Origin: Methanoregula sp. PtaU1.Bin051
GTDB lineage: Archaea; Halobacteriota; Methanomicrobia; Methanomicrobiales; Methanospirillaceae
Assembly: GCA_002067895.1 (NCBI GenBank)
Contig: MVRE01000014.1
Coordinates: 44,142 to 108,141, forward strand
Reading direction: 5' to 3'
Length of the DNA stretch: 64,000 nt
Every line of letters starts with the position of its first letter. Positions within the stretch are counted from its first letter, which is position 1. Of the stretch, positions 1 to 64,000 are shown piece by piece. The notes under the pieces are model-generated. The model was not told where the DNA came from and ran no database searches. It saw only the letters and a list, made by a program, of their open reading frames with translations. Position numbers and translations under genes: made by a program.

Positions 1-456
1 CAGGGCGTCCTCCACTTCGAAACACTTGGGTGCGGCGATGTCTTCGAGGTTGATCCCACCGAAGACCGGCGCGATGTTTTTCACCTGGTCAACAAAATCG
101 GTCTCGTAGCTCTCGAAGCAGATGGGGAAGGCGTCGATGCCGGCGAATTCCTTGAACAGGATCGCTTTGCCCTCCATTACCGGGATTGCGGCATAGCCCC
201 CGATGTTCCCGAGCCCGAGCACGGCCGAGCCGTCCGTCACGATCGCGATCGTGTTCGCCTTCAGCGTGTACTTATATGCAAGGTTCCGGTCCTTTGCGAT
301 TGCCCGGCAGACCTCGGCAACGCCCGGGGTGTAAGCCCGGGAGAGGTCGAGCTTCGTCTTCAGGGGCACCTTTGGCCGGATCTCCAGCTTGCCCTTGTGC
401 TTGCGGTGAAGGGCGAGAACCTCCTCGTCCAGTTCCTTTCCGGAGACGGGGATCAT
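1..456 (-). CDS. NAD(P)-dependent malic enzyme, N-terminal part (cut by window edge)
   Basis: The reverse strand reads as an open frame of 152 codons from an ATG at 454-456 through the window edge. The protein starts MIPVSGKELDEEVLALHRKH and contains SRAYTPGVAEVCRAIA, the conserved N-terminal malic enzyme block, then TDGSAVLGLGNIGGYAAIPV and FKEFAGIDAFP. The family oxidatively decarboxylates malate to pyruvate in the cytosol; the cofactor cannot be told from this half. The C-terminal NAD-binding domain lies outside the window. A weak purine-rich stretch (TAAGGGT) precedes the start. The gene is divergent from the ECF transporter operon. Family assignment is firm; only the 5' part is visible. 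Confidence 0.9.
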   Translation of the reverse strand, partial: MIPVSGKELDEEVLALHRKHKGKLEIRPKVPLKTKLDLSRAYTPGVAEVCRAIAKDRNLAYKYTLKANTIAIVTDGSAVLGLGNIGGYAAIPVMEGKAILFKEFAGIDAFPICFESYETDFVDQVKNIAPVFGGINLEDIAAPKCFEVEDAL

Positions 457-715
457 AGTACCCTTACCAGAATGAAGGGAGGATGCGGCAATGAACGTTC
501 CTGTCCGGGAAAAGGGGGGGAAGTGACAGCATTGTTCCGGCCCGCAAGTGGACATGGCCACCTGTGGACTGGAATATAAAACTGGTTGCTATTTATACAT
601 GAATGAACAAATACATACATCAAGGTACTAGTTAGTCAATCCAATCCGGTTGGCCAGACCAGACCCCCGAAATATACGCACTTCAAAAACGTTCGTCTGA
701 AAAGTAGTGATCACC
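457..715. promoter_or_regulatory. Divergent promoter region, malic enzyme / ECF operon
   Basis: No gene is visible in these 259 bases. Two archaeal TATA-like boxes lie back to back: TATAAAA-like at 573-581 on the plus strand, pointing to the ECF operon, and TATAAATA at about 589-598 read on the minus strand, pointing to malic enzyme. Both imply leaders of roughly 100 nt or more. The stretch also contains TTAGTCAAT near 635-643, resembling short motifs upstream of other genes in the first 10 kb. Confidence 0.4.
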
Positions 716-1243
716 ATGAAGTCAAAAGATATTGCCATTGTCGGTATTCTCCTTGCCATCGGCGCAATTTTGCGCTACTTCCTCGCCATGCTTCACACGC
801 CTTTGACGCCGAACATGATTATCGCGTTCTACTGTCTCGCGATCATCCTGATACGGCCCAAGGTCTACGAGGCTCTTGGCATCGGTATCGTCTCCGGTAT
901 CCTCTCGATGCTGATCTCAAGCTCGATGTTCCCGCCAGCAAATCTTATCTCAGAGCCGATAGGTGCACTCGTCTGCTTCGGGCTGTATGCAGTCCTGCGC
1001 GAGCGGACAAAGTTTGCACCTACCGCAACCACGTTTATCGCAACGCTCGCGAGCGGTTTCACGTTTGCAGCGGTAGCGATTATCGCGATCGGTGCGACGT
1101 ATCTCGCGAAGTACAACGGCGACATCATGGCGTTCGTTGCGGTCTTCGTCCCGATTGTTGTCATAACGGCAGTTTTTAATGCAATCATAGTCCAGCTCCT
1201 CTACATCCCTTCCAGCAGGGTGCTTCTTAGAGGACAGGAATGA
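716..1243 (+). CDS. ECF transporter S component (substrate-binding membrane subunit)
   Basis: A 175-aa, very hydrophobic protein with about five or six membrane spans, followed directly by the ATPase and transmembrane (T) genes of an ECF transporter, so it is read as the substrate-specific S subunit. The substrate (a vitamin, metal or amino acid) cannot be read from the sequence; the N-terminus MKSKDIAIVGILLAIGAILR resembles TrpP-like S components. I prefer ATG 716 to the in-frame GTG at 707, because GTGATC just upstream of 716 matches the extended archaeal Shine-Dalgarno. Its stop overlaps the next start (ATGA at 1240-1243), so translation is probably coupled. Confidence 0.75.
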   Translation: MKSKDIAIVGILLAIGAILRYFLAMLHTPLTPNMIIAFYCLAIILIRPKVYEALGIGIVSGILSMLISSSMFPPANLISEPIGALVCFGLYAVLRERTKFAPTATTFIATLASGFTFAAVAIIAIGATYLAKYNGDIMAFVAVFVPIVVITAVFNAIIVQLLYIPSSRVLLRGQE

Positions 1244-2667
1244 TCGAGCTAAAAAACGTCAGTTACACGTACCCGCACACGGTGCAGCCGGCCCTGCACC
1301 GGATCTCCCTTTCTCTAGAAAAAGGCCGGTGCATCATGATTACCGGTCCTTCGGGGGCCGGAAAAACATCGCTCTGCCTTGCAGCTTCCGGCATCCTGCA
1401 CCACGAATACGGCGGCAAGATGGAGGGCGAGGTGATCGTAGACAATAAAAACGTCTCGGTGTACAAAACGCTTTCCGACCTCGCAAGGAATGTCGGCGTC
1501 GTCTTCGACGACGCGGAAGCCCAGATGATCTTCACCACAGTCGAGGAGGAGATCCTCTCGGCGCTCGAGCACCGTGGACTTTCCGCGGAGGAGATAGAAA
1601 AGCGCCTTGCTGAGATCATGAAGATTACTTACCTTAACGAGCTGAAGGACAGGTCACCGCATAACCTCTCGGGAGGCCAGAAGCAACGCGTGGCCCTTGC
1701 TGCAACGCTTGCGCTCGGAAACGACATCCTGCTCCTCGATGAACCAACCTCCGAGCTTGACGAGCACGCGACGGTACGGATCGCCGGGATCCTAGCAGGG
1801 CTCAAAGCACAGGGAAAGACCCTGCTTTTAATCGAGCACAAGTACAGCCAGTTCCGGGAGATGGTCGATACTCTTGTTGTCATGGAGAACGGGACCGTCA
1901 CCGCGAAGGGAAAACCGGAAGACCTCCTCAGGGATGAACGGATCCGGGGGATGGTGCTCCCGGATTTTTCCACATTCAGGAAGGCAGCACCGGCACCGGT
2001 TACGGCTGAGCCGGTCATCACGGTAAACAACCTGTCCCATTCGTACGGCACCATAGAAGCGCTTCATGACGTGAACCTCATGATCCGGAAAGGAGAGTTC
2101 GTTGCGATAGTCGGGGAGAACGGCTCGGGAAAGACGACTCTCGTCAAGCATTTCAACCGCCTCCTCTCACCGTCAGGCGGTGACGTGATCGTGAACGGGA
2201 GGAACGTAAAGGAGTGCAGCATCGCCGACCTTGCGCGGGACGTAGGGCTTGTCTTCCAGAACCCGGACCACATGTTCTTTGCCGATACGGTCCGGGACGA
2301 GATCGCGTACGGGGTGAAGAACCTTGCCATACAGGACGCCGGTGCAGTCATCGACGCGGCACTGAAGGACGCCGGCCTTACGGAATCGGCGGGCCTGTAC
2401 CCCCGCTGGCTCTCGCGCGGGGAGCGTCAGCGCCTCGCCATCGCCTGCGTCGTCGCCATGCAGCCCGGCATCATCGTACTCGACGAGCCGACGACCGGGC
2501 TCGACGGGTACGAGGCGCGGGACGTCATCATGATGCTTCGGAATCTCCAGGAGAAAGGGCATACCATCATCATCATCACCCATAACCGGGATATCGCCCG
2601 GCACTGCGCCGACCGGGTCATCACCATGGAGAACGGGCGGATCATCAGCGATACGGGAGGCGCGTGA
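1240..2667 (+). CDS. ecfA: ECF transporter ATPase, two fused ABC domains
   Basis: A 475-aa protein with two complete ABC ATPase domains in tandem. The first has Walker A GPSGAGKTS near residue 37, signature LSGGQKQR and Walker B ILLLDEPTSELDE. The second starts near residue 260 and has Walker A GENGSGKTT, a variant signature LSRGERQR and Walker B IIVLDEPTTGLD. In most ECF systems EcfA and EcfA' are separate proteins; here one chain supplies both nucleotide sites. The start overlaps the S-component stop (ATGA), and the stop overlaps the T-component region. It energises uptake by the S and T subunits at the cytoplasmic membrane. Confidence 0.93.
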   Translation: MIELKNVSYTYPHTVQPALHRISLSLEKGRCIMITGPSGAGKTSLCLAASGILHHEYGGKMEGEVIVDNKNVSVYKTLSDLARNVGVVFDDAEAQMIFTTVEEEILSALEHRGLSAEEIEKRLAEIMKITYLNELKDRSPHNLSGGQKQRVALAATLALGNDILLLDEPTSELDEHATVRIAGILAGLKAQGKTLLLIEHKYSQFREMVDTLVVMENGTVTAKGKPEDLLRDERIRGMVLPDFSTFRKAAPAPVTAEPVITVNNLSHSYGTIEALHDVNLMIRKGEFVAIVGENGSGKTTLVKHFNRLLSPSGGDVIVNGRNVKECSIADLARDVGLVFQNPDHMFFADTVRDEIAYGVKNLAIQDAGAVIDAALKDAGLTESAGLYPRWLSRGERQRLAIACVVAMQPGIIVLDEPTTGLDGYEARDVIMMLRNLQEKGHTIIIITHNRDIARHCADRVITMENGRIISDTGGA

Positions 2668-2669
2668 AT

Positions 2670-3467
2670 ATGGCCGAGATCCTCCAGTACGTGCACAAGG
2701 ACACGTTTTTGCACCAGCTCCACCCGTATACCAAGATCGCGTTCATCATCATCGTCTCCGTCATGTGTATCATCGCAACCGACCCCGCTTTCCTTGCCCT
2801 GATGGGTGTCACCATGCTCGCGATTGCGGCGTCCGGAAAGCTTCTTGCAGAGTCCCTCCACCAGCTCAAGCTGATCATCGTGATGAGCGTTGTTTTCATC
2901 GCGATCACGGTGATTACAATGCCCAATGGCGAGACGCTGGGGCACGTCGTCCCGCAGGCCGTCCCGTTCATCGGCGGGCTCATCCCGATAACGACCGGCG
3001 GGCTGATGATCGGCATCGTGCTGACGCTCCGGTTCATTGTGCTCATCTTCGCCTTCCAGCTCTTCCTCATCTCCACGCAGCCGCGGGACCTCGTCCACGC
3101 GATGGAGAAGGCGGGCTTCCCCATCGACTACGTCCTGATGTTCATCATCGCGCTGCGGTTCATCCCGACCCTCCAGATAGAGGGGCAGCGTATCCACGAA
3201 GCCCAGCTCGCACGGGGCTACAACCCAGGTACCGGCTTTGTAGGTAAGATCAGGAGCGTGGCCCCTATCGTCATCCCGCTCGTGTCCAACGCGCTGCTGC
3301 GATCCAACGTGCTGGGCCTTACCATCGATATGCGGGGGTACCGGACGGGGAAGAGAACGCATGTCCGGGAGCGGGTTTTTATGAAGCGCGACTATGCCGT
3401 GTTTGCTGTGCTGGCCGTTGCCGGCTGCGGGTTCGTTGCGCTCGTCCTGAAAGGGATACTTGTCTGA
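2670..3467 (+). CDS. ecfT: ECF transporter transmembrane coupling subunit EcfT
   Basis: A 265-aa membrane protein with four to six hydrophobic spans and the two Ala-Arg-Gly-type coupling motifs of EcfT (AQLARGYN and DMRGYRTGKR) in the C-terminal cytoplasmic half. These motifs contact the ATPase. A GTG at 2664 overlaps the ATPase stop (GTGA), but GGGAGG at 2655-2660 is spaced well for ATG 2670, so I chose that. It is the third and last gene of the S-A-T operon; an oligo-T stretch and a small hairpin follow. Confidence 0.9.
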   Translation: MAEILQYVHKDTFLHQLHPYTKIAFIIIVSVMCIIATDPAFLALMGVTMLAIAASGKLLAESLHQLKLIIVMSVVFIAITVITMPNGETLGHVVPQAVPFIGGLIPITTGGLMIGIVLTLRFIVLIFAFQLFLISTQPRDLVHAMEKAGFPIDYVLMFIIALRFIPTLQIEGQRIHEAQLARGYNPGTGFVGKIRSVAPIVIPLVSNALLRSNVLGLTIDMRGYRTGKRTHVRERVFMKRDYAVFAVLAVAGCGFVALVLKGILV

Positions 3468-3482
3468 AATAATCAAAAGACC

Positions 3483-3514
3483 TTTTTTTGACAAAAGACC
3501 CATCTGGGTTTTTT
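3483..3514 (+). terminator. Oligo-T / hairpin terminator after ecfT
   Basis: A run of seven T begins 15 nt after the ecfT stop. A small stem ACCC-ATCT-GGGT (3498-3509) continues into TTTTTT. Oligo-T tracts are the normal archaeal termination signal; the hairpin is extra. It separates the plus-strand operon from the minus-strand tRNA-Arg. Confidence 0.5.
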
Positions 3515-3522
3515 AAGAAAAA

Positions 3523-3594
3523 CGCCCCGGCCGGGATTCGAACCCGGGTCAAAAGCTCCGGAGGCTTCTAGGATATCCACTACCCTACCGGGGC
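3523..3594 (-). tRNA. tRNA-Arg (anticodon CCG)
   Basis: The reverse complement folds as a tRNA: acceptor GCCCCGG/CCGGGGC, D-loop with GG, anticodon stem GAAGC/GCTTT around loop CTCCGGA (anticodon CCG), and T arm CCGGG-TTCGAAT-CCCGG. The discriminator is G and no intron is seen. CCG decodes the CGG arginine codon. A T-rich stretch follows on the minus strand. Confidence 0.93.
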
Positions 3595-3723
3595 GCGAAG
3601 ATTGCACATAAATGACGCTATGCAGATTTTTAAATCTTTGGAGGAATTGGGTCATAACAGATCCAATTCCGGAAAATGAGATAGGATTAAAGGATCTTGG
3701 ATTCGGAATTACAATAGGCAACC

Positions 3724-4590
3724 ATGGAGCAGATCCTCTCGCGGGAGATTAAGGCCGGCACCCGATTCTTTACCCTGACGGTCGACAAGGAAGACCTCTC
3801 GGAGATCTACCCGGGCTTTTTCCGGTACACGCTGGCCGTCCGTTCCGGCGATGCAGCGATCGCGCTCTTCCGGACAAATACCTACGAGTATGCGCCCGGC
3901 GTCCCGCTCCGTGCTGAAGAAGTCACTCTTGAAAAGGCGGATCGCTGGGAAAAAGACCTTCAGGCCAACGCCGATGAATTCCTTTCCGGGCTGAAATCTG
4001 AGCTGAAAACGCCTGTACAAATCCCGCACGTCGACGTCGTTATCGTGCAGGCAAGTCCTCGGGCAGACGGGAACTCGAGCACCCTTGCGCAATGGGCAGA
4101 GGTGGCGGCGCGGGAAGCCGGCATGGAAGTCGACGTGATCTACCCGCACGATATGGATATCCATGAATGCATCGGCTGCTACCAGTGTTTCAACGCCGGC
4201 ACCTGTATCTATGACGACGACATGATAGGCATCATCGCACAGGTCAATAGCTGCCGGCTCCTCATCATCTGCACGCCGGTCTATACCAACACGGTGCCGG
4301 GCAACCTCAAGCTGATGATCGACCGGTTCCAGGAGTACTTTGCGGCGCAGTCGCTTGATTTGGCACAAACGGGAAAGACAAAGGGGATTATCCTCTCCGT
4401 TGCCGGCCGGCCAGGGCAGGAGAACTTCACCTGCATTAAAAAAGTCTTAACATCGTTCATGAATATCGCGGGCATCAGGCCGGCCGGGGACGTTTTCATC
4501 GATGGCGTGGACCGGGTCCATGACATCCGGGAGATCGAGGGCTTACGCGAACGTGTTCAGGCGCTCGTTGAAAATTGTCTGAAATCATAA
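3724..4590 (+). CDS. Iron-sulfur flavoprotein (Isf-like NADPH-dependent FMN reductase fold)
   Basis: A 288-aa protein in two parts. Residues 1-95 are an N-terminal extension that I do not recognise. Residues 100-285 are a flavodoxin-fold FMN reductase domain starting VDVVIVQASPRADGNSSTLA, whose SPR-x-xGNS loop binds FMN phosphate. The compact cysteine motif CIGCYQCFNAGTC (C-x2-C-x2-C-x5-C) is that of archaeal iron-sulfur flavoproteins, which carry a 4Fe-4S cluster beside FMN and move electrons to oxidants such as peroxide or oxygen. It stands alone after tRNA-Arg. The N-terminal domain makes it longer than a typical Isf (about 190 aa). Confidence 0.8.
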   Translation: MEQILSREIKAGTRFFTLTVDKEDLSEIYPGFFRYTLAVRSGDAAIALFRTNTYEYAPGVPLRAEEVTLEKADRWEKDLQANADEFLSGLKSELKTPVQIPHVDVVIVQASPRADGNSSTLAQWAEVAAREAGMEVDVIYPHDMDIHECIGCYQCFNAGTCIYDDDMIGIIAQVNSCRLLIICTPVYTNTVPGNLKLMIDRFQEYFAAQSLDLAQTGKTKGIILSVAGRPGQENFTCIKKVLTSFMNIAGIRPAGDVFIDGVDRVHDIREIEGLRERVQALVENCLKS

Positions 4591-4879
4591 ATTGAAAAAT
4601 CAATGATAAGAAAAAAACTGGAATTAAAACAATTTGTTACGCTCCTGGGATTTTGGCCTTCTGTTTGAAGAACTCTGATGAATTCTTCCCATCCTCGTGA
4701 CTCTGATGAATCACTCGGACTTCATCCCCGCCACATGGGCACTTAAAAAAATGATCTGGTAATCATTTTTACGAGTCTGCCATCCAGGTGGATATCAGAC
4801 ATCCCCCGCGAGGCGGTATTAATCGGACACGTAATAGAGAACAAATCCGAAAAAGAGCGGTTTTTCATCCAGCGAGAAA
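4591..4879. other. Gap with a start-less 40-codon zinc-knuckle-like frame
   Basis: No complete gene is seen. On the minus strand, 4637-4765 reads as an open stretch that includes FFKCPCGGDEVRVIHQSHED and ends with TAA. It looks protein-like (a CPCGG knuckle and a hydrophilic tail) but a stop lies just upstream and no ATG, GTG or TTG precedes the knuckle. It could be a remnant of a decayed small protein or chance. The rest is the AT-rich 3' flank of hypD. Confidence 0.25.
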
Positions 4880-5908
4880 TCATGTTTTCCTGACATTGTA
4901 CATGTGCCAGATCTTGCAGGCCCCTTCGTGGCTCACCATGCAGGGCCCGACCGGTGTCCGTGGAGTACAGGCTTTTGCAAACATCTTGCAGTCCGACGGT
5001 TGGGCGATTCCGCGGAGGACCTTGTCGCAGATGCAGGCCGGGTGCTTGGCGACATGTTTGTACATGATGCCGTACTTCTTCCACGCATCGTACTGCGAGA
5101 ATTCCTCTTTCAGCCGAAGACCGGAGCCGCGGATGACGGGAAACCCGCGCCATTCCACATCGGACGGTTCGAAGACCTCGTACATGATCCTCTTTGCCTT
5201 CACGTTCCCTTCGCGGCTGACCGCACGGGGGTAAGCGTTCTCGACCCGGTGCGTGCCCTCCTTCACCTGTTTCACCAGCATCAGGAGGCCCAGCAGGATA
5301 TCGTCAGGCTCGAAGCCCGCGACCACCTGCGGCACCGGGAACTGCTCGTACTCGGCAAACCCCATCACCGTGCAGACATGGCCAGGCAGCATGAATCCGT
5401 TCAGCTTCGCCTCACCCTGCTCCAGCAGCCATTTCATGGCCGGTGGCACGATCCGGTGGCAAGAGAGAATCGAAAAATTCTCCGGTGGTTTGGTCAGCAT
5501 CATCGCAGCAACGGTCGGCGCGGTCGTCTCGAACCCGACCGAGATGAAGACAACGTCCGAATCCGTCTTCTGCGCGATCCCGACCGCCTTATGGATGCCC
5601 TGCACGACCCGCACGTCCCCGCCGCACGACTCGAGCGAGCCCTTTGTGCCGGGGACGCGGAGGAGGTCGCCATAGGTCGCAACGATGCAGCCCCTCCCGG
5701 CAAGTTCGAGCGCCGCATCGATCTCCCCCTGCGGCGTGATGCAGACCGGGCAGCCCGGCCCCATTACGATCTTCAGGTGCTCGGGAAGCAGGCTCCGGAG
5801 CCCCGCCCGTGCAATCGCCGCCTCATGGGTCCCGCAGATGTGCATGAATGCCATGTCGCGGTCAACGGCTTCTTTTAGGCTCTTTGCAATGTCAGTCCCT
5901 GCCGGCAT
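4880..5908 (-). CDS. hypD: Hydrogenase maturation protein HypD
   Basis: A 342-aa protein with all HypD hallmarks: CGTHE near residue 25, GPGCPVC near residue 50, GFETTAP, and a C-terminal iron-sulfur region with CICDKVLRG, PSDC, and CTPRTPVGPCMVSHEGAC. HypD forms the scaffold with HypC on which the Fe(CN)2CO centre of [NiFe] hydrogenases is built in the cytosol, which fits a hydrogenotrophic methanogen. No other hyp gene is in the window. It is divergent from mscS with only 46 bp between the starts. Confidence 0.95.
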   Translation of the reverse strand: MPAGTDIAKSLKEAVDRDMAFMHICGTHEAAIARAGLRSLLPEHLKIVMGPGCPVCITPQGEIDAALELAGRGCIVATYGDLLRVPGTKGSLESCGGDVRVVQGIHKAVGIAQKTDSDVVFISVGFETTAPTVAAMMLTKPPENFSILSCHRIVPPAMKWLLEQGEAKLNGFMLPGHVCTVMGFAEYEQFPVPQVVAGFEPDDILLGLLMLVKQVKEGTHRVENAYPRAVSREGNVKAKRIMYEVFEPSDVEWRGFPVIRGSGLRLKEEFSQYDAWKKYGIMYKHVAKHPACICDKVLRGIAQPSDCKMFAKACTPRTPVGPCMVSHEGACKIWHMYNVRKT

Positions 5909-5954
5909 GGAATCTCACTAGTATTTACCCCACAATAACATAAGCAGTACGTAT

Positions 5955-6986
5955 ATGGAGAACAGCATTCTCTATGCGGTGGCAGTGATCGCCGGCGGGA
6001 TTATTGCTGCTGCGATCGCCAACATTATTGTGCGCTGGCTCAGGAGCCACGCGGACAAGAGCGAGACCAAGGTCGATGACATCGTCATTGCAGCTATAGG
6101 GATCCCCCTGCAGGTCACGGTTATCGCCGTGTCGGTCTACATCGCACTCAAGTACTCAGGGATAGTGCCTGAAGAGTATACGTGGATCATCTCGGACCAG
6201 GTCATTAACACGTTCTATATCGTAATCGGTGCGTGGGTCATCTCGGCCTTCGTCCATAACTTCGTCGTGATCTACGGCGAGTGGCTCACCTCCCGGACCA
6301 AGAGCGATCTCGACGACCGGCTCATCGGGTTCATCGAGCTTGCCGCACGGTATATCATCTGGTTTGCAGCCGGCATGCTCATCCTGTCCAACCTGAAGAT
6401 CGATATCACTCCCTTCCTGGCCGGTGCCGGTATTGCCGGGCTGGCCCTTGCGCTTGCCGCACAGGACATCATCTCCAACTTCTTCGGGGGGGCGATTATA
6501 ACGGTTGACAAGCCGTTCAAGGTCGGGGACCGGATCAAGGTCGACCAGTTCTACGGGGACGTCATCAGCGTCGGGCCGCGGAGCACCCGGCTTCAGACAC
6601 TGGAATACCAGATCGTCACAATACCAAATAACAAAATAACCAGCAACGTGATTATCAACTATTCCCAGCCGGATCCCAAACTGAAGATGTCGATCCCCGT
6701 TTCGGTTGCCTACGGCACTGACGTCGACCGTGTGACAAAGATCCTCTACGAGGTCGTCGATGCGGCAATCAGGGAGACGGGATACCTGCACGATGAGCCG
6801 AAACCCCAGGTCTTCTTCACGGAGTTCGGGGCATCGGAACTCAAGTTCATCATCCGTGTCTGGTCGAAAGCATACAACACCCCTGACGAGGTCAAAGACT
6901 GCCTCAACCGCAGGATCAACGCACGGTTTGAAAAGGAAGGCATCGAGATCCCGTTCCAGCAGATCGATATCCATATGCGGAGCTGA
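5955..6986 (+). CDS. mscS: MscS-family mechanosensitive ion channel
   Basis: A 343-aa protein with an N-terminal membrane helix, two further spans, then the MscS pore helix and beta domain: GAGIAGLALALAAQDIISNF followed by FGGAIITVDKPFKVGDRIKV near residues 155-195. The Gly/Ala-rich TM3 pattern and the VGDRI motif are diagnostic. The C-terminal 100 residues form the cytoplasmic vestibule. It opens on membrane tension to release solutes during osmotic downshock. It is transcribed alone, divergently from hypD. Confidence 0.93.
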   Translation: MENSILYAVAVIAGGIIAAAIANIIVRWLRSHADKSETKVDDIVIAAIGIPLQVTVIAVSVYIALKYSGIVPEEYTWIISDQVINTFYIVIGAWVISAFVHNFVVIYGEWLTSRTKSDLDDRLIGFIELAARYIIWFAAGMLILSNLKIDITPFLAGAGIAGLALALAAQDIISNFFGGAIITVDKPFKVGDRIKVDQFYGDVISVGPRSTRLQTLEYQIVTIPNNKITSNVIINYSQPDPKLKMSIPVSVAYGTDVDRVTKILYEVVDAAIRETGYLHDEPKPQVFFTEFGASELKFIIRVWSKAYNTPDEVKDCLNRRINARFEKEGIEIPFQQIDIHMRS

Positions 6987-7051
6987 TCGTCCTATATTTC
7001 TCCCTGCAGGTACGGGGAAGGTTTATCAAAACACCCTTCCGACATTCCTGT

Positions 7052-7762
7052 ATGTTCGGGATATCCACGTTCTGCCTGCATAGAGAGCCACTGGACACTG
7101 CGCTGGATACCCTTGCAGCCGTGACGGATTACGTCGAGGTGATGGACGAAGGGTTGCACTTCCTCCATAATCCCGACGTTCTTGAAAATTATTCAATTAA
7201 ATATTCTGTCCATGCCCCGAGCCGGGGGACGAACCTTGCAAGCCTTTTAGAGCCGATCCGGCGGGCGAGCGTCGAGGTGATAAGCCAGTGTTTTGCCGTT
7301 GCTGCCGAGGTGAACGCGGATGTCATCGTCCATCCAGGTTATTTCGCATGGGAGGAGGAGCGGAAGGAAGCGGAAGACCAGTTCCGGCGATCGCGGGAAG
7401 ATCTCCTTGATATCGCTGACGAGTTCTCCGTTGCTTTCTCGTTCGAGAACATGGGGAACTGGCCGTATTTCCTGTTAAAGACGCCTGATGAACTTTCCCT
7501 GCTTGGAAAATGTGGGTTCGCACTCGATGTCGGGCATGCGCACCAGAACCACTGCCTTGACGGTTTTTTACCGGTGAAGGCCGACCATTACCATCTTCAC
7601 GACAACAATGCCGTCGAAGACACCCATGATCCGGTCGGTGCAGGGACGATCGATTTTGCACTGGTCATGGATGCCGTAAAAAAGAGCGGGATTAATCCGG
7701 TCATCGAGGTTGCATCGTTCAAAGGCACGCTCCAGAGCATTACGGCCCTGAAAAAGATCTGA
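7052..7762 (+). CDS. Sugar phosphate isomerase/epimerase-like TIM-barrel protein
   Basis: A 236-aa protein of the xylose-isomerase-like / AP endonuclease 2 TIM-barrel superfamily. Metal-ligand-type motifs appear in order: KYSVHAP (residue 50s), DVIVHPGY, FSFENMGNW (Glu), FALDVGHAHQN (Asp, His), DHYHLHDNN (His) and VIEVASF (Glu). These are the usual positions for divalent metal binding in the barrel. The substrate cannot be deduced. A TATA-like TTTATCAAAA lies about 30 bp upstream of the start, so the transcript probably has a very short leader. Confidence 0.75.
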   Translation: MFGISTFCLHREPLDTALDTLAAVTDYVEVMDEGLHFLHNPDVLENYSIKYSVHAPSRGTNLASLLEPIRRASVEVISQCFAVAAEVNADVIVHPGYFAWEEERKEAEDQFRRSREDLLDIADEFSVAFSFENMGNWPYFLLKTPDELSLLGKCGFALDVGHAHQNHCLDGFLPVKADHYHLHDNNAVEDTHDPVGAGTIDFALVMDAVKKSGINPVIEVASFKGTLQSITALKKI

Positions 7763-7942
7763 CCCGGCATTACGGCACGACCGCGGATCTTACAAAAACA
7801 GACGCCGGCGTACCTTCTCATTTCCGCAATGTTTTATAGTCAATACTACTAACGTAACTAGGCAACCTGCTCCGGTGGCCGGCCGACAGATCATGTCCCG
7901 CGAACGGACAATCGCATGGCGGCCGTATCCGGTCAGCGCAGG

Positions 7943-7985
7943 GCCTGTGTGGCTCAGCCGGTAGAGCACTTCCTTGGTAAGGAAG
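7943..7985 (+). pseudogene. tRNA-Thr 5' half (partial tRNA remnant)
   Basis: The 43 bases form a flawless 5' half of a tRNA: acceptor strand GCCTGTG, D arm GCTC-AGCCGGTA-GAGC, and anticodon arm CTTCC-TTGGTAA-GGAAG (anticodon GGT, Thr). No variable loop, T arm or pairing acceptor strand (CACAGGC) follows before the next tRNA at 8036. The break is after position 43, not at the 37/38 splice site, so it does not look like an intron-containing or split tRNA. It is best read as a remnant of a second tRNA-Thr. Confidence 0.7.
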
Positions 7986-8035
7986 GCATGAAACCGACCA
8001 CTTCCTCACATGCCGGCAGGTTGTAAGAAAAGAGA

Positions 8036-8107
8036 GCCTTTGTGGCATAGTGGCATTGCGCCGCCTTGGTAAGGCGGAGGTCGCGGGTTCAATCCCCGCC
8101 AAAGGCT
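8036..8107 (+). tRNA. tRNA-Thr (anticodon GGT)
   Basis: A complete cloverleaf: acceptor GCCTTTG/CAAAGGC, short D stem GCA/TGC, anticodon stem CCGCC/GGCGG around TTGGTAA (GGT), and T arm GCGGG-TTCAATC-CCCGC. Discriminator T. It lies 50 bases after the tRNA-Thr 5' half, which has the same anticodon loop but a different acceptor stem. Confidence 0.93.
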
Positions 8108-8215
8108 TATTATTTTTATATTTATTTATCATACATCTCATTCCGCATGCCGGAGTTCTTAATGTATGGAACAATCCATGCCCGGACGCGTAGGTAAGAT
8201 AAAGGGTACTGGTCT

Positions 8216-8380
8216 ATGATTGGAATTGAATCCGGTCGGGACATCATCATCATCTGGATGTCGGTCTGTACCGGCGCCATTGCCATGCATTTCATCGGCA
8301 ACCTGGCGCTAATCATCATCGTAACTTCTATCTATTGCGCAGTCACCGGCATCTACGTTTACCGAAAGATGGGGAAGTAA
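8216..8380 (+). CDS. Small membrane protein, 54 aa, unknown
   Basis: An ATG-TAA frame of 54 codons starting MIGIESGRDIIIIWMSVCTG and ending VYRKMGK. An in-frame TAA lies 21 bases upstream of the ATG, fixing the 5' limit. It has two hydrophobic stretches (about residues 9-28 and 29-48) and a basic C-terminus, the pattern of a two-span membrane peptide with a cytoplasmic tail. I do not recognise a family. It sits between tRNA-Thr and the aminotransferase. The hydrophobic design and clean stop support a real gene, but no Shine-Dalgarno is obvious. Confidence 0.5.
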   Translation: MIGIESGRDIIIIWMSVCTGAIAMHFIGNLALIIIVTSIYCAVTGIYVYRKMGK

Positions 8381-8438
8381 GGCGCTAGGCCGGAACTAGC
8401 GTCCATGCTCATCGCTTTTTTGCCCTGCCGCCCCTATA

Positions 8439-9695
8439 TTGATCCCGGAGATAAAGGCAATCTTGAAACAGATAACGGTACAGAATAGCAGCACGCCGGC
8501 GGAAAAGGCGAAAGATTACCGGTTTACTAAGCGCATGAAAAGCACGCCCCGCTCCTTCATCCGCGAGATTCTCAAAGTAACGCAGAGCCCCGATGTCATA
8601 TCATTTGCCGGTGGGCTCCCGAACCCGGCACTGATCGATACGGCCGGCATCGCAAAGGCCGCACGGGCAGTACTTGCGCGGGACGGCAGCAAAGCCCTGC
8701 AGTACGCAACGACTGAAGGTGATCCATCCCTGCGGGAATTCATCTCAGAGCGGTACAAAAAGAGGCTTGGGCTCGACATACCGGCAGACGAAATCCTGAT
8801 CACAAATGGTTCACAGCAGTGCCTCGATCTCATCGGGAAGGTGTTCATCGACCCGAAGGATGACATAGCAATCGAACGCCCCGGTTACCTCGGGGCGATC
8901 CAGGCATTCTCGCTTTACGAGCCGCGGTTCCATGCAATCCCGCTCGGAGATAACGGGCCGGATCCATCAGTTCTGGAACGTACAGTTAAGAGACACCGAA
9001 TCCGGCTGATGTACGGGATCCCCAATTCCCAGAATCCCTCCGGGATAACGTACTCGGCGCAACGAAGGGAGGAGACCGCGCAGATCCTAGCCGGAACCAG
9101 TGCGATCTTTGTCGAGGACGATGCCTATGGCGAACTGACGTTCTCAGGAAGAACTCTCCCCTCCATGCGCAGCAGCCTTCCGGACCAGACGATACTTACC
9201 GGCTCGTTCTCCAAGATTCTTGCACCGGGCATGCGTCTCGGGTGGATCAGTGCACCGCCGCCAGTTATGGAAAAGATCATCGTCGCAAAACAGGCAACGG
9301 ACCTCCATTCCAACTACCTGTCCCAGCGGATCGCCTCGCAGTACCTATCGGAGAACAACATTGACGCTCACATCACGAATATCCGGAACGCATACCATGC
9401 GCAGTGCACCTGCATGCTTGACAGGATCAGGGCAGAATTCCCGGACGGGGTCCGGTACACGAAACCAGCGGGGGGCATGTTTATCTGGATCACGCTTCCT
9501 GCAGGCTGTTGCTCGATGGAGGTTTTTGAATCGGCGTTAAAGGAGCACATCGCGGTGCTCCCGGGAATCCCGTTCTATGTTGACGGAGGCGGGACTGACA
9601 CGCTCCGGCTGAACTTCTCAAACTCGGACGAAATGAAGATCCGGGCCGGTATACAAAAGCTCGGTTCTGTTATTGCAGCACTCTCCGGCGCATGA
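8439..9695 (+). CDS. PLP-dependent aminotransferase, class I/II (2-aminoadipate/MocR-type)
   Basis: A 418-aa fold-type I aminotransferase. Seen are SPDVISFAGGLPNP near residue 53, LITNGSQQCLDL, YGIPNSQNPSGITYS, EDDAYGEL (Asp that contacts the pyridine nitrogen) and GSFSKILAPGMRLGW, whose Lys forms the Schiff base. The pattern matches LysN/aromatic-type aminotransferases; the substrate is uncertain. The start is unclear: the frame opens with TTG 8439, TTG 8463 is downstream of a GGAG, and the first ATG (8535) would cut the conserved RFTKRM segment. It is followed by the promoter of the giant TPR gene. Confidence 0.85.
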   Translation: MIPEIKAILKQITVQNSSTPAEKAKDYRFTKRMKSTPRSFIREILKVTQSPDVISFAGGLPNPALIDTAGIAKAARAVLARDGSKALQYATTEGDPSLREFISERYKKRLGLDIPADEILITNGSQQCLDLIGKVFIDPKDDIAIERPGYLGAIQAFSLYEPRFHAIPLGDNGPDPSVLERTVKRHRIRLMYGIPNSQNPSGITYSAQRREETAQILAGTSAIFVEDDAYGELTFSGRTLPSMRSSLPDQTILTGSFSKILAPGMRLGWISAPPPVMEKIIVAKQATDLHSNYLSQRIASQYLSENNIDAHITNIRNAYHAQCTCMLDRIRAEFPDGVRYTKPAGGMFIWITLPAGCCSMEVFESALKEHIAVLPGIPFYVDGGGTDTLRLNFSNSDEMKIRAGIQKLGSVIAALSGA

Positions 9696-9727
9696 AGTCC
9701 GGGTCCGTCAAGACGAAATGCGGGCCG

Positions 9728-9738
9728 GTATAAAAATA
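9728..9738 (+). promoter_or_regulatory. TATA-box candidate for the giant TPR gene
   Basis: GTATAAAAATATT fits an archaeal TATA box and would start RNA about 25 bp downstream, giving a leader of about 140 nt. GTATAAC near 9779 is a weaker alternative. The start codon at 9905 is preceded by AAAGGAG at a usable distance. The gap of 209 bp holds no gene. Confidence 0.4.
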
Positions 9739-9904
9739 TTATTCTTTAATGCCATAAGTATTGTACAGTACCAGAAAGAGTATAACTAATTTTGGAGAAC
9801 CAGTACTATTGACTAGCCAGAATACGATACAGCGCGCACCGGTACGGTGCAGTCAGGAACATGGACGTACGTAACAATAACCCGGGTAAAGGAGTAACCG
9901 GCTC

Positions 9905-12900
9905 ATGAGCAGGACAGACGCAGAGAAGCTGTTGCATCAGGGGATCGGGCTCTATGATCTTGGCAGGTATGCCGAAGCCATCATCATGTTCGACAAGGCG
10001 CTTGCTGCGTTCCCGAACCTTGCCAAGGCATATTACTTCAAGGGCATTGCATTATACGACCAGGGCAGGTATGCAGAAGCGGTTGCAGCATACGACCAGG
10101 CGATCCAGATCGAACCTTCCGACATAAATGCCTGGTACAATAAGGCGGCTACACTCACCCAGATCGGCAGAATCGAGGAGGCGCTCGCGGCATGCGACCG
10201 GCTTCTTGCTATCAAGTTTGACAATGCAGAAGGCTGGATCTTAAAAGGCATCGCACTATACGAGCTTGGAAAGTTCAAGGAAGCCATCACGGCATACGAC
10301 CATGCCCTCACCGTTGACCCCCGCCATGCCAAGGTACATTACAACAGGGGCGTTGCGCTCGCAGATCTCGGCCGGCATGTCGAAGCCATCGCCTCGTATG
10401 AGAAAGCGATCGAAATCGTGCCGACCTACGCAAGGGCATATTACAACAAGGGGATATCCCTTTTCGAGATTGGGCGGTATGACGAAGCGCTCACGGCGCT
10501 GGACCAAGCATTCGCCCTCGACCCGACCGACATCTGGGTCTGGTACTTCAAGAGTTTCATCTATGCAAAACAGGAGAAATACGAGGATGCGGCACTCGCT
10601 GCTGACCGCTTCCTTGCCCATGAGCCAAAACAGGCCGATCTCCTGCTGATCAAGGGGATAGCGGATTACAAGAGGGGCCAGCTCGCCGATGCCGTAGCGA
10701 CGCTAAATCTTGCGCTCGAGGTCAACCCGAAACTTACCGATGCATGGCTGTACAAGGGTCTGTGCGAAAGCCAGAGCGGCCGGTTCGACGATGCCGTTTT
10801 TGCCTTTAACAAGGCAGCGGAGATCAACCCGGAAAACGCTCAGGTTCTGTTCCAGCGTGGTATCGCCCGTGCCGCTCAGAAGAAATACCGGGAATCCGTT
10901 GCCGATTTCGATGCCGCCCTGGCAATCGAGCCGGACAACCCGGTCATCCTCCTGAAAAAAGGGATGGCGTGCGTACGAATCCACCGGTACGAGGACGCCC
11001 TTGACGCCCTGAACCGTTCCCTGCAGCTGAAGCCTGACGATGCACATTCGTTTTATTTAAAGGGCATCGCCCTCACCCGGCTCGGGCGCCATGCTGAGGC
11101 AATTGAGTCCTTCGAACAGGCGCTTGAAACGGATCCCGACTGTGCCATGGCCGCATACCAGCAGGGGGTCTGCTATACAAGCCTCAGGAAATTCGGCGAT
11201 GCCATCAAGGCCTTCGATCGTGCCGCTGCGATCCGCCCCACGTTCTCCCTCGCTGTATACCATAAGGGGTTTGCCCTTTCACGAATCGGCAGGAACGATG
11301 AGGCCATCACAGAATTCGATCGCACGATCGCACTAGACCCTGAATACGCGCCTGCGTACCACCAGAAGGGCGTAATCCTTTCAAAACTGAAACGCTACCC
11401 GGAAGCCATCAACGCTTTCGAGCGGAGTATCGCGATCAAACCAGCTTATGCACAGGCATACTACGACAAGGCTCTGGCGCTGGTCGCGCTCGAAAAATAC
11501 GGCGAGGCCGTCGAAGTCTTCGATCAGGCTCTCCTGATCAACAGGAATTACGTAAATGCCCACCTGAATAGGGGGCTTGCATTGCTGGCTCTCCACCGGA
11601 TCGATGAAGCAATCGTTTCGCTCGATCACGTGCTCGAAATCGAGCCCGAGCACGAACAGGCCCTAACAAGCAAGGCAAAGGCGCTCGTAGCGCTCGAGCG
11701 TTATGACGACGCTGTGAAGGTCTACGAGGCGCTGCTCAGGATATCGCCATCGGCAGTAAATATCCTCTATGAGAGGGGTAAAGCCTTAATCCGGCTCCAC
11801 CGTTTTACGGAAGCCGTCGAAGCGCTCAACAGCGCTCTTGAACAGAACCCCGCCCTGACAGATGGCTGGCTGTACAAAGGGATCGCCCTTGCAGGTGAGG
11901 GGTTCCACAAGGAAGCCCTCGATGCCTATGACAAGGCCATCCGGATCAACCCTTCCCTTTCCGAGGCTATTGCAAGGAAAGGGATCTCATTCATCCGGAT
12001 GGATGAATACGACGAAGCTGTCGCGGCAATCAACCATGCACTCGAACTCAACCCCAATGACGACCGTGCATGGTGCTACAAGGGGTTTGCGCTCATCCGG
12101 CTGGAACGGTTCGATGAAGCGGTCCGGGCCTTCGACAAAGCGATCGAGATCAACCGCAGGTGCGTCCATGCCTATTTCGAGAAAGGCAACGCTCTCACCC
12201 GGCTCGGGCGCCAGCTCGAGGCCGTCGTCTCCTATGACAAAGCGCTTGAGATCGACCCGGAGAACGCAAAAGTATATTTCCAGAAAGGCGTTGCCCTCGC
12301 ACAGAAAGAGCGGTACGACGAAGCGATCTCGGCATTCGAGGCTGCCCTCGAACGGGATCCCCGTAATGCACAGGGACTGTACTACCTTGGTATCGCGCTC
12401 GCCGGACGGGAGCGTTATGCGGAGGCCATCGAGGTCTTCAAGAAATCCTTATCGCTGGTCCCAGATGACGCCCAGGCATTCTATTACGAGGGCATTGCCC
12501 ACATCCAGTGCGGCCAGTTCAACGAGGCTGTAAAAGCGTTCGATGCTGCAATCCTGCTCGAACCATCCCATGCGATGGCGTACTATTACAAGGGGATAGC
12601 ACTGATCCAGGCGTTGGAATATACGTATGCTATTGAATCGCTTGCGAAGGCTGTAGAGATCGACCCGACGGTCACCGATTCATGGATGTACCGCGGCATC
12701 GCATTGTTCCAGCTCGAAAAATACGGGGAGGCGATCGAGGCGTTCGACCGCCACCTTGCTGCAAACCCTTCATCGGCTGATTCGCTGATGTACCGGGGCA
12801 ATGCCCTGATGAAGACATCCCGGTTTACCGAGGCTGCCGATACATTCGACCGCGTGCTCACGCTCAATCCTGCAAACGTCGATGCATGGCTGGAAAAGGG

Positions 12901-15900
12901 CAACGCTCTCTACAATGCAGGCATAAAACAGGATGCGCTGGTGGCGTATACCAAGTCCCTGGAAGTGGATCCCAATCGTGCCGAGGCGTGGACACTGAAA
13001 GGCAATACCCTGTATGAAATCGGCAGGCTCCAGGATGCAGTCGGGGCCTACAATAAAGCCCTTGATCTCAACCCGTCTCTCGAGGAGGTCTGGATGCGGA
13101 GGGGGGATGCCCTCAACGAACTTGGAAAGACGGCGGAAGCGGTCAGTTCATACCAGAAATCGTTAAATATCGACCCGGACCAGGTGCCTGTCTGGGTCAG
13201 GAAAGGCCGCGCCCTCTTTGTTCTCGGGAGGTACCAGGACGCCATCGATGCGCTGGATAACGCGATTGCGCTCGACCAGCGGAATATCGACGCATTTTAT
13301 TTCAAGGCGCTCGCTCTCGAAAAGATAAACCGTAACGATGATGCGATCCGCGTCTTCGAGCTCCTGCTGGAATTCGATCCCGCTTTTGCGAAAGCCCATT
13401 ACCACCGTGGAACGCTGCTCATGTACGCAGGAAGGCAGCGGGATGCCATCGCCGCATTCGATTCCGCAATCGCGATCGAGCCAGACTGTGCCCCTGCATG
13501 GTACTTCAGAGGCAGGGCTCTTTCAGATACCGGCAGGTTTCAGGATGCCCTCGATGCCTTCAACCGGGCCATTGAAACCGACCCCAATTACACCGACGCA
13601 TATTACCATAAAGGGTTCGCGCTCGTCAAGCTGGGAAAGTATACCGAGGCGATCGAATCGTTTGATACCAACCTGACGCGGGACCCGGGCAACGCCATGG
13701 GTCATTTCTACAAGGGATTCGTGCTTGCAAAACTCCAGCAGTACGATGATGCGCTTGCAGCTTTCGACCGTGCGCTTACCTATAGTCCGGACAACCCGCT
13801 GACTCAGTACCATCGCGGCAGAACGCTTTCGGATCTCGGGAGGCACAGCGAGGCTGTTACCGCTTTCGAGAAGACTCTTGCACAGAAGCCCGGTTACACG
13901 GATGCACGGATGCGCATGGGGATCTCGCTGTACCAGCTTGGCCGATACCAGGAGTCGATAGCTGCATTTGATGCAGTGCTCGATACGAACGTGAATAATT
14001 TCCATGCCTATTACCAGAAAGGGCTTGCCCTTTACTGCCTCGGGCAGTATGCCGAAGCGCTCGATGCTTTCGACAGGGCGCTGGAGATCGACTCCGGTTA
14101 TACAGATGCATATTTCCAGAAGGGGCTCACGCTTATCGCACTCGAGCAGTATCCCGAAGCGATCTCGCCGCTCACACACACGATCGGGCTTGACCCGGGC
14201 CGCGCCATGGCGCATTACTATCTCGGCATTGCGTATGAAAGGAAAGGAGAGTTTGAATCAGCGGTCAGCGCCTTGAACCGTGCTGTCGCACTCATGCCGA
14301 AATACGCACCGGCACGGTACGAGAAAGGACGCTGTCTGATAACGCTCGGACTGACGACGGACGCCATCGAAGCCTTTGAAAACACCCTTGAACTGGACCC
14401 GGCACATGCCGATGCAGCGCTCCAGAAAGGACTTGCCCTGTACGGTCTCGGGCGGTACGAGGAAGCGCTCGTGGCATACGATCATGCGATCGATATTAAC
14501 AGAACTTCAGCACCTGCATGGTACCACAAGGGTGTTGCCCTGTGTGCAGTCGAACAGTATGAAAAGGCTGTCGATGCTTTTGATACCTCGCTGCAATATG
14601 ATGAGGCAAACCCCGAGGCATATTTCGAAAAGGGCATCGCCCAGATCCACCTGAACCGGCACCGGGAAGCAATAGAGTCGTTCGACAGGGTGCTTGCGAT
14701 AGTCCCCCACTATGCGAAGGCGTTCTTCCATAAAGGTATAGCACTCTATTCGTGCGGGATGTTCAACGAGGCAGTCCTTGCGTTTAATATAGCATTGGAG
14801 ATCGATCCGTCCGATGCAAAAGCTGCCTTCTACAAAGGGCTCTCCTTTGCCAGTCTCGAAGACCATCCCTCTGCCATCTTGGCTTTTGGCGAATCCCTGT
14901 CCCTTGACCCTGATAAGGCGGAGACCCGGTTCAACAAAGGATTATCGCTTGCTGCGCTCGCTCGGCATAACGAGGCGATTGCAGAGTTCGATGCGGCGAT
15001 CTCAATTGACCCGGGTTACACCGATGCCATCTACAACCGCGCGCTTTCGCTCGCCGAAATCGGGTCCTTTGCCGATGCCATCGAGGCATTAAACAAAGTC
15101 CTTGAAAAGAACCCGAAACTCGCCAATGGCTGGGTGATCCGCGGGATCTGCCTTGCATCTCTCGAGAGGCACCAGGATGCACTCCTCTCGTACGGGAATG
15201 CACTGGAGATTGATGCCGGGAATCCGCATACATGGTATTACACCGGAAAAGCCCACCTTGCGCTGAATAATCCGGAAGATGCAATAAAAGCATTTGACCG
15301 TGCCATCGCGCTTGACCCGGAATTTGGCGAGGCGCATTTCCGGAGAGGCATGGCCCTTTTCATCATGAAGGAGTACGAGAAGGCAGCCGATGCATATGCT
15401 GAAGCCCAGATCCGCATGCCCGAAGACCCTGATGTCAGCATCCAGCGGGGGCGGGCTCTCCTCCATCTTGGCAAAACCGATGTGGCGTTGCAGGCATTCG
15501 ATGCAGTAATTGCTCGGGACACGTCAAACGTGCAGGCGCTGTACTGGCGGGCACGGGCGTTCGACAGAATGGGGGACGGTAAGAAAGCTGTCGCGGCATA
15601 CACAAGGGTACTGAAAACGAGTCCGGACTGCAGCCGCGCGTACTATTACAAGGGACGTGCCCTTGCCGGTATGGGACAGCATGCCCCGGCTATCGACGCC
15701 TACCGGCATGCACTGGAAATCGAGCCGTCTTCTGCGAGAGGCTGGATCGCTCAGGGTGTATCCCTCTTTGCCCTGTCCCGGTTTGAGGATGCGGTACGTT
15801 CGTTCGAGTCGGCCCTCTCTATTGACCCGCATGATGTTCAGGCAGCACTCCTCAGGGGACGGTGTCTCAACCGCCTCGAACGGTATGAGGAAGCGATACC

Positions 15901-18900
15901 TGCATTCGACACGGCGATCGCCAATGATTCCGGTAACGGCGATGCGTTTTATGGCAAAGGTCTTGCTCTATTCCACCTCGGGAAGTACCGGGATGCGATC
16001 ATGGCATTTGACAGGGCTCTTGGCGTTGTACCCGAATGTGCCCAGGCCCACTACCACCGCGGACTGGCACTGTCGGAAATCGGCGAATATGTTAAGGCGT
16101 GCGAGGCATTCGGGCAGTCCCTGAAGTACGGGCCTGATAATCCCCGTGCATACTATGCCCAGGGAATGGTCCTTGCCCATCTCGGACAGCATGCGGAAGC
16201 CATCGCTGCATTTGACAAGGCCCTCTTGAAGAATCCCCATATGGCCCATGCATGGTACGACCGGGGAACCGTGCTTGCCGAAACTGGTAAAGATGACGAA
16301 GCTCTGCAGTCGTTCGACCGGGCGATCGCCCTGAACCCTAACTATACGACAGCATACCATGACAAGGGGCTTGCACTCATGCGCCTCTCACGGCCGATGG
16401 ATGCGGTCCGTGCATTTGATTCTGCACTGGCCGTGGATCCACAGTTTACGGAGGTGGCATACGATAAGGGGCTCGCCTTGTTAAAGGCCGGCAACTATGC
16501 TGCTGCAAACGATGCATTCGGATACGTCCTGGAAATGACACCGAACGATAACCGGGCACACTTCCAGAAAGGACGTGCGCTCGCTTTCGCGGGAAAACAC
16601 GGGGATGCCATTGAATCGTTCAACCGGGCACTTGAGAACGGGCCAGCCGATCCGGCAGTCCTATTCGAGAAAGGTCGCAGTGAATCGGCACTGGGCCGGT
16701 ACGAGGACGCACTCTCATCGTTCGAACGGACGCTCGCACAGGACTCCCGGAACAGTGCAGCCTTCCATGAAAAGGGAAGGGCGCTCTCCGCCCTTGGCCG
16801 CAAGGAAGATTCTGTTGAGGCTTACAATGAGGCAATCAGGCTGGACCCGGCCGATTTCAGGCATCACCTGTCCAAGGGACAGGTGTTGTATGATCTCTCC
16901 CGTTTTGATGACACAATTGCGGCCTGCGACAGCGCGCTTTCCACGGCGCCGGAAAATGCCGATGTGCACGAACTTAAGGGAAAGGCACTCTACCGCTTGA
17001 ACAGATTCGAAGATGCCGTCATCTCGTTCGAGCATGCCATTGACAATGAGAGCACCCGTACATCCCTGTGGGTATGCAAAGGACTTTCCCTCTACCGCCT
17101 TGGCAGGTTCAAGGAATCGATCGAGTCATTCTCAAAAGCGCTGAAACGGGAGCCGTCCAACGAACGCTCGCTCATCTATCGCGGCAAAGCGTATTTCAGG
17201 CTCGGCAGGTTCAACGAGGCGCTCGGCATGTTCGAACGACTGCTCGCCCATGACGAACAGCATGCCGGTGGCTGGTACTACAAGGGATTGTCATATGAGG
17301 CACTCAACCGCCATGCCGACGCACTTGCCGCCTACAACAGTGCTCTTGGGAGCGACTCATCCTGCGCCCCTGCATGGTTCCATAAAGGATTGATGTTACA
17401 TGCCCTCGGCCAGTATGAGGAGGCCATCCTTGCGTTCGATTTCGCACTCGAGATCATGAAGGGGCATTATCCAATCCTCTTTGCCAAGGCAAAATCCCTT
17501 GCTCAGCTCTCCAGGTTCGATGATGCCCTGTCGGTTCTCGATGCTGCACTCGCTGTCGAAAACACGGATCCCCGCATCTGGATCCTGCACGGCAGTGTGC
17601 AGTACGAGGCGGGAAGGCCTGAAAATGCGATTGAGTCTTTTAACCGTGCTATTGGCCTTAAGCCAGATAGTACCACGGCCATTTACCTCAAGGGAAAGGT
17701 CCTGTCGGATATCGGGCGGACGGAGGAGGCCATTGCCTGTTACGAGCGCGTCCTAAGGATAGATCAGTCCTGTGCCATGGCATGGTTCAGGAAAGGCGCG
17801 GCATTTGTCAGCTTGAAACAGTACGAGAATGCCGTCGGGATGTTCCGTACCGGCCTAAACCTCAAGCCCCAGTATGCCAATGGCTGGTATGACCTCGCAC
17901 TCGTGCTGTCAGAACTGAAAGACTACGACAATGCGATTGCTGCTTTCGACCATGCACTCGCCATCAACCCGAGATACACGAACGCGTATTACGACAAGGG
18001 TCTGGCACTGGCGCAGTTGAAACGACACAAGGAAGCAGTCAGTGCATTCGATGATGCAATAGCCATCGACCGGAACTTTGCCGATGCCCATTTCAACAGG
18101 GGGCTCTCCCTTGTCCGGCTGGATCGCAGAACGGAAGCCGTCGCTGCTTTCGATACGGTGCTCTCAATCGACCCGCAGTATGCCCCGGCGGCATTCCAAA
18201 AAGGGTGCGCCCTCTACGATCTCCGGGACTATGAGCGTGCAATTGAAGCGTTCTACGACGCAATTGCATACGATCCGTCACTTACCGATGCATACCTGCA
18301 ACGCGGTCTTTCGTTCATGGCCCTCGACAAATTCAGGGATGCCATCGAATCATTTGATGTTGTCATTGATCGCGTTCCTACGTCCTACCTCGCCCACCAG
18401 CAGAAAGGGATTGCACTGCTCCGGCTCGGTATGTATGCCGATGCGGTGACTTATCTTTCAAAAGCGATCGGCATAGATGACCTGCATAGCAACGACCATT
18501 ACGAGCTGGGTATCGCCCTCGGTGCCCTCGGGCGCGACGAAGATGCTGTTGTTGCATTTGACCGTGCAATAGGGCTTGATACCGTATTTGCCGATGCCCA
18601 TATCAACAAGGCGTATGCACTCGAACGTCTGGGCCGGGATGCCGAGGCAATCTCATCGTTCGATGAATTCATCGCAATCAACCCGTCATTTGCCGATGCG
18701 TGGTATGACAAGGGAATGGCACTTGTCAGAATCGGAAAAGACGGAGATGCAGTTGCAGCATTTGAACGTGCCCACCAGCTGGATCCTGCGAACGCAAAGA
18801 TACTCTTCCATGCCGGGCAGGCACTCGTCCGTCTGGAGCGTGACGCCGAAGCAGTCAGCTTCTTTAATAAGGCCGTAACAATAGAGCCGGAGTTCCGCGA

Positions 18901-21900
18901 AGCTGTCCTTGACAAGGCACAAGCGCTGATGCGTCTTAACAGGTACGAAGAAGCGATCTTGGCATTCGGCCGGGTTTCTGAACTGGCCCCGGATCTTCCT
19001 GAACCATATTTCCAGCAGGGTCGTTGTTTCAACGTCCTTGAAAAGTATGCAGACGCTGTACCCGCCTTTGATAAGTGCTTGGAGAGAGATCCTGCATTTG
19101 CCCCCGCATCGTATGAAAAAGGGATTGCTCTCTCACGTCTTGGACGTTATGAAGATGCCATCGCTGCATTCGATGCAGCGATTGCAGCCAGGGGGGACTA
19201 CGGTGAAGCATATCTTGACAAAGGGAGAGCATTATCTGCACTCGGCTGGAATGACAAGGCAACGGATGCGTTTGCGCACGCTGCTGAATATCTCGCTGGA
19301 AGTACAACGGCATTCCTTGAGAAAGGGGAATCGCTTCTCTTTAACGGCCGGTACGATGAAGCGGTCAAGGCATTCCAGGAGGTTCTCGAACTGGAACCTG
19401 ATCATACCGAAGCCCTCTATCTCCTCGGGACGACATCCGTTGTCCTCCGGAAATACCAGGACGCCATCAGGACATTCGACCGGCTTCTCGCTGTCAACCC
19501 CGATAATCCCGATGCATGGTATGAGAAAGGGATCGCGCTTACCCGTCTGAAACGCCACGGGGACGCTGTTACAGCGTTCGAACAGGCAGCTGCGATCCGC
19601 CCGTCCCATTTTGATGCGCTGTACCACCGCGCAAACGCCCTCACCTCGCTGGAACGAGATGAGGAGGCCGTTCAGGCATACGATGCTGCACTGGCAATCG
19701 ACCCGTCCCATGCCCCATCGCTCCACCGGAAAGGTGCGGCGCTCCTGCGCCTGAAACGTTACCAGGATGCTGTGCGATCACTTGACAAGGCCCTTGATGC
19801 GGATCCCGAGTTCGCTGACGCCTTGTTTGACAAAGGCAGGGCGCTGTCGGCGCTCGGTATGTTCCGCGAAGCAATAAAGACCTATGACAGGGCAACGGCT
19901 CTTGACAAGAACCGGGCGGAGATATTCTATCATAAGGGTCTTGCCCTCCAGTCACTTGGCAGGAACGAGGACGCTATCATCGCCTTCAACAAGGCCATTG
20001 ATCTCGACTCCGGTAATGTCGATGCGTACTACCACAAGGGACTTTCCCTTTACATGACAGGCAGGCATCAGGATGCTCTCGATGCGTTCGACACTGGCCT
20101 TCGCATGAAACCCGAGACGGCTGCAATCTGGATCAACAGGGGCAGGATCCTCGCCGACATGGCAAAGAACAATGAGGCCATCGAGTCATTTGTAAAGGCG
20201 CTTGAGATCGAGTCTTCCAATGCCGATGCATGGTTCTACAAGGGAACCTCTCTCTATGGCCTGAAAAATTATGAGGACGCTATTGAAGCGTTCAACAAAT
20301 CGCTGTTGCTCAGGCCGGATTACGCCGAAGCATATTACCGGAAGGGGCAGGCACTCTCTGCCATCGGGATGTACGAAGAGGCGGTCACTGCATGCGACAA
20401 TTCCTTGTCGATCCGCCCGGACTTTATCGATGCTTTTGAACAGAAGGGAAGAGCACTGATCCACCTTGGAGAGTATAATGAGGCAGTCAGTTGCATAAAC
20501 GACGCCCTCCGTATCCGCCCGAACCTTCCCTCTCTCTGGGTTATCAAGGGGATAGCACTCAGTAGGACGGGGAACGACAGCGAAGCCGTGAGCTGTTACA
20601 ACAAGGCACTGGGCATCAACCCGAAAGAAGTGTCTGCCCTGTATCACCGTGGTGTGTCCTATTACAACCTGTCCCGGTACCAGGACGCGATACGGAATCT
20701 CGAATCGGCACTCATGGAAAGACCGGATTGTGCTGGGGCGTTATACTTCAAGGGAAGAGCGCTCCTTGACCTTTCGATGTTCCAGGAATCCATCAACGCG
20801 TTCGACAAAGCGATCGAGAGACAGGAGGGCTATGTATCGGAGTCGCTCCTGTACAAGGGAATTGCCCTGATCAATATAGGCAGGTTTGCATCCGCGCTGG
20901 ATGAATTCGACCGGGCGGCTGCTGTTAATCCATCGGGATCAGAAGCATTCCTGCAGAAGGGGATCACTCTCTCCCGTCTCGGCCGGTATGATGAGGCAAT
21001 CGTGGCATTTAATGAAGCCATCTTTCGGGCACCGGAGAGCTCCCGCATTTATTACGAGAAAGGCCTTGCCTGCGAGTCTAAGAATACCTACAAGGATGCA
21101 CTTGAGGCATTCGGGGAGGCCGCCCGGCTCGATCCGGCATTTGCTCCCGCCCATCATCACCGCGGCATTGCACTGCTCAGGCTAGGGCATCCCGATGAAG
21201 CGATCGCTGCGTTTGACAATGCCTTAGCTATCCAGCCTGAATATCCTGAAGTCCTGTACGAAAAGGGCAAAGCCCTGCTTGCCGAAGGGATCTATCAGGA
21301 TGCTATTGCCGTATTTGACGCAGCTCTCGCCGCAAACCCCGGTTTTGCCGATGCATTCTATGCAAAGGGCAGGGCGCTGTTCGAATCCGGCAGTTTTGAA
21401 GAATCCGATGCCGAATTCCGGCATGCGCTGGAGATCCGGCCGGACTGCCACCCCGCCCTTTTTATGCAGGGTCGGGCAGCATATGAGCTGGGCAGGTTCG
21501 AGGATGCAATCAGGTATTATGACCGCGCACTCGAGATCAATTCCCGGTCAGCCGATGTTCATCATTTCAGAGGAGTGGCATTTGCTGCAATCGAGCAGCA
21601 CCAGGATGCCATCCGGTCCTATGACCGCGCACTCGAGCTCGATCCGTCTTATACTGCAGCGTTCAGCCACAAAGGGGTCTCCCTCGCCGAACTGGGCCTT
21701 TTTAAGGACGCAATAGAAGCTTTCGACCGGGCACTCGATCATGACCGGACGTATGCTGATGCGTATATCGGGAAGGGTAATGCATACTATGATTTGGGAA
21801 AAGCGGGCGATGCGCTCTACGCGTACGAGAAAGCAATCGAGATCGTACCGGAGAGTGCTGTCGCATGGACCCGCAAGGGCATGGCGCTTGCTGATCTCGG

Positions 21901-22249
21901 AAAGTATGACGAGGCGATACGGGCTTATGACAAGGCTGTGGCCCTTGATCCGGCATTTGGCATCGCTTACTTCACTAAAGGGAGTGCACTCGATGCGCAG
22001 GGCAGGTATCATGAAGCCGCCGAGGCGTACGATGCCATGATCGAGATCCAGCCGGATTTCACCGATGCCTGGATACGCCGGGGGCGGGCACTCTACCGTA
22101 CAGGTGATTATTCAGAAGCCTTAACCTCATTCAAACGCGCCATCGAGATCGATCCCGGCCGCAGGGAGATCTGGAACGATATTGGGACAATTCTTGAAAA
22201 ACTGGGCAAACACGAAGAAGCACAGATCTGTTTTGATAAGGCGAAATAA
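9905..22249 (+). CDS. Giant TPR-only protein, 4114 aa, 121 tandem TPR units
   Basis: A single uninterrupted frame of 4114 codons (roughly 450 kDa). By hand I can divide it without remainder: five leading residues, 120 full 34-residue TPR units, one extra residue in unit 108, and a final 28-residue unit. The consensus is AxAYYxKGxALxxLGRYxEA IxAFDxALxIDPxx, with Gly-8, Ala-20, Ala-27 and Pro-32 strongest. No signal peptide, membrane span, linker, catalytic domain or capping helix is visible, so it should be a cytosolic superhelical rod or scaffold. TPR units bind peptides or proteins; partners are unknown. No two units look identical, so the array is old, not a recent expansion. Transcribed alone; a convergent exported TPR gene follows. 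Function is not known. Confidence 0.93.
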   Translation: MSRTDAEKLLHQGIGLYDLGRYAEAIIMFDKALAAFPNLAKAYYFKGIALYDQGRYAEAVAAYDQAIQIEPSDINAWYNKAATLTQIGRIEEALAACDRLLAIKFDNAEGWILKGIALYELGKFKEAITAYDHALTVDPRHAKVHYNRGVALADLGRHVEAIASYEKAIEIVPTYARAYYNKGISLFEIGRYDEALTALDQAFALDPTDIWVWYFKSFIYAKQEKYEDAALAADRFLAHEPKQADLLLIKGIADYKRGQLADAVATLNLALEVNPKLTDAWLYKGLCESQSGRFDDAVFAFNKAAEINPENAQVLFQRGIARAAQKKYRESVADFDAALAIEPDNPVILLKKGMACVRIHRYEDALDALNRSLQLKPDDAHSFYLKGIALTRLGRHAEAIESFEQALETDPDCAMAAYQQGVCYTSLRKFGDAIKAFDRAAAIRPTFSLAVYHKGFALSRIGRNDEAITEFDRTIALDPEYAPAYHQKGVILSKLKRYPEAINAFERSIAIKPAYAQAYYDKALALVALEKYGEAVEVFDQALLINRNYVNAHLNRGLALLALHRIDEAIVSLDHVLEIEPEHEQALTSKAKALVALERYDDAVKVYEALLRISPSAVNILYERGKALIRLHRFTEAVEALNSALEQNPALTDGWLYKGIALAGEGFHKEALDAYDKAIRINPSLSEAIARKGISFIRMDEYDEAVAAINHALELNPNDDRAWCYKGFALIRLERFDEAVRAFDKAIEINRRCVHAYFEKGNALTRLGRQLEAVVSYDKALEIDPENAKVYFQKGVALAQKERYDEAISAFEAALERDPRNAQGLYYLGIALAGRERYAEAIEVFKKSLSLVPDDAQAFYYEGIAHIQCGQFNEAVKAFDAAILLEPSHAMAYYYKGIALIQALEYTYAIESLAKAVEIDPTVTDSWMYRGIALFQLEKYGEAIEAFDRHLAANPSSADSLMYRGNALMKTSRFTEAADTFDRVLTLNPANVDAWLEKGNALYNAGIKQDALVAYTKSLEVDPNRAEAWTLKGNTLYEIGRLQDAVGAYNKALDLNPSLEEVWMRRGDALNELGKTAEAVSSYQKSLNIDPDQVPVWVRKGRALFVLGRYQDAIDALDNAIALDQRNIDAFYFKALALEKINRNDDAIRVFELLLEFDPAFAKAHYHRGTLLMYAGRQRDAIAAFDSAIAIEPDCAPAWYFRGRALSDTGRFQDALDAFNRAIETDPNYTDAYYHKGFALVKLGKYTEAIESFDTNLTRDPGNAMGHFYKGFVLAKLQQYDDALAAFDRALTYSPDNPLTQYHRGRTLSDLGRHSEAVTAFEKTLAQKPGYTDARMRMGISLYQLGRYQESIAAFDAVLDTNVNNFHAYYQKGLALYCLGQYAEALDAFDRALEIDSGYTDAYFQKGLTLIALEQYPEAISPLTHTIGLDPGRAMAHYYLGIAYERKGEFESAVSALNRAVALMPKYAPARYEKGRCLITLGLTTDAIEAFENTLELDPAHADAALQKGLALYGLGRYEEALVAYDHAIDINRTSAPAWYHKGVALCAVEQYEKAVDAFDTSLQYDEANPEAYFEKGIAQIHLNRHREAIESFDRVLAIVPHYAKAFFHKGIALYSCGMFNEAVLAFNIALEIDPSDAKAAFYKGLSFASLEDHPSAILAFGESLSLDPDKAETRFNKGLSLAALARHNEAIAEFDAAISIDPGYTDAIYNRALSLAEIGSFADAIEALNKVLEKNPKLANGWVIRGICLASLERHQDALLSYGNALEIDAGNPHTWYYTGKAHLALNNPEDAIKAFDRAIALDPEFGEAHFRRGMALFIMKEYEKAADAYAEAQIRMPEDPDVSIQRGRALLHLGKTDVALQAFDAVIARDTSNVQALYWRARAFDRMGDGKKAVAAYTRVLKTSPDCSRAYYYKGRALAGMGQHAPAIDAYRHALEIEPSSARGWIAQGVSLFALSRFEDAVRSFESALSIDPHDVQAALLRGRCLNRLERYEEAIPAFDTAIANDSGNGDAFYGKGLALFHLGKYRDAIMAFDRALGVVPECAQAHYHRGLALSEIGEYVKACEAFGQSLKYGPDNPRAYYAQGMVLAHLGQHAEAIAAFDKALLKNPHMAHAWYDRGTVLAETGKDDEALQSFDRAIALNPNYTTAYHDKGLALMRLSRPMDAVRAFDSALAVDPQFTEVAYDKGLALLKAGNYAAANDAFGYVLEMTPNDNRAHFQKGRALAFAGKHGDAIESFNRALENGPADPAVLFEKGRSESALGRYEDALSSFERTLAQDSRNSAAFHEKGRALSALGRKEDSVEAYNEAIRLDPADFRHHLSKGQVLYDLSRFDDTIAACDSALSTAPENADVHELKGKALYRLNRFEDAVISFEHAIDNESTRTSLWVCKGLSLYRLGRFKESIESFSKALKREPSNERSLIYRGKAYFRLGRFNEALGMFERLLAHDEQHAGGWYYKGLSYEALNRHADALAAYNSALGSDSSCAPAWFHKGLMLHALGQYEEAILAFDFALEIMKGHYPILFAKAKSLAQLSRFDDALSVLDAALAVENTDPRIWILHGSVQYEAGRPENAIESFNRAIGLKPDSTTAIYLKGKVLSDIGRTEEAIACYERVLRIDQSCAMAWFRKGAAFVSLKQYENAVGMFRTGLNLKPQYANGWYDLALVLSELKDYDNAIAAFDHALAINPRYTNAYYDKGLALAQLKRHKEAVSAFDDAIAIDRNFADAHFNRGLSLVRLDRRTEAVAAFDTVLSIDPQYAPAAFQKGCALYDLRDYERAIEAFYDAIAYDPSLTDAYLQRGLSFMALDKFRDAIESFDVVIDRVPTSYLAHQQKGIALLRLGMYADAVTYLSKAIGIDDLHSNDHYELGIALGALGRDEDAVVAFDRAIGLDTVFADAHINKAYALERLGRDAEAISSFDEFIAINPSFADAWYDKGMALVRIGKDGDAVAAFERAHQLDPANAKILFHAGQALVRLERDAEAVSFFNKAVTIEPEFREAVLDKAQALMRLNRYEEAILAFGRVSELAPDLPEPYFQQGRCFNVLEKYADAVPAFDKCLERDPAFAPASYEKGIALSRLGRYEDAIAAFDAAIAARGDYGEAYLDKGRALSALGWNDKATDAFAHAAEYLAGSTTAFLEKGESLLFNGRYDEAVKAFQEVLELEPDHTEALYLLGTTSVVLRKYQDAIRTFDRLLAVNPDNPDAWYEKGIALTRLKRHGDAVTAFEQAAAIRPSHFDALYHRANALTSLERDEEAVQAYDAALAIDPSHAPSLHRKGAALLRLKRYQDAVRSLDKALDADPEFADALFDKGRALSALGMFREAIKTYDRATALDKNRAEIFYHKGLALQSLGRNEDAIIAFNKAIDLDSGNVDAYYHKGLSLYMTGRHQDALDAFDTGLRMKPETAAIWINRGRILADMAKNNEAIESFVKALEIESSNADAWFYKGTSLYGLKNYEDAIEAFNKSLLLRPDYAEAYYRKGQALSAIGMYEEAVTACDNSLSIRPDFIDAFEQKGRALIHLGEYNEAVSCINDALRIRPNLPSLWVIKGIALSRTGNDSEAVSCYNKALGINPKEVSALYHRGVSYYNLSRYQDAIRNLESALMERPDCAGALYFKGRALLDLSMFQESINAFDKAIERQEGYVSESLLYKGIALINIGRFASALDEFDRAAAVNPSGSEAFLQKGITLSRLGRYDEAIVAFNEAIFRAPESSRIYYEKGLACESKNTYKDALEAFGEAARLDPAFAPAHHHRGIALLRLGHPDEAIAAFDNALAIQPEYPEVLYEKGKALLAEGIYQDAIAVFDAALAANPGFADAFYAKGRALFESGSFEESDAEFRHALEIRPDCHPALFMQGRAAYELGRFEDAIRYYDRALEINSRSADVHHFRGVAFAAIEQHQDAIRSYDRALELDPSYTAAFSHKGVSLAELGLFKDAIEAFDRALDHDRTYADAYIGKGNAYYDLGKAGDALYAYEKAIEIVPESAVAWTRKGMALADLGKYDEAIRAYDKAVALDPAFGIAYFTKGSALDAQGRYHEAAEAYDAMIEIQPDFTDAWIRRGRALYRTGDYSEALTSFKRAIEIDPGRREIWNDIGTILEKLGKHEEAQICFDKAK
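9920..22246 (+). repeat. Array of 121 in-phase 102-bp TPR-coding units
   Basis: Unit n starts at 9920 + 102 x (n-1) for n up to 108. Unit 108 (20834 on) has 105 bp because VSESLLYKG replaces the usual eight-residue head, and all later units shift by 3 bp. The last unit is 28 codons. Units have diverged at DNA level, with synonymous and amino acid changes, so phase is kept by selection on the protein rather than by sequence identity. Confidence 0.9.
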
Positions 22250-22366
22250 CCCTCCGGTTCCATGAAAGGGCATCTGCCATAGAATATAGGGCACCGGTAC
22301 GTTCAGGAACAAAGTCCCGAAACCATCGTTCAACCGAATTACACCATGGTGCGGGACGGAGTCCGG

Positions 22367-23014
22367 TTATCGTCTCTTCGTTTTCCGCGTATATGTCCAG
22401 ATGCCGGCGCAGGCAATGACAAGACCTGCGAGGACTATCCATGCAGCATAGCGGATATAATATGGCATGGCGGAGTCCCTGTTCATCACCGCAATCTTCC
22501 GGTTCGCTGCCAGGTTGGGGTATCCGGGGTTGATTCCGGCGACGGTATCGAATGCCTGGATTGCCCCGTCATAATCTCCTGCACCTGCCAGGGCATACCC
22601 CTTATTGAACCACGCATCGGCATTGTCCGGATCAATGGCGATTGCTTTGTCATAGGCCTTGATCTCATCATCATACCTGCCAAGGTTATAGAGGATAAAT
22701 CCCCTGTTGATCCACCCTTTGCCGTATGCCGGATTGAGGGAAAGCGAATGGTCAGACGCTGCAAGCGCATCGCTATATTGCCTGTTCCTGTTGAGTGCAT
22801 CGGCCTTTGCATCCCACGCCTCGTAATAGCCGGGTTCGAGGGCGATCGCGTTATCGAAACTCTCGATCGCGTCAGTATAGTTACCTGCATTAAGGAGCTG
22901 GTTACCGGTGGTGAACAATGATACTGCCGACGGGGAATACGCTGCTGAAACCGGCAGGGAAAGCACTAATACAGTTACTACAAGAGAGATTAGGGGGCAG
23001 GATACCTTCGTCAT
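22367..23014 (-). CDS. Exported TPR protein with C-terminal membrane anchor
   Basis: From Met at 23014 the protein (215 aa) starts MTKVSCPLISLVVTVLVLSL, a clear signal sequence ending near PVSAA. About four TPR units follow (for example AWFNKGYALAGAGDYDGAIQ), then a membrane span near the C-terminus (AAWIVLAGLVIACAGIWTYT) and a basic tail RKTKRR. The TPR domain should sit outside the membrane, anchored at its C-terminus. An upstream in-frame ATG at 23044 is possible but would precede the signal sequence with ten polar residues. It is convergent with the giant TPR gene and uses the same repeat consensus. Confidence 0.8.
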   Translation of the reverse strand: MTKVSCPLISLVVTVLVLSLPVSAAYSPSAVSLFTTGNQLLNAGNYTDAIESFDNAIALEPGYYEAWDAKADALNRNRQYSDALAASDHSLSLNPAYGKGWINRGFILYNLGRYDDEIKAYDKAIAIDPDNADAWFNKGYALAGAGDYDGAIQAFDTVAGINPGYPNLAANRKIAVMNRDSAMPYYIRYAAWIVLAGLVIACAGIWTYTRKTKRR

Positions 23015-23068
23015 CTCGGTTCCCGGACATGTACGCCCGTCCATGAGATAAAGATATCAGCATGACAA

Positions 23069-24043
23069 TCAGGCACTGGTAAGGACGAGGATGCGGCGCG
23101 TCAGGCTCTTGTGAACCCGTTGTTCGTGCTTCTCGAGAATCTCCATGTGGTTTTCCGCGATACGTGTAATGTCCCGATGGGTCACAATAACCGCTCTCCG
23201 GCCGGGCCTGAGCACTCTTCCAATCTCGGACAATGCATTGTCGTACAGCCGTTCCATCGTGCCCTCCCTCCTGATTGCTACCGACTGGCCGTATGGGAAA
23301 TCAGTCACAATGGCTTCAACGGAAGCATCGCAAAGAGGCGTGCGTGTGCCATCGGCTATGATGAATGATGCATTCCGGACGTTTCTGCGGCTGCCATGGA
23401 CCATGAACGGATCGAAATCCCCGCCGATCGCGTTGATATCGAGCATTTCCGCTTCGATCAGGATCCCGCCTGTTCCGCAGAACGGGTCAAACAGGATCTC
23501 CCCCGGCTCTGCACAGGAAATATTCACAAGTGCCCGGGCGAGAAGCGGCATCATCACCCCGGGGTGGAAGAAAGCCCTCGTTTTGGGCTTCCGGTGGCCG
23601 TATGCACCCCGGTCGATTGCCATGAGAAGCCGCCCGAAGTAACACCGGTCTTCCGAAAGGATGGCACGGAATTCGAGCGCTGGTTCCGACAGGTCCACCG
23701 TGCCATCAATCTTCGTCCCGATCAACCGTTCAAAGTCCCGCTGGGAGCATGCATCCACTGCACGGGTGTCACCGCTGTGAACCTTTGTAACCCTCCCACG
23801 GAACGGGGTGTCTGCCTTCAGTGCAAGATCCGAAAGGAGGTCAGAAAAGCTGGAAAAATCAGGGCTGCACTCCCCGAAGTATTCATAGACAGCACGGGTC
23901 ATCGCCAGACGGTTTAATGACCCGGGATTTTCACAATCGGCTATCGCTACCTGTTCACGGTGATCGGTTACCTTCCCGATGCAGGCAAGCTCCGCGAGCG
24001 GGATTGTCGGGTTCTCCCCGGAGAGCTCAAAGATGAGCTTCAT
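23069..24043 (-). CDS. tRNA (guanine-N2) methyltransferase Trm-G10 type
   Basis: A 324-aa protein with an N-terminal THUMP-like RNA-binding region (residues 1-150) and a Rossmann methyltransferase domain. Visible motifs are FHPGVMMPLLARALVN, DPFCGTGGILIEAEM (SAM-binding motif I) near 190 and the catalytic TDFPYGQS, a D-x-P-Y variant of the N/DPPY motif. This architecture is that of archaeal Trm-G10, which forms m2G/m2,2G at position 10 of tRNAs. It follows the exported TPR gene on the same strand by 54 bp; each may have its own promoter. Confidence 0.87.
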   Translation of the reverse strand: MKLIFELSGENPTIPLAELACIGKVTDHREQVAIADCENPGSLNRLAMTRAVYEYFGECSPDFSSFSDLLSDLALKADTPFRGRVTKVHSGDTRAVDACSQRDFERLIGTKIDGTVDLSEPALEFRAILSEDRCYFGRLLMAIDRGAYGHRKPKTRAFFHPGVMMPLLARALVNISCAEPGEILFDPFCGTGGILIEAEMLDINAIGGDFDPFMVHGSRRNVRNASFIIADGTRTPLCDASVEAIVTDFPYGQSVAIRREGTMERLYDNALSEIGRVLRPGRRAVIVTHRDITRIAENHMEILEKHEQRVHKSLTRRILVLTSA

Positions 24044-24134
24044 GACTCACTACATCTTGATCGGGATCGCACATAGTTGTATACGGAAACGATAAAGAAA
24101 AGATAGAATTAGTCCGGATTATGTTAACGTCCCG

Positions 24135-25265
24135 TTATGATTTCTTCTCTTTCTTCTTTCCCATGATGCCGGAGAAAAATCCTTTTTTCCCGTTTCCTTT
24201 CCTCTCGTGCTCAAGAATCTTTTGATACAATTCCCTTTCCTCGGCACTGACGGATCTCGGAGTGATGATCCGTACACGGACCATCAGGTCGCCGGGATGA
24301 CCGCGCCTCTTGATCCCTTCACCGGGTATCCGGAGCGACGTATTGTACTGGACACCGGGCGGAACCTTGACCTCGATATGCCTCTTGTCGATGGTTTCGA
24401 TCTCTACTACGGTTCCGAGTATGGCCTGCGCGGGTGAGATTTCGATGTATGTTCCAAGGTTATCGCCTTCCCGGGTAAACCGTTCGTGCGTCTGGACATA
24501 GACTTCAATGAACAGATCGCCGTTCGGTGCTCCATAATCGCCGGCCTCGCCATACCCCTCCATCCGGAGCCGCATGCCACTTTCGATCCCGGGAGGGATA
24601 TGGATTGTGACCTTTCGCTTCACTCTTGCATGGGCCGATCCCCGGCAGGTTTTGCAGGAAATCTCTGGTATCCGCCCTCTGCCTCCGCACTGACTGCAGG
24701 TCGTCATCCGGATAAACTGGCCGAAGGGGGAACTGGACGCCTGCCGCATCTGCCCGGAACCTCCGCAACGGGGGCATGTGTTCTGCTTTTTGGTCTCGCT
24801 GCCGGTTCCGTCACAGGCTTTGCAGGGCTCAGTATGCATGACTTCCACTTCGCGGTCCGTACCGGAAACAGCATCTTCCAGCGGGATGGTCATGCGCATG
24901 AGAAGGTCTGCACCGGCCTGCGGCCCGGTTCTTCGGTAACCACTCCCGAAAAAATCGAAGATATCGCCAAAACCAGAGAAGTCGGTATAGAATCCGCCGT
25001 TACCGAATCCCCCTCCCCCGGTATACGAACCTTTTGACGCGTTCGTGAACGTGTCGTGCCCCATGTTGTCGTACTGGGCACGCTTCTGCGAATCAGACAG
25101 TACGCTATACGCTTCGTTGATCTGCTTGAATTTCTCCTCAGCGCCCGGCTCCTTGCAGACGTCCGGGTGGTACTTGCGCGCAAGGTTGCGGTACGCTTTT
25201 TTAACTTCCTTGTCATCGGCATTCCGTGGTATGCCAAGAATGTCGTAGTAGTCTCCCGCAACCAT
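24135..25265 (-). CDS. dnaJ: Chaperone DnaJ
   Basis: A 376-aa full-length type I Hsp40. The J domain (residues 5-70) carries the HPD motif in [10 protein letters not shown] and is followed by a Gly/Phe-rich linker. Four zinc-binding repeats follow: [24 protein letters not shown] and CKTCRGSA; the last has Ala in place of the final Gly. Two substrate-binding beta domains make up the C-terminal half. It stimulates DnaK ATPase. It starts six bases after the dnaK stop, as the last gene of grpE-dnaK-dnaJ. Confidence 0.96.
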
Positions 25266-25271
25266 TCAGGT

Positions 25272-27119
25272 TCACTCTTCTTTGACCTTGTAATCCGCAT
25301 TGACTACATTATCGTCCTGTTTCTTCTCTGAAGGACCTGTGCCAGCATCTTCATGTGGTTTCTGGGCTGCCTGCTCCGCCTGCATCTTCTGGTAAAGCTT
25401 TGTCGTCGCTGCATACACTGCTTCTGTCAGTATATCCATCGCCTTCTTGATTTCGTCAAGCTTGTCTTCCGAGAGCGCTTTCTTCACCGCTGCGGTTCTT
25501 TCCTCGATCTTTGTCTTATCTGCAGCTTCGAGCTTGTCACCGCTCTCTTTTAACATCTTTTCAGCAGAGAAGACCGCCATGTCCGCCTGATTTCTAAGCT
25601 CAATTTCCTCGCGCTTTTTCTTATCCTCTTCCTCAAACTTCTTGGCATCGGAAACCATCCGGTTGATCTCGTCTTCCGAAATCTTCCGGTCGCCCTTGAT
25701 CGAGATTGCCTGCTGGTTCCCGGTACCGAGATCCTTTGCCGAGACATGGATGATGCCGTTGGAATCGATATCGAACGTGACCTCGATCTGGGGGATCCCG
25801 CGAGGTGCCGGCGGGATTCCTGTCAGCTGGAACCTTCCAAGTGTGAAGTTGTCCTTTGCAAGCGCACGCTCCCCCTGCACCACATGTATCTCGACGCTTG
25901 TCTGCCCGTCCGCAGCGGTTGAGAATATCTGGCTTTTCCTTGTCGGAATTGTCGTATTGCGCTCGATCAACTTAGTCGCAATACCGCCAAGTGTCTCGAT
26001 GCTCAAGGTGAGTGGCGTTACATCAAGGAGCACGATATCCTTTGCCTCGCCGGTCAGCACGGCACCTTGGATCCCTGCTCCCAGCGCGACGCATTCATCC
26101 GGGTTTATACCCTTGTCAGGGTCTTTTCCAAGGATCTTCTTTACCGTTTCTTGCACCAGCGGGACCCGCGTGGAACCTCCGACAAGGAGTACATGGTCGA
26201 TGTCCTTTGGCTCAAGCTTGGCATCCGAGAGTGCCTGCTTTACCGGGCCGACTGTTGATTCCACGAGATCGCCAATCAGCTGTTCGAGTTTAGCCCTTGT
26301 CAGATCGATATTAAGGAACTTGGGACCGCTGGCATCGGTCGTGATGTAGGGGAGATTGATATTTGTTGTCTGGCGGGAGGAAAGCTCAATTTTCGCGTTC
26401 TCCGCCGCATCGCGGAGGCGCTGCATGGCATAGGGATCGTTACGGAGATCGATACCTTCCTTCCTCTTAAATTCCTCGACAAAATAGTCCATGACAAGTT
26501 TGTCGAAATCATCTCCTCCGAGATGGTTATTGCCTGCCGTTGCCTTTACTTCGAAAACCCCGTCACCGAGAGTCAGGATTGAAACATCAAATGTTCCGCC
26601 GCCAAGGTCATAGACAAGCACGGTCGCATCAGTCTCCTTGTCGATACCGTATGCAAGTGCGCTCGCGGTAGGTTCGTTGATGATCCGGAGCACCTCTAGC
26701 CCTGCGATCTTGCCTGCGTCCTTTGTCGCAGTCCGTTGGGCATCGTTGAAGTATGCGGGAACGGTAATTACTGCCTTGGAGATCTTCTCCCCAAGGTATG
26801 CTTCAGCATCGATCTTCATCTTCTGGAGGATCATCGCAGAGATCTCCTGCGGAGTGTACTCCTTTGAATCAATCCTGATCTTTTCCGTTGTACCCATTTT
26901 ACGTTTGATTGACTGGATGGTACGCTGCGGGTTGGTGATCGCCTGCCTCTTAGCGAGGCTTCCGACAAGACGCTCCCCATCCTTAGTGAACGCTACGACT
27001 GAAGGGGTGGTCCTTCCACCTTCGGCATTCGGTATGACAATCGGTTTTCCCGCCTCCATGATCGACATGCAGGAAAATGTTGTTCCCAGATCAATTCCCA
27101 GAACTTTTTCCTTCGCCAT
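25272..27119 (-). CDS. dnaK: Chaperone DnaK (Hsp70)
   Basis: A 615-aa Hsp70. The N-terminal ATPase domain begins [16 protein letters not shown] and includes [25 protein letters not shown] and [12 protein letters not shown]. The interdomain linker [15 protein letters not shown] leads into the substrate-binding domain and a helical lid. The C-terminus is charged and ends KVKEE. Such bacterial-type Hsp70 systems occur in mesophilic archaea and are thought to have been acquired from bacteria. It lies between grpE (2-base gap) and dnaJ (6-base gap). Confidence 0.97.
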
Positions 27120-27121
27120 GA

Positions 27122-27658
27122 TTATTCCTCACTTTGTTTCTCATTTTTTCGTGATACTGCTACCTTTGCAAACCTGATGACCTTATCGTGCATCCGGTAC
27201 CCGCGGCAGACTTCATCGACCACGATACCTTCTTTCTTATCGGAAGGCACATGGGCAACCGCTTCGTGTTCGGTGGGATCGAACGGTTTTTCCATTGAAT
27301 CAATAGGGGTGATCCCGTGCCGCTGCAGGATTGTATCGCAGAGCTGCCGGATCTGTACAAGTCCCTGCTTTATATGCGACTCATCGCATCGGGCTGCCCG
27401 GTCGAGGTTATCGATAATGTCGAGAACGTCAACTGCAAACTCTTCATTCGCATACCGTGTGATGCGTTCCTGTTCGCGGGCAGTCCGTTTCCGGAAGTTT
27501 TCAAAATCAGCCGCAAGCCGAAGGAAACGGTCGTTCAGCTCATCGTACTGCCGTTTCTGTTCGGCAGGATCCGTACTTTCCGGAGCCGGCTCCTGAACGA
27601 TATCATTTCCCGCCGGAACATCTGCCTGCCCGGATTGGTCATTCTGCTCATCTGCCAT
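27122..27658 (-). CDS. grpE: Nucleotide exchange factor GrpE
   Basis: A protein of about 178 aa with an acidic, disordered N-terminus ([11 protein letters not shown]), a long coiled coil (residues 30-100, [20 protein letters not shown]) and the C-terminal beta domain with [12 protein letters not shown] and [20 protein letters not shown], all GrpE signatures. It releases ADP from DnaK. The frame also offers ATG at 27670, four codons upstream; neither has a strong Shine-Dalgarno. First gene of the operon; its promoter lies in the AT-rich gap shared with purH. Confidence 0.93.
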
Positions 27659-27670
27659 ACGACATTCCAT

Positions 27671-27951
27671 TCAATGTTCTATTATCAGTTGTATTGTGGT
27701 TCTATATAAATATTCGTTTTGCTAGATTTAAATTGGCTTCAATTTTCATCTTTTTTACCAAAAAGAGTTCAATTATGTTATTAAATGGCGTTTCAATAGC
27801 AATTATGCAGTAATCCAGCGATTGCTCAATGAATTATATAATTCATTTCTCTCCATCAAATCAGAATACAGGATATAATCCGGGGTTATACCACTGGATC
27901 TGTATTTGGATCCGCTATACCTTTTATTTCCTATTTACCTAAATATTGACT
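27671..27951. promoter_or_regulatory. Divergent grpE / purH control region with 18-bp palindrome
   Basis: An AT-rich gap with no gene. ATGAATTATATAATTCAT at 27829-27846 is a perfect 18-bp palindrome with a TATATA core. A weaker inverted pair, AGCAAT (27798) and ATTGCT (27821), lies just upstream. TATATAAATA near 27702-27711 is a TATA candidate close to grpE. The palindrome could be an operator or a two-way TATA element. No CIRCE-like heat-shock operator is seen. Confidence 0.4.
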
Positions 27952-29436
27952 ATGAAATGGGCACTCCTGTCTGTCTGGGATAAAACCGGGATTATCGATC
28001 TGGCACACGCTTTAATCCGGTTACGGTTCAGTATCATGAGTTCAGGGGGAACCGGGAAAGCTCTCGCACAGGCCGGTATCAAGTTTACTGAAGTGTCTAG
28101 TTATACCGGCTTTCCAGAAATGATGGACGGGAGAGTAAAGACGCTGCACCCGAAAGTCCATGGGGGACTTTTGGGCCGCCGCCAGATTGACGATGCTGTT
28201 ATGGTAAAATACGGGATTAACCGGATTGATCTACTTGTTGTCAACCTTTACCCGTTTGAAGCTATGTCTGAAAAAAAAATGGATATAAAAGAACTTATTG
28301 AATATATCGACATCGGCGGTCCGGCCATGATCCGTGCCGGCGCTAAGAATTACCACAGTGTTGCTGTTGTTGTTGATCCTACCGATTACCCGATGGTGAC
28401 TGATGCATTGTCCCGCGGGGACCTCTCCCCCGATCAGCGCTTCGCTCTTGCTAAAAAGGCATTTGCCCGTACCTCTGCTTACGATGCAGCAATCAGTAAT
28501 TATCTGGAACGGATGGATGGCCGGTTACCTGCAATATATACGGCCCAGTTTACCCATGGCAGAGAGCTCAGGTATGGGGAAAATCCTCACCAGCGGGCCG
28601 CCATCTATGGAAAGACGGGGATTGCCGGCGCCGAACCGGTGCAGGGAAAACAGATGTCCTATAATAATTATCTTGACCTGAATGCAGCTGTTGCACTCCT
28701 CCGTGAATTTGACGAGTGCGCTGCAGTTATCGTCAAGCATAACAATCCCTGCGGCGTTGCTGTCGACAACACGCTCCGGGAAGCTTACATAACTGCCCGG
28801 AATGTCGATCCGGTATCCGCCTATGGATCCGTAGTAGCAGTAAACCGCGAGGTCGACCAGGATCTAGCAAGGGAGGTTTCCTCCACATTTGTGGAAGTCA
28901 TAACTGCGCCATCTTACACGAAGGAGGCGAAGGAGATCCTCCAAGCAAAAGAGAACCTGCGGGTTCTTCTGCTTCCCGATCCGGTCGTTCAGGATGAGAT
29001 CCGCAGCATCGATGGAGGGGCTCTTATCCAGTGCACCCCCCAGTATCAGGAACACTGGAAGGTTATGACGCACCGCGATCCAACATCCAGCGAACTGAGT
29101 GCTCTCCAGCTTGCATGGAAAGTATGCAAGCACACGCGGAGCAATACCATCATCTTTGCCGACAGTCGGAGGACACTGGGAATCGGCGCCGGGCAGATGA
29201 GCCGGGTAGATGCGGCAAAGATTGCAATCATGAAGGCATGCGACTCCCTTCAGGGTTCTGCTGTGGCATCGGATGCTTTCCTGCCTTTCCCGGACACGCT
29301 TGAAGCGGCTGCAGCGGCCGGGGCAACAGCACTTGTTCAGCCGGGCGGATCGATTCGTGATAACGAAGTGATCGCTGCTGCAAACCGCTTGAACATGGCA
29401 ATGATTTTTACGGGCGTACGGTACTTCAGGCACTGA
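27952..29436 (+). CDS. purH: Bifunctional AICAR transformylase / IMP cyclohydrolase PurH
   Basis: A 494-aa two-domain enzyme for the last two steps to IMP. The N-terminal MGS-like cyclohydrolase domain has LLSVWDKTGI, SSGGTGKAL, MDGRVKTLHPKVHGGLL and VNLYPFE. The C-terminal transformylase domain has RYGENPHQRAA and the catalytic KHNNPCGVA, and ends FTGVRYFRH. ATG 27952 is preferred to the in-frame TTG at 27946. Many methanogens use PurP and PurO instead of PurH, so this bacterial-type gene is notable. It is transcribed divergently from the Hsp70 operon. Confidence 0.96.
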   Translation: MKWALLSVWDKTGIIDLAHALIRLRFSIMSSGGTGKALAQAGIKFTEVSSYTGFPEMMDGRVKTLHPKVHGGLLGRRQIDDAVMVKYGINRIDLLVVNLYPFEAMSEKKMDIKELIEYIDIGGPAMIRAGAKNYHSVAVVVDPTDYPMVTDALSRGDLSPDQRFALAKKAFARTSAYDAAISNYLERMDGRLPAIYTAQFTHGRELRYGENPHQRAAIYGKTGIAGAEPVQGKQMSYNNYLDLNAAVALLREFDECAAVIVKHNNPCGVAVDNTLREAYITARNVDPVSAYGSVVAVNREVDQDLAREVSSTFVEVITAPSYTKEAKEILQAKENLRVLLLPDPVVQDEIRSIDGGALIQCTPQYQEHWKVMTHRDPTSSELSALQLAWKVCKHTRSNTIIFADSRRTLGIGAGQMSRVDAAKIAIMKACDSLQGSAVASDAFLPFPDTLEAAAAAGATALVQPGGSIRDNEVIAAANRLNMAMIFTGVRYFRH

Positions 29437-29580
29437 TTAAACCTCCCCATTTTGATTTTCAGGCAATTTTATGCGATATATTTATATTCTGCGAAGTTGT
29501 TAGCTTCCTTAAATCGTTTATGGCTTGAACCGGCCATGGATGATTGTGAAACTCTGATGATATCTTTGTGGTGAAAAAGA

Positions 29581-30255
29581 ATGGATTACGGAAACATGCT
29601 CGGAGATTCCTTTGCCTATGCAAAGGATGCGATTGTCGGAAAATGGATGCAGTGGTTGTTGCTGCTGATTGCAACGATCCTGCTTGGCATCCCCCTTCTC
29701 GGATATAGCCTGAAGGTACTTCGCGGCGAGAAACCGGCACCGGAGGTAACCGGGTGGGGAACTCTCATCATCGATGGTATCAAGTACCTCATTGTCTCGC
29801 TAATCTGGGCAATCCCCTGCCTGATCATTTTCTTCTTCGGACTTGGATCTCTTGCCGCTGCCATCATCAGCGCGAGCAACCCGATCGTTGCCGCGAACAA
29901 CCCCGGGGCGATATTGGCATTTGCCGGCGGCGCCATGGTGTTCTTCGTCCTCTTTGTCATCGTTGCGATCATCACAGGCCTGCTTGCAACCATCGGCATT
30001 GTCCGTTTTGCCCGTACAAGGAGCATGGGTGAGGCGTTCAACTTTGGTGAAATCCTTGGGACGATCGGCAAGATCGGCTGGATCAGCTACATCATTGCTC
30101 TTATCATCATCGGAATCATCATCGGCATCATCGAGTTCATCCTCATGGCCATCCCCTATATCGGCATGATCCTTCTCTTCCTTTTAGTCCCGCTCCTCGT
30201 ACTATGGCACTCACGCTATATCTGCCTAGTCTATGACAGCGCCGGTGCGGCATAA
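29581..30255 (+). CDS. DUF4013-type multispan membrane protein
   Basis: A 224-aa integral membrane protein with about five or six spans. It begins MDYGNMLGDSFAYAKDAIVG, then has a short loop GYSLKVLRGEKPAPEV and GWGTLIIDGIKYLIVSLIWA. This N-terminal pattern, a long amphipathic segment, first span, charged loop and W-x-x-x-x-x-D-G-x-K, is that of the DUF4013 family found in many methanogens. Function is unknown. It is single, with a promoter gap of 144 bp, and ends just before an oligo-T run (30268-30275) facing ilvD. Confidence 0.7.
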   Translation: MDYGNMLGDSFAYAKDAIVGKWMQWLLLLIATILLGIPLLGYSLKVLRGEKPAPEVTGWGTLIIDGIKYLIVSLIWAIPCLIIFFFGLGSLAAAIISASNPIVAANNPGAILAFAGGAMVFFVLFVIVAIITGLLATIGIVRFARTRSMGEAFNFGEILGTIGKIGWISYIIALIIIGIIIGIIEFILMAIPYIGMILLFLLVPLLVLWHSRYICLVYDSAGAA

Positions 30256-30263
30256 TACCCGAA

Positions 30264-30278
30264 TCTCTTTTTTTATGA
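30264..30278 (+). terminator. Oligo-T terminator between convergent genes
   Basis: TCTCTTTTTTTATG, an oligo-T tract 15 bases after the membrane protein stop. It is the usual archaeal termination signal. The gap to the ilvD 3' end (30424) holds no gene. Confidence 0.4.
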
Positions 30279-30423
30279 CCCTTCTGCAGTTATAATCGTA
30301 GCATAACACAGGTCTGCCAGTGTAAGGTTTTTCTTCCGGAGGGGACGACAATTCCGCCAGCCGCGTGGCAAGAGATAAAAAAGATGGCCGGGGCGGTGAC
30401 AGGTCCGGCACGGAGAATCGCAG

Positions 30424-32067
30424 CTACCGCTGCACGGCACCGAGGTTTGCCTGCTCCACTGTCCTTGAATAACGGTCGAGAGCCCCTTTGAGTCGTTTCT
30501 TCACCGGTTTCCAGCCTTTCTTTCGGCTCTCGAGCTCTTTTGTATCGACATGGAGCAGGATCGATTTGGCATACAGATCCACTTCGATCATGTCACCGTC
30601 CCGCACAAACGCGATGGGTCCGCCCACTGCAGCCTCCAGTGCGACATGGCCGATATAGGGGCCACGTGTCCCGCCTGAGAAACGGCCATCTGTTATGAGA
30701 ACTACTTTTATGTAACCCAGACCCAGCAATGCAGATGTAGATGAGAGCGTTTCGGGCATACCGGGTCCGCCTCTCGGGCCTTCGTACCGGATTATGACAA
30801 CATCGCCCTCCTTGACCTCACGGGCAAGAATTGCCCGCATGGTAGCCGGTTCTCCGTCGAATGTCAGGGCGGGGCCTTTATGCCTCCACATGGCTTTTGG
30901 GACCGCAGCGCATTTCACGACTGCTCCGTCCGGTGCAAGCGAACCTTTCAGGATCTTCAGCCCGCCAGCTTCGCTTACCGGTGATTCCGGGCTCTGTATT
31001 ATTGTCTCCTCCTTCACCCCCGCAGTAGATGCGATCTGACGGATTGTGGAGCCGGAAACAGTAGGGACATCATCAAGATACTTCAACAGCTGGTGCAGTA
31101 CAGCAGGAATTCCTCCTGCCCGGTAAAGAGTCTGCATGGAATGCGGGCCGGATGGCTGCATATTGCAGATATGTGGAATGCTGTCCGCAATCGAATTGAA
31201 ATCGTCAAGCGAGAGCGGGACTTCAGCTTCTCTTGCGATTGCCATGAGGTGAAGAACAGTATTCGTGGATCCGCCAAGTGCCATATCCACGCGGATTGCA
31301 TTATAGAGGCTCTGTTGCGTTATGATCGAACGGGGTGTAACTCCATCCCGTACCAGTTTTATGACAGCTTCTCCGGTCTCCCGTGCGATCCGTAACTTTG
31401 CCGCATCGACAGCCGGGATAGCTGCGCAACCGGAGAGGGACATCCCCATCGCTTCAGTCATACATGCCATTGTATTTGCCGTATACAGGCCTTGGCAGCT
31501 TCCGCATCCGGGCATCGCACATCGCTCCAGCTCGCAGAGTGCATCTTCCAGCATAGCCCCGGCTGCAACCCTGCCAACCCCTTCAAAGATATCAATCAGC
31601 GAAAGATCTTTCCCGCCTTGGTAACCAGATAGCATCGCTCCCCCAGTCAGGATAATTGCTGGAATATCGCACCGTACTGCAGCCATCAGCATGCCGGGGA
31701 CTATCTTGTCACAGGTTCCTATACACACGAGCCCGTCAAACCGGTGGGCATCCACCATCAGCTCGATCGAGTCCGCGATGTTCTCGCGTGAGGGGAGCGA
31801 AGATCGCATACCTTCGTGCCCCATTGCGATCCCATCGCAAATCCCGATCGTGCCGAACTCGAACGGCACACCGCCTGCTGCAGCAATACCCTCCCGGACT
31901 TTTTCACCCAGCTGCCGGAGATGGACATGGCCGGGGACTATTGTATTGAATGCATTTGCTATCCCAATGAACGGAAGATCCATCTCGCGATCAGTTACTC
32001 CGAGGGACCGGAGCAGGGACCGGTTCGGCGCCCGAGCAAAGCCCGCTTTGATCTCGTCACTTCGCAT
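30424..32067 (-). CDS. ilvD: Dihydroxy-acid dehydratase IlvD
   Basis: A 547-aa enzyme of branched-chain amino acid synthesis that dehydrates 2,3-dihydroxy-isovalerate. I chose ATG 32067 because [20 protein letters not shown] is the canonical IlvD start and GGAGGGA stands about 8 bases upstream; an in-frame extension to 32130 is unlikely to be translated. Cysteines for the iron-sulfur cluster are seen in [12 protein letters not shown] and [35 protein letters not shown] sequence near residue 470 is also conserved. It is a single gene, with cbiA upstream on the same strand. Confidence 0.95.
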
Positions 32068-32232
32068 CTTCTTCTCCCTCCACTCTTCCTGTCTCTGAAT
32101 AAATTGGCGCGAACAGTAATCAACCGGCACTATTCACGTGGTTGTATCATTATTTGATATTGGACATTGGACAAAGTGATTCTCTGCAGGACAGATCGGT
32201 TAATCGGATGGATCGGGGATTATAAGTACTTC

Positions 32233-33681
32233 TCAACGTTTCCGATAACTGTCGCAGCACTTGATGAAATGCCGGGCAAATGATTTTGAGAAATATGTAT
32301 GCATGTATGTCCCCAGAGTGCAGTTCTGTACAAGACCGTCCAGCTTATCTTCAATCCCCTTGCCGCGTTGCAGTTCAATCGCATACCTTGCATCGCGATC
32401 CGGGATTACACGCGAGTAATGGAACTCATGGCCGCGAATTGGTTGTCTTGCGGGAACACAGGACCAGCCAGTCACTGTCCGGCCCTGAACGTATCCAAGA
32501 GCCTGAACTGTCTTGGTCATCTCAGCCCGGGCCGGAAGCACATCGCAAAGCGGGTATGATCCACCGGAGGCTATCCCTGATGTAAGATAGATCAATCCGC
32601 CGCATTCCCCATAAACTGGCATTCCGGTTTCTGCCATCTTTCGGATATCCGTCCGGCAGTGAGATTCTGATAGTGTTTCAGCATATAATTCCGGATATCC
32701 TCCACCGATATACAGACCATCTATATCAGGAAGCCTGTCCTTGAGGGGGGAGAAAAAAACAAGATCCGCACCCGACAACCTAAGTCGATCGAGATTATCC
32801 TGGTAATAAAAACAGAATGCAGGATCCCAAGCTACACCAATACGGACGCAGGTATCGGACCCAGCCTCTTTCTTCACGGAAGAACCGGTAATGGGTGGAG
32901 CACGTGAAGCGACCTTCAGTATCGCATCGAGATCACAATACTCCCTCACGACCTTGCCAAATTCACCCATGGATGTTTTTTCATGCGCCATGGCAAGCCC
33001 AAGATGCCGGCTGGGAACGGCTATGTCTTCCCGGCGAGGAATCCAGCCAAGGGCAGTGATTGACCGTGAACTGTCGATAATCTGGCGGTGGCGGGGACTA
33101 CCAATTCGGTTGAATATGACGCCGGAGATCGTAATATCAGGATTATATGTACGATAGCCGTGGATTATTGCATGAACACTCCCAGACATGCCCCTAACAT
33201 CAATAACAAGAATTACCGGGGCATGAAGAAGCGAAGCCACATGGGCGGTGCTCGCGGTTTTTGTCCCGTCTATCCCGTCAAACAATCCCATTACTCCTTC
33301 AATAATCGCGACATCCGCGCCTTCTGATGCTCTGTTGAAGGTTTCAATAACTCCCTGATCACCCATCATAAACGAGTCAAGATTGCGGGATATGCGTCTG
33401 CAGATCTCCGTGTGATGCGTGGGGTCGATGAAGTCGGGGCCAACCTTAAACGGCTGGACCTGCATACCCCTTGCTGTCAGTGCTGCCATCAACCCGCTTG
33501 CGATTGTTGTCTTTCCGCAACCACTATGGGTTCCGGCAAGTACAAACCGCGGAACGGGTTGCTTTTTGAAATCCTGACTTTCTGTTCTTGAATAATTATC
33601 CTGACGATCGATCAAAGGAAACCCCGTTATATCTGGGATCCAGCTCCTGCCCTCAGCCATGACAATAGAGCCGGCAATCAT
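32233..33681 (-). CDS. Cobyrinate / Ni-sirohydrochlorin a,c-diamide synthase (CbiA family)
   Basis: A glutamine-dependent amidotransferase. The dethiobiotin-synthetase-like ATP domain begins RFVLAGTHSGCGKTTIASGL and includes VGPDFIDPTHH and EGVMGLFDG. A class I glutaminase domain follows with nucleophile Cys in YGECGGLIYL and the basic/His region GHEFHYSR. The substrate may be cobyrinic acid (CbiA) or Ni-sirohydrochlorin on the F430 route (CfbB); sequence alone does not decide. The frame runs on to a TTG at 33819, but the first 46 codons look non-coding. I give ATG 33681; ATG 33660 and 33747 are possible. Confidence 0.85.
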   Translation of the reverse strand: MIAGSIVMAEGRSWIPDITGFPLIDRQDNYSRTESQDFKKQPVPRFVLAGTHSGCGKTTIASGLMAALTARGMQVQPFKVGPDFIDPTHHTEICRRISRNLDSFMMGDQGVIETFNRASEGADVAIIEGVMGLFDGIDGTKTASTAHVASLLHAPVILVIDVRGMSGSVHAIIHGYRTYNPDITISGVIFNRIGSPRHRQIIDSSRSITALGWIPRREDIAVPSRHLGLAMAHEKTSMGEFGKVVREYCDLDAILKVASRAPPITGSSVKKEAGSDTCVRIGVAWDPAFCFYYQDNLDRLRLSGADLVFFSPLKDRLPDIDGLYIGGGYPELYAETLSESHCRTDIRKMAETGMPVYGECGGLIYLTSGIASGGSYPLCDVLPARAEMTKTVQALGYVQGRTVTGWSCVPARQPIRGHEFHYSRVIPDRDARYAIELQRGKGIEDKLDGLVQNCTLGTYMHTYFSKSFARHFIKCCDSYRKR

Positions 33682-33825
33682 TTTTTTGTTATTATGGAAT
33701 TTATTTTGTAAATAAGTTGGATTATCGTTCTTTATGAATTGTTTCATAAAGCAGTCAATGAACTCCGATAAATTATGTACTCCGGGGGGTCCGGAGGGGT
33801 GAAAAAATGTATGTAGCAAAAAACG

Positions 33826-35118
33826 TTATTCTCCTTTCCGGGTGAACCGGAAAATACCGTATGCAATACCGATGATCCCGGCAATCAGGACGCTCAGGAC
33901 GATTGGATTGGCCAGGATTGCAGCAACGCCGGCCTGTTCTGTAATATCAACCCTTGCTTTCATCGTATCCGAGATATAGGAGTTGTCGAGGGCGTCCCTG
34001 TACCGTATTTCGGAATCTAGTCCGTATTCTTTGATTGTTGCACTGCGGTCGACACTCACTTCATATGATGCAATGACCGATTCTCCGGCATCCATATCGC
34101 CGAGATAGGCAATATCATCATTGCTCGTGAACGGATCTACGGCGCTGATTCGTCCCTGAGCGCTGTATACCTTGGTGTCTCCGATGTTCTTGTATTCAAT
34201 GGCGATTACTTTCTTTTCGCCGGGATGAATCTTCACAGGAGACGAGATGATAGCAAAATCGATCTTTCCTCCGACAGGTATACCTACCGTCTCACTTGGC
34301 GAAGTAACAGTGTCCCCTTCGTTGTTTTCATATACAACGACGACATCTATGGGATATGTAGATCGCTCAGCTTTTGGATCCACAGATACCTTATAACGGC
34401 ATTCGGCAGTCGCCCCTGAAGGGAAATCGCCGATAAAGACACTGCTGTCCGTGGGGATTATCGGGCTGCCACCATTACGGATAATCTTGATTACGGCTCT
34501 TTTCCCATCGTCATACCCGGAGTTCCTGATCATGAGTTTAAGGTAGCCTTCTGTTCCGACGTTCAGATGTTCTGTTTCAGCAGATACGACATCGATCGAC
34601 AACTGGGGTTTGATCTTTATCGGGAGAGAGAGCGTAACTTCCTTGTTTTTATAATAATAGCGAATAGAATCAGTGCCATATTGCTCTGCTATATCAAGGT
34701 ACGTGTAATTCAGGAATACCGGTAAAAGGTATGTACCAGAAGCAGCATCCCTGCTGACTTTTGCTTCGAAAGAGGTGATTATTGTACTGCCACCTAAAAC
34801 ATCCCCGATCATCTGGGGATCCGATTTGATTGTAAGAGGTGCATCTCCGGCAGTCAATGACACCAGCATCAGCTTCGCCGTATTTGGCAGATCATCGCGA
34901 TCAACAATCGATGACTGGCTGAATTTGAATTCATTCAGTCCGCTGTTCTCGATGACTACCGGGATAGTGATATCATCGCCCGGGGAAAATTCGTTAGTGC
35001 CTGAAATATAAACAGAGATCTCCGGACTGCCCGACATATATTTGGTGCCGGCAGTAGCAGGATTAATTACACAGGCACAGAGAACCGCCAGAATGATGAA
35101 ATATTTTCCGTAAATCAT
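33826..35118 (-). CDS. Exported surface protein with CARDB/NEW3-like domains and C-terminal anchor
   Basis: A 430-aa protein. From ATG 35118, with GAGG seven bases upstream, it starts MIYGKYFIILAVLCACVINP, a signal sequence cleaved near ATAG. The body is beta-rich with repeated phrases such as GDDITIPVVIENSGLNEF, GTEGYLKLMIRNSGYDDGK and GEKKVIAIEYKNIGDTKVYS. These are typical of CARDB/NEW3 beta-sandwich domains in archaeal S-layer-like proteins. A single span (IVLSVLIAGIIGIAYGIFRF) and the basic tail TRKGE anchor the C-terminus. Ligand unknown; about three domains can be counted. It stands next to an exported TPR protein of similar membrane topology. Confidence 0.75.
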   Translation of the reverse strand: MIYGKYFIILAVLCACVINPATAGTKYMSGSPEISVYISGTNEFSPGDDITIPVVIENSGLNEFKFSQSSIVDRDDLPNTAKLMLVSLTAGDAPLTIKSDPQMIGDVLGGSTIITSFEAKVSRDAASGTYLLPVFLNYTYLDIAEQYGTDSIRYYYKNKEVTLSLPIKIKPQLSIDVVSAETEHLNVGTEGYLKLMIRNSGYDDGKRAVIKIIRNGGSPIIPTDSSVFIGDFPSGATAECRYKVSVDPKAERSTYPIDVVVVYENNEGDTVTSPSETVGIPVGGKIDFAIISSPVKIHPGEKKVIAIEYKNIGDTKVYSAQGRISAVDPFTSNDDIAYLGDMDAGESVIASYEVSVDRSATIKEYGLDSEIRYRDALDNSYISDTMKARVDITEQAGVAAILANPIVLSVLIAGIIGIAYGIFRFTRKGE

Positions 35119-35253
35119 ACATGGCCTCAATATGTGGATATCCTTGTGCAATATCTTGTGTATATTTGGTTTGGATGTTTATATGGTATTCGCTTGTCGT
35201 TGCGTCAACAACAACAGTAGTGTACAACGAGAATTCCCGCTATGAAAATGTGA

Positions 35254-36288
35254 TTATTGCTTTTCCAGCTTGGATTGCACAATGATGATCGCAAATCCTG
35301 CCAGAACGCCACCAATCAGGACAACCGATGAAATGGGAGCATATGTTGTTTTTGTTTCAACCACGGTTTGAACAGGCAGCTCAGTTACAACGGTCGTAAC
35401 CTGTAATTCGGCCGTTGTTGTGAAGGGCATAGTTGTCGGTGCCTGTACAACCGGTGATGATATCGGTGATGTTGTAATAGGAGTCGGTATCTTATCAAAA
35501 AACGGTTTTCTGTCGTAAGCTTTTTCAAGATTCTCCTTGGCGTCTGCATACGTTGGATCGAGGCTGACAGCTTTTTTAAAGCATTCCAAAGCTTTTGTGT
35601 AGTCTTCAAGTCCTGCATATGCCAGCCCTTTGTTATTCCAGATTTCAGCATTATTTGTGGTTATCTGGGTACAGTGATTGAATGCGTCGAGGGCCTCCTC
35701 ATACCTGCCTGCGGAGATCAGGACAAGCCCCTTCTGGTTCCATCCGTTCACATTGATCGGTGCCAGCCATACACAGCGATCGAATGCTGTAATAGCCATC
35801 TCCGTCTGATTCAGAGAGCGGTATGCTTTACCCTGGTTGCAATAGGCCTCCGGGACATTTTCTTTGACTGTAAAAAAAGTATCATATGCAGATACCGCCT
35901 CTTCATATCTGCCAAGCGATAACAATGCATATGCCCGGGCTTCCAGGGAATCAGGATCCTTCTTATTCAGTGCTATGCCCTGGTCAGCAGCGGTCATTGA
36001 CTCGTTATATTTCATAAGATGGTTGAGTGCAACAGCTTTACCGCCATAGATCGCAGCATTATTTTTATCCAGTGCAATCGCTTTGTCATAATACCCGATG
36101 GCAGCTTCATAATTACCGAGAGTGGTTTCATACTTGCCCTTGAGATACCATTCGGAAGTATCTTCAGCATGAACCGCAGGAATGACGAAAGACAATAAAA
36201 TACCGGTTAACAGAAAACATGTTATGATACGGTTTTGCATGCACGGATTTAAGCGTAATAAAAGATGAATGTATGCCTTTTTCGTCAT
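35254..36288 (-). CDS. Exported TPR protein with Thr-rich stalk and C-terminal anchor
   Basis: The start at 36288 forms an ATGA overlap with the stop of the MFS gene, which argues for coupled translation; ATG 36240 (MQNRIITCFLLTGILLSFVI) would give a tighter signal peptide. After the signal (cleavage near VHA) come six or seven TPR units, for example GRYEEALDAFNHCTQITTNN. A Thr/Pro/Val-rich stalk follows (residues about 270-325) and then a membrane span, VVLIGGVLAGFAIIIV. The TPR domain should face outside. The repeat consensus matches that of the giant TPR protein. Confidence 0.82.
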   Translation of the reverse strand: MTKKAYIHLLLRLNPCMQNRIITCFLLTGILLSFVIPAVHAEDTSEWYLKGKYETTLGNYEAAIGYYDKAIALDKNNAAIYGGKAVALNHLMKYNESMTAADQGIALNKKDPDSLEARAYALLSLGRYEEAVSAYDTFFTVKENVPEAYCNQGKAYRSLNQTEMAITAFDRCVWLAPINVNGWNQKGLVLISAGRYEEALDAFNHCTQITTNNAEIWNNKGLAYAGLEDYTKALECFKKAVSLDPTYADAKENLEKAYDRKPFFDKIPTPITTSPISSPVVQAPTTMPFTTTAELQVTTVVTELPVQTVVETKTTYAPISSVVLIGGVLAGFAIIIVQSKLEKQ

Positions 36289-37370
36289 ATTTGTGCCGGT
36301 TTGTTCCGGCAGGGGCACCTGCTTATTGTCAGAGCTACACTGAATGCTGCACACGCAGTAAATAAGAATGCAAAGAATATTGATGTACTTTCGGCAATAA
36401 ACCCTGCAAACAAAGGAAGCAATCCCATACCGAGGTAACTTGTCATCGAAAAGAGACCCATTGCCGCACCTTGGGATTCACCTGTTTCTGCAAGGTACGC
36501 TATTTGGGAAATCATGACAATTCCAGCAGCTGCACCAACAATCAGAAATCCAATTGGGGTAAAAAATGACACAACCGCACCGAGGGTCATGATAAGCGCC
36601 GCGGTGCGGATTGCAGGTATCGGCAAAAGGTTCAGTCTCGCGACCACAAGAACTGTAATGACCGTGGAAAGATTCATGCATGCAATCCACAGACCTGCCT
36701 TATCCGGTGTTACTCCTGGAAAACCCGGGTATAGGTTTGCGATTACGCCGGTTGTTCCGATTATAATTATCGATGAATACCAGAGCCAGCGGTATCCGCT
36801 GATGAAATTTACCAGAATGATCCGGAGATCTTTGCTCTGCCTTGGAAGAGATCGTTTTGGCATGCATACGATCAAAAGAATCGATAACAGGCAAAGAACG
36901 GTAAACAATATAATGCCGGCAGTATGTACCGGAGAAATGACAGCGAGGATGCCACCGGCAACAAGGCCGCAGATAAGCCCTGTATTAAGAGATGCCAGAA
37001 AATAACCGCTCATTATCTCATGATCCGGTAGTGAGTTAATGTATGCCAGAGACGAGGCCAGAAACAACCCGGCTCCTATCCCTTCAATAAACCGTGCAGC
37101 AATCGTAAAAACCGGCTCAAGGTAGAGGCTGACTAGTATTCCGCTCAGAACGGATACCAGAAGCCCGTACCGCATAATAACGGCGCTGCCATACCTGTCT
37201 GTGAGCAGTCCTGCAGGCAGCGTTAAGGTAAATGCCCCCAGGAAATATGCAGAATAAATCCCGCTCTGAAGTGTTACGCCCTGACCGTATGAAGGCAATA
37301 TAGGCACTATTGCATTGGAGAGCGCCATTATAGCAAAAATTCCCACACAGATAGCTAAGCGCTCTTTCAT
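36285..37370 (-). CDS. Major facilitator superfamily transporter
   Basis: A 361-aa membrane protein with about eleven or twelve hydrophobic spans. The MFS motif between spans 2 and 3 is seen as GLLTDRYGSAVIMRYG. RFIEGIGAGLFLASSLAYIN in span 4 resembles the drug-efflux MFS pattern. A hydrophilic loop with PKRSLPRQSKD separates the two halves. Substrate unknown. The stop overlaps the start of the exported TPR gene (ATGA), so the two are probably made together. Confidence 0.88.
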   Translation of the reverse strand: MKERLAICVGIFAIMALSNAIVPILPSYGQGVTLQSGIYSAYFLGAFTLTLPAGLLTDRYGSAVIMRYGLLVSVLSGILVSLYLEPVFTIAARFIEGIGAGLFLASSLAYINSLPDHEIMSGYFLASLNTGLICGLVAGGILAVISPVHTAGIILFTVLCLLSILLIVCMPKRSLPRQSKDLRIILVNFISGYRWLWYSSIIIIGTTGVIANLYPGFPGVTPDKAGLWIACMNLSTVITVLVVARLNLLPIPAIRTAALIMTLGAVVSFFTPIGFLIVGAAAGIVMISQIAYLAETGESQGAAMGLFSMTSYLGMGLLPLFAGFIAESTSIFFAFLFTACAAFSVALTISRCPCRNKPAQI

Positions 37371-37382
37371 GGAACGTGTAGT

Positions 37383-39302
37383 TCAGACCATGCGATAGGT
37401 TTCGAGGTTCATGGGGGAGTGCGTTTCGATATGGTACCGCTTGTAAATTGAACTCGCGAGATCAATTGTATTGTTCTCATCGCCATGGATGCAGAAAATC
37501 TTCTCCGGTTTTGGCTGAACCTGACCGACATAGTTCATCAGCTGCCGCCGGTCAGAGTGGCCTGAAAATCCATCAATGGTTATCACTTCGAGGTTGATAT
37601 TGATAGTTCCTTTTCTTCCCATTGGCACTTCGCGCCATCCTTTCTGGATCCGCCTTCCCTGAGTCCCTTCTGCTTGGTAGCCAACGAATACAAGTGCATT
37701 CCTGGCATCCTGCGCCAGTCCGGTAAGATACTCCATTACAGGACCGCCATTGAGCATGCCGCTTGTCGAGATGATGACACTCGGGTCGCCACCAATAACT
37801 TTATCGCGTACATCCGGCGAATCGACCTGCTGGAAACAATCAGCAAGGAACGGGTTCATCCCTTCCCGGAAAATCTGGTTGCGCAGGTCATTATTGAGAT
37901 ATTCAGGGTATGTCGTATGGATTGCAGTGGCTTCACGAATCATTCCATCGAGATATATCTTTACCTTCGGTATTTTTTCCAGACGTATTCCTTCCTCAAG
38001 AGCGAGCATGACCTCCTGGGACCGGCCGACAGCAAATGCGGGAATTATCACCTTCCCGCCCCTTGAGATTACCGTACTGATTGTTTCGTAGAGTCTCAAT
38101 TCGGCGTCAGAACGTGCCGGCTGGAAATCATTAGAACCACCGTACGTACTTTCCATGAATATGGCTTCAAGACGAGGAAACTGGCTGATTGCCGGATTGA
38201 AAAGCCGGCTTCTGCTGTAGTTGAAATCACCAGTGAATGCAATATTGTACAGTCCATCCCCGAGATGGAAGTGGGCAATGGCTGAACCAAGAATATGCCC
38301 TGCATTGTGAAACGTCAGTTTGATGTCCGGAGCGATGTCGGTCACACTGCCGTAGTTGAGTGTTATCGAGTGTTTGATATATTCCTTGACCTCGTTGCTG
38401 CTATAAGGAACTTTACGGTCTTCCTTATGGATCACATCAAGATAATCCAGTTGGAGCATTGCTGAGAGGTCACGGGTTGGCGGGGTGGAGTAAACCGGCC
38501 CGGTGTATCCATATTTATAGAGGAGCGGGATGAGTGCACAGTGGTCCAGATGCGCATGGGTCAGGACAACAGCATCCAATGAAGTGAGCGGGTGGATCTC
38601 AGGGACATAGAGATACGGCGTACCGTTTGTATTATCCGGTTTCTCCCCGCAATCGATAAGGACACGACTGTGAGGGGTCGTTAAGAGGAACGCTGCCCGG
38701 CCGACTTCGCGGCAGCATCCCAGCATCGTAACACGGGTCCATTGTTCCTTTTTGATAGCGTCTTTACCCTCCTCATCTTTGATAATAATATCCCGATGGA
38801 TTCTCCTTCCTATCGTGCGCAGAAACTGTTTCCGGTCCTCGTTTACCGCCCGGAGATACTGCCTGACCTGTTTAACAGTTGTGCTCTCAATGGGGGGCGT
38901 CCGTACTACTTTAGGGGTCCAGCCGATATGTTTGGTTATCTCGCGCAAGGTCGCACCGTTCTTTCCGATAACAACTCCCGGTTTCTCGGCTTCGATCAGT
39001 ACTTCACCGGTATCGGCATCGAAAAAGATATCCGTAATTCCCGCATTCTCCGGCACCACGGTTTTTATATCTGTTACAGCCTTTTCCGGTTCTTCAAGAA
39101 TTGTAGGGCGTACGACGATCCGTTTGCGCAGGTCACGGGCCAGGATCCGTATCAGATCGGCCTCATCGGCAAACTTCTTGGGATCCTCAGTATAGATCAC
39201 AAGTTCCGGGCCTTCGAATTCAACTTGTGTGATAGTAATCCCGCGGGGGATCTTCTCGTTAATCTTGTCTTTAAGTTCCTTCAGCCTTTCTTCAATGAGC
39301 AT
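37383..39302 (-). CDS. fttA: Transcription termination factor FttA (aCPSF1), KH/beta-CASP nuclease
   Basis: A 639-aa protein with two N-terminal KH domains (residues 1-145; GVVIGKNGATLREI is the GxxG loop) and a metallo-beta-lactamase core with LTHAHLDHC near residue 245. A beta-CASP insert follows (IPAFAVGRSQEVML, near 420), then C-terminal motifs GFSGHSDRRQL and FCIHGDEN. This is the archaeal CPSF73 homologue that cleaves nascent RNA and terminates transcription at U-rich sites. It sits 22 bases downstream of psmB on the same strand. Confidence 0.95.
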   Translation of the reverse strand: MLIEERLKELKDKINEKIPRGITITQVEFEGPELVIYTEDPKKFADEADLIRILARDLRKRIVVRPTILEEPEKAVTDIKTVVPENAGITDIFFDADTGEVLIEAEKPGVVIGKNGATLREITKHIGWTPKVVRTPPIESTTVKQVRQYLRAVNEDRKQFLRTIGRRIHRDIIIKDEEGKDAIKKEQWTRVTMLGCCREVGRAAFLLTTPHSRVLIDCGEKPDNTNGTPYLYVPEIHPLTSLDAVVLTHAHLDHCALIPLLYKYGYTGPVYSTPPTRDLSAMLQLDYLDVIHKEDRKVPYSSNEVKEYIKHSITLNYGSVTDIAPDIKLTFHNAGHILGSAIAHFHLGDGLYNIAFTGDFNYSRSRLFNPAISQFPRLEAIFMESTYGGSNDFQPARSDAELRLYETISTVISRGGKVIIPAFAVGRSQEVMLALEEGIRLEKIPKVKIYLDGMIREATAIHTTYPEYLNNDLRNQIFREGMNPFLADCFQQVDSPDVRDKVIGGDPSVIISTSGMLNGGPVMEYLTGLAQDARNALVFVGYQAEGTQGRRIQKGWREVPMGRKGTININLEVITIDGFSGHSDRRQLMNYVGQVQPKPEKIFCIHGDENNTIDLASSIYKRYHIETHSPMNLETYRMV

Positions 39303-39324
39303 AAAATTAACGTCCTAAAAAGAG

Positions 39325-39966
39325 TTACGCGGGAGTTTTTACCAGATAGCGCTGGAGCGCTTCTTCATCCAGCTCCTGGTATTTGTCTTTTGTTATCATA
39401 ACGACATGGATGCCTTCTCCCGAACCGGCATCACGCTTCATTGCGGATTTCAATGCCCGGACTGCGAGATCGATCGCTTCATCTTCGTTAAGGCCGGATC
39501 GGAACCGGTCCTCGAGCACTCCATATGCCATTGGAGAGCCGGATCCCGTTGCAACGATATCCTCTTCTTTGGTCGCCCCGCCAAGTGCGTCCACAGAGAA
39601 GATACTTGGCCCATGATCATCTACGCCTCCAACAAGGAGCTGGACATAATAAGGGAAGTACCGGTTCTGGTTGAGATAATTGGAGAGCAATGTTGATGCC
39701 GCACCGACTGTAATCGGGCGCGATCGCCGAATCTGGTAAAGACTGCATTCAACGGTCAGGATCCGGGCAAGCTGCTGGGCATCACCAACACCTCCAGCCG
39801 TGGTCATGCCGATCCTATCCGCTATCTGGTAGACCTTCTTCGCCTTTCTGCTGGCAATCATATATCCCATGGTCGCCCGCTTCTCTGTAGCAAGAATAAC
39901 ACCGTCTGAGAAGACCAACCCCACGGTTGTCGTCCCCTTCATGGAATCCTGGTACTGTTCATGCAT
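39325..39966 (-). CDS. psmB: Proteasome beta subunit
   Basis: A 213-aa N-terminal nucleophile hydrolase. After a short propeptide MHEQYQDSMKG the mature chain starts TTTVGLVFSDGVILATEKRA with the catalytic Thr; Asp and Lys partners lie in FSDG and EKRA. GSGSPMAYGVLED is the conserved C-terminal loop. ATG 39966 is used; the frame extends to a TTG at 39978. Fourteen such subunits form the two inner rings of the archaeal 20S proteasome. The alpha subunit is not in the window. Next to fttA in a likely operon. Confidence 0.95.
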   Translation of the reverse strand: MHEQYQDSMKGTTTVGLVFSDGVILATEKRATMGYMIASRKAKKVYQIADRIGMTTAGGVGDAQQLARILTVECSLYQIRRSRPITVGAASTLLSNYLNQNRYFPYYVQLLVGGVDDHGPSIFSVDALGGATKEEDIVATGSGSPMAYGVLEDRFRSGLNEDEAIDLAVRALKSAMKRDAGSGEGIHVVMITKDKYQELDEEALQRYLVKTPA

Positions 39967-40052
39967 ATTCGCACCCAAAAAATTTCATAAACGCTGTAAA
40001 TTTCTGAAAAGCGCTTAGTCATTAAAGATGATATCAGAAAATTTAAATGTTT

Positions 40053-40898
40053 TTATTCTGCAGCTCTGCACAGCACACGGATCAGTTCCCGGTCATAGAG
40101 CATAGCGACTAGACGCTTGTCGCCGTTAACAACGGGAAGCTGATCGACACGGGCACGACGCATCTTGAGAGCACACTCGCTCACTTCCGCATTCTGCGGT
40201 ACCGATACAACATTTTTTACCATTGCAGTCTTAACTGCCCTGTCCGGCAGCTGAACTTTGGATATACCGTAACTCACCGTATGCATGTCGCGGATACTTT
40301 CCCAGGTCCATTCGTCGTCATCAGTACCATTGGAGAAATCGCTGACACCGACCGAGTCTTCGATGCTGGAGTTCCGGATAAGGTCGCGTTCTGAGATTAT
40401 TCCCTGTAACCTGCTATCCGAGTCGAGAATTGGAATAGCGTCGACACCGGAGATCTCCATAACGCGTCCGACAAGCGGAAGCGGGGTCTCTTCCCAGAGA
40501 GCAAACGTCTGACTTACAAAGGTGTCCTTGATCTCCTCTTTAATTTTAAGTTGGGCGATCGCATGGATGAGATCCGCTACTGATAGTAATCCCACAAGTT
40601 TACCGCTTTCGACAACAGGAAGCCTCCGGATCCTATGGGTAACCAGTAGCCGAGCCGCTTCACGGATATCAGTATCAGGTGTAATCGTAACCGGTTTTGC
40701 GGTCATAAGGAGGCCTAATTGCGTCTCTTCGGGTTTACGGAGAAGATCTTTACGTGTTATAATTCCAACGATTTTTTTATTCTTAATAACGGGAACTCCG
40801 GATATACCTGTCCTTTTCAGGATCTTCAAAACATCATCGCGATTACCCGGGATCTCGACATGGACGACATCCGATGTCATATAATCTTCTACTGACAT
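40053..40898 (-). CDS. Four-CBS-domain regulatory protein
   Basis: A 281-aa protein made of two Bateman modules (four CBS domains, each about 60 residues). Repeated motifs are TGISGVPVIKNKKIVGIITR, RRLPVVESGKLVGLLSVADL, DAIPILDSDSRLQGIISERD and DQLPVVNGDKRLVAMLYDRE. CBS pairs usually bind adenosyl nucleotides and act as energy sensors. There is no attached catalytic domain. The start is five bases from the uspA stop, so the two genes form an operon. Confidence 0.88.
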   Translation of the reverse strand: MSVEDYMTSDVVHVEIPGNRDDVLKILKRTGISGVPVIKNKKIVGIITRKDLLRKPEETQLGLLMTAKPVTITPDTDIREAARLLVTHRIRRLPVVESGKLVGLLSVADLIHAIAQLKIKEEIKDTFVSQTFALWEETPLPLVGRVMEISGVDAIPILDSDSRLQGIISERDLIRNSSIEDSVGVSDFSNGTDDDEWTWESIRDMHTVSYGISKVQLPDRAVKTAMVKNVVSVPQNAEVSECALKMRRARVDQLPVVNGDKRLVAMLYDRELIRVLCRAAE

Positions 40899-40903
40899 TT
40901 CGG

Positions 40904-41338
40904 TTATGATCTCACCACCATTGCAGATACCTTTCCATGAGTGATGACATAATTGCTGACGCTTCCGAGAAGAAGCCGGTCTGCTTTTCCTTTTCCATGA
41001 GAACCAATAATGATAAGACTAACCTTCAATTGTTCAGCAAGAGAGATGATCTCATTGCCCGCATGCCCTTGTTTCATATGCGTCGCAAGTGATACCCCCT
41101 TTTCCGCGGATAGTGCCCGTGCCTTGGCAAGGACCTGTTCCCCCTCCTTTTCGAGTGCCCGGTACATAATCTCTACCGTATTATCCGCTGGCAGGGATGA
41201 AAAAAGACCTGTCTCAACAACATAAACGGTATGAAGCTTGGCGCCATGCAACCTTGCTTCCTCAATGGCAATTGCAAACGCCTGCTCGCTGGCCTTCGAG
41301 CCATCAATTGCAACAAGGATTTCAGAAAACACGGGCAT
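40904..41338 (-). CDS. Universal stress protein UspA family
   Basis: A 144-aa single-domain protein starting MPVFSEILVAIDGSKASEQA. The C-terminal GSHGKGKADRLLLGSVSNYV carries the G-x2-G-x9-G-S ATP-binding pattern of ATP-type UspA proteins. I chose ATG 41338; the frame runs seven codons further to 41359. It is cotranscribed with the CBS protein. The precise role is unknown; the family binds ATP and responds to stress. Confidence 0.9.
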   Translation of the reverse strand: MPVFSEILVAIDGSKASEQAFAIAIEEARLHGAKLHTVYVVETGLFSSLPADNTVEIMYRALEKEGEQVLAKARALSAEKGVSLATHMKQGHAGNEIISLAEQLKVSLIIIGSHGKGKADRLLLGSVSNYVITHGKVSAMVVRS

Positions 41339-41370
41339 CACCCAGAATAAACATGGCATTTTACTTGAAT

Positions 41371-42414
41371 TTATGAATTAAAAACGTTTTTGCAGGAACT
41401 GATGGATGTTCCACGTTTCACAATACTTGCAATCGGGTTTTTTGAGAAAATCAGGTTTGATCTGCTTGGGTCCAGAATAAAGAAATTGGCCTGCGCGCCT
41501 TTCTTGATAAAAAATGATTCCTGCAGCAAATACGATCCGGAAACAGCTGATTGAAGAACATCTTCCGCATCAATCTTATAGACCGCATGAAGAAATGCCA
41601 TCTCGGCAAACATGTCCGGCTGTACGAACATGGCATTATCCGTGCCGAGGAAAAGCCTGCATCCCAGGTCCAGCATGCGCCGGATCGGCGGATTAACTCT
41701 CGAACTCGTAACGGACAGAATCCAGTTTGACTGGGGGCAGACTACTATGGGTATGTCATTATCCGCGCACCGTTTCAGTTGGGCATCCGTTGCATGGGTT
41801 GCATGGATAATAAAATCGGGATCGTACGACAGGGCAGTATCGACATCTCTGTCATCTTTCTCCCCCGCATGGAAAGCGATACGCGTTCCTGCTTTTTTTG
41901 CATCATTGACAACACGTTCGATATCAGAGACATCTCGGACACTGCTTATACCCAGCCCGTCTCCTGCCCTCTCCCCGCCATCCCTGCCGAATATCAAGGG
42001 ATGAAATTGAAGGTTCTTTACAGCCCGCCTGAATGCATTTACACCCGGAATCCCCCCCTCCCGGAAATCCGCACACCCGGCACAACCACGATTAATCATG
42101 ATCTGAGCACTTTTACGGATCCCCTTTACCAAATCTTCCTGCGATATCGTTGCAAGAATCCGGTGTTTAAGTCCTTTGGGCGGGGTGACAAGCGATTCGA
42201 GGTTCCCGGATATGGCGCAGTCCATCGCCACGGTATCACCGAGATGTGTATGGGCATTAAAGAAGGCGGGACAGATCCAGACATCGGGGGCTTTATTGCT
42301 CTCATCAATTGCAGTAATTACACCCTGTTCGATGATAATCTCAACTTGTAAAGGGGAGAGATCATCGCCGATCAGTGCTTTACCGGAAATTATTTGATGA
42401 TTTTTGTCACGCAT
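41371..42414 (-). CDS. Amidohydrolase (COG0402-type deaminase/hydrolase)
   Basis: A 347-aa metal-dependent hydrolase. Metal-ligand motifs are seen in order: FFNAHTHLGD (H-x-H, near residue 55), FHAGEKD, IHATHATD and FLGTDNAMFVQ (Asp). This is the order of the MTA/SAH deaminase, chlorohydrolase and cytosine deaminase class. The substrate cannot be named. The start ATG 42414 has AAAGGAG eight bases upstream; a frame extension to 42699 runs across secG and cofE and is not real. Divergent from secG with 42 bp between the starts. Confidence 0.8.
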   Translation of the reverse strand: MRDKNHQIISGKALIGDDLSPLQVEIIIEQGVITAIDESNKAPDVWICPAFFNAHTHLGDTVAMDCAISGNLESLVTPPKGLKHRILATISQEDLVKGIRKSAQIMINRGCAGCADFREGGIPGVNAFRRAVKNLQFHPLIFGRDGGERAGDGLGISSVRDVSDIERVVNDAKKAGTRIAFHAGEKDDRDVDTALSYDPDFIIHATHATDAQLKRCADNDIPIVVCPQSNWILSVTSSRVNPPIRRMLDLGCRLFLGTDNAMFVQPDMFAEMAFLHAVYKIDAEDVLQSAVSGSYLLQESFFIKKGAQANFFILDPSRSNLIFSKNPIASIVKRGTSISSCKNVFNS

Positions 42415-42426
42415 CCTGACTCTCCT

Positions 42427-42437
42427 TTTATATATCG
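42427..42437 (+). promoter_or_regulatory. TATA box for secG
   Basis: TTTTATATATCG lies 20-30 bp before the secG start, so the transcript should have almost no leader. The reverse strand of the same stretch carries the Shine-Dalgarno (AAGGAG) of the divergent amidohydrolase. Confidence 0.5.
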
Positions 42438-42456
42438 CAAAACCAAATAGGTATCC

Positions 42457-42615
42457 ATGGCAAAGAAACAAGGCGGGCGGCTGATGTCTTCGGCAGGTCT
42501 TGTCAATTATTATGACAGTGAGGACCGCCGCGCAGTACATATCAGCCCGGTGATTGTAATGGCGGTAGCAGCTGCCATTGGTGTTGCAATTCTTCTCCTG
42601 AACATACTTTACTGA
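42457..42615 (+). CDS. secG: Sec61 beta (SecG) subunit of the protein translocase
   Basis: A 52-aa gene, easily missed. It starts MAKKQGGRLMSSAGLVNYYD and ends in one membrane span ([20 protein letters not shown]). The K-K-x-G-G-R-L-M-S-S-A-G-L-x-x-Y-Y-D block is the signature of archaeal Sec61 beta. It is a tail-anchored accessory subunit of the SecYE translocon in the cytoplasmic membrane. It overlaps the cofE 3' end by seven bases (convergent) and has its own TATA box. Confidence 0.93.
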   Translation: MAKKQGGRLMSSAGLVNYYDSEDRRAVHISPVIVMAVAAAIGVAILLLNILY

Positions 42616-43361
42616 CCCATTTCTTTTTTCAATAGATTCCGGGTGATGTCCTCGCTTTTGGTAAAGTAAAGACGGTCGTGTCCGCTCCAAGATGGACAAT
42701 TCCTGAAAACAACTGCAGGGACTCCGTTATTACTTTCACCCATTATAAAATTGGCAAATCCTGCAATCTCATCAACAACGGCCTCTTCCGTGATCTTTAA
42801 TACATGACCGAAGAGATCCCTATCGCCCCTAAAGTCCCGGATAGCCTGCATCCCGCTCCATCCGATTGCATTCCCGGTCTGCCCGCGTCGAAACGACCGT
42901 CCGCAGGTGTCTGTGATAATCACACCGATTGTTTTACCGGACATTTTTTTAATTTCTAAGCGGATTTCATCAGCGGCTTTCATGGGATCTGGCGGGAGGA
43001 AGATCACCATGCCGTCTTCGATATTACTCTGATCCACCCCTGCTCGCACACCGATGTGACCACAAGGAAGTTCTGAAAGTATAAACGGGTGCTCCATGAT
43101 AATATCGGTGGATGCATCGAGGACTGCTTGGATAAAACGCGGATCTTCCCTGTTTATCCGTGCGATGCGTTCAGCCCGTTCGGTCGGCATGATCGAAGAG
43201 AGAGATTTGGTATAACCTTTTGCCTTTGAATAGATCGTAGAGGCTATACAGAGAATATCACCTTCATATAATGCAGTGTTTTTACAGACCAGGGACGAGA
43301 TATCATCGCCCTTATGGATAATTGGCAGACCGCGGATACCGATCACGGTGATTTCTTCCAT
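42609..43361 (-). CDS. cofE: Coenzyme F420-0:L-glutamate ligase CofE
   Basis: A 250-aa enzyme that adds gamma-linked glutamates to F420-0 using GTP. Visible motifs are the N-terminal [26 protein letters not shown], the region REDPRF, and the family signature [19 protein letters not shown] near residue 155, then [12 protein letters not shown]420 is the hydride carrier of methanogenesis. The promoter region was interrupted: an IS ends 109 bp upstream of the start, and the transposase frame runs out of the IS across the cofE start in another frame. Confidence 0.95.
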
Positions 43362-43470
43362 ACCTCCATACTGTGAGGGTTAGCCGATAAATCCGTTTCG
43401 TTTGATACCTGCCGGATACTGCCATCTGCAGGTTTCTGCTAATCTTACCAATCAGGATTATAACAAAATA

Positions 43471-44371
43471 GGCTCTGTAGAATTCCTCAATGACAATCCG
43501 AATAGAGAATATTATCATCGCTCTTGAGAGGTTGTAAAGGATCACCTTGATTTTGATCTCCTTGACCTGGAGTCGGTATTTTCTTGCTTTCAGGGATTCC
43601 CCGAACTTTCTTTTCAAGACGGAGAACACGGTTTCGACCTTAATCCGTTGATAGTATAGTTCCGGATCGAACAACACCCTCATTCTTCGGCGGTAATAAC
43701 CGGAGATCCGTTTCCTTTCTCTCTCCCGGATCGGGATGAGCGAACAAGAGTTCAGCGTATCCCGGATCAGCCGGTGGATCTCTTCGGAATCGTATCCTTT
43801 GTCCATGAGGTAGAGGTCAGACTTTCTGGTTCTGTGAGATTGATTCAGGAGTTTTTCGGCGTGACGGATATCATGGACGGGATGCCGGGAGATCTTCAGA
43901 CCTGTGATAATCTGTTGAGCCGTATCAACGGAGATTGATGTTTTCAGGAACCGTTTTCTGGTCTTACCGGTTCCCCAGGAATAGTAATGGCTGGCGTACG
44001 AGCTGGTGAACCCGGATGAATCGACAGCGGTACAGGGTATTTTCTCGCCCCAGTCATAGAACAATTTCATGAGCCGGTTGAGTAACCGGGTGAATGTTAT
44101 GGATCGAATCCGTTGACAGAACTTGTGAATCGTCGTGAAATGAGGTACCTGATCGAGATGGATCTTTTCCCGGGAGAGAGTCCATGATCCCGGTAAGTTC
44201 AACGATATCCCGGTAATCTTCGGACATGTACTCTTTCAGGAGAAGAAGAATGAGTAACTGGTGCTGGTTATAGGTTCTTTTCGAGAACTTTGATGAGTAA
44301 AGGGGGATTCGGGAATTCCGGATCACACCGGAGGATAATTCAACAAAACTGATATACCGGTTTGCTGACAT
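43471..44371 (-). pseudogene. IS5-family DDE transposase, frameshifted, no stop inside the element
   Basis: The N-terminal part starts at ATG 44371 (MSANRYISFVELSSGVIRNS) with GGAG nine bases upstream. Around 44161-44175 the protein continues in another frame ([13 protein letters not shown], then [18 protein letters not shown] and [13 protein letters not shown], the D, D and E of a DDE transposase). The switch is +1 (or -2) and lies best in GGGAAAAG. The C-terminal frame stays open through the terminal repeat (EEFYRA) and only stops at 43312 inside cofE. The shift may be inactivating or a slippage site; a +1 shift makes programmed -1 slippage unlikely. Confidence 0.75.
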
Positions 44372-44377
44372 TATCTC

Positions 44378-44416
44378 GTCTCCTTATCGTTACTGAACAT
44401 AACAAAATAAGGAGAC
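44378..44416 (-). promoter_or_regulatory. Hairpin covering the transposase ribosome binding site
   Basis: GTCTCCTTAT (44378-44387) and ATAAGGAGAC (44407-44416) are perfect 10-bp inverted repeats with a 19-nt loop. In minus-strand RNA entering from outside, the 3' arm contains the AAGGAG ribosome binding site of the transposase. Pairing would hide it, as known for IS10, IS50 and IS200, where such stems block translation of read-through transcripts. Confidence 0.6.
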
Positions 44417-44470
44417 ACGGTACCTTAGATCTTTCGGTCGTCGGTGCAATTCGGTTTTAGATCGGGGTTT

Positions 44471-45349
44471 CTACAGAGCTAAATATTTGTTATTCTTATT
44501 TGCCTTCCAATGCGAGGCGATATATTCACGAATCATCGATGCACCGACTGTTGCTGCCTGGCCATGATCATAGGCTGGACAGACTTCTACATAATCAAAA
44601 GCGAGTGAGTGGGGTGCAACCGCGCTGATTAAATCCCGGATGTTTTCCGGTGATAGCCCAAAGGGTTCCGGTGTCCCAAGACCAGGTGTGAGACATGAAT
44701 CAATAACATCGGCATCAATGGAAAGATATACGCGCTTTCCCTCGATCCGATTTTGTATATTTTGAATAACAGGATTCATGCCTTTTTTTTGTATCTCAGC
44801 TGAAGAAAATACAGTTAAATGATTTTGTGCGAAGACAAACTGATCGGCTGTCCCACTACGGCTGCCAACATGGATGATATCATGGATCCCGTCATCGTAA
44901 ATACGACGGGTAATACAGGCGTGGTTATAGATTGATCCGCGGTACTCCTCCCGGAGATCGAGATGCGCATCACAGACGATGAGCATATCAGGTTTGACAG
45001 CGCGGACCGCACCAATGGTAATCGAGTGTTCACCCCCGATCATAACAGGGATTTTCCCATCTTTTATAACATCCTGAACTACGGCCTGTACTTCGATCAT
45101 TACATCATTCGGAACTGCATTGGTGTCCAGATTACCCAGATCTATGAATGGCACATCGTTTAGATCGACATTATGTGCCGGAACGTATGATTCAAAATTG
45201 TACGAGAGTTCCCTGATTTCCCGTGGCCCGTCTCGGGTTCCTGTACGGAACGATGTTGTGCTGTCAAAGGGGACGCCAAAAATGACATATACTGCGTCTT
45301 TATAGGAGGCAATGGAACCTGCAAAAAGATGGTTAATAAAGGCATTCAT
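44471..45349 (-). CDS. speB: Agmatinase / ureohydrolase SpeB
   Basis: A 292-aa ureohydrolase from ATG 45349 (MNAFINHLFAGSIASYKDAV); the frame extends upstream over the aIF5A end but that part is not conserved. Manganese-binding motifs are GGEHSITIG, CDAHLDLREEY (D-A-H-x-D) and SIDADVIDSCLTPG (D-x-D). It hydrolyses agmatine to putrescine and urea. The stop TAG (44471-44473) lies in the terminal repeat of the IS, so the last residues (LAL) come from the IS. The gene follows aIF5A by seven bases; polyamines are precursors of the hypusine made on aIF5A, a sensible pairing. Confidence 0.9.
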   Translation of the reverse strand: MNAFINHLFAGSIASYKDAVYVIFGVPFDSTTSFRTGTRDGPREIRELSYNFESYVPAHNVDLNDVPFIDLGNLDTNAVPNDVMIEVQAVVQDVIKDGKIPVMIGGEHSITIGAVRAVKPDMLIVCDAHLDLREEYRGSIYNHACITRRIYDDGIHDIIHVGSRSGTADQFVFAQNHLTVFSSAEIQKKGMNPVIQNIQNRIEGKRVYLSIDADVIDSCLTPGLGTPEPFGLSPENIRDLISAVAPHSLAFDYVEVCPAYDHGQAATVGASMIREYIASHWKANKNNKYLAL

Positions 45350-45356
45350 AAAAAGA

Positions 45357-45734
45357 TCAGTCGATCTTTTTCTTGCCCATCGATTCAATATACATGATCT
45401 CCTTTCCAACCTCAATAGAACCCTTCTTGTCTTCCGGTATAATAATTTCAAAATTGGAATAATCTTTCATGTCCATCAGTTGCGCTATATTTCCGGCGAT
45501 CGAGATAACCTGCCCGCTCTTGCGTTCAACGACCGGTACGTAGGTTTTTGCCGATACAGGCTGTACGATTGACCGTTTCACTCCATCAAAGATCCCCACG
45601 GCATCAATCCGTGCTTTTGCCGCCCCGTGCTTTCCTGGTTTTGATGTGGCAATCCCGAGCACTTTACATGGCTCATCCTCAATAACAATATAGCGCCCCT
45701 CTTTGATTTTCCCGATCTCAGTCTGTTCTTTCAT
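45357..45734 (-). CDS. Translation factor aIF5A
   Basis: A 125-aa protein with an N-terminal KOW/SH3-like domain and C-terminal OB fold. SKPGKHGAAKARIDAVGIFD is the conserved loop whose Lys (in PGKHG) becomes hypusine or deoxyhypusine. It promotes peptide bond formation at difficult sequences. It starts an operon with speB. A gap of about 95 bp separates it from the divergent phosphatase gene. Confidence 0.95.
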   Translation of the reverse strand: MKEQTEIGKIKEGRYIVIEDEPCKVLGIATSKPGKHGAAKARIDAVGIFDGVKRSIVQPVSAKTYVPVVERKSGQVISIAGNIAQLMDMKDYSNFEIIIPEDKKGSIEVGKEIMYIESMGKKKID

Positions 45735-45830
45735 CTGAATTCTCCGTGTTCCCTATATACTCACACGCGTTAGTAATTTATTCTTATTGCAGTAATAAAT
45801 ACAACGGAAACTTCCAGCACGGCGAAATCT

Positions 45831-46607
45831 ATGGAATTCCTTGCGGCATGCGATCAGATTGGTCGGGCAGTCGGAGACGCAATTGCAGACCTGAAAGGAA
45901 CCACAGCAGGTGGAGAAACAATCCATATGGGTGCTGATATGACACCGACAAAGCGGATTGATCAGGCTGCTGAAGACTGCGTTGTGGAATTCCTCGATAA
46001 TCACCCCCTTTGCTCTCTTCTGATTAGTGAAGAACTGGGAAAAAGATACTTTAACGGTGAAGAGGGGACAATTTTTCTGGATCCCATTGATGGTACCTAT
46101 AATGCAGTAATGGGGATCCCGTTTTTTGCCCTTTCCATCGCGTATGCCGTGAGAGGAGAAGTCCAACAGGCATACATAAGAAACCTTGCCAGTGGCGAGA
46201 CGTTTACTGCAGTTAAGGGGAAGTTTGCGCGGTGCGATGGCAGACCGGTCAGTGTATCCTCTGTGAAAAAGCTCGATGAATCAGCAATGAGTGTTTATGG
46301 CCGTAAGTTCGATCCGACGCGCGTGATGCAGCTTGGCATGAAGCTCCGGCGGTGGCGACTCCTTGGGGCGTCTGCCCTTGAACTCTGTTATATAGGTTGT
46401 GGAAGGATTGACGGGTTTATCGATCTCCGAGGCACTTTAAGAGTGACCGATGCAGCTGCCGGAATGCTGGTTTGCACTGAAGCAGGGGGGATGGTAACTG
46501 ACCTGAACGGGGATCCGATCCAGTTCCCGAATGAAGTGACCATTGGCAGGTGTCTTGTTGCGACTAACGGTATACTGCACCATAAGGTGATCGAGTATCT
46601 GCGGTGA
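45831..46607 (+). CDS. Inositol monophosphatase / fructose-1,6-bisphosphatase family phosphatase
   Basis: A 258-aa Mg-dependent phosphatase. The metal site is seen in SEELGKRY (Glu), LDPIDGTYNAV (D-P-I-D-G-T) and RVTDAAAGMLVCTEAG (Asp). Archaeal members hydrolyse inositol phosphates, fructose 1,6-bisphosphate and NADP. The NAD kinase gene follows after six bases. In some methanogens the two activities are fused in one protein, so the pair probably balances NAD and NADP. Confidence 0.9.
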   Translation: MEFLAACDQIGRAVGDAIADLKGTTAGGETIHMGADMTPTKRIDQAAEDCVVEFLDNHPLCSLLISEELGKRYFNGEEGTIFLDPIDGTYNAVMGIPFFALSIAYAVRGEVQQAYIRNLASGETFTAVKGKFARCDGRPVSVSSVKKLDESAMSVYGRKFDPTRVMQLGMKLRRWRLLGASALELCYIGCGRIDGFIDLRGTLRVTDAAAGMLVCTEAGGMVTDLNGDPIQFPNEVTIGRCLVATNGILHHKVIEYLR

Positions 46608-46613
46608 TATTGC

Positions 46614-47426
46614 ATGAAATTCCTGCTTATATCGCGCATAGATGATGATAAAGCACTTTCTTTTACACAGAACCTCGGAAAAGATCTCCGCCGGCTTGGT
46701 CATCATGTGCAATTGTATCATGAGACTGATAATAGTTCAGGCATATCCATTTCCATGCTTGGAACAAGTCAGATGGACATTGTCGTTGTTATCGGAGGAG
46801 ATGGAACTATCTTACGTTCCGTGCAACAGATGCAGCGCCAGATCCCCCTGATTGGGATTAACTGGGGAGAAGTGGGATTCCTTGCCGATCTGGAGCCGGA
46901 TACAGCCCTTTCTTTTCTTGCATCCCTGCCGCAACACTTCGCGGTTGAACAACGGATGAGGATTACCTTTGCAAAGGATGGTGTCCACCTCGGAGATGCC
47001 TTAAACGAGGCTTTGATAGTCACAACCCGCCCGGCCAAGATGCTGCGGTTTTCAGTAATTGTTGATGGTGATCCTGCAGGTCAGTTCCGGGCGGACGGAT
47101 TGCTTATCAGCACCCCCACAGGATCGACTGCCTATGCAATGAGTGCCGGCGGCCCGATCATCGATCCACGCATCCGTGGTTTTCTTCTCGTACCACTGGC
47201 ACCCTATATGCTTTCATCCCGTCCCCAGCTGATCAGTAGTGATCGCCGCGTTGCAATCAGGCTCGAGAGTTCCAAACCTGCACACCTTGTAATTGATGGT
47301 CAGCAGACAATAGAGCTGGGGGTTGACGACACAATCGAGGTATCACAATCTCCATTTTCAGCATTGTTTGTCGATGCGGGCAGGAACTTTTTCTCTAAAG
47401 TTAATGATAAACTCCGTAAACTCTGA
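46614..47426 (+). CDS. nadK: NAD kinase
   Basis: A 270-aa protein with the NAD kinase signatures [14 protein letters not shown] (GGDGT) near residue 63, [13 protein letters not shown], the NEAL motif and [20 protein letters not shown]. It phosphorylates NAD to NADP. It is the second gene of an operon with the IMPase/FBPase family phosphatase. Length is normal. ATG 46614 is the only reasonable start. Confidence 0.94.
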
Positions 47427-47591
47427 TTCGTTATTGGTAACCGACGAAGGTTTTTACATTATTAATCGGAATACGGTTCATCATCGTTTCATTTTAACCA
47501 GTATGTTAATGAGCTATGAGAGGGAGAGGTTGGTGCATACCGGGTGAATTGAAATTGCAGCCCGTTTTCCAATTAGCCGGAGTTGATAAGG

Positions 47592-48305
47592 ATGGAAAAA
47601 TCAATAAAAACCGCAACTGATTATGCAGCATGTTCCGACACGCTTAAAAAGTATCTCGGACTCACAGGCTCACCGGTTGCGCTCATGCTTGCTGGCAAGA
47701 AAGAAATGATCCCTGAGACAGTACCTTTGGTAGAAGGAAAATTCAGGCACTGTGCGATGGTGAATATGGCCCGTAAAGAAGGGAAAATATTCTATGCAAC
47801 TGTTGAGAACCATGAATGTATGGGCGGAGCATGGGCCCTCGGGCTCCGCGAGATTACGGATACCTTGAGAAGCGGGCAGTTCTATTTCAAGCTCGGTAAA
47901 TTTGAGAGCTGGGCTTCCTGTAAAAGGACTATCGACCATATCCACCACGTTCCGGCAAACGAAACATTTGCCACAGTCTATGCCCCGCTGGAATTATCCC
48001 CGTTCACTCCGCATGTCGTTATGATCATCGCACCGCCGAGGGCTATGCTTAAGCTGGCCCAAAGTACCCTGTTCAGGCTTGGAGGCAGGATCTATCCTGA
48101 ATTTGCCGGCATCCAGTCTGTGTGTTCAGACGTATCGGCCCAGACGTATCTGACTGGAACACCAAATTTCTCGCTCGGTTGTGATGGTTCACGGAGATAT
48201 TCTGGAATTGCAGACGATGAGATGGTGATGGGAATCCCCGTTGAAATACTTCAGGAGATCTGTGATGCCATTCCAATCGTAACAGGTGCTCCGGGGTCGG
48301 TATAA
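47592..48305 (+). CDS. DUF169 family protein
   Basis: A 237-aa protein beginning MEKSIKTATDYAACSDTLKK. It contains SPVALMLAGKKE, HCAMVNMARKEGKIFYAT, ECMGGAWALGL, and a second half with PPRAMLKLAQSTLFRLGG, ending VEILQEICDAIPIV. This layout and the conserved Cys residues (HC and ECMGG) fit DUF169, common in methanogens and clostridia and of unknown function. ATG 47592 has GGAG about 10 bases upstream; the frame opens earlier at TTG 47583. Transcribed alone. Confidence 0.75.
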   Translation: MEKSIKTATDYAACSDTLKKYLGLTGSPVALMLAGKKEMIPETVPLVEGKFRHCAMVNMARKEGKIFYATVENHECMGGAWALGLREITDTLRSGQFYFKLGKFESWASCKRTIDHIHHVPANETFATVYAPLELSPFTPHVVMIIAPPRAMLKLAQSTLFRLGGRIYPEFAGIQSVCSDVSAQTYLTGTPNFSLGCDGSRRYSGIADDEMVMGIPVEILQEICDAIPIVTGAPGSV

Positions 48306-48447
48306 TCCTCTTTCAACTTTTTTATTTTCTATTCAGAGATTTTTTTGATCAATGTGTATTTACACTTATTCAAATACCATATCATAATACAAAGCTTATC
48401 AGTGCCTGAGTGAAACTATTTGTCAGGTGATCGCATTGCAGGTCTCC

Positions 48448-48939
48448 ATGAAACTCGAGATGAAGGATTCACCGGGGCAACTCGTAGCTGCGCTAAAACC
48501 CATATCAGATGTCGGCGGAAACATCATTGCTGTAATCCACCAGCGTGAACCTGATTCTACTGACGATACCCTGAGTGTCCAGATCGTACTTGAACTGCCT
48601 GAAAAAAAGATTGACAGCCTGATCGAGCTTTTACATAAAGCTGATGTTCACATCCAGCGGATAGGTCATGAGCGGCTTTTATACCGTCGCACCGTTATCC
48701 TGATCGGTCACCTGATGCATACAGATCTTTCCGACACGGTTGATAGAATCGATACGACCGGTTTTGCCGAAGTGTCCGAGCTTGCCATGAGTATGCCCGC
48801 CATCAACGAACGTTCATCGTCCCGGCTGACTATCAAGTCCGTAACCCGCGATGATATGGACAGGGCAATGGGGATCCTGCATAAAGTTGCGAATGAGAAA
48901 GACCTGCTGCTTATCGAACCTCTGGAGGAGATGGCGTGA
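48448..48939 (+). CDS. ACT-domain regulatory protein upstream of homoserine dehydrogenase
   Basis: A 163-aa protein with an N-terminal ACT domain (MKLEMKDSPGQLVAALKPIS, then GGNIIAVIHQRE) and a second alpha/beta region that may be another ligand-binding domain. There is no catalytic motif. ACT domains bind amino acids as feedback sensors. The stop overlaps the homoserine dehydrogenase start (GTGA), so it is probably a regulator of threonine/methionine synthesis. The frame extends to GTG 48427; ATG 48448 matches the ACT domain start. Confidence 0.75.
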   Translation: MKLEMKDSPGQLVAALKPISDVGGNIIAVIHQREPDSTDDTLSVQIVLELPEKKIDSLIELLHKADVHIQRIGHERLLYRRTVILIGHLMHTDLSDTVDRIDTTGFAEVSELAMSMPAINERSSSRLTIKSVTRDDMDRAMGILHKVANEKDLLLIEPLEEMA

Positions 48940-49922
48940 AAGTCGCAATTATCGGTATGGGTTCTGTCGGGCGAGGTCTTATCGAGATGATAGCAACAAA
49001 AGACCTCGGGATGATAGTGACAGGCATTGCCGATTCTAAGAGCGGAATTATCAATGAACACGGAATTGATCTCCAGAAGGCACTTGTCCGGAAAAAAGAG
49101 ACCGGGTTGTGCGGGGATCCCAAAATAAAGGCGATGGAAGTTGTAACAAACGCTAAATATGATGTGCTTGTAGAGGTCAGTCCCACCAATGCTGAGACCG
49201 GTGAGCCGGCAATCTCGTATATGAAAACGGCGATGCAACGAAAAAAACACGTTGTAACTTCGAATAAAGGGCCAATTGCCCTTGCATACAAGAAGCTTAT
49301 ATCATTGGCCAAAAAGAACGGTGTTGAACTCCGGCACGAAGCTACTGTTGCAGGTGCAATACCTGTTTTTCACACCATTGAACACGGGCTTGCAGGAAAT
49401 GAAATTTATGCAATTTACGGGATCCTCAACGGCACTTGCAACTATATCCTGACGCGGATGGCAGATGAAGGTCTCACATACGAGCAGGCGCTCCTTGAAG
49501 CACGGGAAATGGGATATGCGGAAGCGGATCCCACGTACGATGTACAGGGCATTGATGCTGCAATCAAGCTCGTGATCCTGGCAAATACGGTCTGGGGTAA
49601 TGGCGTAACCCTTGATGATGTTGACAGGACCGGTATCAATCTTCTAACACCGGACGCTATCCGGCTCGCAGAAGAAGAGGACTGCACTATCCGCCTCATC
49701 GCAGAAGCGGATAGAAGGACGGATCTCCTTCGGGTCTCTCCGAGGATTATCAGAAAGAACCACCCTCTTGTCGTCAATGGCACGCTGAACGCGATAACCA
49801 TCGTGACCGATATGGCAAGAGATATCACCCTGATTGGCAGGGGCGCAGGATCAGTCGAAACAGCGAGCGCGATCATCGGCGACCTCCTATTTATTGCAAC
49901 CTGTTATGACCGGCGTTCTTGA
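48936..49922 (+). CDS. hom: Homoserine dehydrogenase
   Basis: A 328-aa enzyme reducing aspartate semialdehyde to homoserine. The Rossmann nucleotide site is KVAIIGMGSVGRGL at the N-terminus. The catalytic half has VVTSNKGPIAL, GIDAAIKLVILAN-type sequence and ILNGTCNYILTRM, plus EADPTYDVQGIDAAIKLVIL with the catalytic Asp/Lys. No C-terminal ACT domain is fused; the separate ACT protein upstream may replace it. The start is GTG, overlapping the upstream stop. Confidence 0.95.
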   Translation: MKVAIIGMGSVGRGLIEMIATKDLGMIVTGIADSKSGIINEHGIDLQKALVRKKETGLCGDPKIKAMEVVTNAKYDVLVEVSPTNAETGEPAISYMKTAMQRKKHVVTSNKGPIALAYKKLISLAKKNGVELRHEATVAGAIPVFHTIEHGLAGNEIYAIYGILNGTCNYILTRMADEGLTYEQALLEAREMGYAEADPTYDVQGIDAAIKLVILANTVWGNGVTLDDVDRTGINLLTPDAIRLAEEEDCTIRLIAEADRRTDLLRVSPRIIRKNHPLVVNGTLNAITIVTDMARDITLIGRGAGSVETASAIIGDLLFIATCYDRRS

Positions 49923-51027
49923 ACACAGGCGCACGTACCTCCGCTTGATGAGGCAGTTCACGCTCGACAATGGTTTTTTTACTGTCAGTGAGTTTCAGAA
50001 TGCAGCACAGATCCCCCGAAGCACGGCGCAGGACTGGGTGAACAGGCTGGTTAGTGAAGGCTGCATTGTTATCCGAGGTGGCAAAAGGGGAAGGAGTGCA
50101 GCTACATATGCGGCTATAAGCGCTGTGCCGCAGAGCACCTGCAGGAGGCTATTTACAACCGTTGACGGTGAGCGGGTCGAGATTTATCATGACTGCATGA
50201 GTGGGGCATGTGCAGCGTACTGTGGTTACCACCATCTACTGGCAGGCGGGATGATTACATCGGTGGAACGCGACGGAACATTGCTCCGGGAGTGCGCCAG
50301 AATTGGCCGGCAGGATATCGATGTTGGATTGCTCCCTCTCCCCGCGGTTGGCGTTACGGCGATACAGAATGAAGGCCAATATATCATCCAGCATATCCGT
50401 TCGATTGGAGGGCCGGCATATTCGCTCTCGGATATGATGGCTCATGCGGATGGCGTTTGTAAGGTCGATATTCACCATACCGGATCCACAACTGATGGAA
50501 AAGTCTGGACCCGGGCTCTCCGGCATGTTACGATCGGGATAGATGATACGGATACAAAAGAAGGCGGCGCGACTTTTGCCCTGGCCCTGGCCCTCCTTAC
50601 CCATGTGAGTGGTATGAAGGGCGTGCTCCCTATCGCTCATCACGTCGTGATGCTCAATCCGTCTGTCTACCGAAAAACCGCAGGTAATTCCGCAAGTTTC
50701 ATCGAGATCGCCGTCGAACCCGAGAGTTGCGCAGGAATTATCGAACGGTCGAAAAAATTTATTGCCGGGGAATCACATTCCCCGGATTGGGGGATAGCGG
50801 TCCGCCGGGGTTTTATCTTGCCGGCCGGTCTGCGCGAGTTCGGGAACCTTGTAAGAACTGAAATTGTGACCCGGCCCGTAGCGGAAGCTGCTGCAGAACG
50901 ATTCGGCGTTCAGATCTTCGGAGGAAACGGGGTTATCGGGGCCCTTGGTGCCGTAGCGATGAGCCGCCTGCCCCATGAAATCCTTCTGGATCCGACAAAG
51001 GATGTTCCAATAACGCCGCAAGCCTGA
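49906..51027 (+). CDS. GIDDTD-domain protein with N-terminal winged helix, possible methanogenesis marker 11
   Basis: A 373-aa protein overlapping the end of hom by 17 bases. Residues 1-75 form a winged-helix-like domain (DNGFFTVSEFQNAAQIPRST). The middle region contains EIYHDCMSGACAAYCGYHH. The motif HVTIGIDDTDTKEGGATFAL near residue 225 is the catalytic/nucleotide signature of the TiaS-type kinase-like domain, which in TiaS helps attach agmatine to tRNA-Ile. The C-terminus ends in a Gly-rich turn GGNGVIGALGAVAMS. I recall methanogenesis marker protein 11 having this motif but cannot check. Function unproven; ATG 49906 chosen. Confidence 0.6.
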   Translation: MTGVLEHRRTYLRLMRQFTLDNGFFTVSEFQNAAQIPRSTAQDWVNRLVSEGCIVIRGGKRGRSAATYAAISAVPQSTCRRLFTTVDGERVEIYHDCMSGACAAYCGYHHLLAGGMITSVERDGTLLRECARIGRQDIDVGLLPLPAVGVTAIQNEGQYIIQHIRSIGGPAYSLSDMMAHADGVCKVDIHHTGSTTDGKVWTRALRHVTIGIDDTDTKEGGATFALALALLTHVSGMKGVLPIAHHVVMLNPSVYRKTAGNSASFIEIAVEPESCAGIIERSKKFIAGESHSPDWGIAVRRGFILPAGLREFGNLVRTEIVTRPVAEAAAERFGVQIFGGNGVIGALGAVAMSRLPHEILLDPTKDVPITPQA

Positions 51028-51072
51028 TTATGGCATTATCCATTGGCATTAAAATGCCATTTGGAGACCTGA

Positions 51073-51157
51073 TGCGAGGATCCGGATTCGAACCGGAGAA
51101 CTCCTGCGAGACTGGACCCTAAATCCAGCGCCTTTGACCGGGCTCGGCAATCCTCGC
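51073..51157 (-). tRNA. tRNA-Leu (anticodon TAG)
   Basis: The reverse strand gives acceptor GCGAGGA/TCCTCGC, anticodon stem CTGGA/TCCAG around TTTAGGG (TAG), a long variable arm typical of leucine tRNA, T arm CCGG-TTCGAAT-CCGG and discriminator A. The 5' end at 51157 lies only about 25 bases from the RACo pseudogene remnant. Confidence 0.93.
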
Positions 51158-51181
51158 GTGTTTAAAAGGTTTGTCAGTTAA

Positions 51182-52478
51182 TCGTTAATAGATATCGCAC
51201 TGAACCTCGGTATGACGACAATTGTCGGCTGTCTCGTGAACCTGACGAACGGTCAAATCGTTGATACGGATTCGGCATTAAACCGCCAGATCACGTATGG
51301 TGAAAAAGTGCTGACACGGATCGGGTTTGCCCAGAAGCCGGAAGGCCTAGCGACGCTCCAGACCGCTGCATGCGAAAGCATCAATGCTATCATCTCCTCT
51401 ATTGTCGGACGAACAAGTATCGGATCGCAGGATATCATCGGGATGACCATTGGAGCCAATACGGTCATGAACCATATAATATGCGGGATCGACCCCACGT
51501 ATCCTCAGATGGCAAATGCCGATATCGACTGCCGACGGATAGTGAGAAGTGCTCCGGAAATCGGATTAGCGATATCCCAAAATGCACCGGTATGCTGCCT
51601 GCCCAACGTCAGCCGTTTTATCGGGGGAATGCAGTCGGGGACATCATTGTTTCAGGAATTCTCGACAGCAGGGAACTGAGCATTATCATCGATCTCGGGA
51701 CGAACGACGAGATCATCCTTAGAAACAAGGACTGGCTTGCCTCGATGTTCTATGCATCCGGCCCCGCATTCGAGGGTACAGGGATTTCATCGGGAATGCG
51801 GGCAATGAAGGGATCTATCGACCATATCAGGATAGAGCCGGATACCTCGGAACTGACATATTCGGTAATTGGCGATGTCAGGCCGCGGGGCATCTGCGGG
51901 TCCGGCATCATTGACATAGCCGCAGGGATGGTGGCAGCCGGAATACTCGATTTCGCCGGTAAACTTGTTATGGATCACCCTCGTGTGAGGAACGGTCCCA
52001 ACGGACTGGAATACCCATTCATCCTTGCCAGTGATACTTCAATAAACCGGGATCTTGTGATTACACAGAAAGATATCGATTACCATATCGATTCCAAGGC
52101 GGCAGCATGTGGAGGCATTGCAGTACTTCTCAAGAAATATTACAAGGTATCCATATGGACATCCATTATGTTTATATCGCCGGTGCATTCGGTGTCTTTT
52201 CCAATTTTGAAAATGCCATCAGGTTTGGTATAATCCCGAACTTTCCCAATACAGAGTTCCGTCCAATAGGTAATGGTTCCCTATCGGGAGCGAACGCAGC
52301 ACTCGTATCTTCGGATTACATGAATATCGCGGAGAAGGCTGCCAGGATGATGGTTTATATTGATCTCCTTGTTGATACTGATTTTATTGAAGAATATTCA
52401 GCAGCTTTGAAAATTTTTGGGAAACCAGAGTTGTTTTCCCAGAGACCTGCCGTAGAGATCACTCTCTCTTCTAAATGA
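51182..52478 (+). pseudogene. Decayed RACo-type corrinoid-protein activator (ASKHA ATPase, COG3894-like)
   Basis: Three reading frames must be joined. The first runs to about 51627 (ALNLGMTTIVGCLVNLTNGQ, then APVCCLPNVSRFIGG). The second, after a lost base in GGGGGA, has NAVGDIIVSGILDSRELSII, DLGTNDEIILRNKDWL, ASGPAFEGTGISSGMRAM and GICGSGIIDIAAGMV. The third, from about 52139, has YIAGAFGVFSNFENAIRFGI. These are the ASKHA motifs of RACo/RamA-type proteins, which use ATP to reactivate corrinoid methyl carriers. The N-terminal ferredoxin part is missing, a stop precedes the remnant, and the usual phosphate-loop Asp is Asn. Confidence 0.8.
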
Positions 52479-52602
52479 TAACTTTCTGTAGGAAAAGATT
52501 ATTATTTTCACTGTTTTCAAGGCAATCGGTTCTTTTTCCTGATTACATAAAGTATTTATCAACACAGACAACACTCACGTATCGAAAGCGAGCCCTACGA
52601 GA

Positions 52603-52803
52603 ATGCAAAACAATATGAAAAAAATTCTGGAAACCTTAAAAAATGAAGCGATTGGCAGATGCAGAGAGCGGATCGAGCAGGCGGCATGTAAGGCAAAGGG
52701 ATTAATTGACAAACCGGAATGCGATGAACAAAGAGAGAAAAAGACAGAATCCGGTCAACCGTATGGAATGACTTCTTTTTTAAAAAAACGGCATGGATTA
52801 TAA
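52603..52803 (+). CDS. Small charged protein, 66 aa, unknown
   Basis: A 66-codon frame starting MQNNMKKILETLKNEAIGRC. It is rich in Lys, Glu and Arg, with an amphipathic helix over residues 5-35 and three Cys. No known family. The Met at codon 5 (52615) is an alternative start. A TATA-like AGTATTTATC near 52550 is suitably placed. The balanced charge pattern argues for real coding, but no Shine-Dalgarno is seen. Confidence 0.45.
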   Translation: MQNNMKKILETLKNEAIGRCRERIEQAACKAKGLIDKPECDEQREKKTESGQPYGMTSFLKKRHGL

Positions 52804-52804
52804 T

Positions 52805-52822
52805 ATTCCCGATTCAGGGAAT
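52805..52822. terminator. Hairpin between convergent genes
   Basis: ATTCCC-GATTCA-GGGAAT is a perfect 6-bp stem lying between the 66-aa gene and the 3' end of the ATP synthase operon, followed by an AT-rich stretch on both sides. It may terminate transcripts from either direction. Confidence 0.35.
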
Positions 52823-52866
52823 TTAAATTGGGAATAACCAATTTATCCTTCAGTGATATATTCTGT

Positions 52867-53505
52867 TTATACAGTTTTTTTCCTGCGTTCAATAATTTTC
52901 TTTACTTTTTTTAACCGGAAAAGGTCTTCCCGTTCCCGCTCATCGATGGTATTTTCTATATACTTTGCTTGTTTTTTCAATTCCGGGATCAGTACCTGTT
53001 CCAGAGCATTGACTCGCCGCCGTGTCATCTGGATCTCTCCCCCAAGTCTTCGTAGTGCGGTTTCTGTTTCGGCAAGACCTATGATAAGATCCAGTTCCAT
53101 CTCGAATTTCTCTGCTGCCTCATCGATCCTCCCGCTTACCCCGATAATGCTGTATCCCCTTTCCAGAACGCTTTTTAATACTCTTTTTTTTTCAAGTACC
53201 GGGACAGGGACACCCATGATATTTTTTCCTTTGATATCAAGTAATAGCCCTTTGCGTGTTGCAAAGGATGCTGATTTTAATGTTACGGAATCATCGACAG
53301 CAATAGCCGTTAATAATGAGCGTTGAGCTGAATCTGCAACAATCTCAAGATCGTCCCGGGATTTCGAAACGGTTTCCATAATATGGAAGAACTCCTGGAT
53401 AAGTGCATCCATCTTTTCTCGTAGGAGATCCCTCCCTTGTTCAGCAAGCCTGATCTGGGCGTTTTTCTTGATTAATTCCATGCGTGTTGGGTTGACCTGC
53501 TCCAT
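52867..53505 (-). CDS. ahaD: A-type ATP synthase subunit D (central stalk)
   Basis: A 212-aa helical protein starting MEQVNPTRMELIKKNAQIRL, the conserved subunit D opening (N-P-T-R-x-x-L). Long coiled-coil helices at both ends match the rotor shaft that turns inside the A3B3 head. LGGEIQMTRRRVNALEQVLI near the C-terminal helix is a family block. It is the last gene of the operon, three bases after ahaB. No ahaG follows. Confidence 0.94.
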   Translation of the reverse strand: MEQVNPTRMELIKKNAQIRLAEQGRDLLREKMDALIQEFFHIMETVSKSRDDLEIVADSAQRSLLTAIAVDDSVTLKSASFATRKGLLLDIKGKNIMGVPVPVLEKKRVLKSVLERGYSIIGVSGRIDEAAEKFEMELDLIIGLAETETALRRLGGEIQMTRRRVNALEQVLIPELKKQAKYIENTIDEREREDLFRLKKVKKIIERRKKTV

Positions 53506-53508
53506 GTT

Positions 53509-54906
53509 TCATCCCTTTTTATATGCCGGATGATATTTTTTAATGAAGTCCAGTTTGATTCGTTTCAATTCGTCTTCCGGGAGCATGGACATTAGATCCC
53601 ATCCGATCTCAAGAGTCCTTTCAAGACTGCGGTTCTCATCTCCCTGTGTGATGAACCTCTTTTCGAATTCATCTGCGAATTTAAGGTACTTTTTATCCAA
53701 TTCGGTCAGGGCTTCTTCACCAACAATTGCCACCAATCTCCGGAGATCTCTGCCATAGGCATATGATGCATAGAGCTGATCCGCTACATTCCGGTGATCC
53801 TCTCGCGTTTTTCCCGGTCCGATTCCAAGGTTCATGAGTCGTGAGAGGCAGGGGAGAACGTCGATAGGCGGATCAGCGCCCCTTCTGAAAAGATCCCGTG
53901 ATAGTACGATTTGCCCTTCGGTAATATATCCTGTGAGATCTGGTACTGGGTGAGTAATATCATCATCGGGCATAGTGAGGATGGGGAGCTGGGTGATTGA
54001 TCCCGTCTTGCCCTTAATCCGCCCGGCACGTTCATAAATCGTTGCAAGATCGGTATACATGTAGCCAGGATATCCTCTCCTACCGGGAACTTCCTCCCGG
54101 GCTGTGGATATTTCCCGTAATGCTTCACAATAGTTGATCATGTCTGTCAGGATTACGAGAACGTGCAGGTTATGAGTGAACGCAAGGTATTCAGCAACAG
54201 TAAGTGCACACCGTGGAGTTGCAATCCGCTCGATTGTCGGATCATCAGCAAGGTTCATGAAAAAGACTACACGTTCGAGAGCACCGGTCCTTTCGAAGTC
54301 GGTCATAAAATATGATGCTTCCTTATAGGTGATCCCCATGGCTACGAAAACAACTGCAAAGTTTTCACCTTCCCCGCGAACCTGTGCCTGACGGGCAATT
54401 TGGGCGGCAAGTTTGTTTGCGGGAAGACCAGAACCCGTAAATATCGGGAGCTTCTGACCTCTGACAAGGGTATTTAGAGCATCGATAGCCGACATGCCGG
54501 TTTGTATAAAATCTGCAGGCTTGTCCCGTGCGTACGGGTTGATCGGCATCCCGTTGATATCCAGACTGGCTTCCTGAATGACATCCGGACCCCCGTCACG
54601 GGGCTTGCCAACGCCATTGAAGATCCGACCGAGCATGTCGATAGATACATCCACCTTCGGAGGTTCCCCGGTAAACCTAACCCGGGTTTCCATATTGTCG
54701 ATCCCGCTCGTACCTTCGAATACCTGAACAACTGAAAGATCTTTTGAGACATCAAGGACTTGTCCGGTTCGTTCTTCTCCATTAGGTAGTGTGATCTGTG
54801 CGATCTCCCCGAACTTTACTCCTTTTACGGACTGAACAAAGATCAGCGGGCCTGAAACGTAACTGACCGTTTTACACTCTTTTGTCAGCAGGCTGACGTA
54901 ACTCAT
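53509..54906 (-). CDS. ahaB: A-type ATP synthase subunit B
   Basis: A 465-aa non-catalytic nucleotide-binding head subunit. [20 protein letters not shown] near residue 150 is the degenerate P-loop of subunit B. Also seen are [20 protein letters not shown] and [20 protein letters not shown]. It alternates with subunit A in the A3B3 hexamer. The start overlaps the ahaA stop (ATGA). Confidence 0.96.
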
Positions 54907-56642
54907 CTCTCCACCTCGACGGCTGCAACCTTTTTATCGATCTCCCCGATGAGGACTTTGATCCTTTCCAAATCTTTTAATTCCTTCATCCTGCCAATAT
55001 CCGCCTTTATCGGCAGTTTAAGGATTTTATTGAGAGCGACCCCTTTGTTCATCGCCTCTCCGATGCTGTCATAGAAGGCAAGAATGACCTTGAGCATCCA
55101 GTACTGTTTCTCAAGCGGGCAGAACGAATCGATCTCGTGATAGGCACTCTGCTGCAGGAAATCCTCTCTGATCATCCGTGTTATTTCAAGGATTGCTTTC
55201 TCGCTCTCAGGCAAGGCATCGGGACCAACAAGCTGTACAATTTCCTGGAGTTCGACTTCCTTTTGTAACAGGTACATGGTCTTATCCCGTATTTCCTTCC
55301 AGTCAGAAAAACCACTGTTGACAAACCAGTCCTGAATACTATCGAGGTAAAGTGAATAACTCTTGATCCAGTTTACCGAAGGGAAATGCCGCCGGTATGC
55401 AAGGTTCGTATCAAGTGCCCAGAAAGTTCCCGTTATCCGAAGGGTATTCTGGGTGATTGGTTCAGAGAAGTCACCACCTGGTGGCGACACGGCACCGACA
55501 ATGGTAACAGATCCAAACCGCTCATCGGATCCAAGACAGACTACCCGGCCGGCACGCTCATAAAACGCCGCAAGTCTTGTTGCAAGGTACGCAGGATACC
55601 CTTCCTCACCTGGCATCTCCTCCAGCCTGCCAGAGACTTCGCGTAATGCTTCTCCCCATCGTGACGTGGAATCTGCCATCAGGGCGACGTCATATCCCAT
55701 ATCCCGATAGTACTCAGCCATTGTAATTCCTGTATAAATTGAAGCTTCTCGTGCCGCGACTGGCATATTGGATGTGTTTGCTATAAGGATCGTTCTTTGC
55801 ATCAGGGGCATCTTTGTCCGTGGATCCACGAGTTCCGGGAACTCGCTCAATACATCGGTCATTTCATTTCCCCGTTCTCCGCAGCCGATATATACTACGA
55901 TCTGAGTATCAGACCATTTGGCCAGAGTCTGTTCCGCTACTGTTTTCCCGGTGCCAAAACCTCCGGGAATCATAGCGGTTCCCCCCTTCGTTACGGGAAA
56001 TATGCTGTCAAAGATTCTCTGCCCTGTAATTAGGGGAAGACGGGGATCCTGTTTTGTCCGGTAAGGTCTTCCCTTTCTGACAGGCCATTTCTGCAGCATC
56101 GTGATAAGGGTGTTGTCTTCAAGGATACAGACCGGTTCTCTGACTGTATATGAGCCGTTCTTTATTTCTTTTATCGTTCCGGAAACCTGCGGCGGAACTA
56201 AAATCCGGTGATCGATATGGTATTCCTTTACAGTTCCAAGAACGTCACCGCCAGATACAGTATCTCCCTTCTTTTTCGCGGCGATGAAATCCCACTTTTT
56301 TTCCATATCGATCCCCGGGACAGATATTCCTCTTGATATAAAACTGCCGCTTTTTTCGACGAGTAATGAAAGGGGTCTCTGGATACCATCATAAATCGAT
56401 GAAAGCAATCCAGGACCAAGATCGACCGAAAGCGGGGTCCCGGTATTGATCACTTTCTCTCCAATCTTGAGTCCAGATGTATCCTCATAGACCTGGATGA
56501 CGGCAACATCCCCGTCAAGGCGGATGATTTCACCGTTCAGCTCTTCGATGCCAACTTTAACAACGTCATACATTCTCGATCCTTTCATGTGATCTGAAAG
56601 AACCACAGGACCTGAAATCCTTGAAATGAACCCCTCGATCAT
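54903..56642 (-). CDS. ahaA: A-type ATP synthase catalytic subunit A
   Basis: A 579-aa catalytic subunit. The P-loop is [20 protein letters not shown] near residue 230; [20 protein letters not shown] is the catalytic Asp/Ser/Arg region and [20 protein letters not shown] follows. The non-homologous region (residues about 115-190), specific to A/V-type A subunits, is present. No intein is inserted, although some archaeal ahaA genes have one. ATP is made at the A/B interface on the cytoplasmic side. It starts four bases after ahaF. Confidence 0.97.
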
Positions 56643-56646
56643 GTCT

Positions 56647-56967
56647 CTATCTCCTTATGACGATATTATACCCAATTGCTCTCTGTAGTAATCGCTCGAT
56701 ATAACTTGTTCTGCTGATCCCTTTGATTCTTGAAGGGATCGGAATAATAATCGGTCTGTACGTTTTGTCGATTTTTTCCATCATTTTGTCATCCAGCACT
56801 GCCATCAAGTCTTCACTTACAGCAACAATTCCGGTATCGTCCCTGAATATCAATGGGGGGATGATCTTCTTGGCCTCATTGAGATCCTTTGCTTCCAGCA
56901 CATCTACACCTGCAAGCCGGAAGCCCGGTGCCGAGTCCGGGTCGGTGACGACAACAAACTTATACAT
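56647..56967 (-). CDS. ahaF: A-type ATP synthase subunit F
   Basis: A 106-aa Rossmann-like small subunit beginning [20 protein letters not shown]. The D-x-x-x-x-x-G-F-x-L-A-G-V pattern is that of subunit F, part of the central stalk with D. It overlaps the end of ahaC by eight bases and lies four bases before ahaA. Confidence 0.92.
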
Positions 56968-58018
56968 AGATTAATTCCCCCCTTAGTTCTTTTTCCGGAA
57001 CATCAGCAGTCTTACACCGGGCAATGATCCTGATATTTGTTATCTCGTTATACTTCGCCCAGATATATGCAATAGGAATAGCAACGCTCAATGGATCTCC
57101 AAGGAATTGCCGGATGCCTTGTTTTATCAGGTATTTTTCGAGTTCTTTTTCAAAAACAGATATTTTCCCCCCCCGGAAAAACTCTTCTGGCACATGGATA
57201 AGGAAATTGTATGGTGTGGGTTCCAACTGTTTTACCGCTCCTTCAAGAGTGGAGGATTTCACCATGGTGAGCAACTTATCGGTATTGAGTACCACGCCGC
57301 CATCAATAAGGTAATTTTGCGCTTCTTCGACGTCGACTTTGTCCCGTATCATTCTTAAGACATTCTTGATGTTGGTAATATCAATTTCCATCATGATCAT
57401 ATTACGAACTATACGGTCGTCGTAATTTTCCCCTTTGACCACCTTTAAAGCATTTTTATAGTAAAACCTGTCAATTGCATATTCAAGAATTGCAAGATCC
57501 CGCATGTCGGAAAATTCTCTGAATGAGCGCGTCAGCGGCTTTGCATAGCTGATTCCCCACGTTGCAAGGAGATCGATAACCGCTTTAACATCAGGCTGTT
57601 TGATCAGTTCAATCAGCGTTGTCTCATCAAGCTCTCCTGCTGGGACGAGACATTCAAGAATCTCAGCTGATGTGACATGGATATTCTTTCCCCGTAAGAT
57701 TGTTTTGATATTTTGGACATCCCACCGCCCTAAGAGGATTTTAATATATTTTTCAGATTCGTCCCCTCTCATGAAACCCAGGATTTTCGTGAATGCGTTG
57801 GTAAAATCCTTTCTCAGGGCAACCTCAAGGCAAGTAATCCCGGTATACTGGATGCTTGCCTTTTCAATTTCCTCTTTATAGGATGTAGTTCCCAGTTCAG
57901 TTATAATGGATTCAACATCCGGTTTGAGGATCAGGGTTTCATATATTGATGGGTGGAGCAGGTGTCTTTTCATGCCTCTTATCCGGGCGTTTATGTATTC
58001 ACACTCCACCCTGACCAC
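56960..58018 (-). CDS. ahaC: A-type ATP synthase subunit C (V-ATPase d-like)
   Basis: A 352-aa helical funnel protein that joins the central stalk to the membrane c-ring. It begins with EYINARIRGMKRHLLHPSIY, the family start, and has three related helical bundles (for example YIKILLGRWDVQNIKTILRG). The start is GTG: 58018 overlaps the ahaE end, and GTG 58009 is an alternative that gives a start closer to homologues. Confidence 0.92.
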   Translation of the reverse strand: MVRVECEYINARIRGMKRHLLHPSIYETLILKPDVESIITELGTTSYKEEIEKASIQYTGITCLEVALRKDFTNAFTKILGFMRGDESEKYIKILLGRWDVQNIKTILRGKNIHVTSAEILECLVPAGELDETTLIELIKQPDVKAVIDLLATWGISYAKPLTRSFREFSDMRDLAILEYAIDRFYYKNALKVVKGENYDDRIVRNMIMMEIDITNIKNVLRMIRDKVDVEEAQNYLIDGGVVLNTDKLLTMVKSSTLEGAVKQLEPTPYNFLIHVPEEFFRGGKISVFEKELEKYLIKQGIRQFLGDPLSVAIPIAYIWAKYNEITNIRIIARCKTADVPEKELRGELIYV

Positions 58019-58595
58019 CGTAGAGTACAGTGAATATATCCAGCTTTAACAGAATTTTTGCCCGTTCAAATCTCGATTCGATTGTGTTGAATACAACAAA
58101 TTTTCCGTCTGATGTATTTGCGTTTAAACCCCCCGCAGTTGTAATATCTGTTATAATATCGCAGTTCATATTGAGTTCGGCTAATAATTTTCTGCACAGA
58201 TCAGCATCTTTTTTATCAATATGCAGTTGTATATTTCCTCCCTCCAGTTCTGATAGCGCTTCTTTCAACATTTTTTTGAAAAAGATCTCGTAATTTGGCT
58301 GCTTTCGCGCCGAGAAAAGAATTTGCTTTGCTTCGGAAAAGGCTCTCTTGAAAACTTCATCTTTTGCACGGGTCAATTGCATCCTTCTTTCTTCATGGAC
58401 TTTGGCTAGCAATTTGTGCCGTTCCATATCCACAATTCTTTTTATTCTTTCAAGATGCCGTCTTTTGATTGATCCGTCTTTTCCTGCCGCTTCCTTGATG
58501 ATTTCTGCTGCATCCTGGCTTGCTTTCTCCTTAAGATCCTTAATTCTCTCTTCAGCGCTTACCTGGACCGATTCTATAAGCTGCTCATATGGCAT
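57999..58595 (-). CDS. ahaE: A-type ATP synthase subunit E (peripheral stalk)
   Basis: A 198-aa protein with a long, charged N-terminal coiled coil (residues 8-95) and a globular C-terminal domain with NTIESRFERAKILLKLDIFT, typical of subunit E. It pairs with H to form the peripheral stalk. It overlaps ahaC by 20 bases. A gap of 154 bp separates it from ahaK. Confidence 0.93.
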   Translation of the reverse strand: MPYEQLIESVQVSAEERIKDLKEKASQDAAEIIKEAAGKDGSIKRRHLERIKRIVDMERHKLLAKVHEERRMQLTRAKDEVFKRAFSEAKQILFSARKQPNYEIFFKKMLKEALSELEGGNIQLHIDKKDADLCRKLLAELNMNCDIITDITTAGGLNANTSDGKFVVFNTIESRFERAKILLKLDIFTVLYGGQGGV

Positions 58596-58749
58596 CGTTG
58601 CACCTGCGTTTTGTTTTGGAATACCATGATCGGCCTATTCCTGTCCGGCCCTAAATAATTCACATAGTGATCAGAGATTTTCAAATATTCCGGCCCGATA
58701 TCCTTGGAACAGGCTAACATATTCACCGGCCTAATTCCTTTGATAAATC

Positions 58750-58968
58750 TCATTTCAGCATGAGCATGATCATAGCCGATACAACGAAACCCAGAATAAC
58801 CAGTGTTTCGGGGATCGCAACAAGAATCATCATCAGGCCAAAAGACTCAGGCCTTTCAGCCACTGCACCGGCACCTGCTGCACCGATTCTTGACTGGGCG
58901 ATCCCCGTTCCTAGTGCTCCAAGTCCAAACGCAATTCCCGCTCCAATCGGGATTCCGAAATCCACCAT
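58750..58968 (-). CDS. ahaK: A-type ATP synthase membrane rotor subunit K (c subunit)
   Basis: A 72-aa two-helix proteolipid beginning MVDFGIPIGAGIAFGLGALG. The ion-carrying carboxylate is Glu-54 in VAIPETLVILGFV of helix 2. Gln-25 in helix 1 and Thr-55 next to the Glu are like ligands seen in sodium-binding rotors, but the Tyr found five residues after Glu in classical sodium sites is Leu here. It forms the c-ring. AGGTG lies nine bases before ATG 58968. Single hairpin, not a fused multimer. Confidence 0.94.
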   Translation of the reverse strand: MVDFGIPIGAGIAFGLGALGTGIAQSRIGAAGAGAVAERPESFGLMMILVAIPETLVILGFVVSAMIMLMLK

Positions 58969-59081
58969 GTTTCAACACCTGTTTCTACGTTAATACCATA
59001 GTTTCAATGCTCATATGTTCGACTTTCTGTACTGGACTCTGCAAGACAGATTTAAAGTCCCGCATTCACATCATCCGTTTT

Positions 59082-61001
59082 TCACCCCGTTTTTTCTTTC
59101 ATAAAAGGTTTGTACATCTTACCTCCCCCCTCGTAAAATTTTGAATGGAACTCAACCAGGTGCAACCTGAGTGAATGCAGAAACGGGGAAAACATCGCAA
59201 GGCCAATATTGAGGATATGGAGTAGTGCAGCGATGAGAAATCCCACGTATGCAACTTCAATTGTTCCGCCCAGTTTGTTGGCAACAAGGGCAAGGATGAC
59301 CGAGGCCATGCCGATTGCCATAATCCTGGCATATGAGAGGATATTCACTGCAGTACTCATGATCTCAAAAGCGCCAAAGAACCCGCCACCATAAATGATC
59401 AATGGAAGTGCGATAACAATGAGTACTATGCCGGGTGGGAGAAGTATAGAGGGAAGCATTTCAACGGTTGCTCCCATAACAAGGAGTATTCCTATAATAA
59501 CGGTGATCATACCTGCCTTTTCTATTGCATGTTTCCTGCTCTTTTTGGCAAGGGAGTTGATTATCCCGATACTAAGACCAAGGATGACATGGAATACCCC
59601 AATGGCAATTGCCAAAATTAGCAGGGGAACCATCGCTTCAATCCTGTTCCAAGTAATCCCGAGGAAATGAATTGGATGGATCCAGCCCATCTCCTCACCG
59701 AGATTTCCAAAGAACTCCCCAAATAGGAATCCGAAAAAAATCGCAGGTATCGAAGATATGATAAGGATATTCATCAGGTGCTGGAGCCAGATTTCTGCCT
59801 TGTATTTTTTTTTCATTATAAAGGCAAAGACGAGTATAATAGCACCATATGCTATGTCACCGACCATAAGTCCAAAGAAGATTGGGAAGAAAATAGCTAT
59901 CAGCGGGCTCGGATCGACTTCCTTGTATTTTGGCGCACCGATAATCTGGATGAGGAATTCAAAGGGTTTTACAATAGCCGGGTTATCATAGAATGTGGGA
60001 GCGTCATTCATTTTTTCCGGACTTAACTCAAGTTCAATGACAATAACCCTGCTTCCGAATATATTTTTTATTGTCTCTTTGGTCCGGTTGAGGTATTTTT
60101 TCGGAATCCATCCCTCGATTAAAAATGTATATTCGGTTTGGCCGAATTTCCCATAGACGCTTGCTTCTTCATTCCTGTCTTCAAGCACCTTTTTAAGTAC
60201 TGATAATTCCTGATACCATACTGCGGCAAGAGCCTCGAGTTTTTTATCTATCACTGCCATTTCATCGAGTGATTTCTTTCTTTTTTCAGCAATCAGCAGT
60301 AATATTTCATTGAATGGTTTTCCGAGATATTCCTGAGGCATCCTTACTTCGTTGACATTCTGAGAAAAGATAAACGAATGAACGCGTTCGGAATATTTCT
60401 TATTGAATATGATGACTGTAGCAATTGTTGCTTCATCTACATCTGCGGATATGAGTTCAAACTGGTTTTTTGTGATCTCGACGAGTGCATTCCTGACGAG
60501 CTCCAGAACATCCCGGAATTCCCTCTGTATGAGGATCACAGTGACTTCAAAACCTTCTAGAATAGGCAGCTGACTTTCCAAAGGCTGGATTTTTTTAATT
60601 ATTTTTTCATACCTGTCTAGTGCGTTAACAGAAAATTCTAGGTCGCTTTTATTTGAAGCGAGATCCTTTGTTGTTGATTCAAGTTCTTCAATGACATACC
60701 GGGCTCTCGCTGTGAGATCATCGTGACTTTTTTTCTGAAGATCTTTATAAATCTGATCTTGTTTCTGCAGGTCATCTTGTATTTTGGGAAGAGAGAGAAA
60801 AATACCGCCTATTTTAACAAGAATATTTGAAATATCACCGCTTTTGCCCGGATCCATCTTCCGTAAGATTGTATCTCCAGGTAAGATTGTTTTTGATAAA
60901 TCCTCAAGATGAACCGTTCCGGTGTGATATAAGACATCAACCACGTTCTGAAGATCTTTTTTTGGTCCTATGACCTGAACCTTTTTCATCTTCTGAAGCA
61001 T
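59082..61001 (-). CDS. ahaI: A-type ATP synthase subunit I (V-ATPase a-like stator)
   Basis: A 639-aa protein. Residues 1-330 are a cytoplasmic domain with long coiled coils (KIGGIFLSLPKIQDDLQKQD region) that contacts the peripheral stalks. Residues 350-630 carry seven or eight membrane spans, including FFPIFFGLMVGDIAYGAIIL and LSYARIMAIGMASVILALVA. The latter contains the conserved Arg of the ion half-channel; EFHSKFYEGGGKMYKPF is the family C-terminus. Starts at ATG 61001 or at the ATG four codons later. Confidence 0.95.
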   Translation of the reverse strand: MLQKMKKVQVIGPKKDLQNVVDVLYHTGTVHLEDLSKTILPGDTILRKMDPGKSGDISNILVKIGGIFLSLPKIQDDLQKQDQIYKDLQKKSHDDLTARARYVIEELESTTKDLASNKSDLEFSVNALDRYEKIIKKIQPLESQLPILEGFEVTVILIQREFRDVLELVRNALVEITKNQFELISADVDEATIATVIIFNKKYSERVHSFIFSQNVNEVRMPQEYLGKPFNEILLLIAEKRKKSLDEMAVIDKKLEALAAVWYQELSVLKKVLEDRNEEASVYGKFGQTEYTFLIEGWIPKKYLNRTKETIKNIFGSRVIVIELELSPEKMNDAPTFYDNPAIVKPFEFLIQIIGAPKYKEVDPSPLIAIFFPIFFGLMVGDIAYGAIILVFAFIMKKKYKAEIWLQHLMNILIISSIPAIFFGFLFGEFFGNLGEEMGWIHPIHFLGITWNRIEAMVPLLILAIAIGVFHVILGLSIGIINSLAKKSRKHAIEKAGMITVIIGILLVMGATVEMLPSILLPPGIVLIVIALPLIIYGGGFFGAFEIMSTAVNILSYARIMAIGMASVILALVANKLGGTIEVAYVGFLIAALLHILNIGLAMFSPFLHSLRLHLVEFHSKFYEGGGKMYKPFMKEKTG

Positions 61002-61011
61002 AGAGCCCCAT

Positions 61012-61329
61012 TCACTCCATTAGTACGGATTTTACAATCTTTTCTATTGCCGCTTTTAAGTTGCGTTCTCCTTCCTGCTTGATATCCAATGCCTGCAGAT
61101 TACTCTGATTTCTTAGTTTTTCAATTTCCAGGTTCGTTTTCTCAATCTCCTTTTTGTAATAGTCCTCTGCACTGTTTCTACCCTCTTTCTCTGAATTTTC
61201 TATCATCTTCATAGCCTGTTTTTTTGCTGCAATAATGATCTCTTCTGCCTCCTTTCTCGTATCTTCAATTTTAATATTCAGCATCAGTTCTTTTTCACGA
61301 ATCTGCTGCAATAGTGTTTTTTCCGCCAT
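61012..61329 (-). CDS. ahaH: A-type ATP synthase subunit H (peripheral stalk)
   Basis: A 105-aa, almost fully coiled-coil protein starting MAEKTLLQQIREKELMLNIK and rich in Lys and Glu. It forms the peripheral stalk with subunit E. First gene of the operon H-I-K-E-C-F-A-B-D. ATG 61329 has AGGTGA about seven bases upstream; the in-frame GTG at 61338 overlaps that site and is less likely. Confidence 0.9.
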   Translation of the reverse strand: MAEKTLLQQIREKELMLNIKIEDTRKEAEEIIIAAKKQAMKMIENSEKEGRNSAEDYYKKEIEKTNLEIEKLRNQSNLQALDIKQEGERNLKAAIEKIVKSVLME

Positions 61330-61468
61330 GCGAGTCACCTGCTTTCATGGTTCCCGACTTTTTTATTATCTGACCGATTGATTGGAGGATTTCGCTGCGA
61401 TGTTCGTGTGTTTTGGTTGATTGGTCTATTGGCAACCGTCTTGGTAACGGAATATCTTGTTCTATCAC
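61295..61468 (-). CDS. Possible 57-aa leader ORF overlapping the ahaH start
   Basis: In another frame from ahaH, an open stretch begins after a TAG near 61550 and ends with TGA at 61295-61297. The first usable start is GTG 61468. The peptide would include THEHRSEILQSIGQIIKKSG and end KNTIAADS, overlapping ahaH by 35 bases. Its composition looks protein-like, but the start codon is weak and no Shine-Dalgarno is properly spaced. It could be a leader peptide, a remnant or chance. Confidence 0.25.
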   Translation of the reverse strand: MIEQDIPLPRRLPIDQSTKTHEHRSEILQSIGQIIKKSGTMKAGDSHGGKNTIAADS

Positions 61469-61866
61469 GCTTCCGAGATTTCTGCTATGGGTGGGCTTCA
61501 GGGCAAATTGTAAATTATGATCGCTGTGAACTCTTTTGTTCTATATGATAAATGTATCTAATTATGGCTCAGATCTTTTTTTCTGAATATATTAGGCAGA
61601 AAATGATGAACTGCCGATGAAAAAACAGAAGATTCGTGTTGGTTAATTGACATGAAAAACATATCTCAAATAATTATTATTTCGCACATATCTGAGATGT
61701 TTGCTTGTCTAATTTCTGACATGGTGTTTATAGTATTGAAAGATGACTGGAGCAATTCAACAAAATTATAGAGATTGCATGTAAATTATATGTCGATTCA
61801 AGTATCATTCACCAATCCAAGAAAACTATTTAAGAAAACTCAAAAGATTACGCTGAGGATGATTGT
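61469..61866. other. Gap upstream of the ATP synthase operon
   Basis: About 400 bases with no convincing gene. It must hold the ATP synthase promoter on the minus strand; several AT-rich boxes lie near 61540-61560. On the plus strand TATTTAAG at about 61826-61834 is a TATA candidate for the next gene, with GAGGATG as its Shine-Dalgarno. No tRNA, repeat or CRISPR is seen. Confidence 0.4.
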
Positions 61867-62196
61867 ATGCCTGATGTGACAAATGATGAACGGGGCAGGA
61901 GGATCTTTCAGATTCATAAAGAAAGGGCAGTCGAGATGGCCTTGGAAAAAATCCGCCATAATTCCAGATCCGAACTTGCGGCATTTTCACCTCAGGATAT
62001 AAAGACACTGAACTATATTCTAGGAGAGGCGTGGGTCTCTGTGGGAAGAAATATCTGGGAACAAAGTTCCTTTGCACGGTTGGATAAAAAGGATCTGGAG
62101 GAGATCATCAGTATCGGAAATGATGTTCTAAACAAGAAAGAACGGGAAGAAACCGGGGTCGAAAAGATCTGCAGGATTCTGAAAGGATCGATTTGA
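61867..62196 (+). CDS. Unknown small protein, 109 aa (paralogue A)
   Basis: Starts MPDVTNDERGRRIFQIHKER after GAGGATGATTGT. It is mostly helical and charged, with no signal sequence, membrane span or cysteine motif. It aligns along its whole length with the next gene: MPDVT at the start, GRR-x5-H-x-E, IW/EW near the middle, and the end V-x-K/E-I-x-x-I-L-x-x-x-I. I recognise no family. The pair lies just upstream of a calpain-like protease gene, so a link is possible but unproven. Confidence 0.75.
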   Translation: MPDVTNDERGRRIFQIHKERAVEMALEKIRHNSRSELAAFSPQDIKTLNYILGEAWVSVGRNIWEQSSFARLDKKDLEEIISIGNDVLNKKEREETGVEKICRILKGSI

Positions 62197-62376
62197 ATGA
62201 CGGAAAAGAGAGACCCCCCTATGATTATAATTTAGACCTTTTTTATAGAATTGTATTTACAAATTACGGAGTCTTGAGTTTATAAGGAAATACAATCTCA
62301 TCTATTCCTTTCAACCAAAAGATTATATTCTGCTGAACCATGATCCCTCATCGGGGATACGTAAGAGGTGACAGGC

Positions 62377-62706
62377 ATGCCGGATGTTACACAGAAAGAG
62401 GTGGGGAGACGGTTGTACCATGTGCACAGGGAGAAAATGGCGGAGGGTGCGATAAAAAAGATAAAGATCGGGCTTGGCGACGAATGGAAATCATTCACCA
62501 AGGATGAGATCCACTCTCTTGGCCTGCTGCTACAATGTACATGGAATGTTATTGATCGGAAAGAATGGGACAAAATCCCGTTTGGTCACCTAACAAAGAA
62601 TGATGTCAGGAACATTCTTACGATCGGCAGGGAGTATGTGCCCGGAGCAACAACAGACAGACCGGTTATCGATGAGATCAAGAAAATACTGCTGGCATTG
62701 ATATAA
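62377..62706 (+). CDS. Unknown small protein, 109 aa (paralogue B)
   Basis: Starts MPDVTQKEVGRRLYHVHREK with GAGGTGA six bases upstream; the in-frame GTG at 62368 is part of that site. It has the same length as paralogue A and shares the MPDVT-x-x-E-x-G-R-R opening and helical layout, so the two arose by duplication and then diverged strongly. A TATA-like GATTATATTC near 62322 suggests its own promoter. Family unknown. Confidence 0.75.
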   Translation: MPDVTQKEVGRRLYHVHREKMAEGAIKKIKIGLGDEWKSFTKDEIHSLGLLLQCTWNVIDRKEWDKIPFGHLTKNDVRNILTIGREYVPGATTDRPVIDEIKKILLALI

Positions 62707-63010
62707 CCATAATCGATCCACTCTTACTTTCTATTCTTTCCCAATTCAAGTTCCTGATCGTACAACAGTCCTTATGTTATGCGTCATTTTTCACACACCG
62801 GTTCCATTAGGCGACCGCGCAAAGTAATTAATATTTTTTTATTATCTTTGCACCTCGATTATCAATATATATAGTATTTGGGACTACCAGCATTACAAGA
62901 TTTCATGAGTTATATCATTCCTCAGAATGATCTGCGTTCAATAATTCTGGCATAAGAAAATTTATTATATGGGGGCATGATTATTCACACATTTGCAGGA
63001 GAGGTATGAG
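62707..63010 (+). promoter_or_regulatory. Gap and promoter of the calpain-like gene
   Basis: About 300 AT-rich bases with no gene. TTTATTATAT at 62961-62970 is a good TATA box about 40 bp before the start codon at 63011, which implies a short leader; AGGAG precedes the ATG. Another AT-rich block (62826-62875) contains TATATATAG. Confidence 0.4.
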
Positions 63011-63961
63011 ATGGCAACGACAGGTAAAATCCGGCAGGATGTGGGTGCTCGGAATCCATATGCAATGATCGAAAACCTGGAGCGAAAACAGATTGACTGG
63101 AAGAAAAAATCCCGTGGGGAGATCCGGCATCTTTTTTCAAAGCATTTCGATATGAAATTTGAGGAGGTATTCGGATCAGCGGATTCGCCGATCTTCCGGA
63201 AGGTTGGAGAAGGTGCAGCCTTATCGGTATGTACTGACGCAGCTAATGGCTATTATCCGTATCCGGGCTGGGTATATATGTCGGGAGCCAGTCCCGGGAT
63301 AGATGATTCAGTACAGGGATGTACACCCGATTGTTATTATCTCGCATCGGTTTGTTCCCTTGCATGGGTCAATCCTTCCGCAATTAAAAGGCTGACGTTA
63401 AATTTTCCTTTGACAATCCCGTTTTACATCCCCCCACATACAGTTGACAATCCGGGAGATCAATTCCTCGAAGATCCGCAGACAGTTGATAGTGCGGATC
63501 TCTATTTACGGAAGGAGGATGATGTCTATACCTTCGTTCATGCACGATCGACGACTCCTTCGAATGAGATATGGCCGGCGATCTACGAGAAAGCGTATGC
63601 AAAATTCTTGGGAATTCCACTTGTTGATGGAAATGCCGATCACCCGGATATATCACAGATCGGCCAAGGCAGCGCATTTACAGTATTGCAGAACCTCACA
63701 AAAACCAGACTCGTACTGGATGAACAGTCCTCGCTGACAAGCTCATATAACGACGGTGATGCAGTCTATACAAAAATCCAGTCCAGTCTTTGTCTAGGCC
63801 AGAAGAAAGCACAAAGGCCTGCAGTTTCATTTACCCGCCAGGATCTCGAGTGCGATGAAGACAAGCTCGTTGCCAACCACGCGTACTCGGTTCTTGGTGT
63901 TCAGACCGAGAACAATCAAAAATATGGCTCTGTAGAATTCCTCAACAAGAACCAGAAATGA
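63011..63961 (+). pseudogene. Calpain-family cysteine protease (C2), C-terminus cut by an IS
   Basis: From ATG 63011 (MATTGKIRQDVGARNPYAMI). Calpain motifs are seen: GCTPDCYYLASVCSLAW with the nucleophile Cys near residue 105 and ANHAYSVLGV with the catalytic His near 290. The third catalytic residue, Asn in the usual N-P-W-G, should follow but is lost: at 63926 the sequence passes into an IS end, and the last 11 codons (GSVEFLNKNQK) are IS-encoded. Calpains cleave proteins in a regulated way; archaeal ones are little known. Probably inactive as it stands. Confidence 0.75.
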
Positions 63962-64000
63962 CAAAGTAGAGATCATTCTTGAGAGGTTATAGAGGATCAC
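63926..64000 (-). mobile_element. End of a second IS5-like element (runs off the window)
   Basis: The first 20 bases (GGCTCTGTAGAATTCCTCAA) are identical to the left end of the IS at 43471. The 75 visible bases align without gaps at about three quarters identity, so it is a related but distinct element. On the minus strand the transposase C-terminus ends EEFYRA in both and is open through the terminal repeat. It has inserted into the calpain-like gene. Confidence 0.8.

Follow-up and report, generated by a model that had tools for sequence, protein, structure and literature searches.

Among the described systems closest to the gene reported here are the designed CTPR superhelices (CTPR8 and CTPR16; PDB 8chy, 9qhb and 2fo7), in which identical repeats, at most about 20 of them, follow one another in an unbroken array of 34-residue units. 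The TPR domain of OGT (1w3b, 6eou), with about 12 repeats, and that of SPINDLY-type proteins is likewise a superhelical array with an inner peptide groove, and OGT also has a catalytic domain. Thousands of TPR-rich residues are found in single proteins of Pelodictyon (4,489 aa) and Chlorobium phaeobacteroides (3,035 aa), both of which carry PF13844, which we take to be a glycosyltransferase domain. Great length alone is not unusual among the TPR proteins in databases. In excerpts of the published structural work, the consensus TPR superhelix is described as having eight repeats per turn (PMC7885266), with a turn of eight CTPR units being 7.2 nm long (PMC7885266, PMC12060649); an excerpt of another paper gives seven to eight repeats and about 72 Å per turn (PMC4191447).

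The window analyzed here is a 64,000-nucleotide stretch of contig MVRE01000014.1 from Methanoregula sp. PtaU1.Bin051, and it contains a gene for a giant TPR protein of which literature searches found no study. The giant shares with the CTPRs the 34-residue unit and the unbroken array, with OGT the TPR array, predicted to be superhelical, and its inner groove, and with the Pelodictyon and Chlorobium proteins the extreme length. It differs from the designed proteins in that its family consists of 112 to 159 different natural repeats, and from the others in having neither a catalytic domain nor PF13844. The reading frame starts with ATG, runs for 4,114 codons to a TAA without an internal stop, and is the only open one across this interval, as the remaining five frames contain 55 to 199 stops each. 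After a lead of five residues (MSRTD), profile segmentation gave 121 units in a single register, with 119 units of 34 residues, one of 35 residues (unit 107) and a final unit of 28, and the split of 5 + 120 × 34 + 1 + 28 residues given in the first-pass annotation was exact. Pfam TPR_1 scored 2,095.6 bits on the protein (among the best 25 of 49 matching families), and no enzyme or transporter domain was seen among the matching families listed. No membrane span was found, the highest 19-residue Kyte-Doolittle mean being 1.32. The glycosyltransferase domain that follows the TPRs and marks OGT and SPINDLY was absent, since the TPR register reaches the last residue and the model of the C-terminal part contains TPR only. 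The reading frame, the segmentation, the Pfam result and the lack of a membrane span thus confirm the earlier description of a TPR-only protein of 121 units. The features of the locus are collected in Table 1.

Table 1. Features of the giant TPR gene and its surroundings (positions within the window)
Feature	Position	Strand	Basis or remark
TATA-box-like TATAAA in the 209-base upstream gap	9729..9734	+	Pattern match only, not promoter evidence
Shine-Dalgarno-like GGAG, 5′ of the ATG	9891..9894	+	By eye
Giant TPR-only protein gene, 4,114 aa, 121 TPR units	9905..22249	+	ORF, profile segmentation and Pfam
Units 1-7, N-terminal turn	9920..10633	+	Most conserved concave groove (mean identity 0.78)
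Units 8-115, interior	10634..21652	+	Groove weakly conserved (0.37); whole-block length changes lie here (unit alignments)
Unit 22	12062..12163	+	Nearby +8 units (G045, G051, G052 clade) or +15 units (G046, G047, G054)
Unit 50	14918..15019	+	G002 lacks 16 units nearby
Unit 58	15734..15835	+	Nearby, most other-genus orthologues are 8 units shorter than the window's genus
Unit 74	17366..17467	+	Window and G003 lack 7 units compared with most orthologues; breaks the rule of eight
Units 80-107	17978..20836	+	Other species differ by 8, 16 or 24 units
Unit 107, sole 35-residue unit	20732..20836	+	Extra residue missing in G002, G003, G004 and G011
Units 116-121, C-terminal end	21653..22246	+	Concave groove conserved (0.67)
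Small TPR protein, 225 aa	22367..23044	-	Hydrophobic stretches at both ends (by eye)
Methyltransferase (UPF0020), DnaJ, DnaK and GrpE	23069..27670	-	Run toward the 3′ end of the giant gene

The same organisms of the window's genus carry a second TPR giant (L013:5096-12667, minus strand, own-genome contig C6; 2,523 aa). It is TPR-only apart from one linker of variable length, and its arrangement of 8 units, linker and 61 units is unlike the unbroken 121-unit array. Six of its seven orthologues have 69 units and the seventh (G003) has 62, and close matches were found in the window's genus only. A 6,710-aa TPR protein of 197 units in G014, a genome of another family (L011:11803 to L012:11935, plus strand), is larger than the 121-unit giant and has different ends.

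To describe the spread of the giant, we relied on genome searches and not on protein-database searches; two of the latter listed no orthologue, one having scored 1,772 candidates and the other reaching a best identity of 40%. An orthologue of the N-terminal 250 residues was found in 35 of 108 family genomes, 35 of 232 order genomes and 2 of 40 genera. The C-terminal 300 residues matched in 37 of the 108 family genomes, the match in G068 being to an interior stretch only, and the union of both searches places one or both ends in 38 of 108 family genomes, in two genera only. Nine of the 47 genomes placed in these two genera (Methanoregula and its close kin) show neither end. Eight of the nine are 64-85% complete, and the ninth, G067 (94% complete), also lacks the methyltransferase that neighbors the giant. 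The giant is present in most of the genomes examined from Methanoregula and its close kin. A scan of 84,980 species genomes gave 38 loci, of which 27 are labelled Methanoregula, Methanoregulaceae or Methanomicrobiales and have 65-75% identity, while the other 11 have at most 42%; because the scan relied on two N-terminal peptide patterns, distant relatives could be missed by it.

The first-pass annotation had raised the concern that an assembly might have collapsed or expanded the array. Some of the genomes that bear the giant consist of a single contig, and the orthologue in another species, G003, likewise has 121 units and can be aligned with that of the window along 4,113 residues (57% identity); apart from an alternative upstream start in the alignment, the two differ in length at one place only, by one residue. 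An assembly artefact is ruled out by these observations. In four close pairs of orthologues the dN/dS of the giant was 0.073-0.095 (two further pairs, G072/G074 and G061/G072, were out of register and were left out), and every computed 10-repeat window had a value of at most 0.18, the windows ending about 4-10 repeats before the end of the array. These ratios rule out a drifting or untranslated array. Judging from the substitution pattern, purifying selection acts along nearly the whole array, and the gene is real and under selection. In G075 (CP121470.1, the complete 1.95-Mb chromosome of Methanoregula sp. SKADARSKE-2; L084) the giant is split between two frames (3,236 and 1,966 codons), which may reflect decay or a sequencing error.

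Structure prediction, which the first-pass annotation had called for, was performed with AlphaFold2 using two alignments of seven sequences each that covered units 1-33 and units 88-121. The models consist of TPR hairpins throughout, with mean pLDDT values of 92.2 and 92.7, and units 34-87 keep an unbroken TPR register by sequence. Modelled units 26-33 (8 repeats) superimpose on a crystal CTPR at 1.6 Å with all 272 residues included, and the fits to CTPR entries 9qhb and 8chy lie at 1.6-2.2 Å over eight repeats. For the first model as a whole, the OGT TPR domain gives a Z similar to that of CTPR. For the C-terminal model, the fit is 2.2 Å over 381 columns to the OGT TPR domain (1w3b) but no better than 4.6 Å to CTPR. 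Together with the 121 units and the TPR_1 score, the helical hairpins in both models bear out membership in the TPR solenoids, in support of the earlier claim. AlphaFold's choice of superhelix is reported, in an excerpt on the related PPR proteins, to be weak (PMC13041630). From the models and by analogy with consensus TPRs, eight repeats likely form one turn of the giant. With the consensus-TPR dimensions given in the excerpt of PMC12060649, the predicted length is 121/8 × 7.2 nm, or about 109 nm in about 15 turns, and the same arithmetic gives about 100 nm for species with 14 turns and about 143 nm for 159 repeats.

A survey of length among relatives, also proposed earlier, covered 32 giant loci, of which 26 were full-length and were kept. 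The loci left out were those that run off contigs (G005, G056, G068), those broken by N (G049, G053) and the two-frame gene of G075; G054 was kept despite two unknown residues, and its count of 134 units is less sure. The full-length orthologues have 112 (3), 120 (7), 121 (2, the window and G003), 128 (5), 134 (1), 136 (4), 144 (2), 151 (1) and 159 (1) units. The totals are thus divisible by eight in 21 of 26, the exceptions being 121, 121, 134, 151 and 159. When arrays were aligned unit by unit in the 238 pairs with at least 50% identity, 342 of 444 gaps were multiples of eight and 67 were of 7 or 15 units; these gaps are not independent, since the pairs share ancestry. With the same unit scoring, only 3 of 59 gaps in other long TPR proteins were multiples of eight, the control set comprising 11 clusters, five of which supplied the 59 gaps, and its repeat profile having been built from the giant itself.

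Alignment at the residue level with a milder gap cost split some blocks and gave a weaker pattern: of 512 gaps, 223 lay close to a multiple of eight, 82 close to 7 or 15, and 180 measured 6.5 units or less, 62 of them exactly one unit. The commonest residue-level gap in the giant family was still 8.0 units (185 of 512), while in the two largest control clusters (13 and 14 proteins) the commonest gaps were one and two repeats. A control cluster of 12 proteins had gaps of 7.0-7.1 units (20) and 6.1 units (6), and one of 4 proteins had gaps of 8.0 and 8.2 units, once each. Parsimony was run on a tree built from both ends of the giant. With raw totals, 5 or 7 of 13 changes were multiples of eight, a weak test because the root receives the 7 units that set the window and G003 apart. 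After the aligned events of -7, +7 and -1 were set aside, the remaining 10 changes were all multiples of eight (10 of 13, or 10 of 14 if the -7 arose twice; it was taken as one event even though the window and G003 are not neighbors in the tree). The rule of eight is strong and not absolute, as the 121 units of the window follow an apparent loss of seven. In units 19-27 of G046, G047 and G054 (L065, L066, L070), lag-15 similarity is 0.55-0.58, as if, to judge from the repeats, an 8-block and then a 7-block had been added.

The main rival explanation of these steps is mutational. After a first tandem block of eight, blocks of about 816 bp would be duplicated or dropped by recombination, without any selection on phase, and the protein would remain a long scaffold. 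Near-identical tandem eight-blocks do occur near units 87-114 of G046 and G047, where identity averaged over four units reaches 0.98, and many of the steps lie near units 80-107; weaker ones occur near units 41-52 in G011 and G064 (0.55-0.59); three orthologues with the 41-52 block have an excess of similarity at lag 8 (mean z 3.7). These tandem blocks may have served as templates for some of the later steps. However, eight-unit steps are also found near units 21, 45-58 and 74, with exact borders that shift between pairs (the step listed at unit 58 is placed anywhere between units 46 and 64), and arrays without recent copies have little excess at lag 8 (mean z -0.2 for four arrays of the window's genus and 1.0 for four of the other genus). 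At lag 8 the DNA identity of the window array (0.457) falls within the range of ten other lags (0.454-0.462), and the other long TPR proteins change mostly by other numbers. We consider a purely mutational origin of the steps to be a fairly unlikely explanation that deserves to be taken seriously. A higher-order ancestry of eight repeats was ruled out, as the window has no lag-8 signal in protein or DNA.

The conservation of the concave groove (positions 2, 5, 6, 9, 12, 13, 33 and 34) was compared with 13 representative orthologues. Interior groove identity was 0.37, against the higher values at the two ends (Table 1), and no interior run of seven or six units exceeded 0.49. Many residues of the end grooves are invariant in all 26 orthologues, for example K2, Y5, I9, Y12 and D13 of unit 2. 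These patterns of identity suggest that both ends likely carry putative docking grooves. Over the whole array, most groove positions vary among repeats yet are kept between species, and between-species identity most exceeds among-repeat identity at positions 2, 4, 5, 6, 9, 31 and 34. Five of these seven (2, 5, 6, 9 and 34) line the groove, which would suit a multivalent adaptor whose inner groove binds many peptides along its length, as the OGT superhelix does with its substrates, and the fit of the C-terminal model to OGT would suit it as well. The concentration of groove conservation at the ends speaks against such an adaptor, as does the lack of an asparagine ladder, Asn being found at position 6 in only 9 of 121 units, and we regard it as quite unlikely.

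Our preferred reading, held tentatively and at somewhat less than even confidence, is that the giant is a phase-keeping strut with docking grooves at its ends and an interior spacer that differs among species mostly by eight-repeat blocks. The 121 units would wind into one continuous cytoplasmic superhelical rod of the predicted length, and the groove at either end would bind a partner. The spacer would gain or lose eight repeats at a time, likely a full turn, and each step would shift the end-to-end distance by about 7 nm. Whole-turn steps would survive because the ends, or sites along one side, keep the same facing, so that a rigid strut would hold two partners apart and preserve their facing. 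The scaffold or ruler role suggested earlier stands as the best reading, with the plain ruler refined, as the steps are mostly of eight and both ends have conserved grooves. For a mere spacer any number of repeats would serve; angular phase therefore seems to count in addition to length. The more specific proposal of an intracellular strut whose length evolves by one-turn quanta, with selection keeping the rotational register of a rod of 100-140 nm while each species sets the distance, is possible, though we hold it with slightly less assurance.

A close alternative to the strut is lateral self-assembly, in which copies of the protein would pack side by side in register as an internal framework or filament and only whole-turn lengths would fit. 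Both explanations predict whole-turn steps, which suit lateral register as well as end register. Abundance may also be relevant. An excerpt of a river-sediment proteome lists a 516.17-kDa TPR protein (A0A2I0PCX3) that belongs to a Methanomicrobiales archaeon known from a groundwater metagenome; it was detected with 18 peptides, 14 of them unique, and ranked first in abundance among the proteins reported for that organism (PMC10384328). The computed mass of the four 136-repeat orthologues is 514.4-516.9 kDa. The genome G051 (HGW-Methanomicrobiales-3) is presumably a groundwater genome of such kind, and its giant, at 514.40 kDa, is not exactly A0A2I0PCX3. From the mass, fold and lineage given in the excerpt, we infer that A0A2I0PCX3 probably belongs to the giant family. 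The family was called undescribed in the first-pass annotation, which holds in that no study of the gene was found and must be qualified by this probable member in the proteomic list (PMC10384328, excerpt). Such abundance would favor lateral packing. However, the outer helix-B residues are poorly conserved (identity 0.31 in units 8-115), and no consistent eight-repeat period was found in conservation, these outer residues included. Lateral assembly is in our view unlikely.

If the strut reading is correct, the giant would be a natural case of a rule used by designers, that whole turns align both ends of a TPR rod (PMC12060649, excerpt), occurring in an archaeal protein of great length, composed of TPRs only, and retained across two genera. 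A strut of about 100-140 nm could then be sought in methanogen cells. The family would also make it testable whether repeat number or rotational phase is the target of selection in solenoids, and the methanogen group with the giant has many sequenced members from wetlands and sediments. Should the steps of eight prove mutational, the giant would still stand out, by its conserved ends and strong purifying selection, as a large uncharacterized structural protein.

The genes on the 3′ side of the giant suggest a further role, that of a co-chaperone platform for the neighboring DnaK-DnaJ-GrpE system. The small TPR gene follows the methyltransferase-DnaJ-DnaK-GrpE genes at close spacing. In the window's genus, three of the four other loci have the small TPR protein and the methyltransferase next to the giant, followed by DnaJ and partly DnaK, while the fourth locus reaches a contig end. 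In the other genus, where the flanks are short and never reach GrpE, 15 of the 27 loci have the methyltransferase and 9 have DnaJ; the small TPR protein is verified as a neighbor in the window's genus only. However, these genes converge on the giant and hence do not form one operon with it, which makes the link weak, and the flanks fetched for G011 (5 kb upstream, 2.8 kb downstream) gave no match to the methyltransferase, DnaJ or DnaK. The carboxylate clamp that binds Hsp70 and Hsp90 has the pattern K5, N9 / N6 / K2, R6 over three repeats, and none of the 26 orthologues had at least four of these five residues in any stretch. The clamp is thereby ruled out, and we consider the platform very improbable. 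Elsewhere in the window, 33826-35151 (minus strand) encodes an otherwise uncharacterized protein that weakly resembles CARDB (E 1.7e-5).
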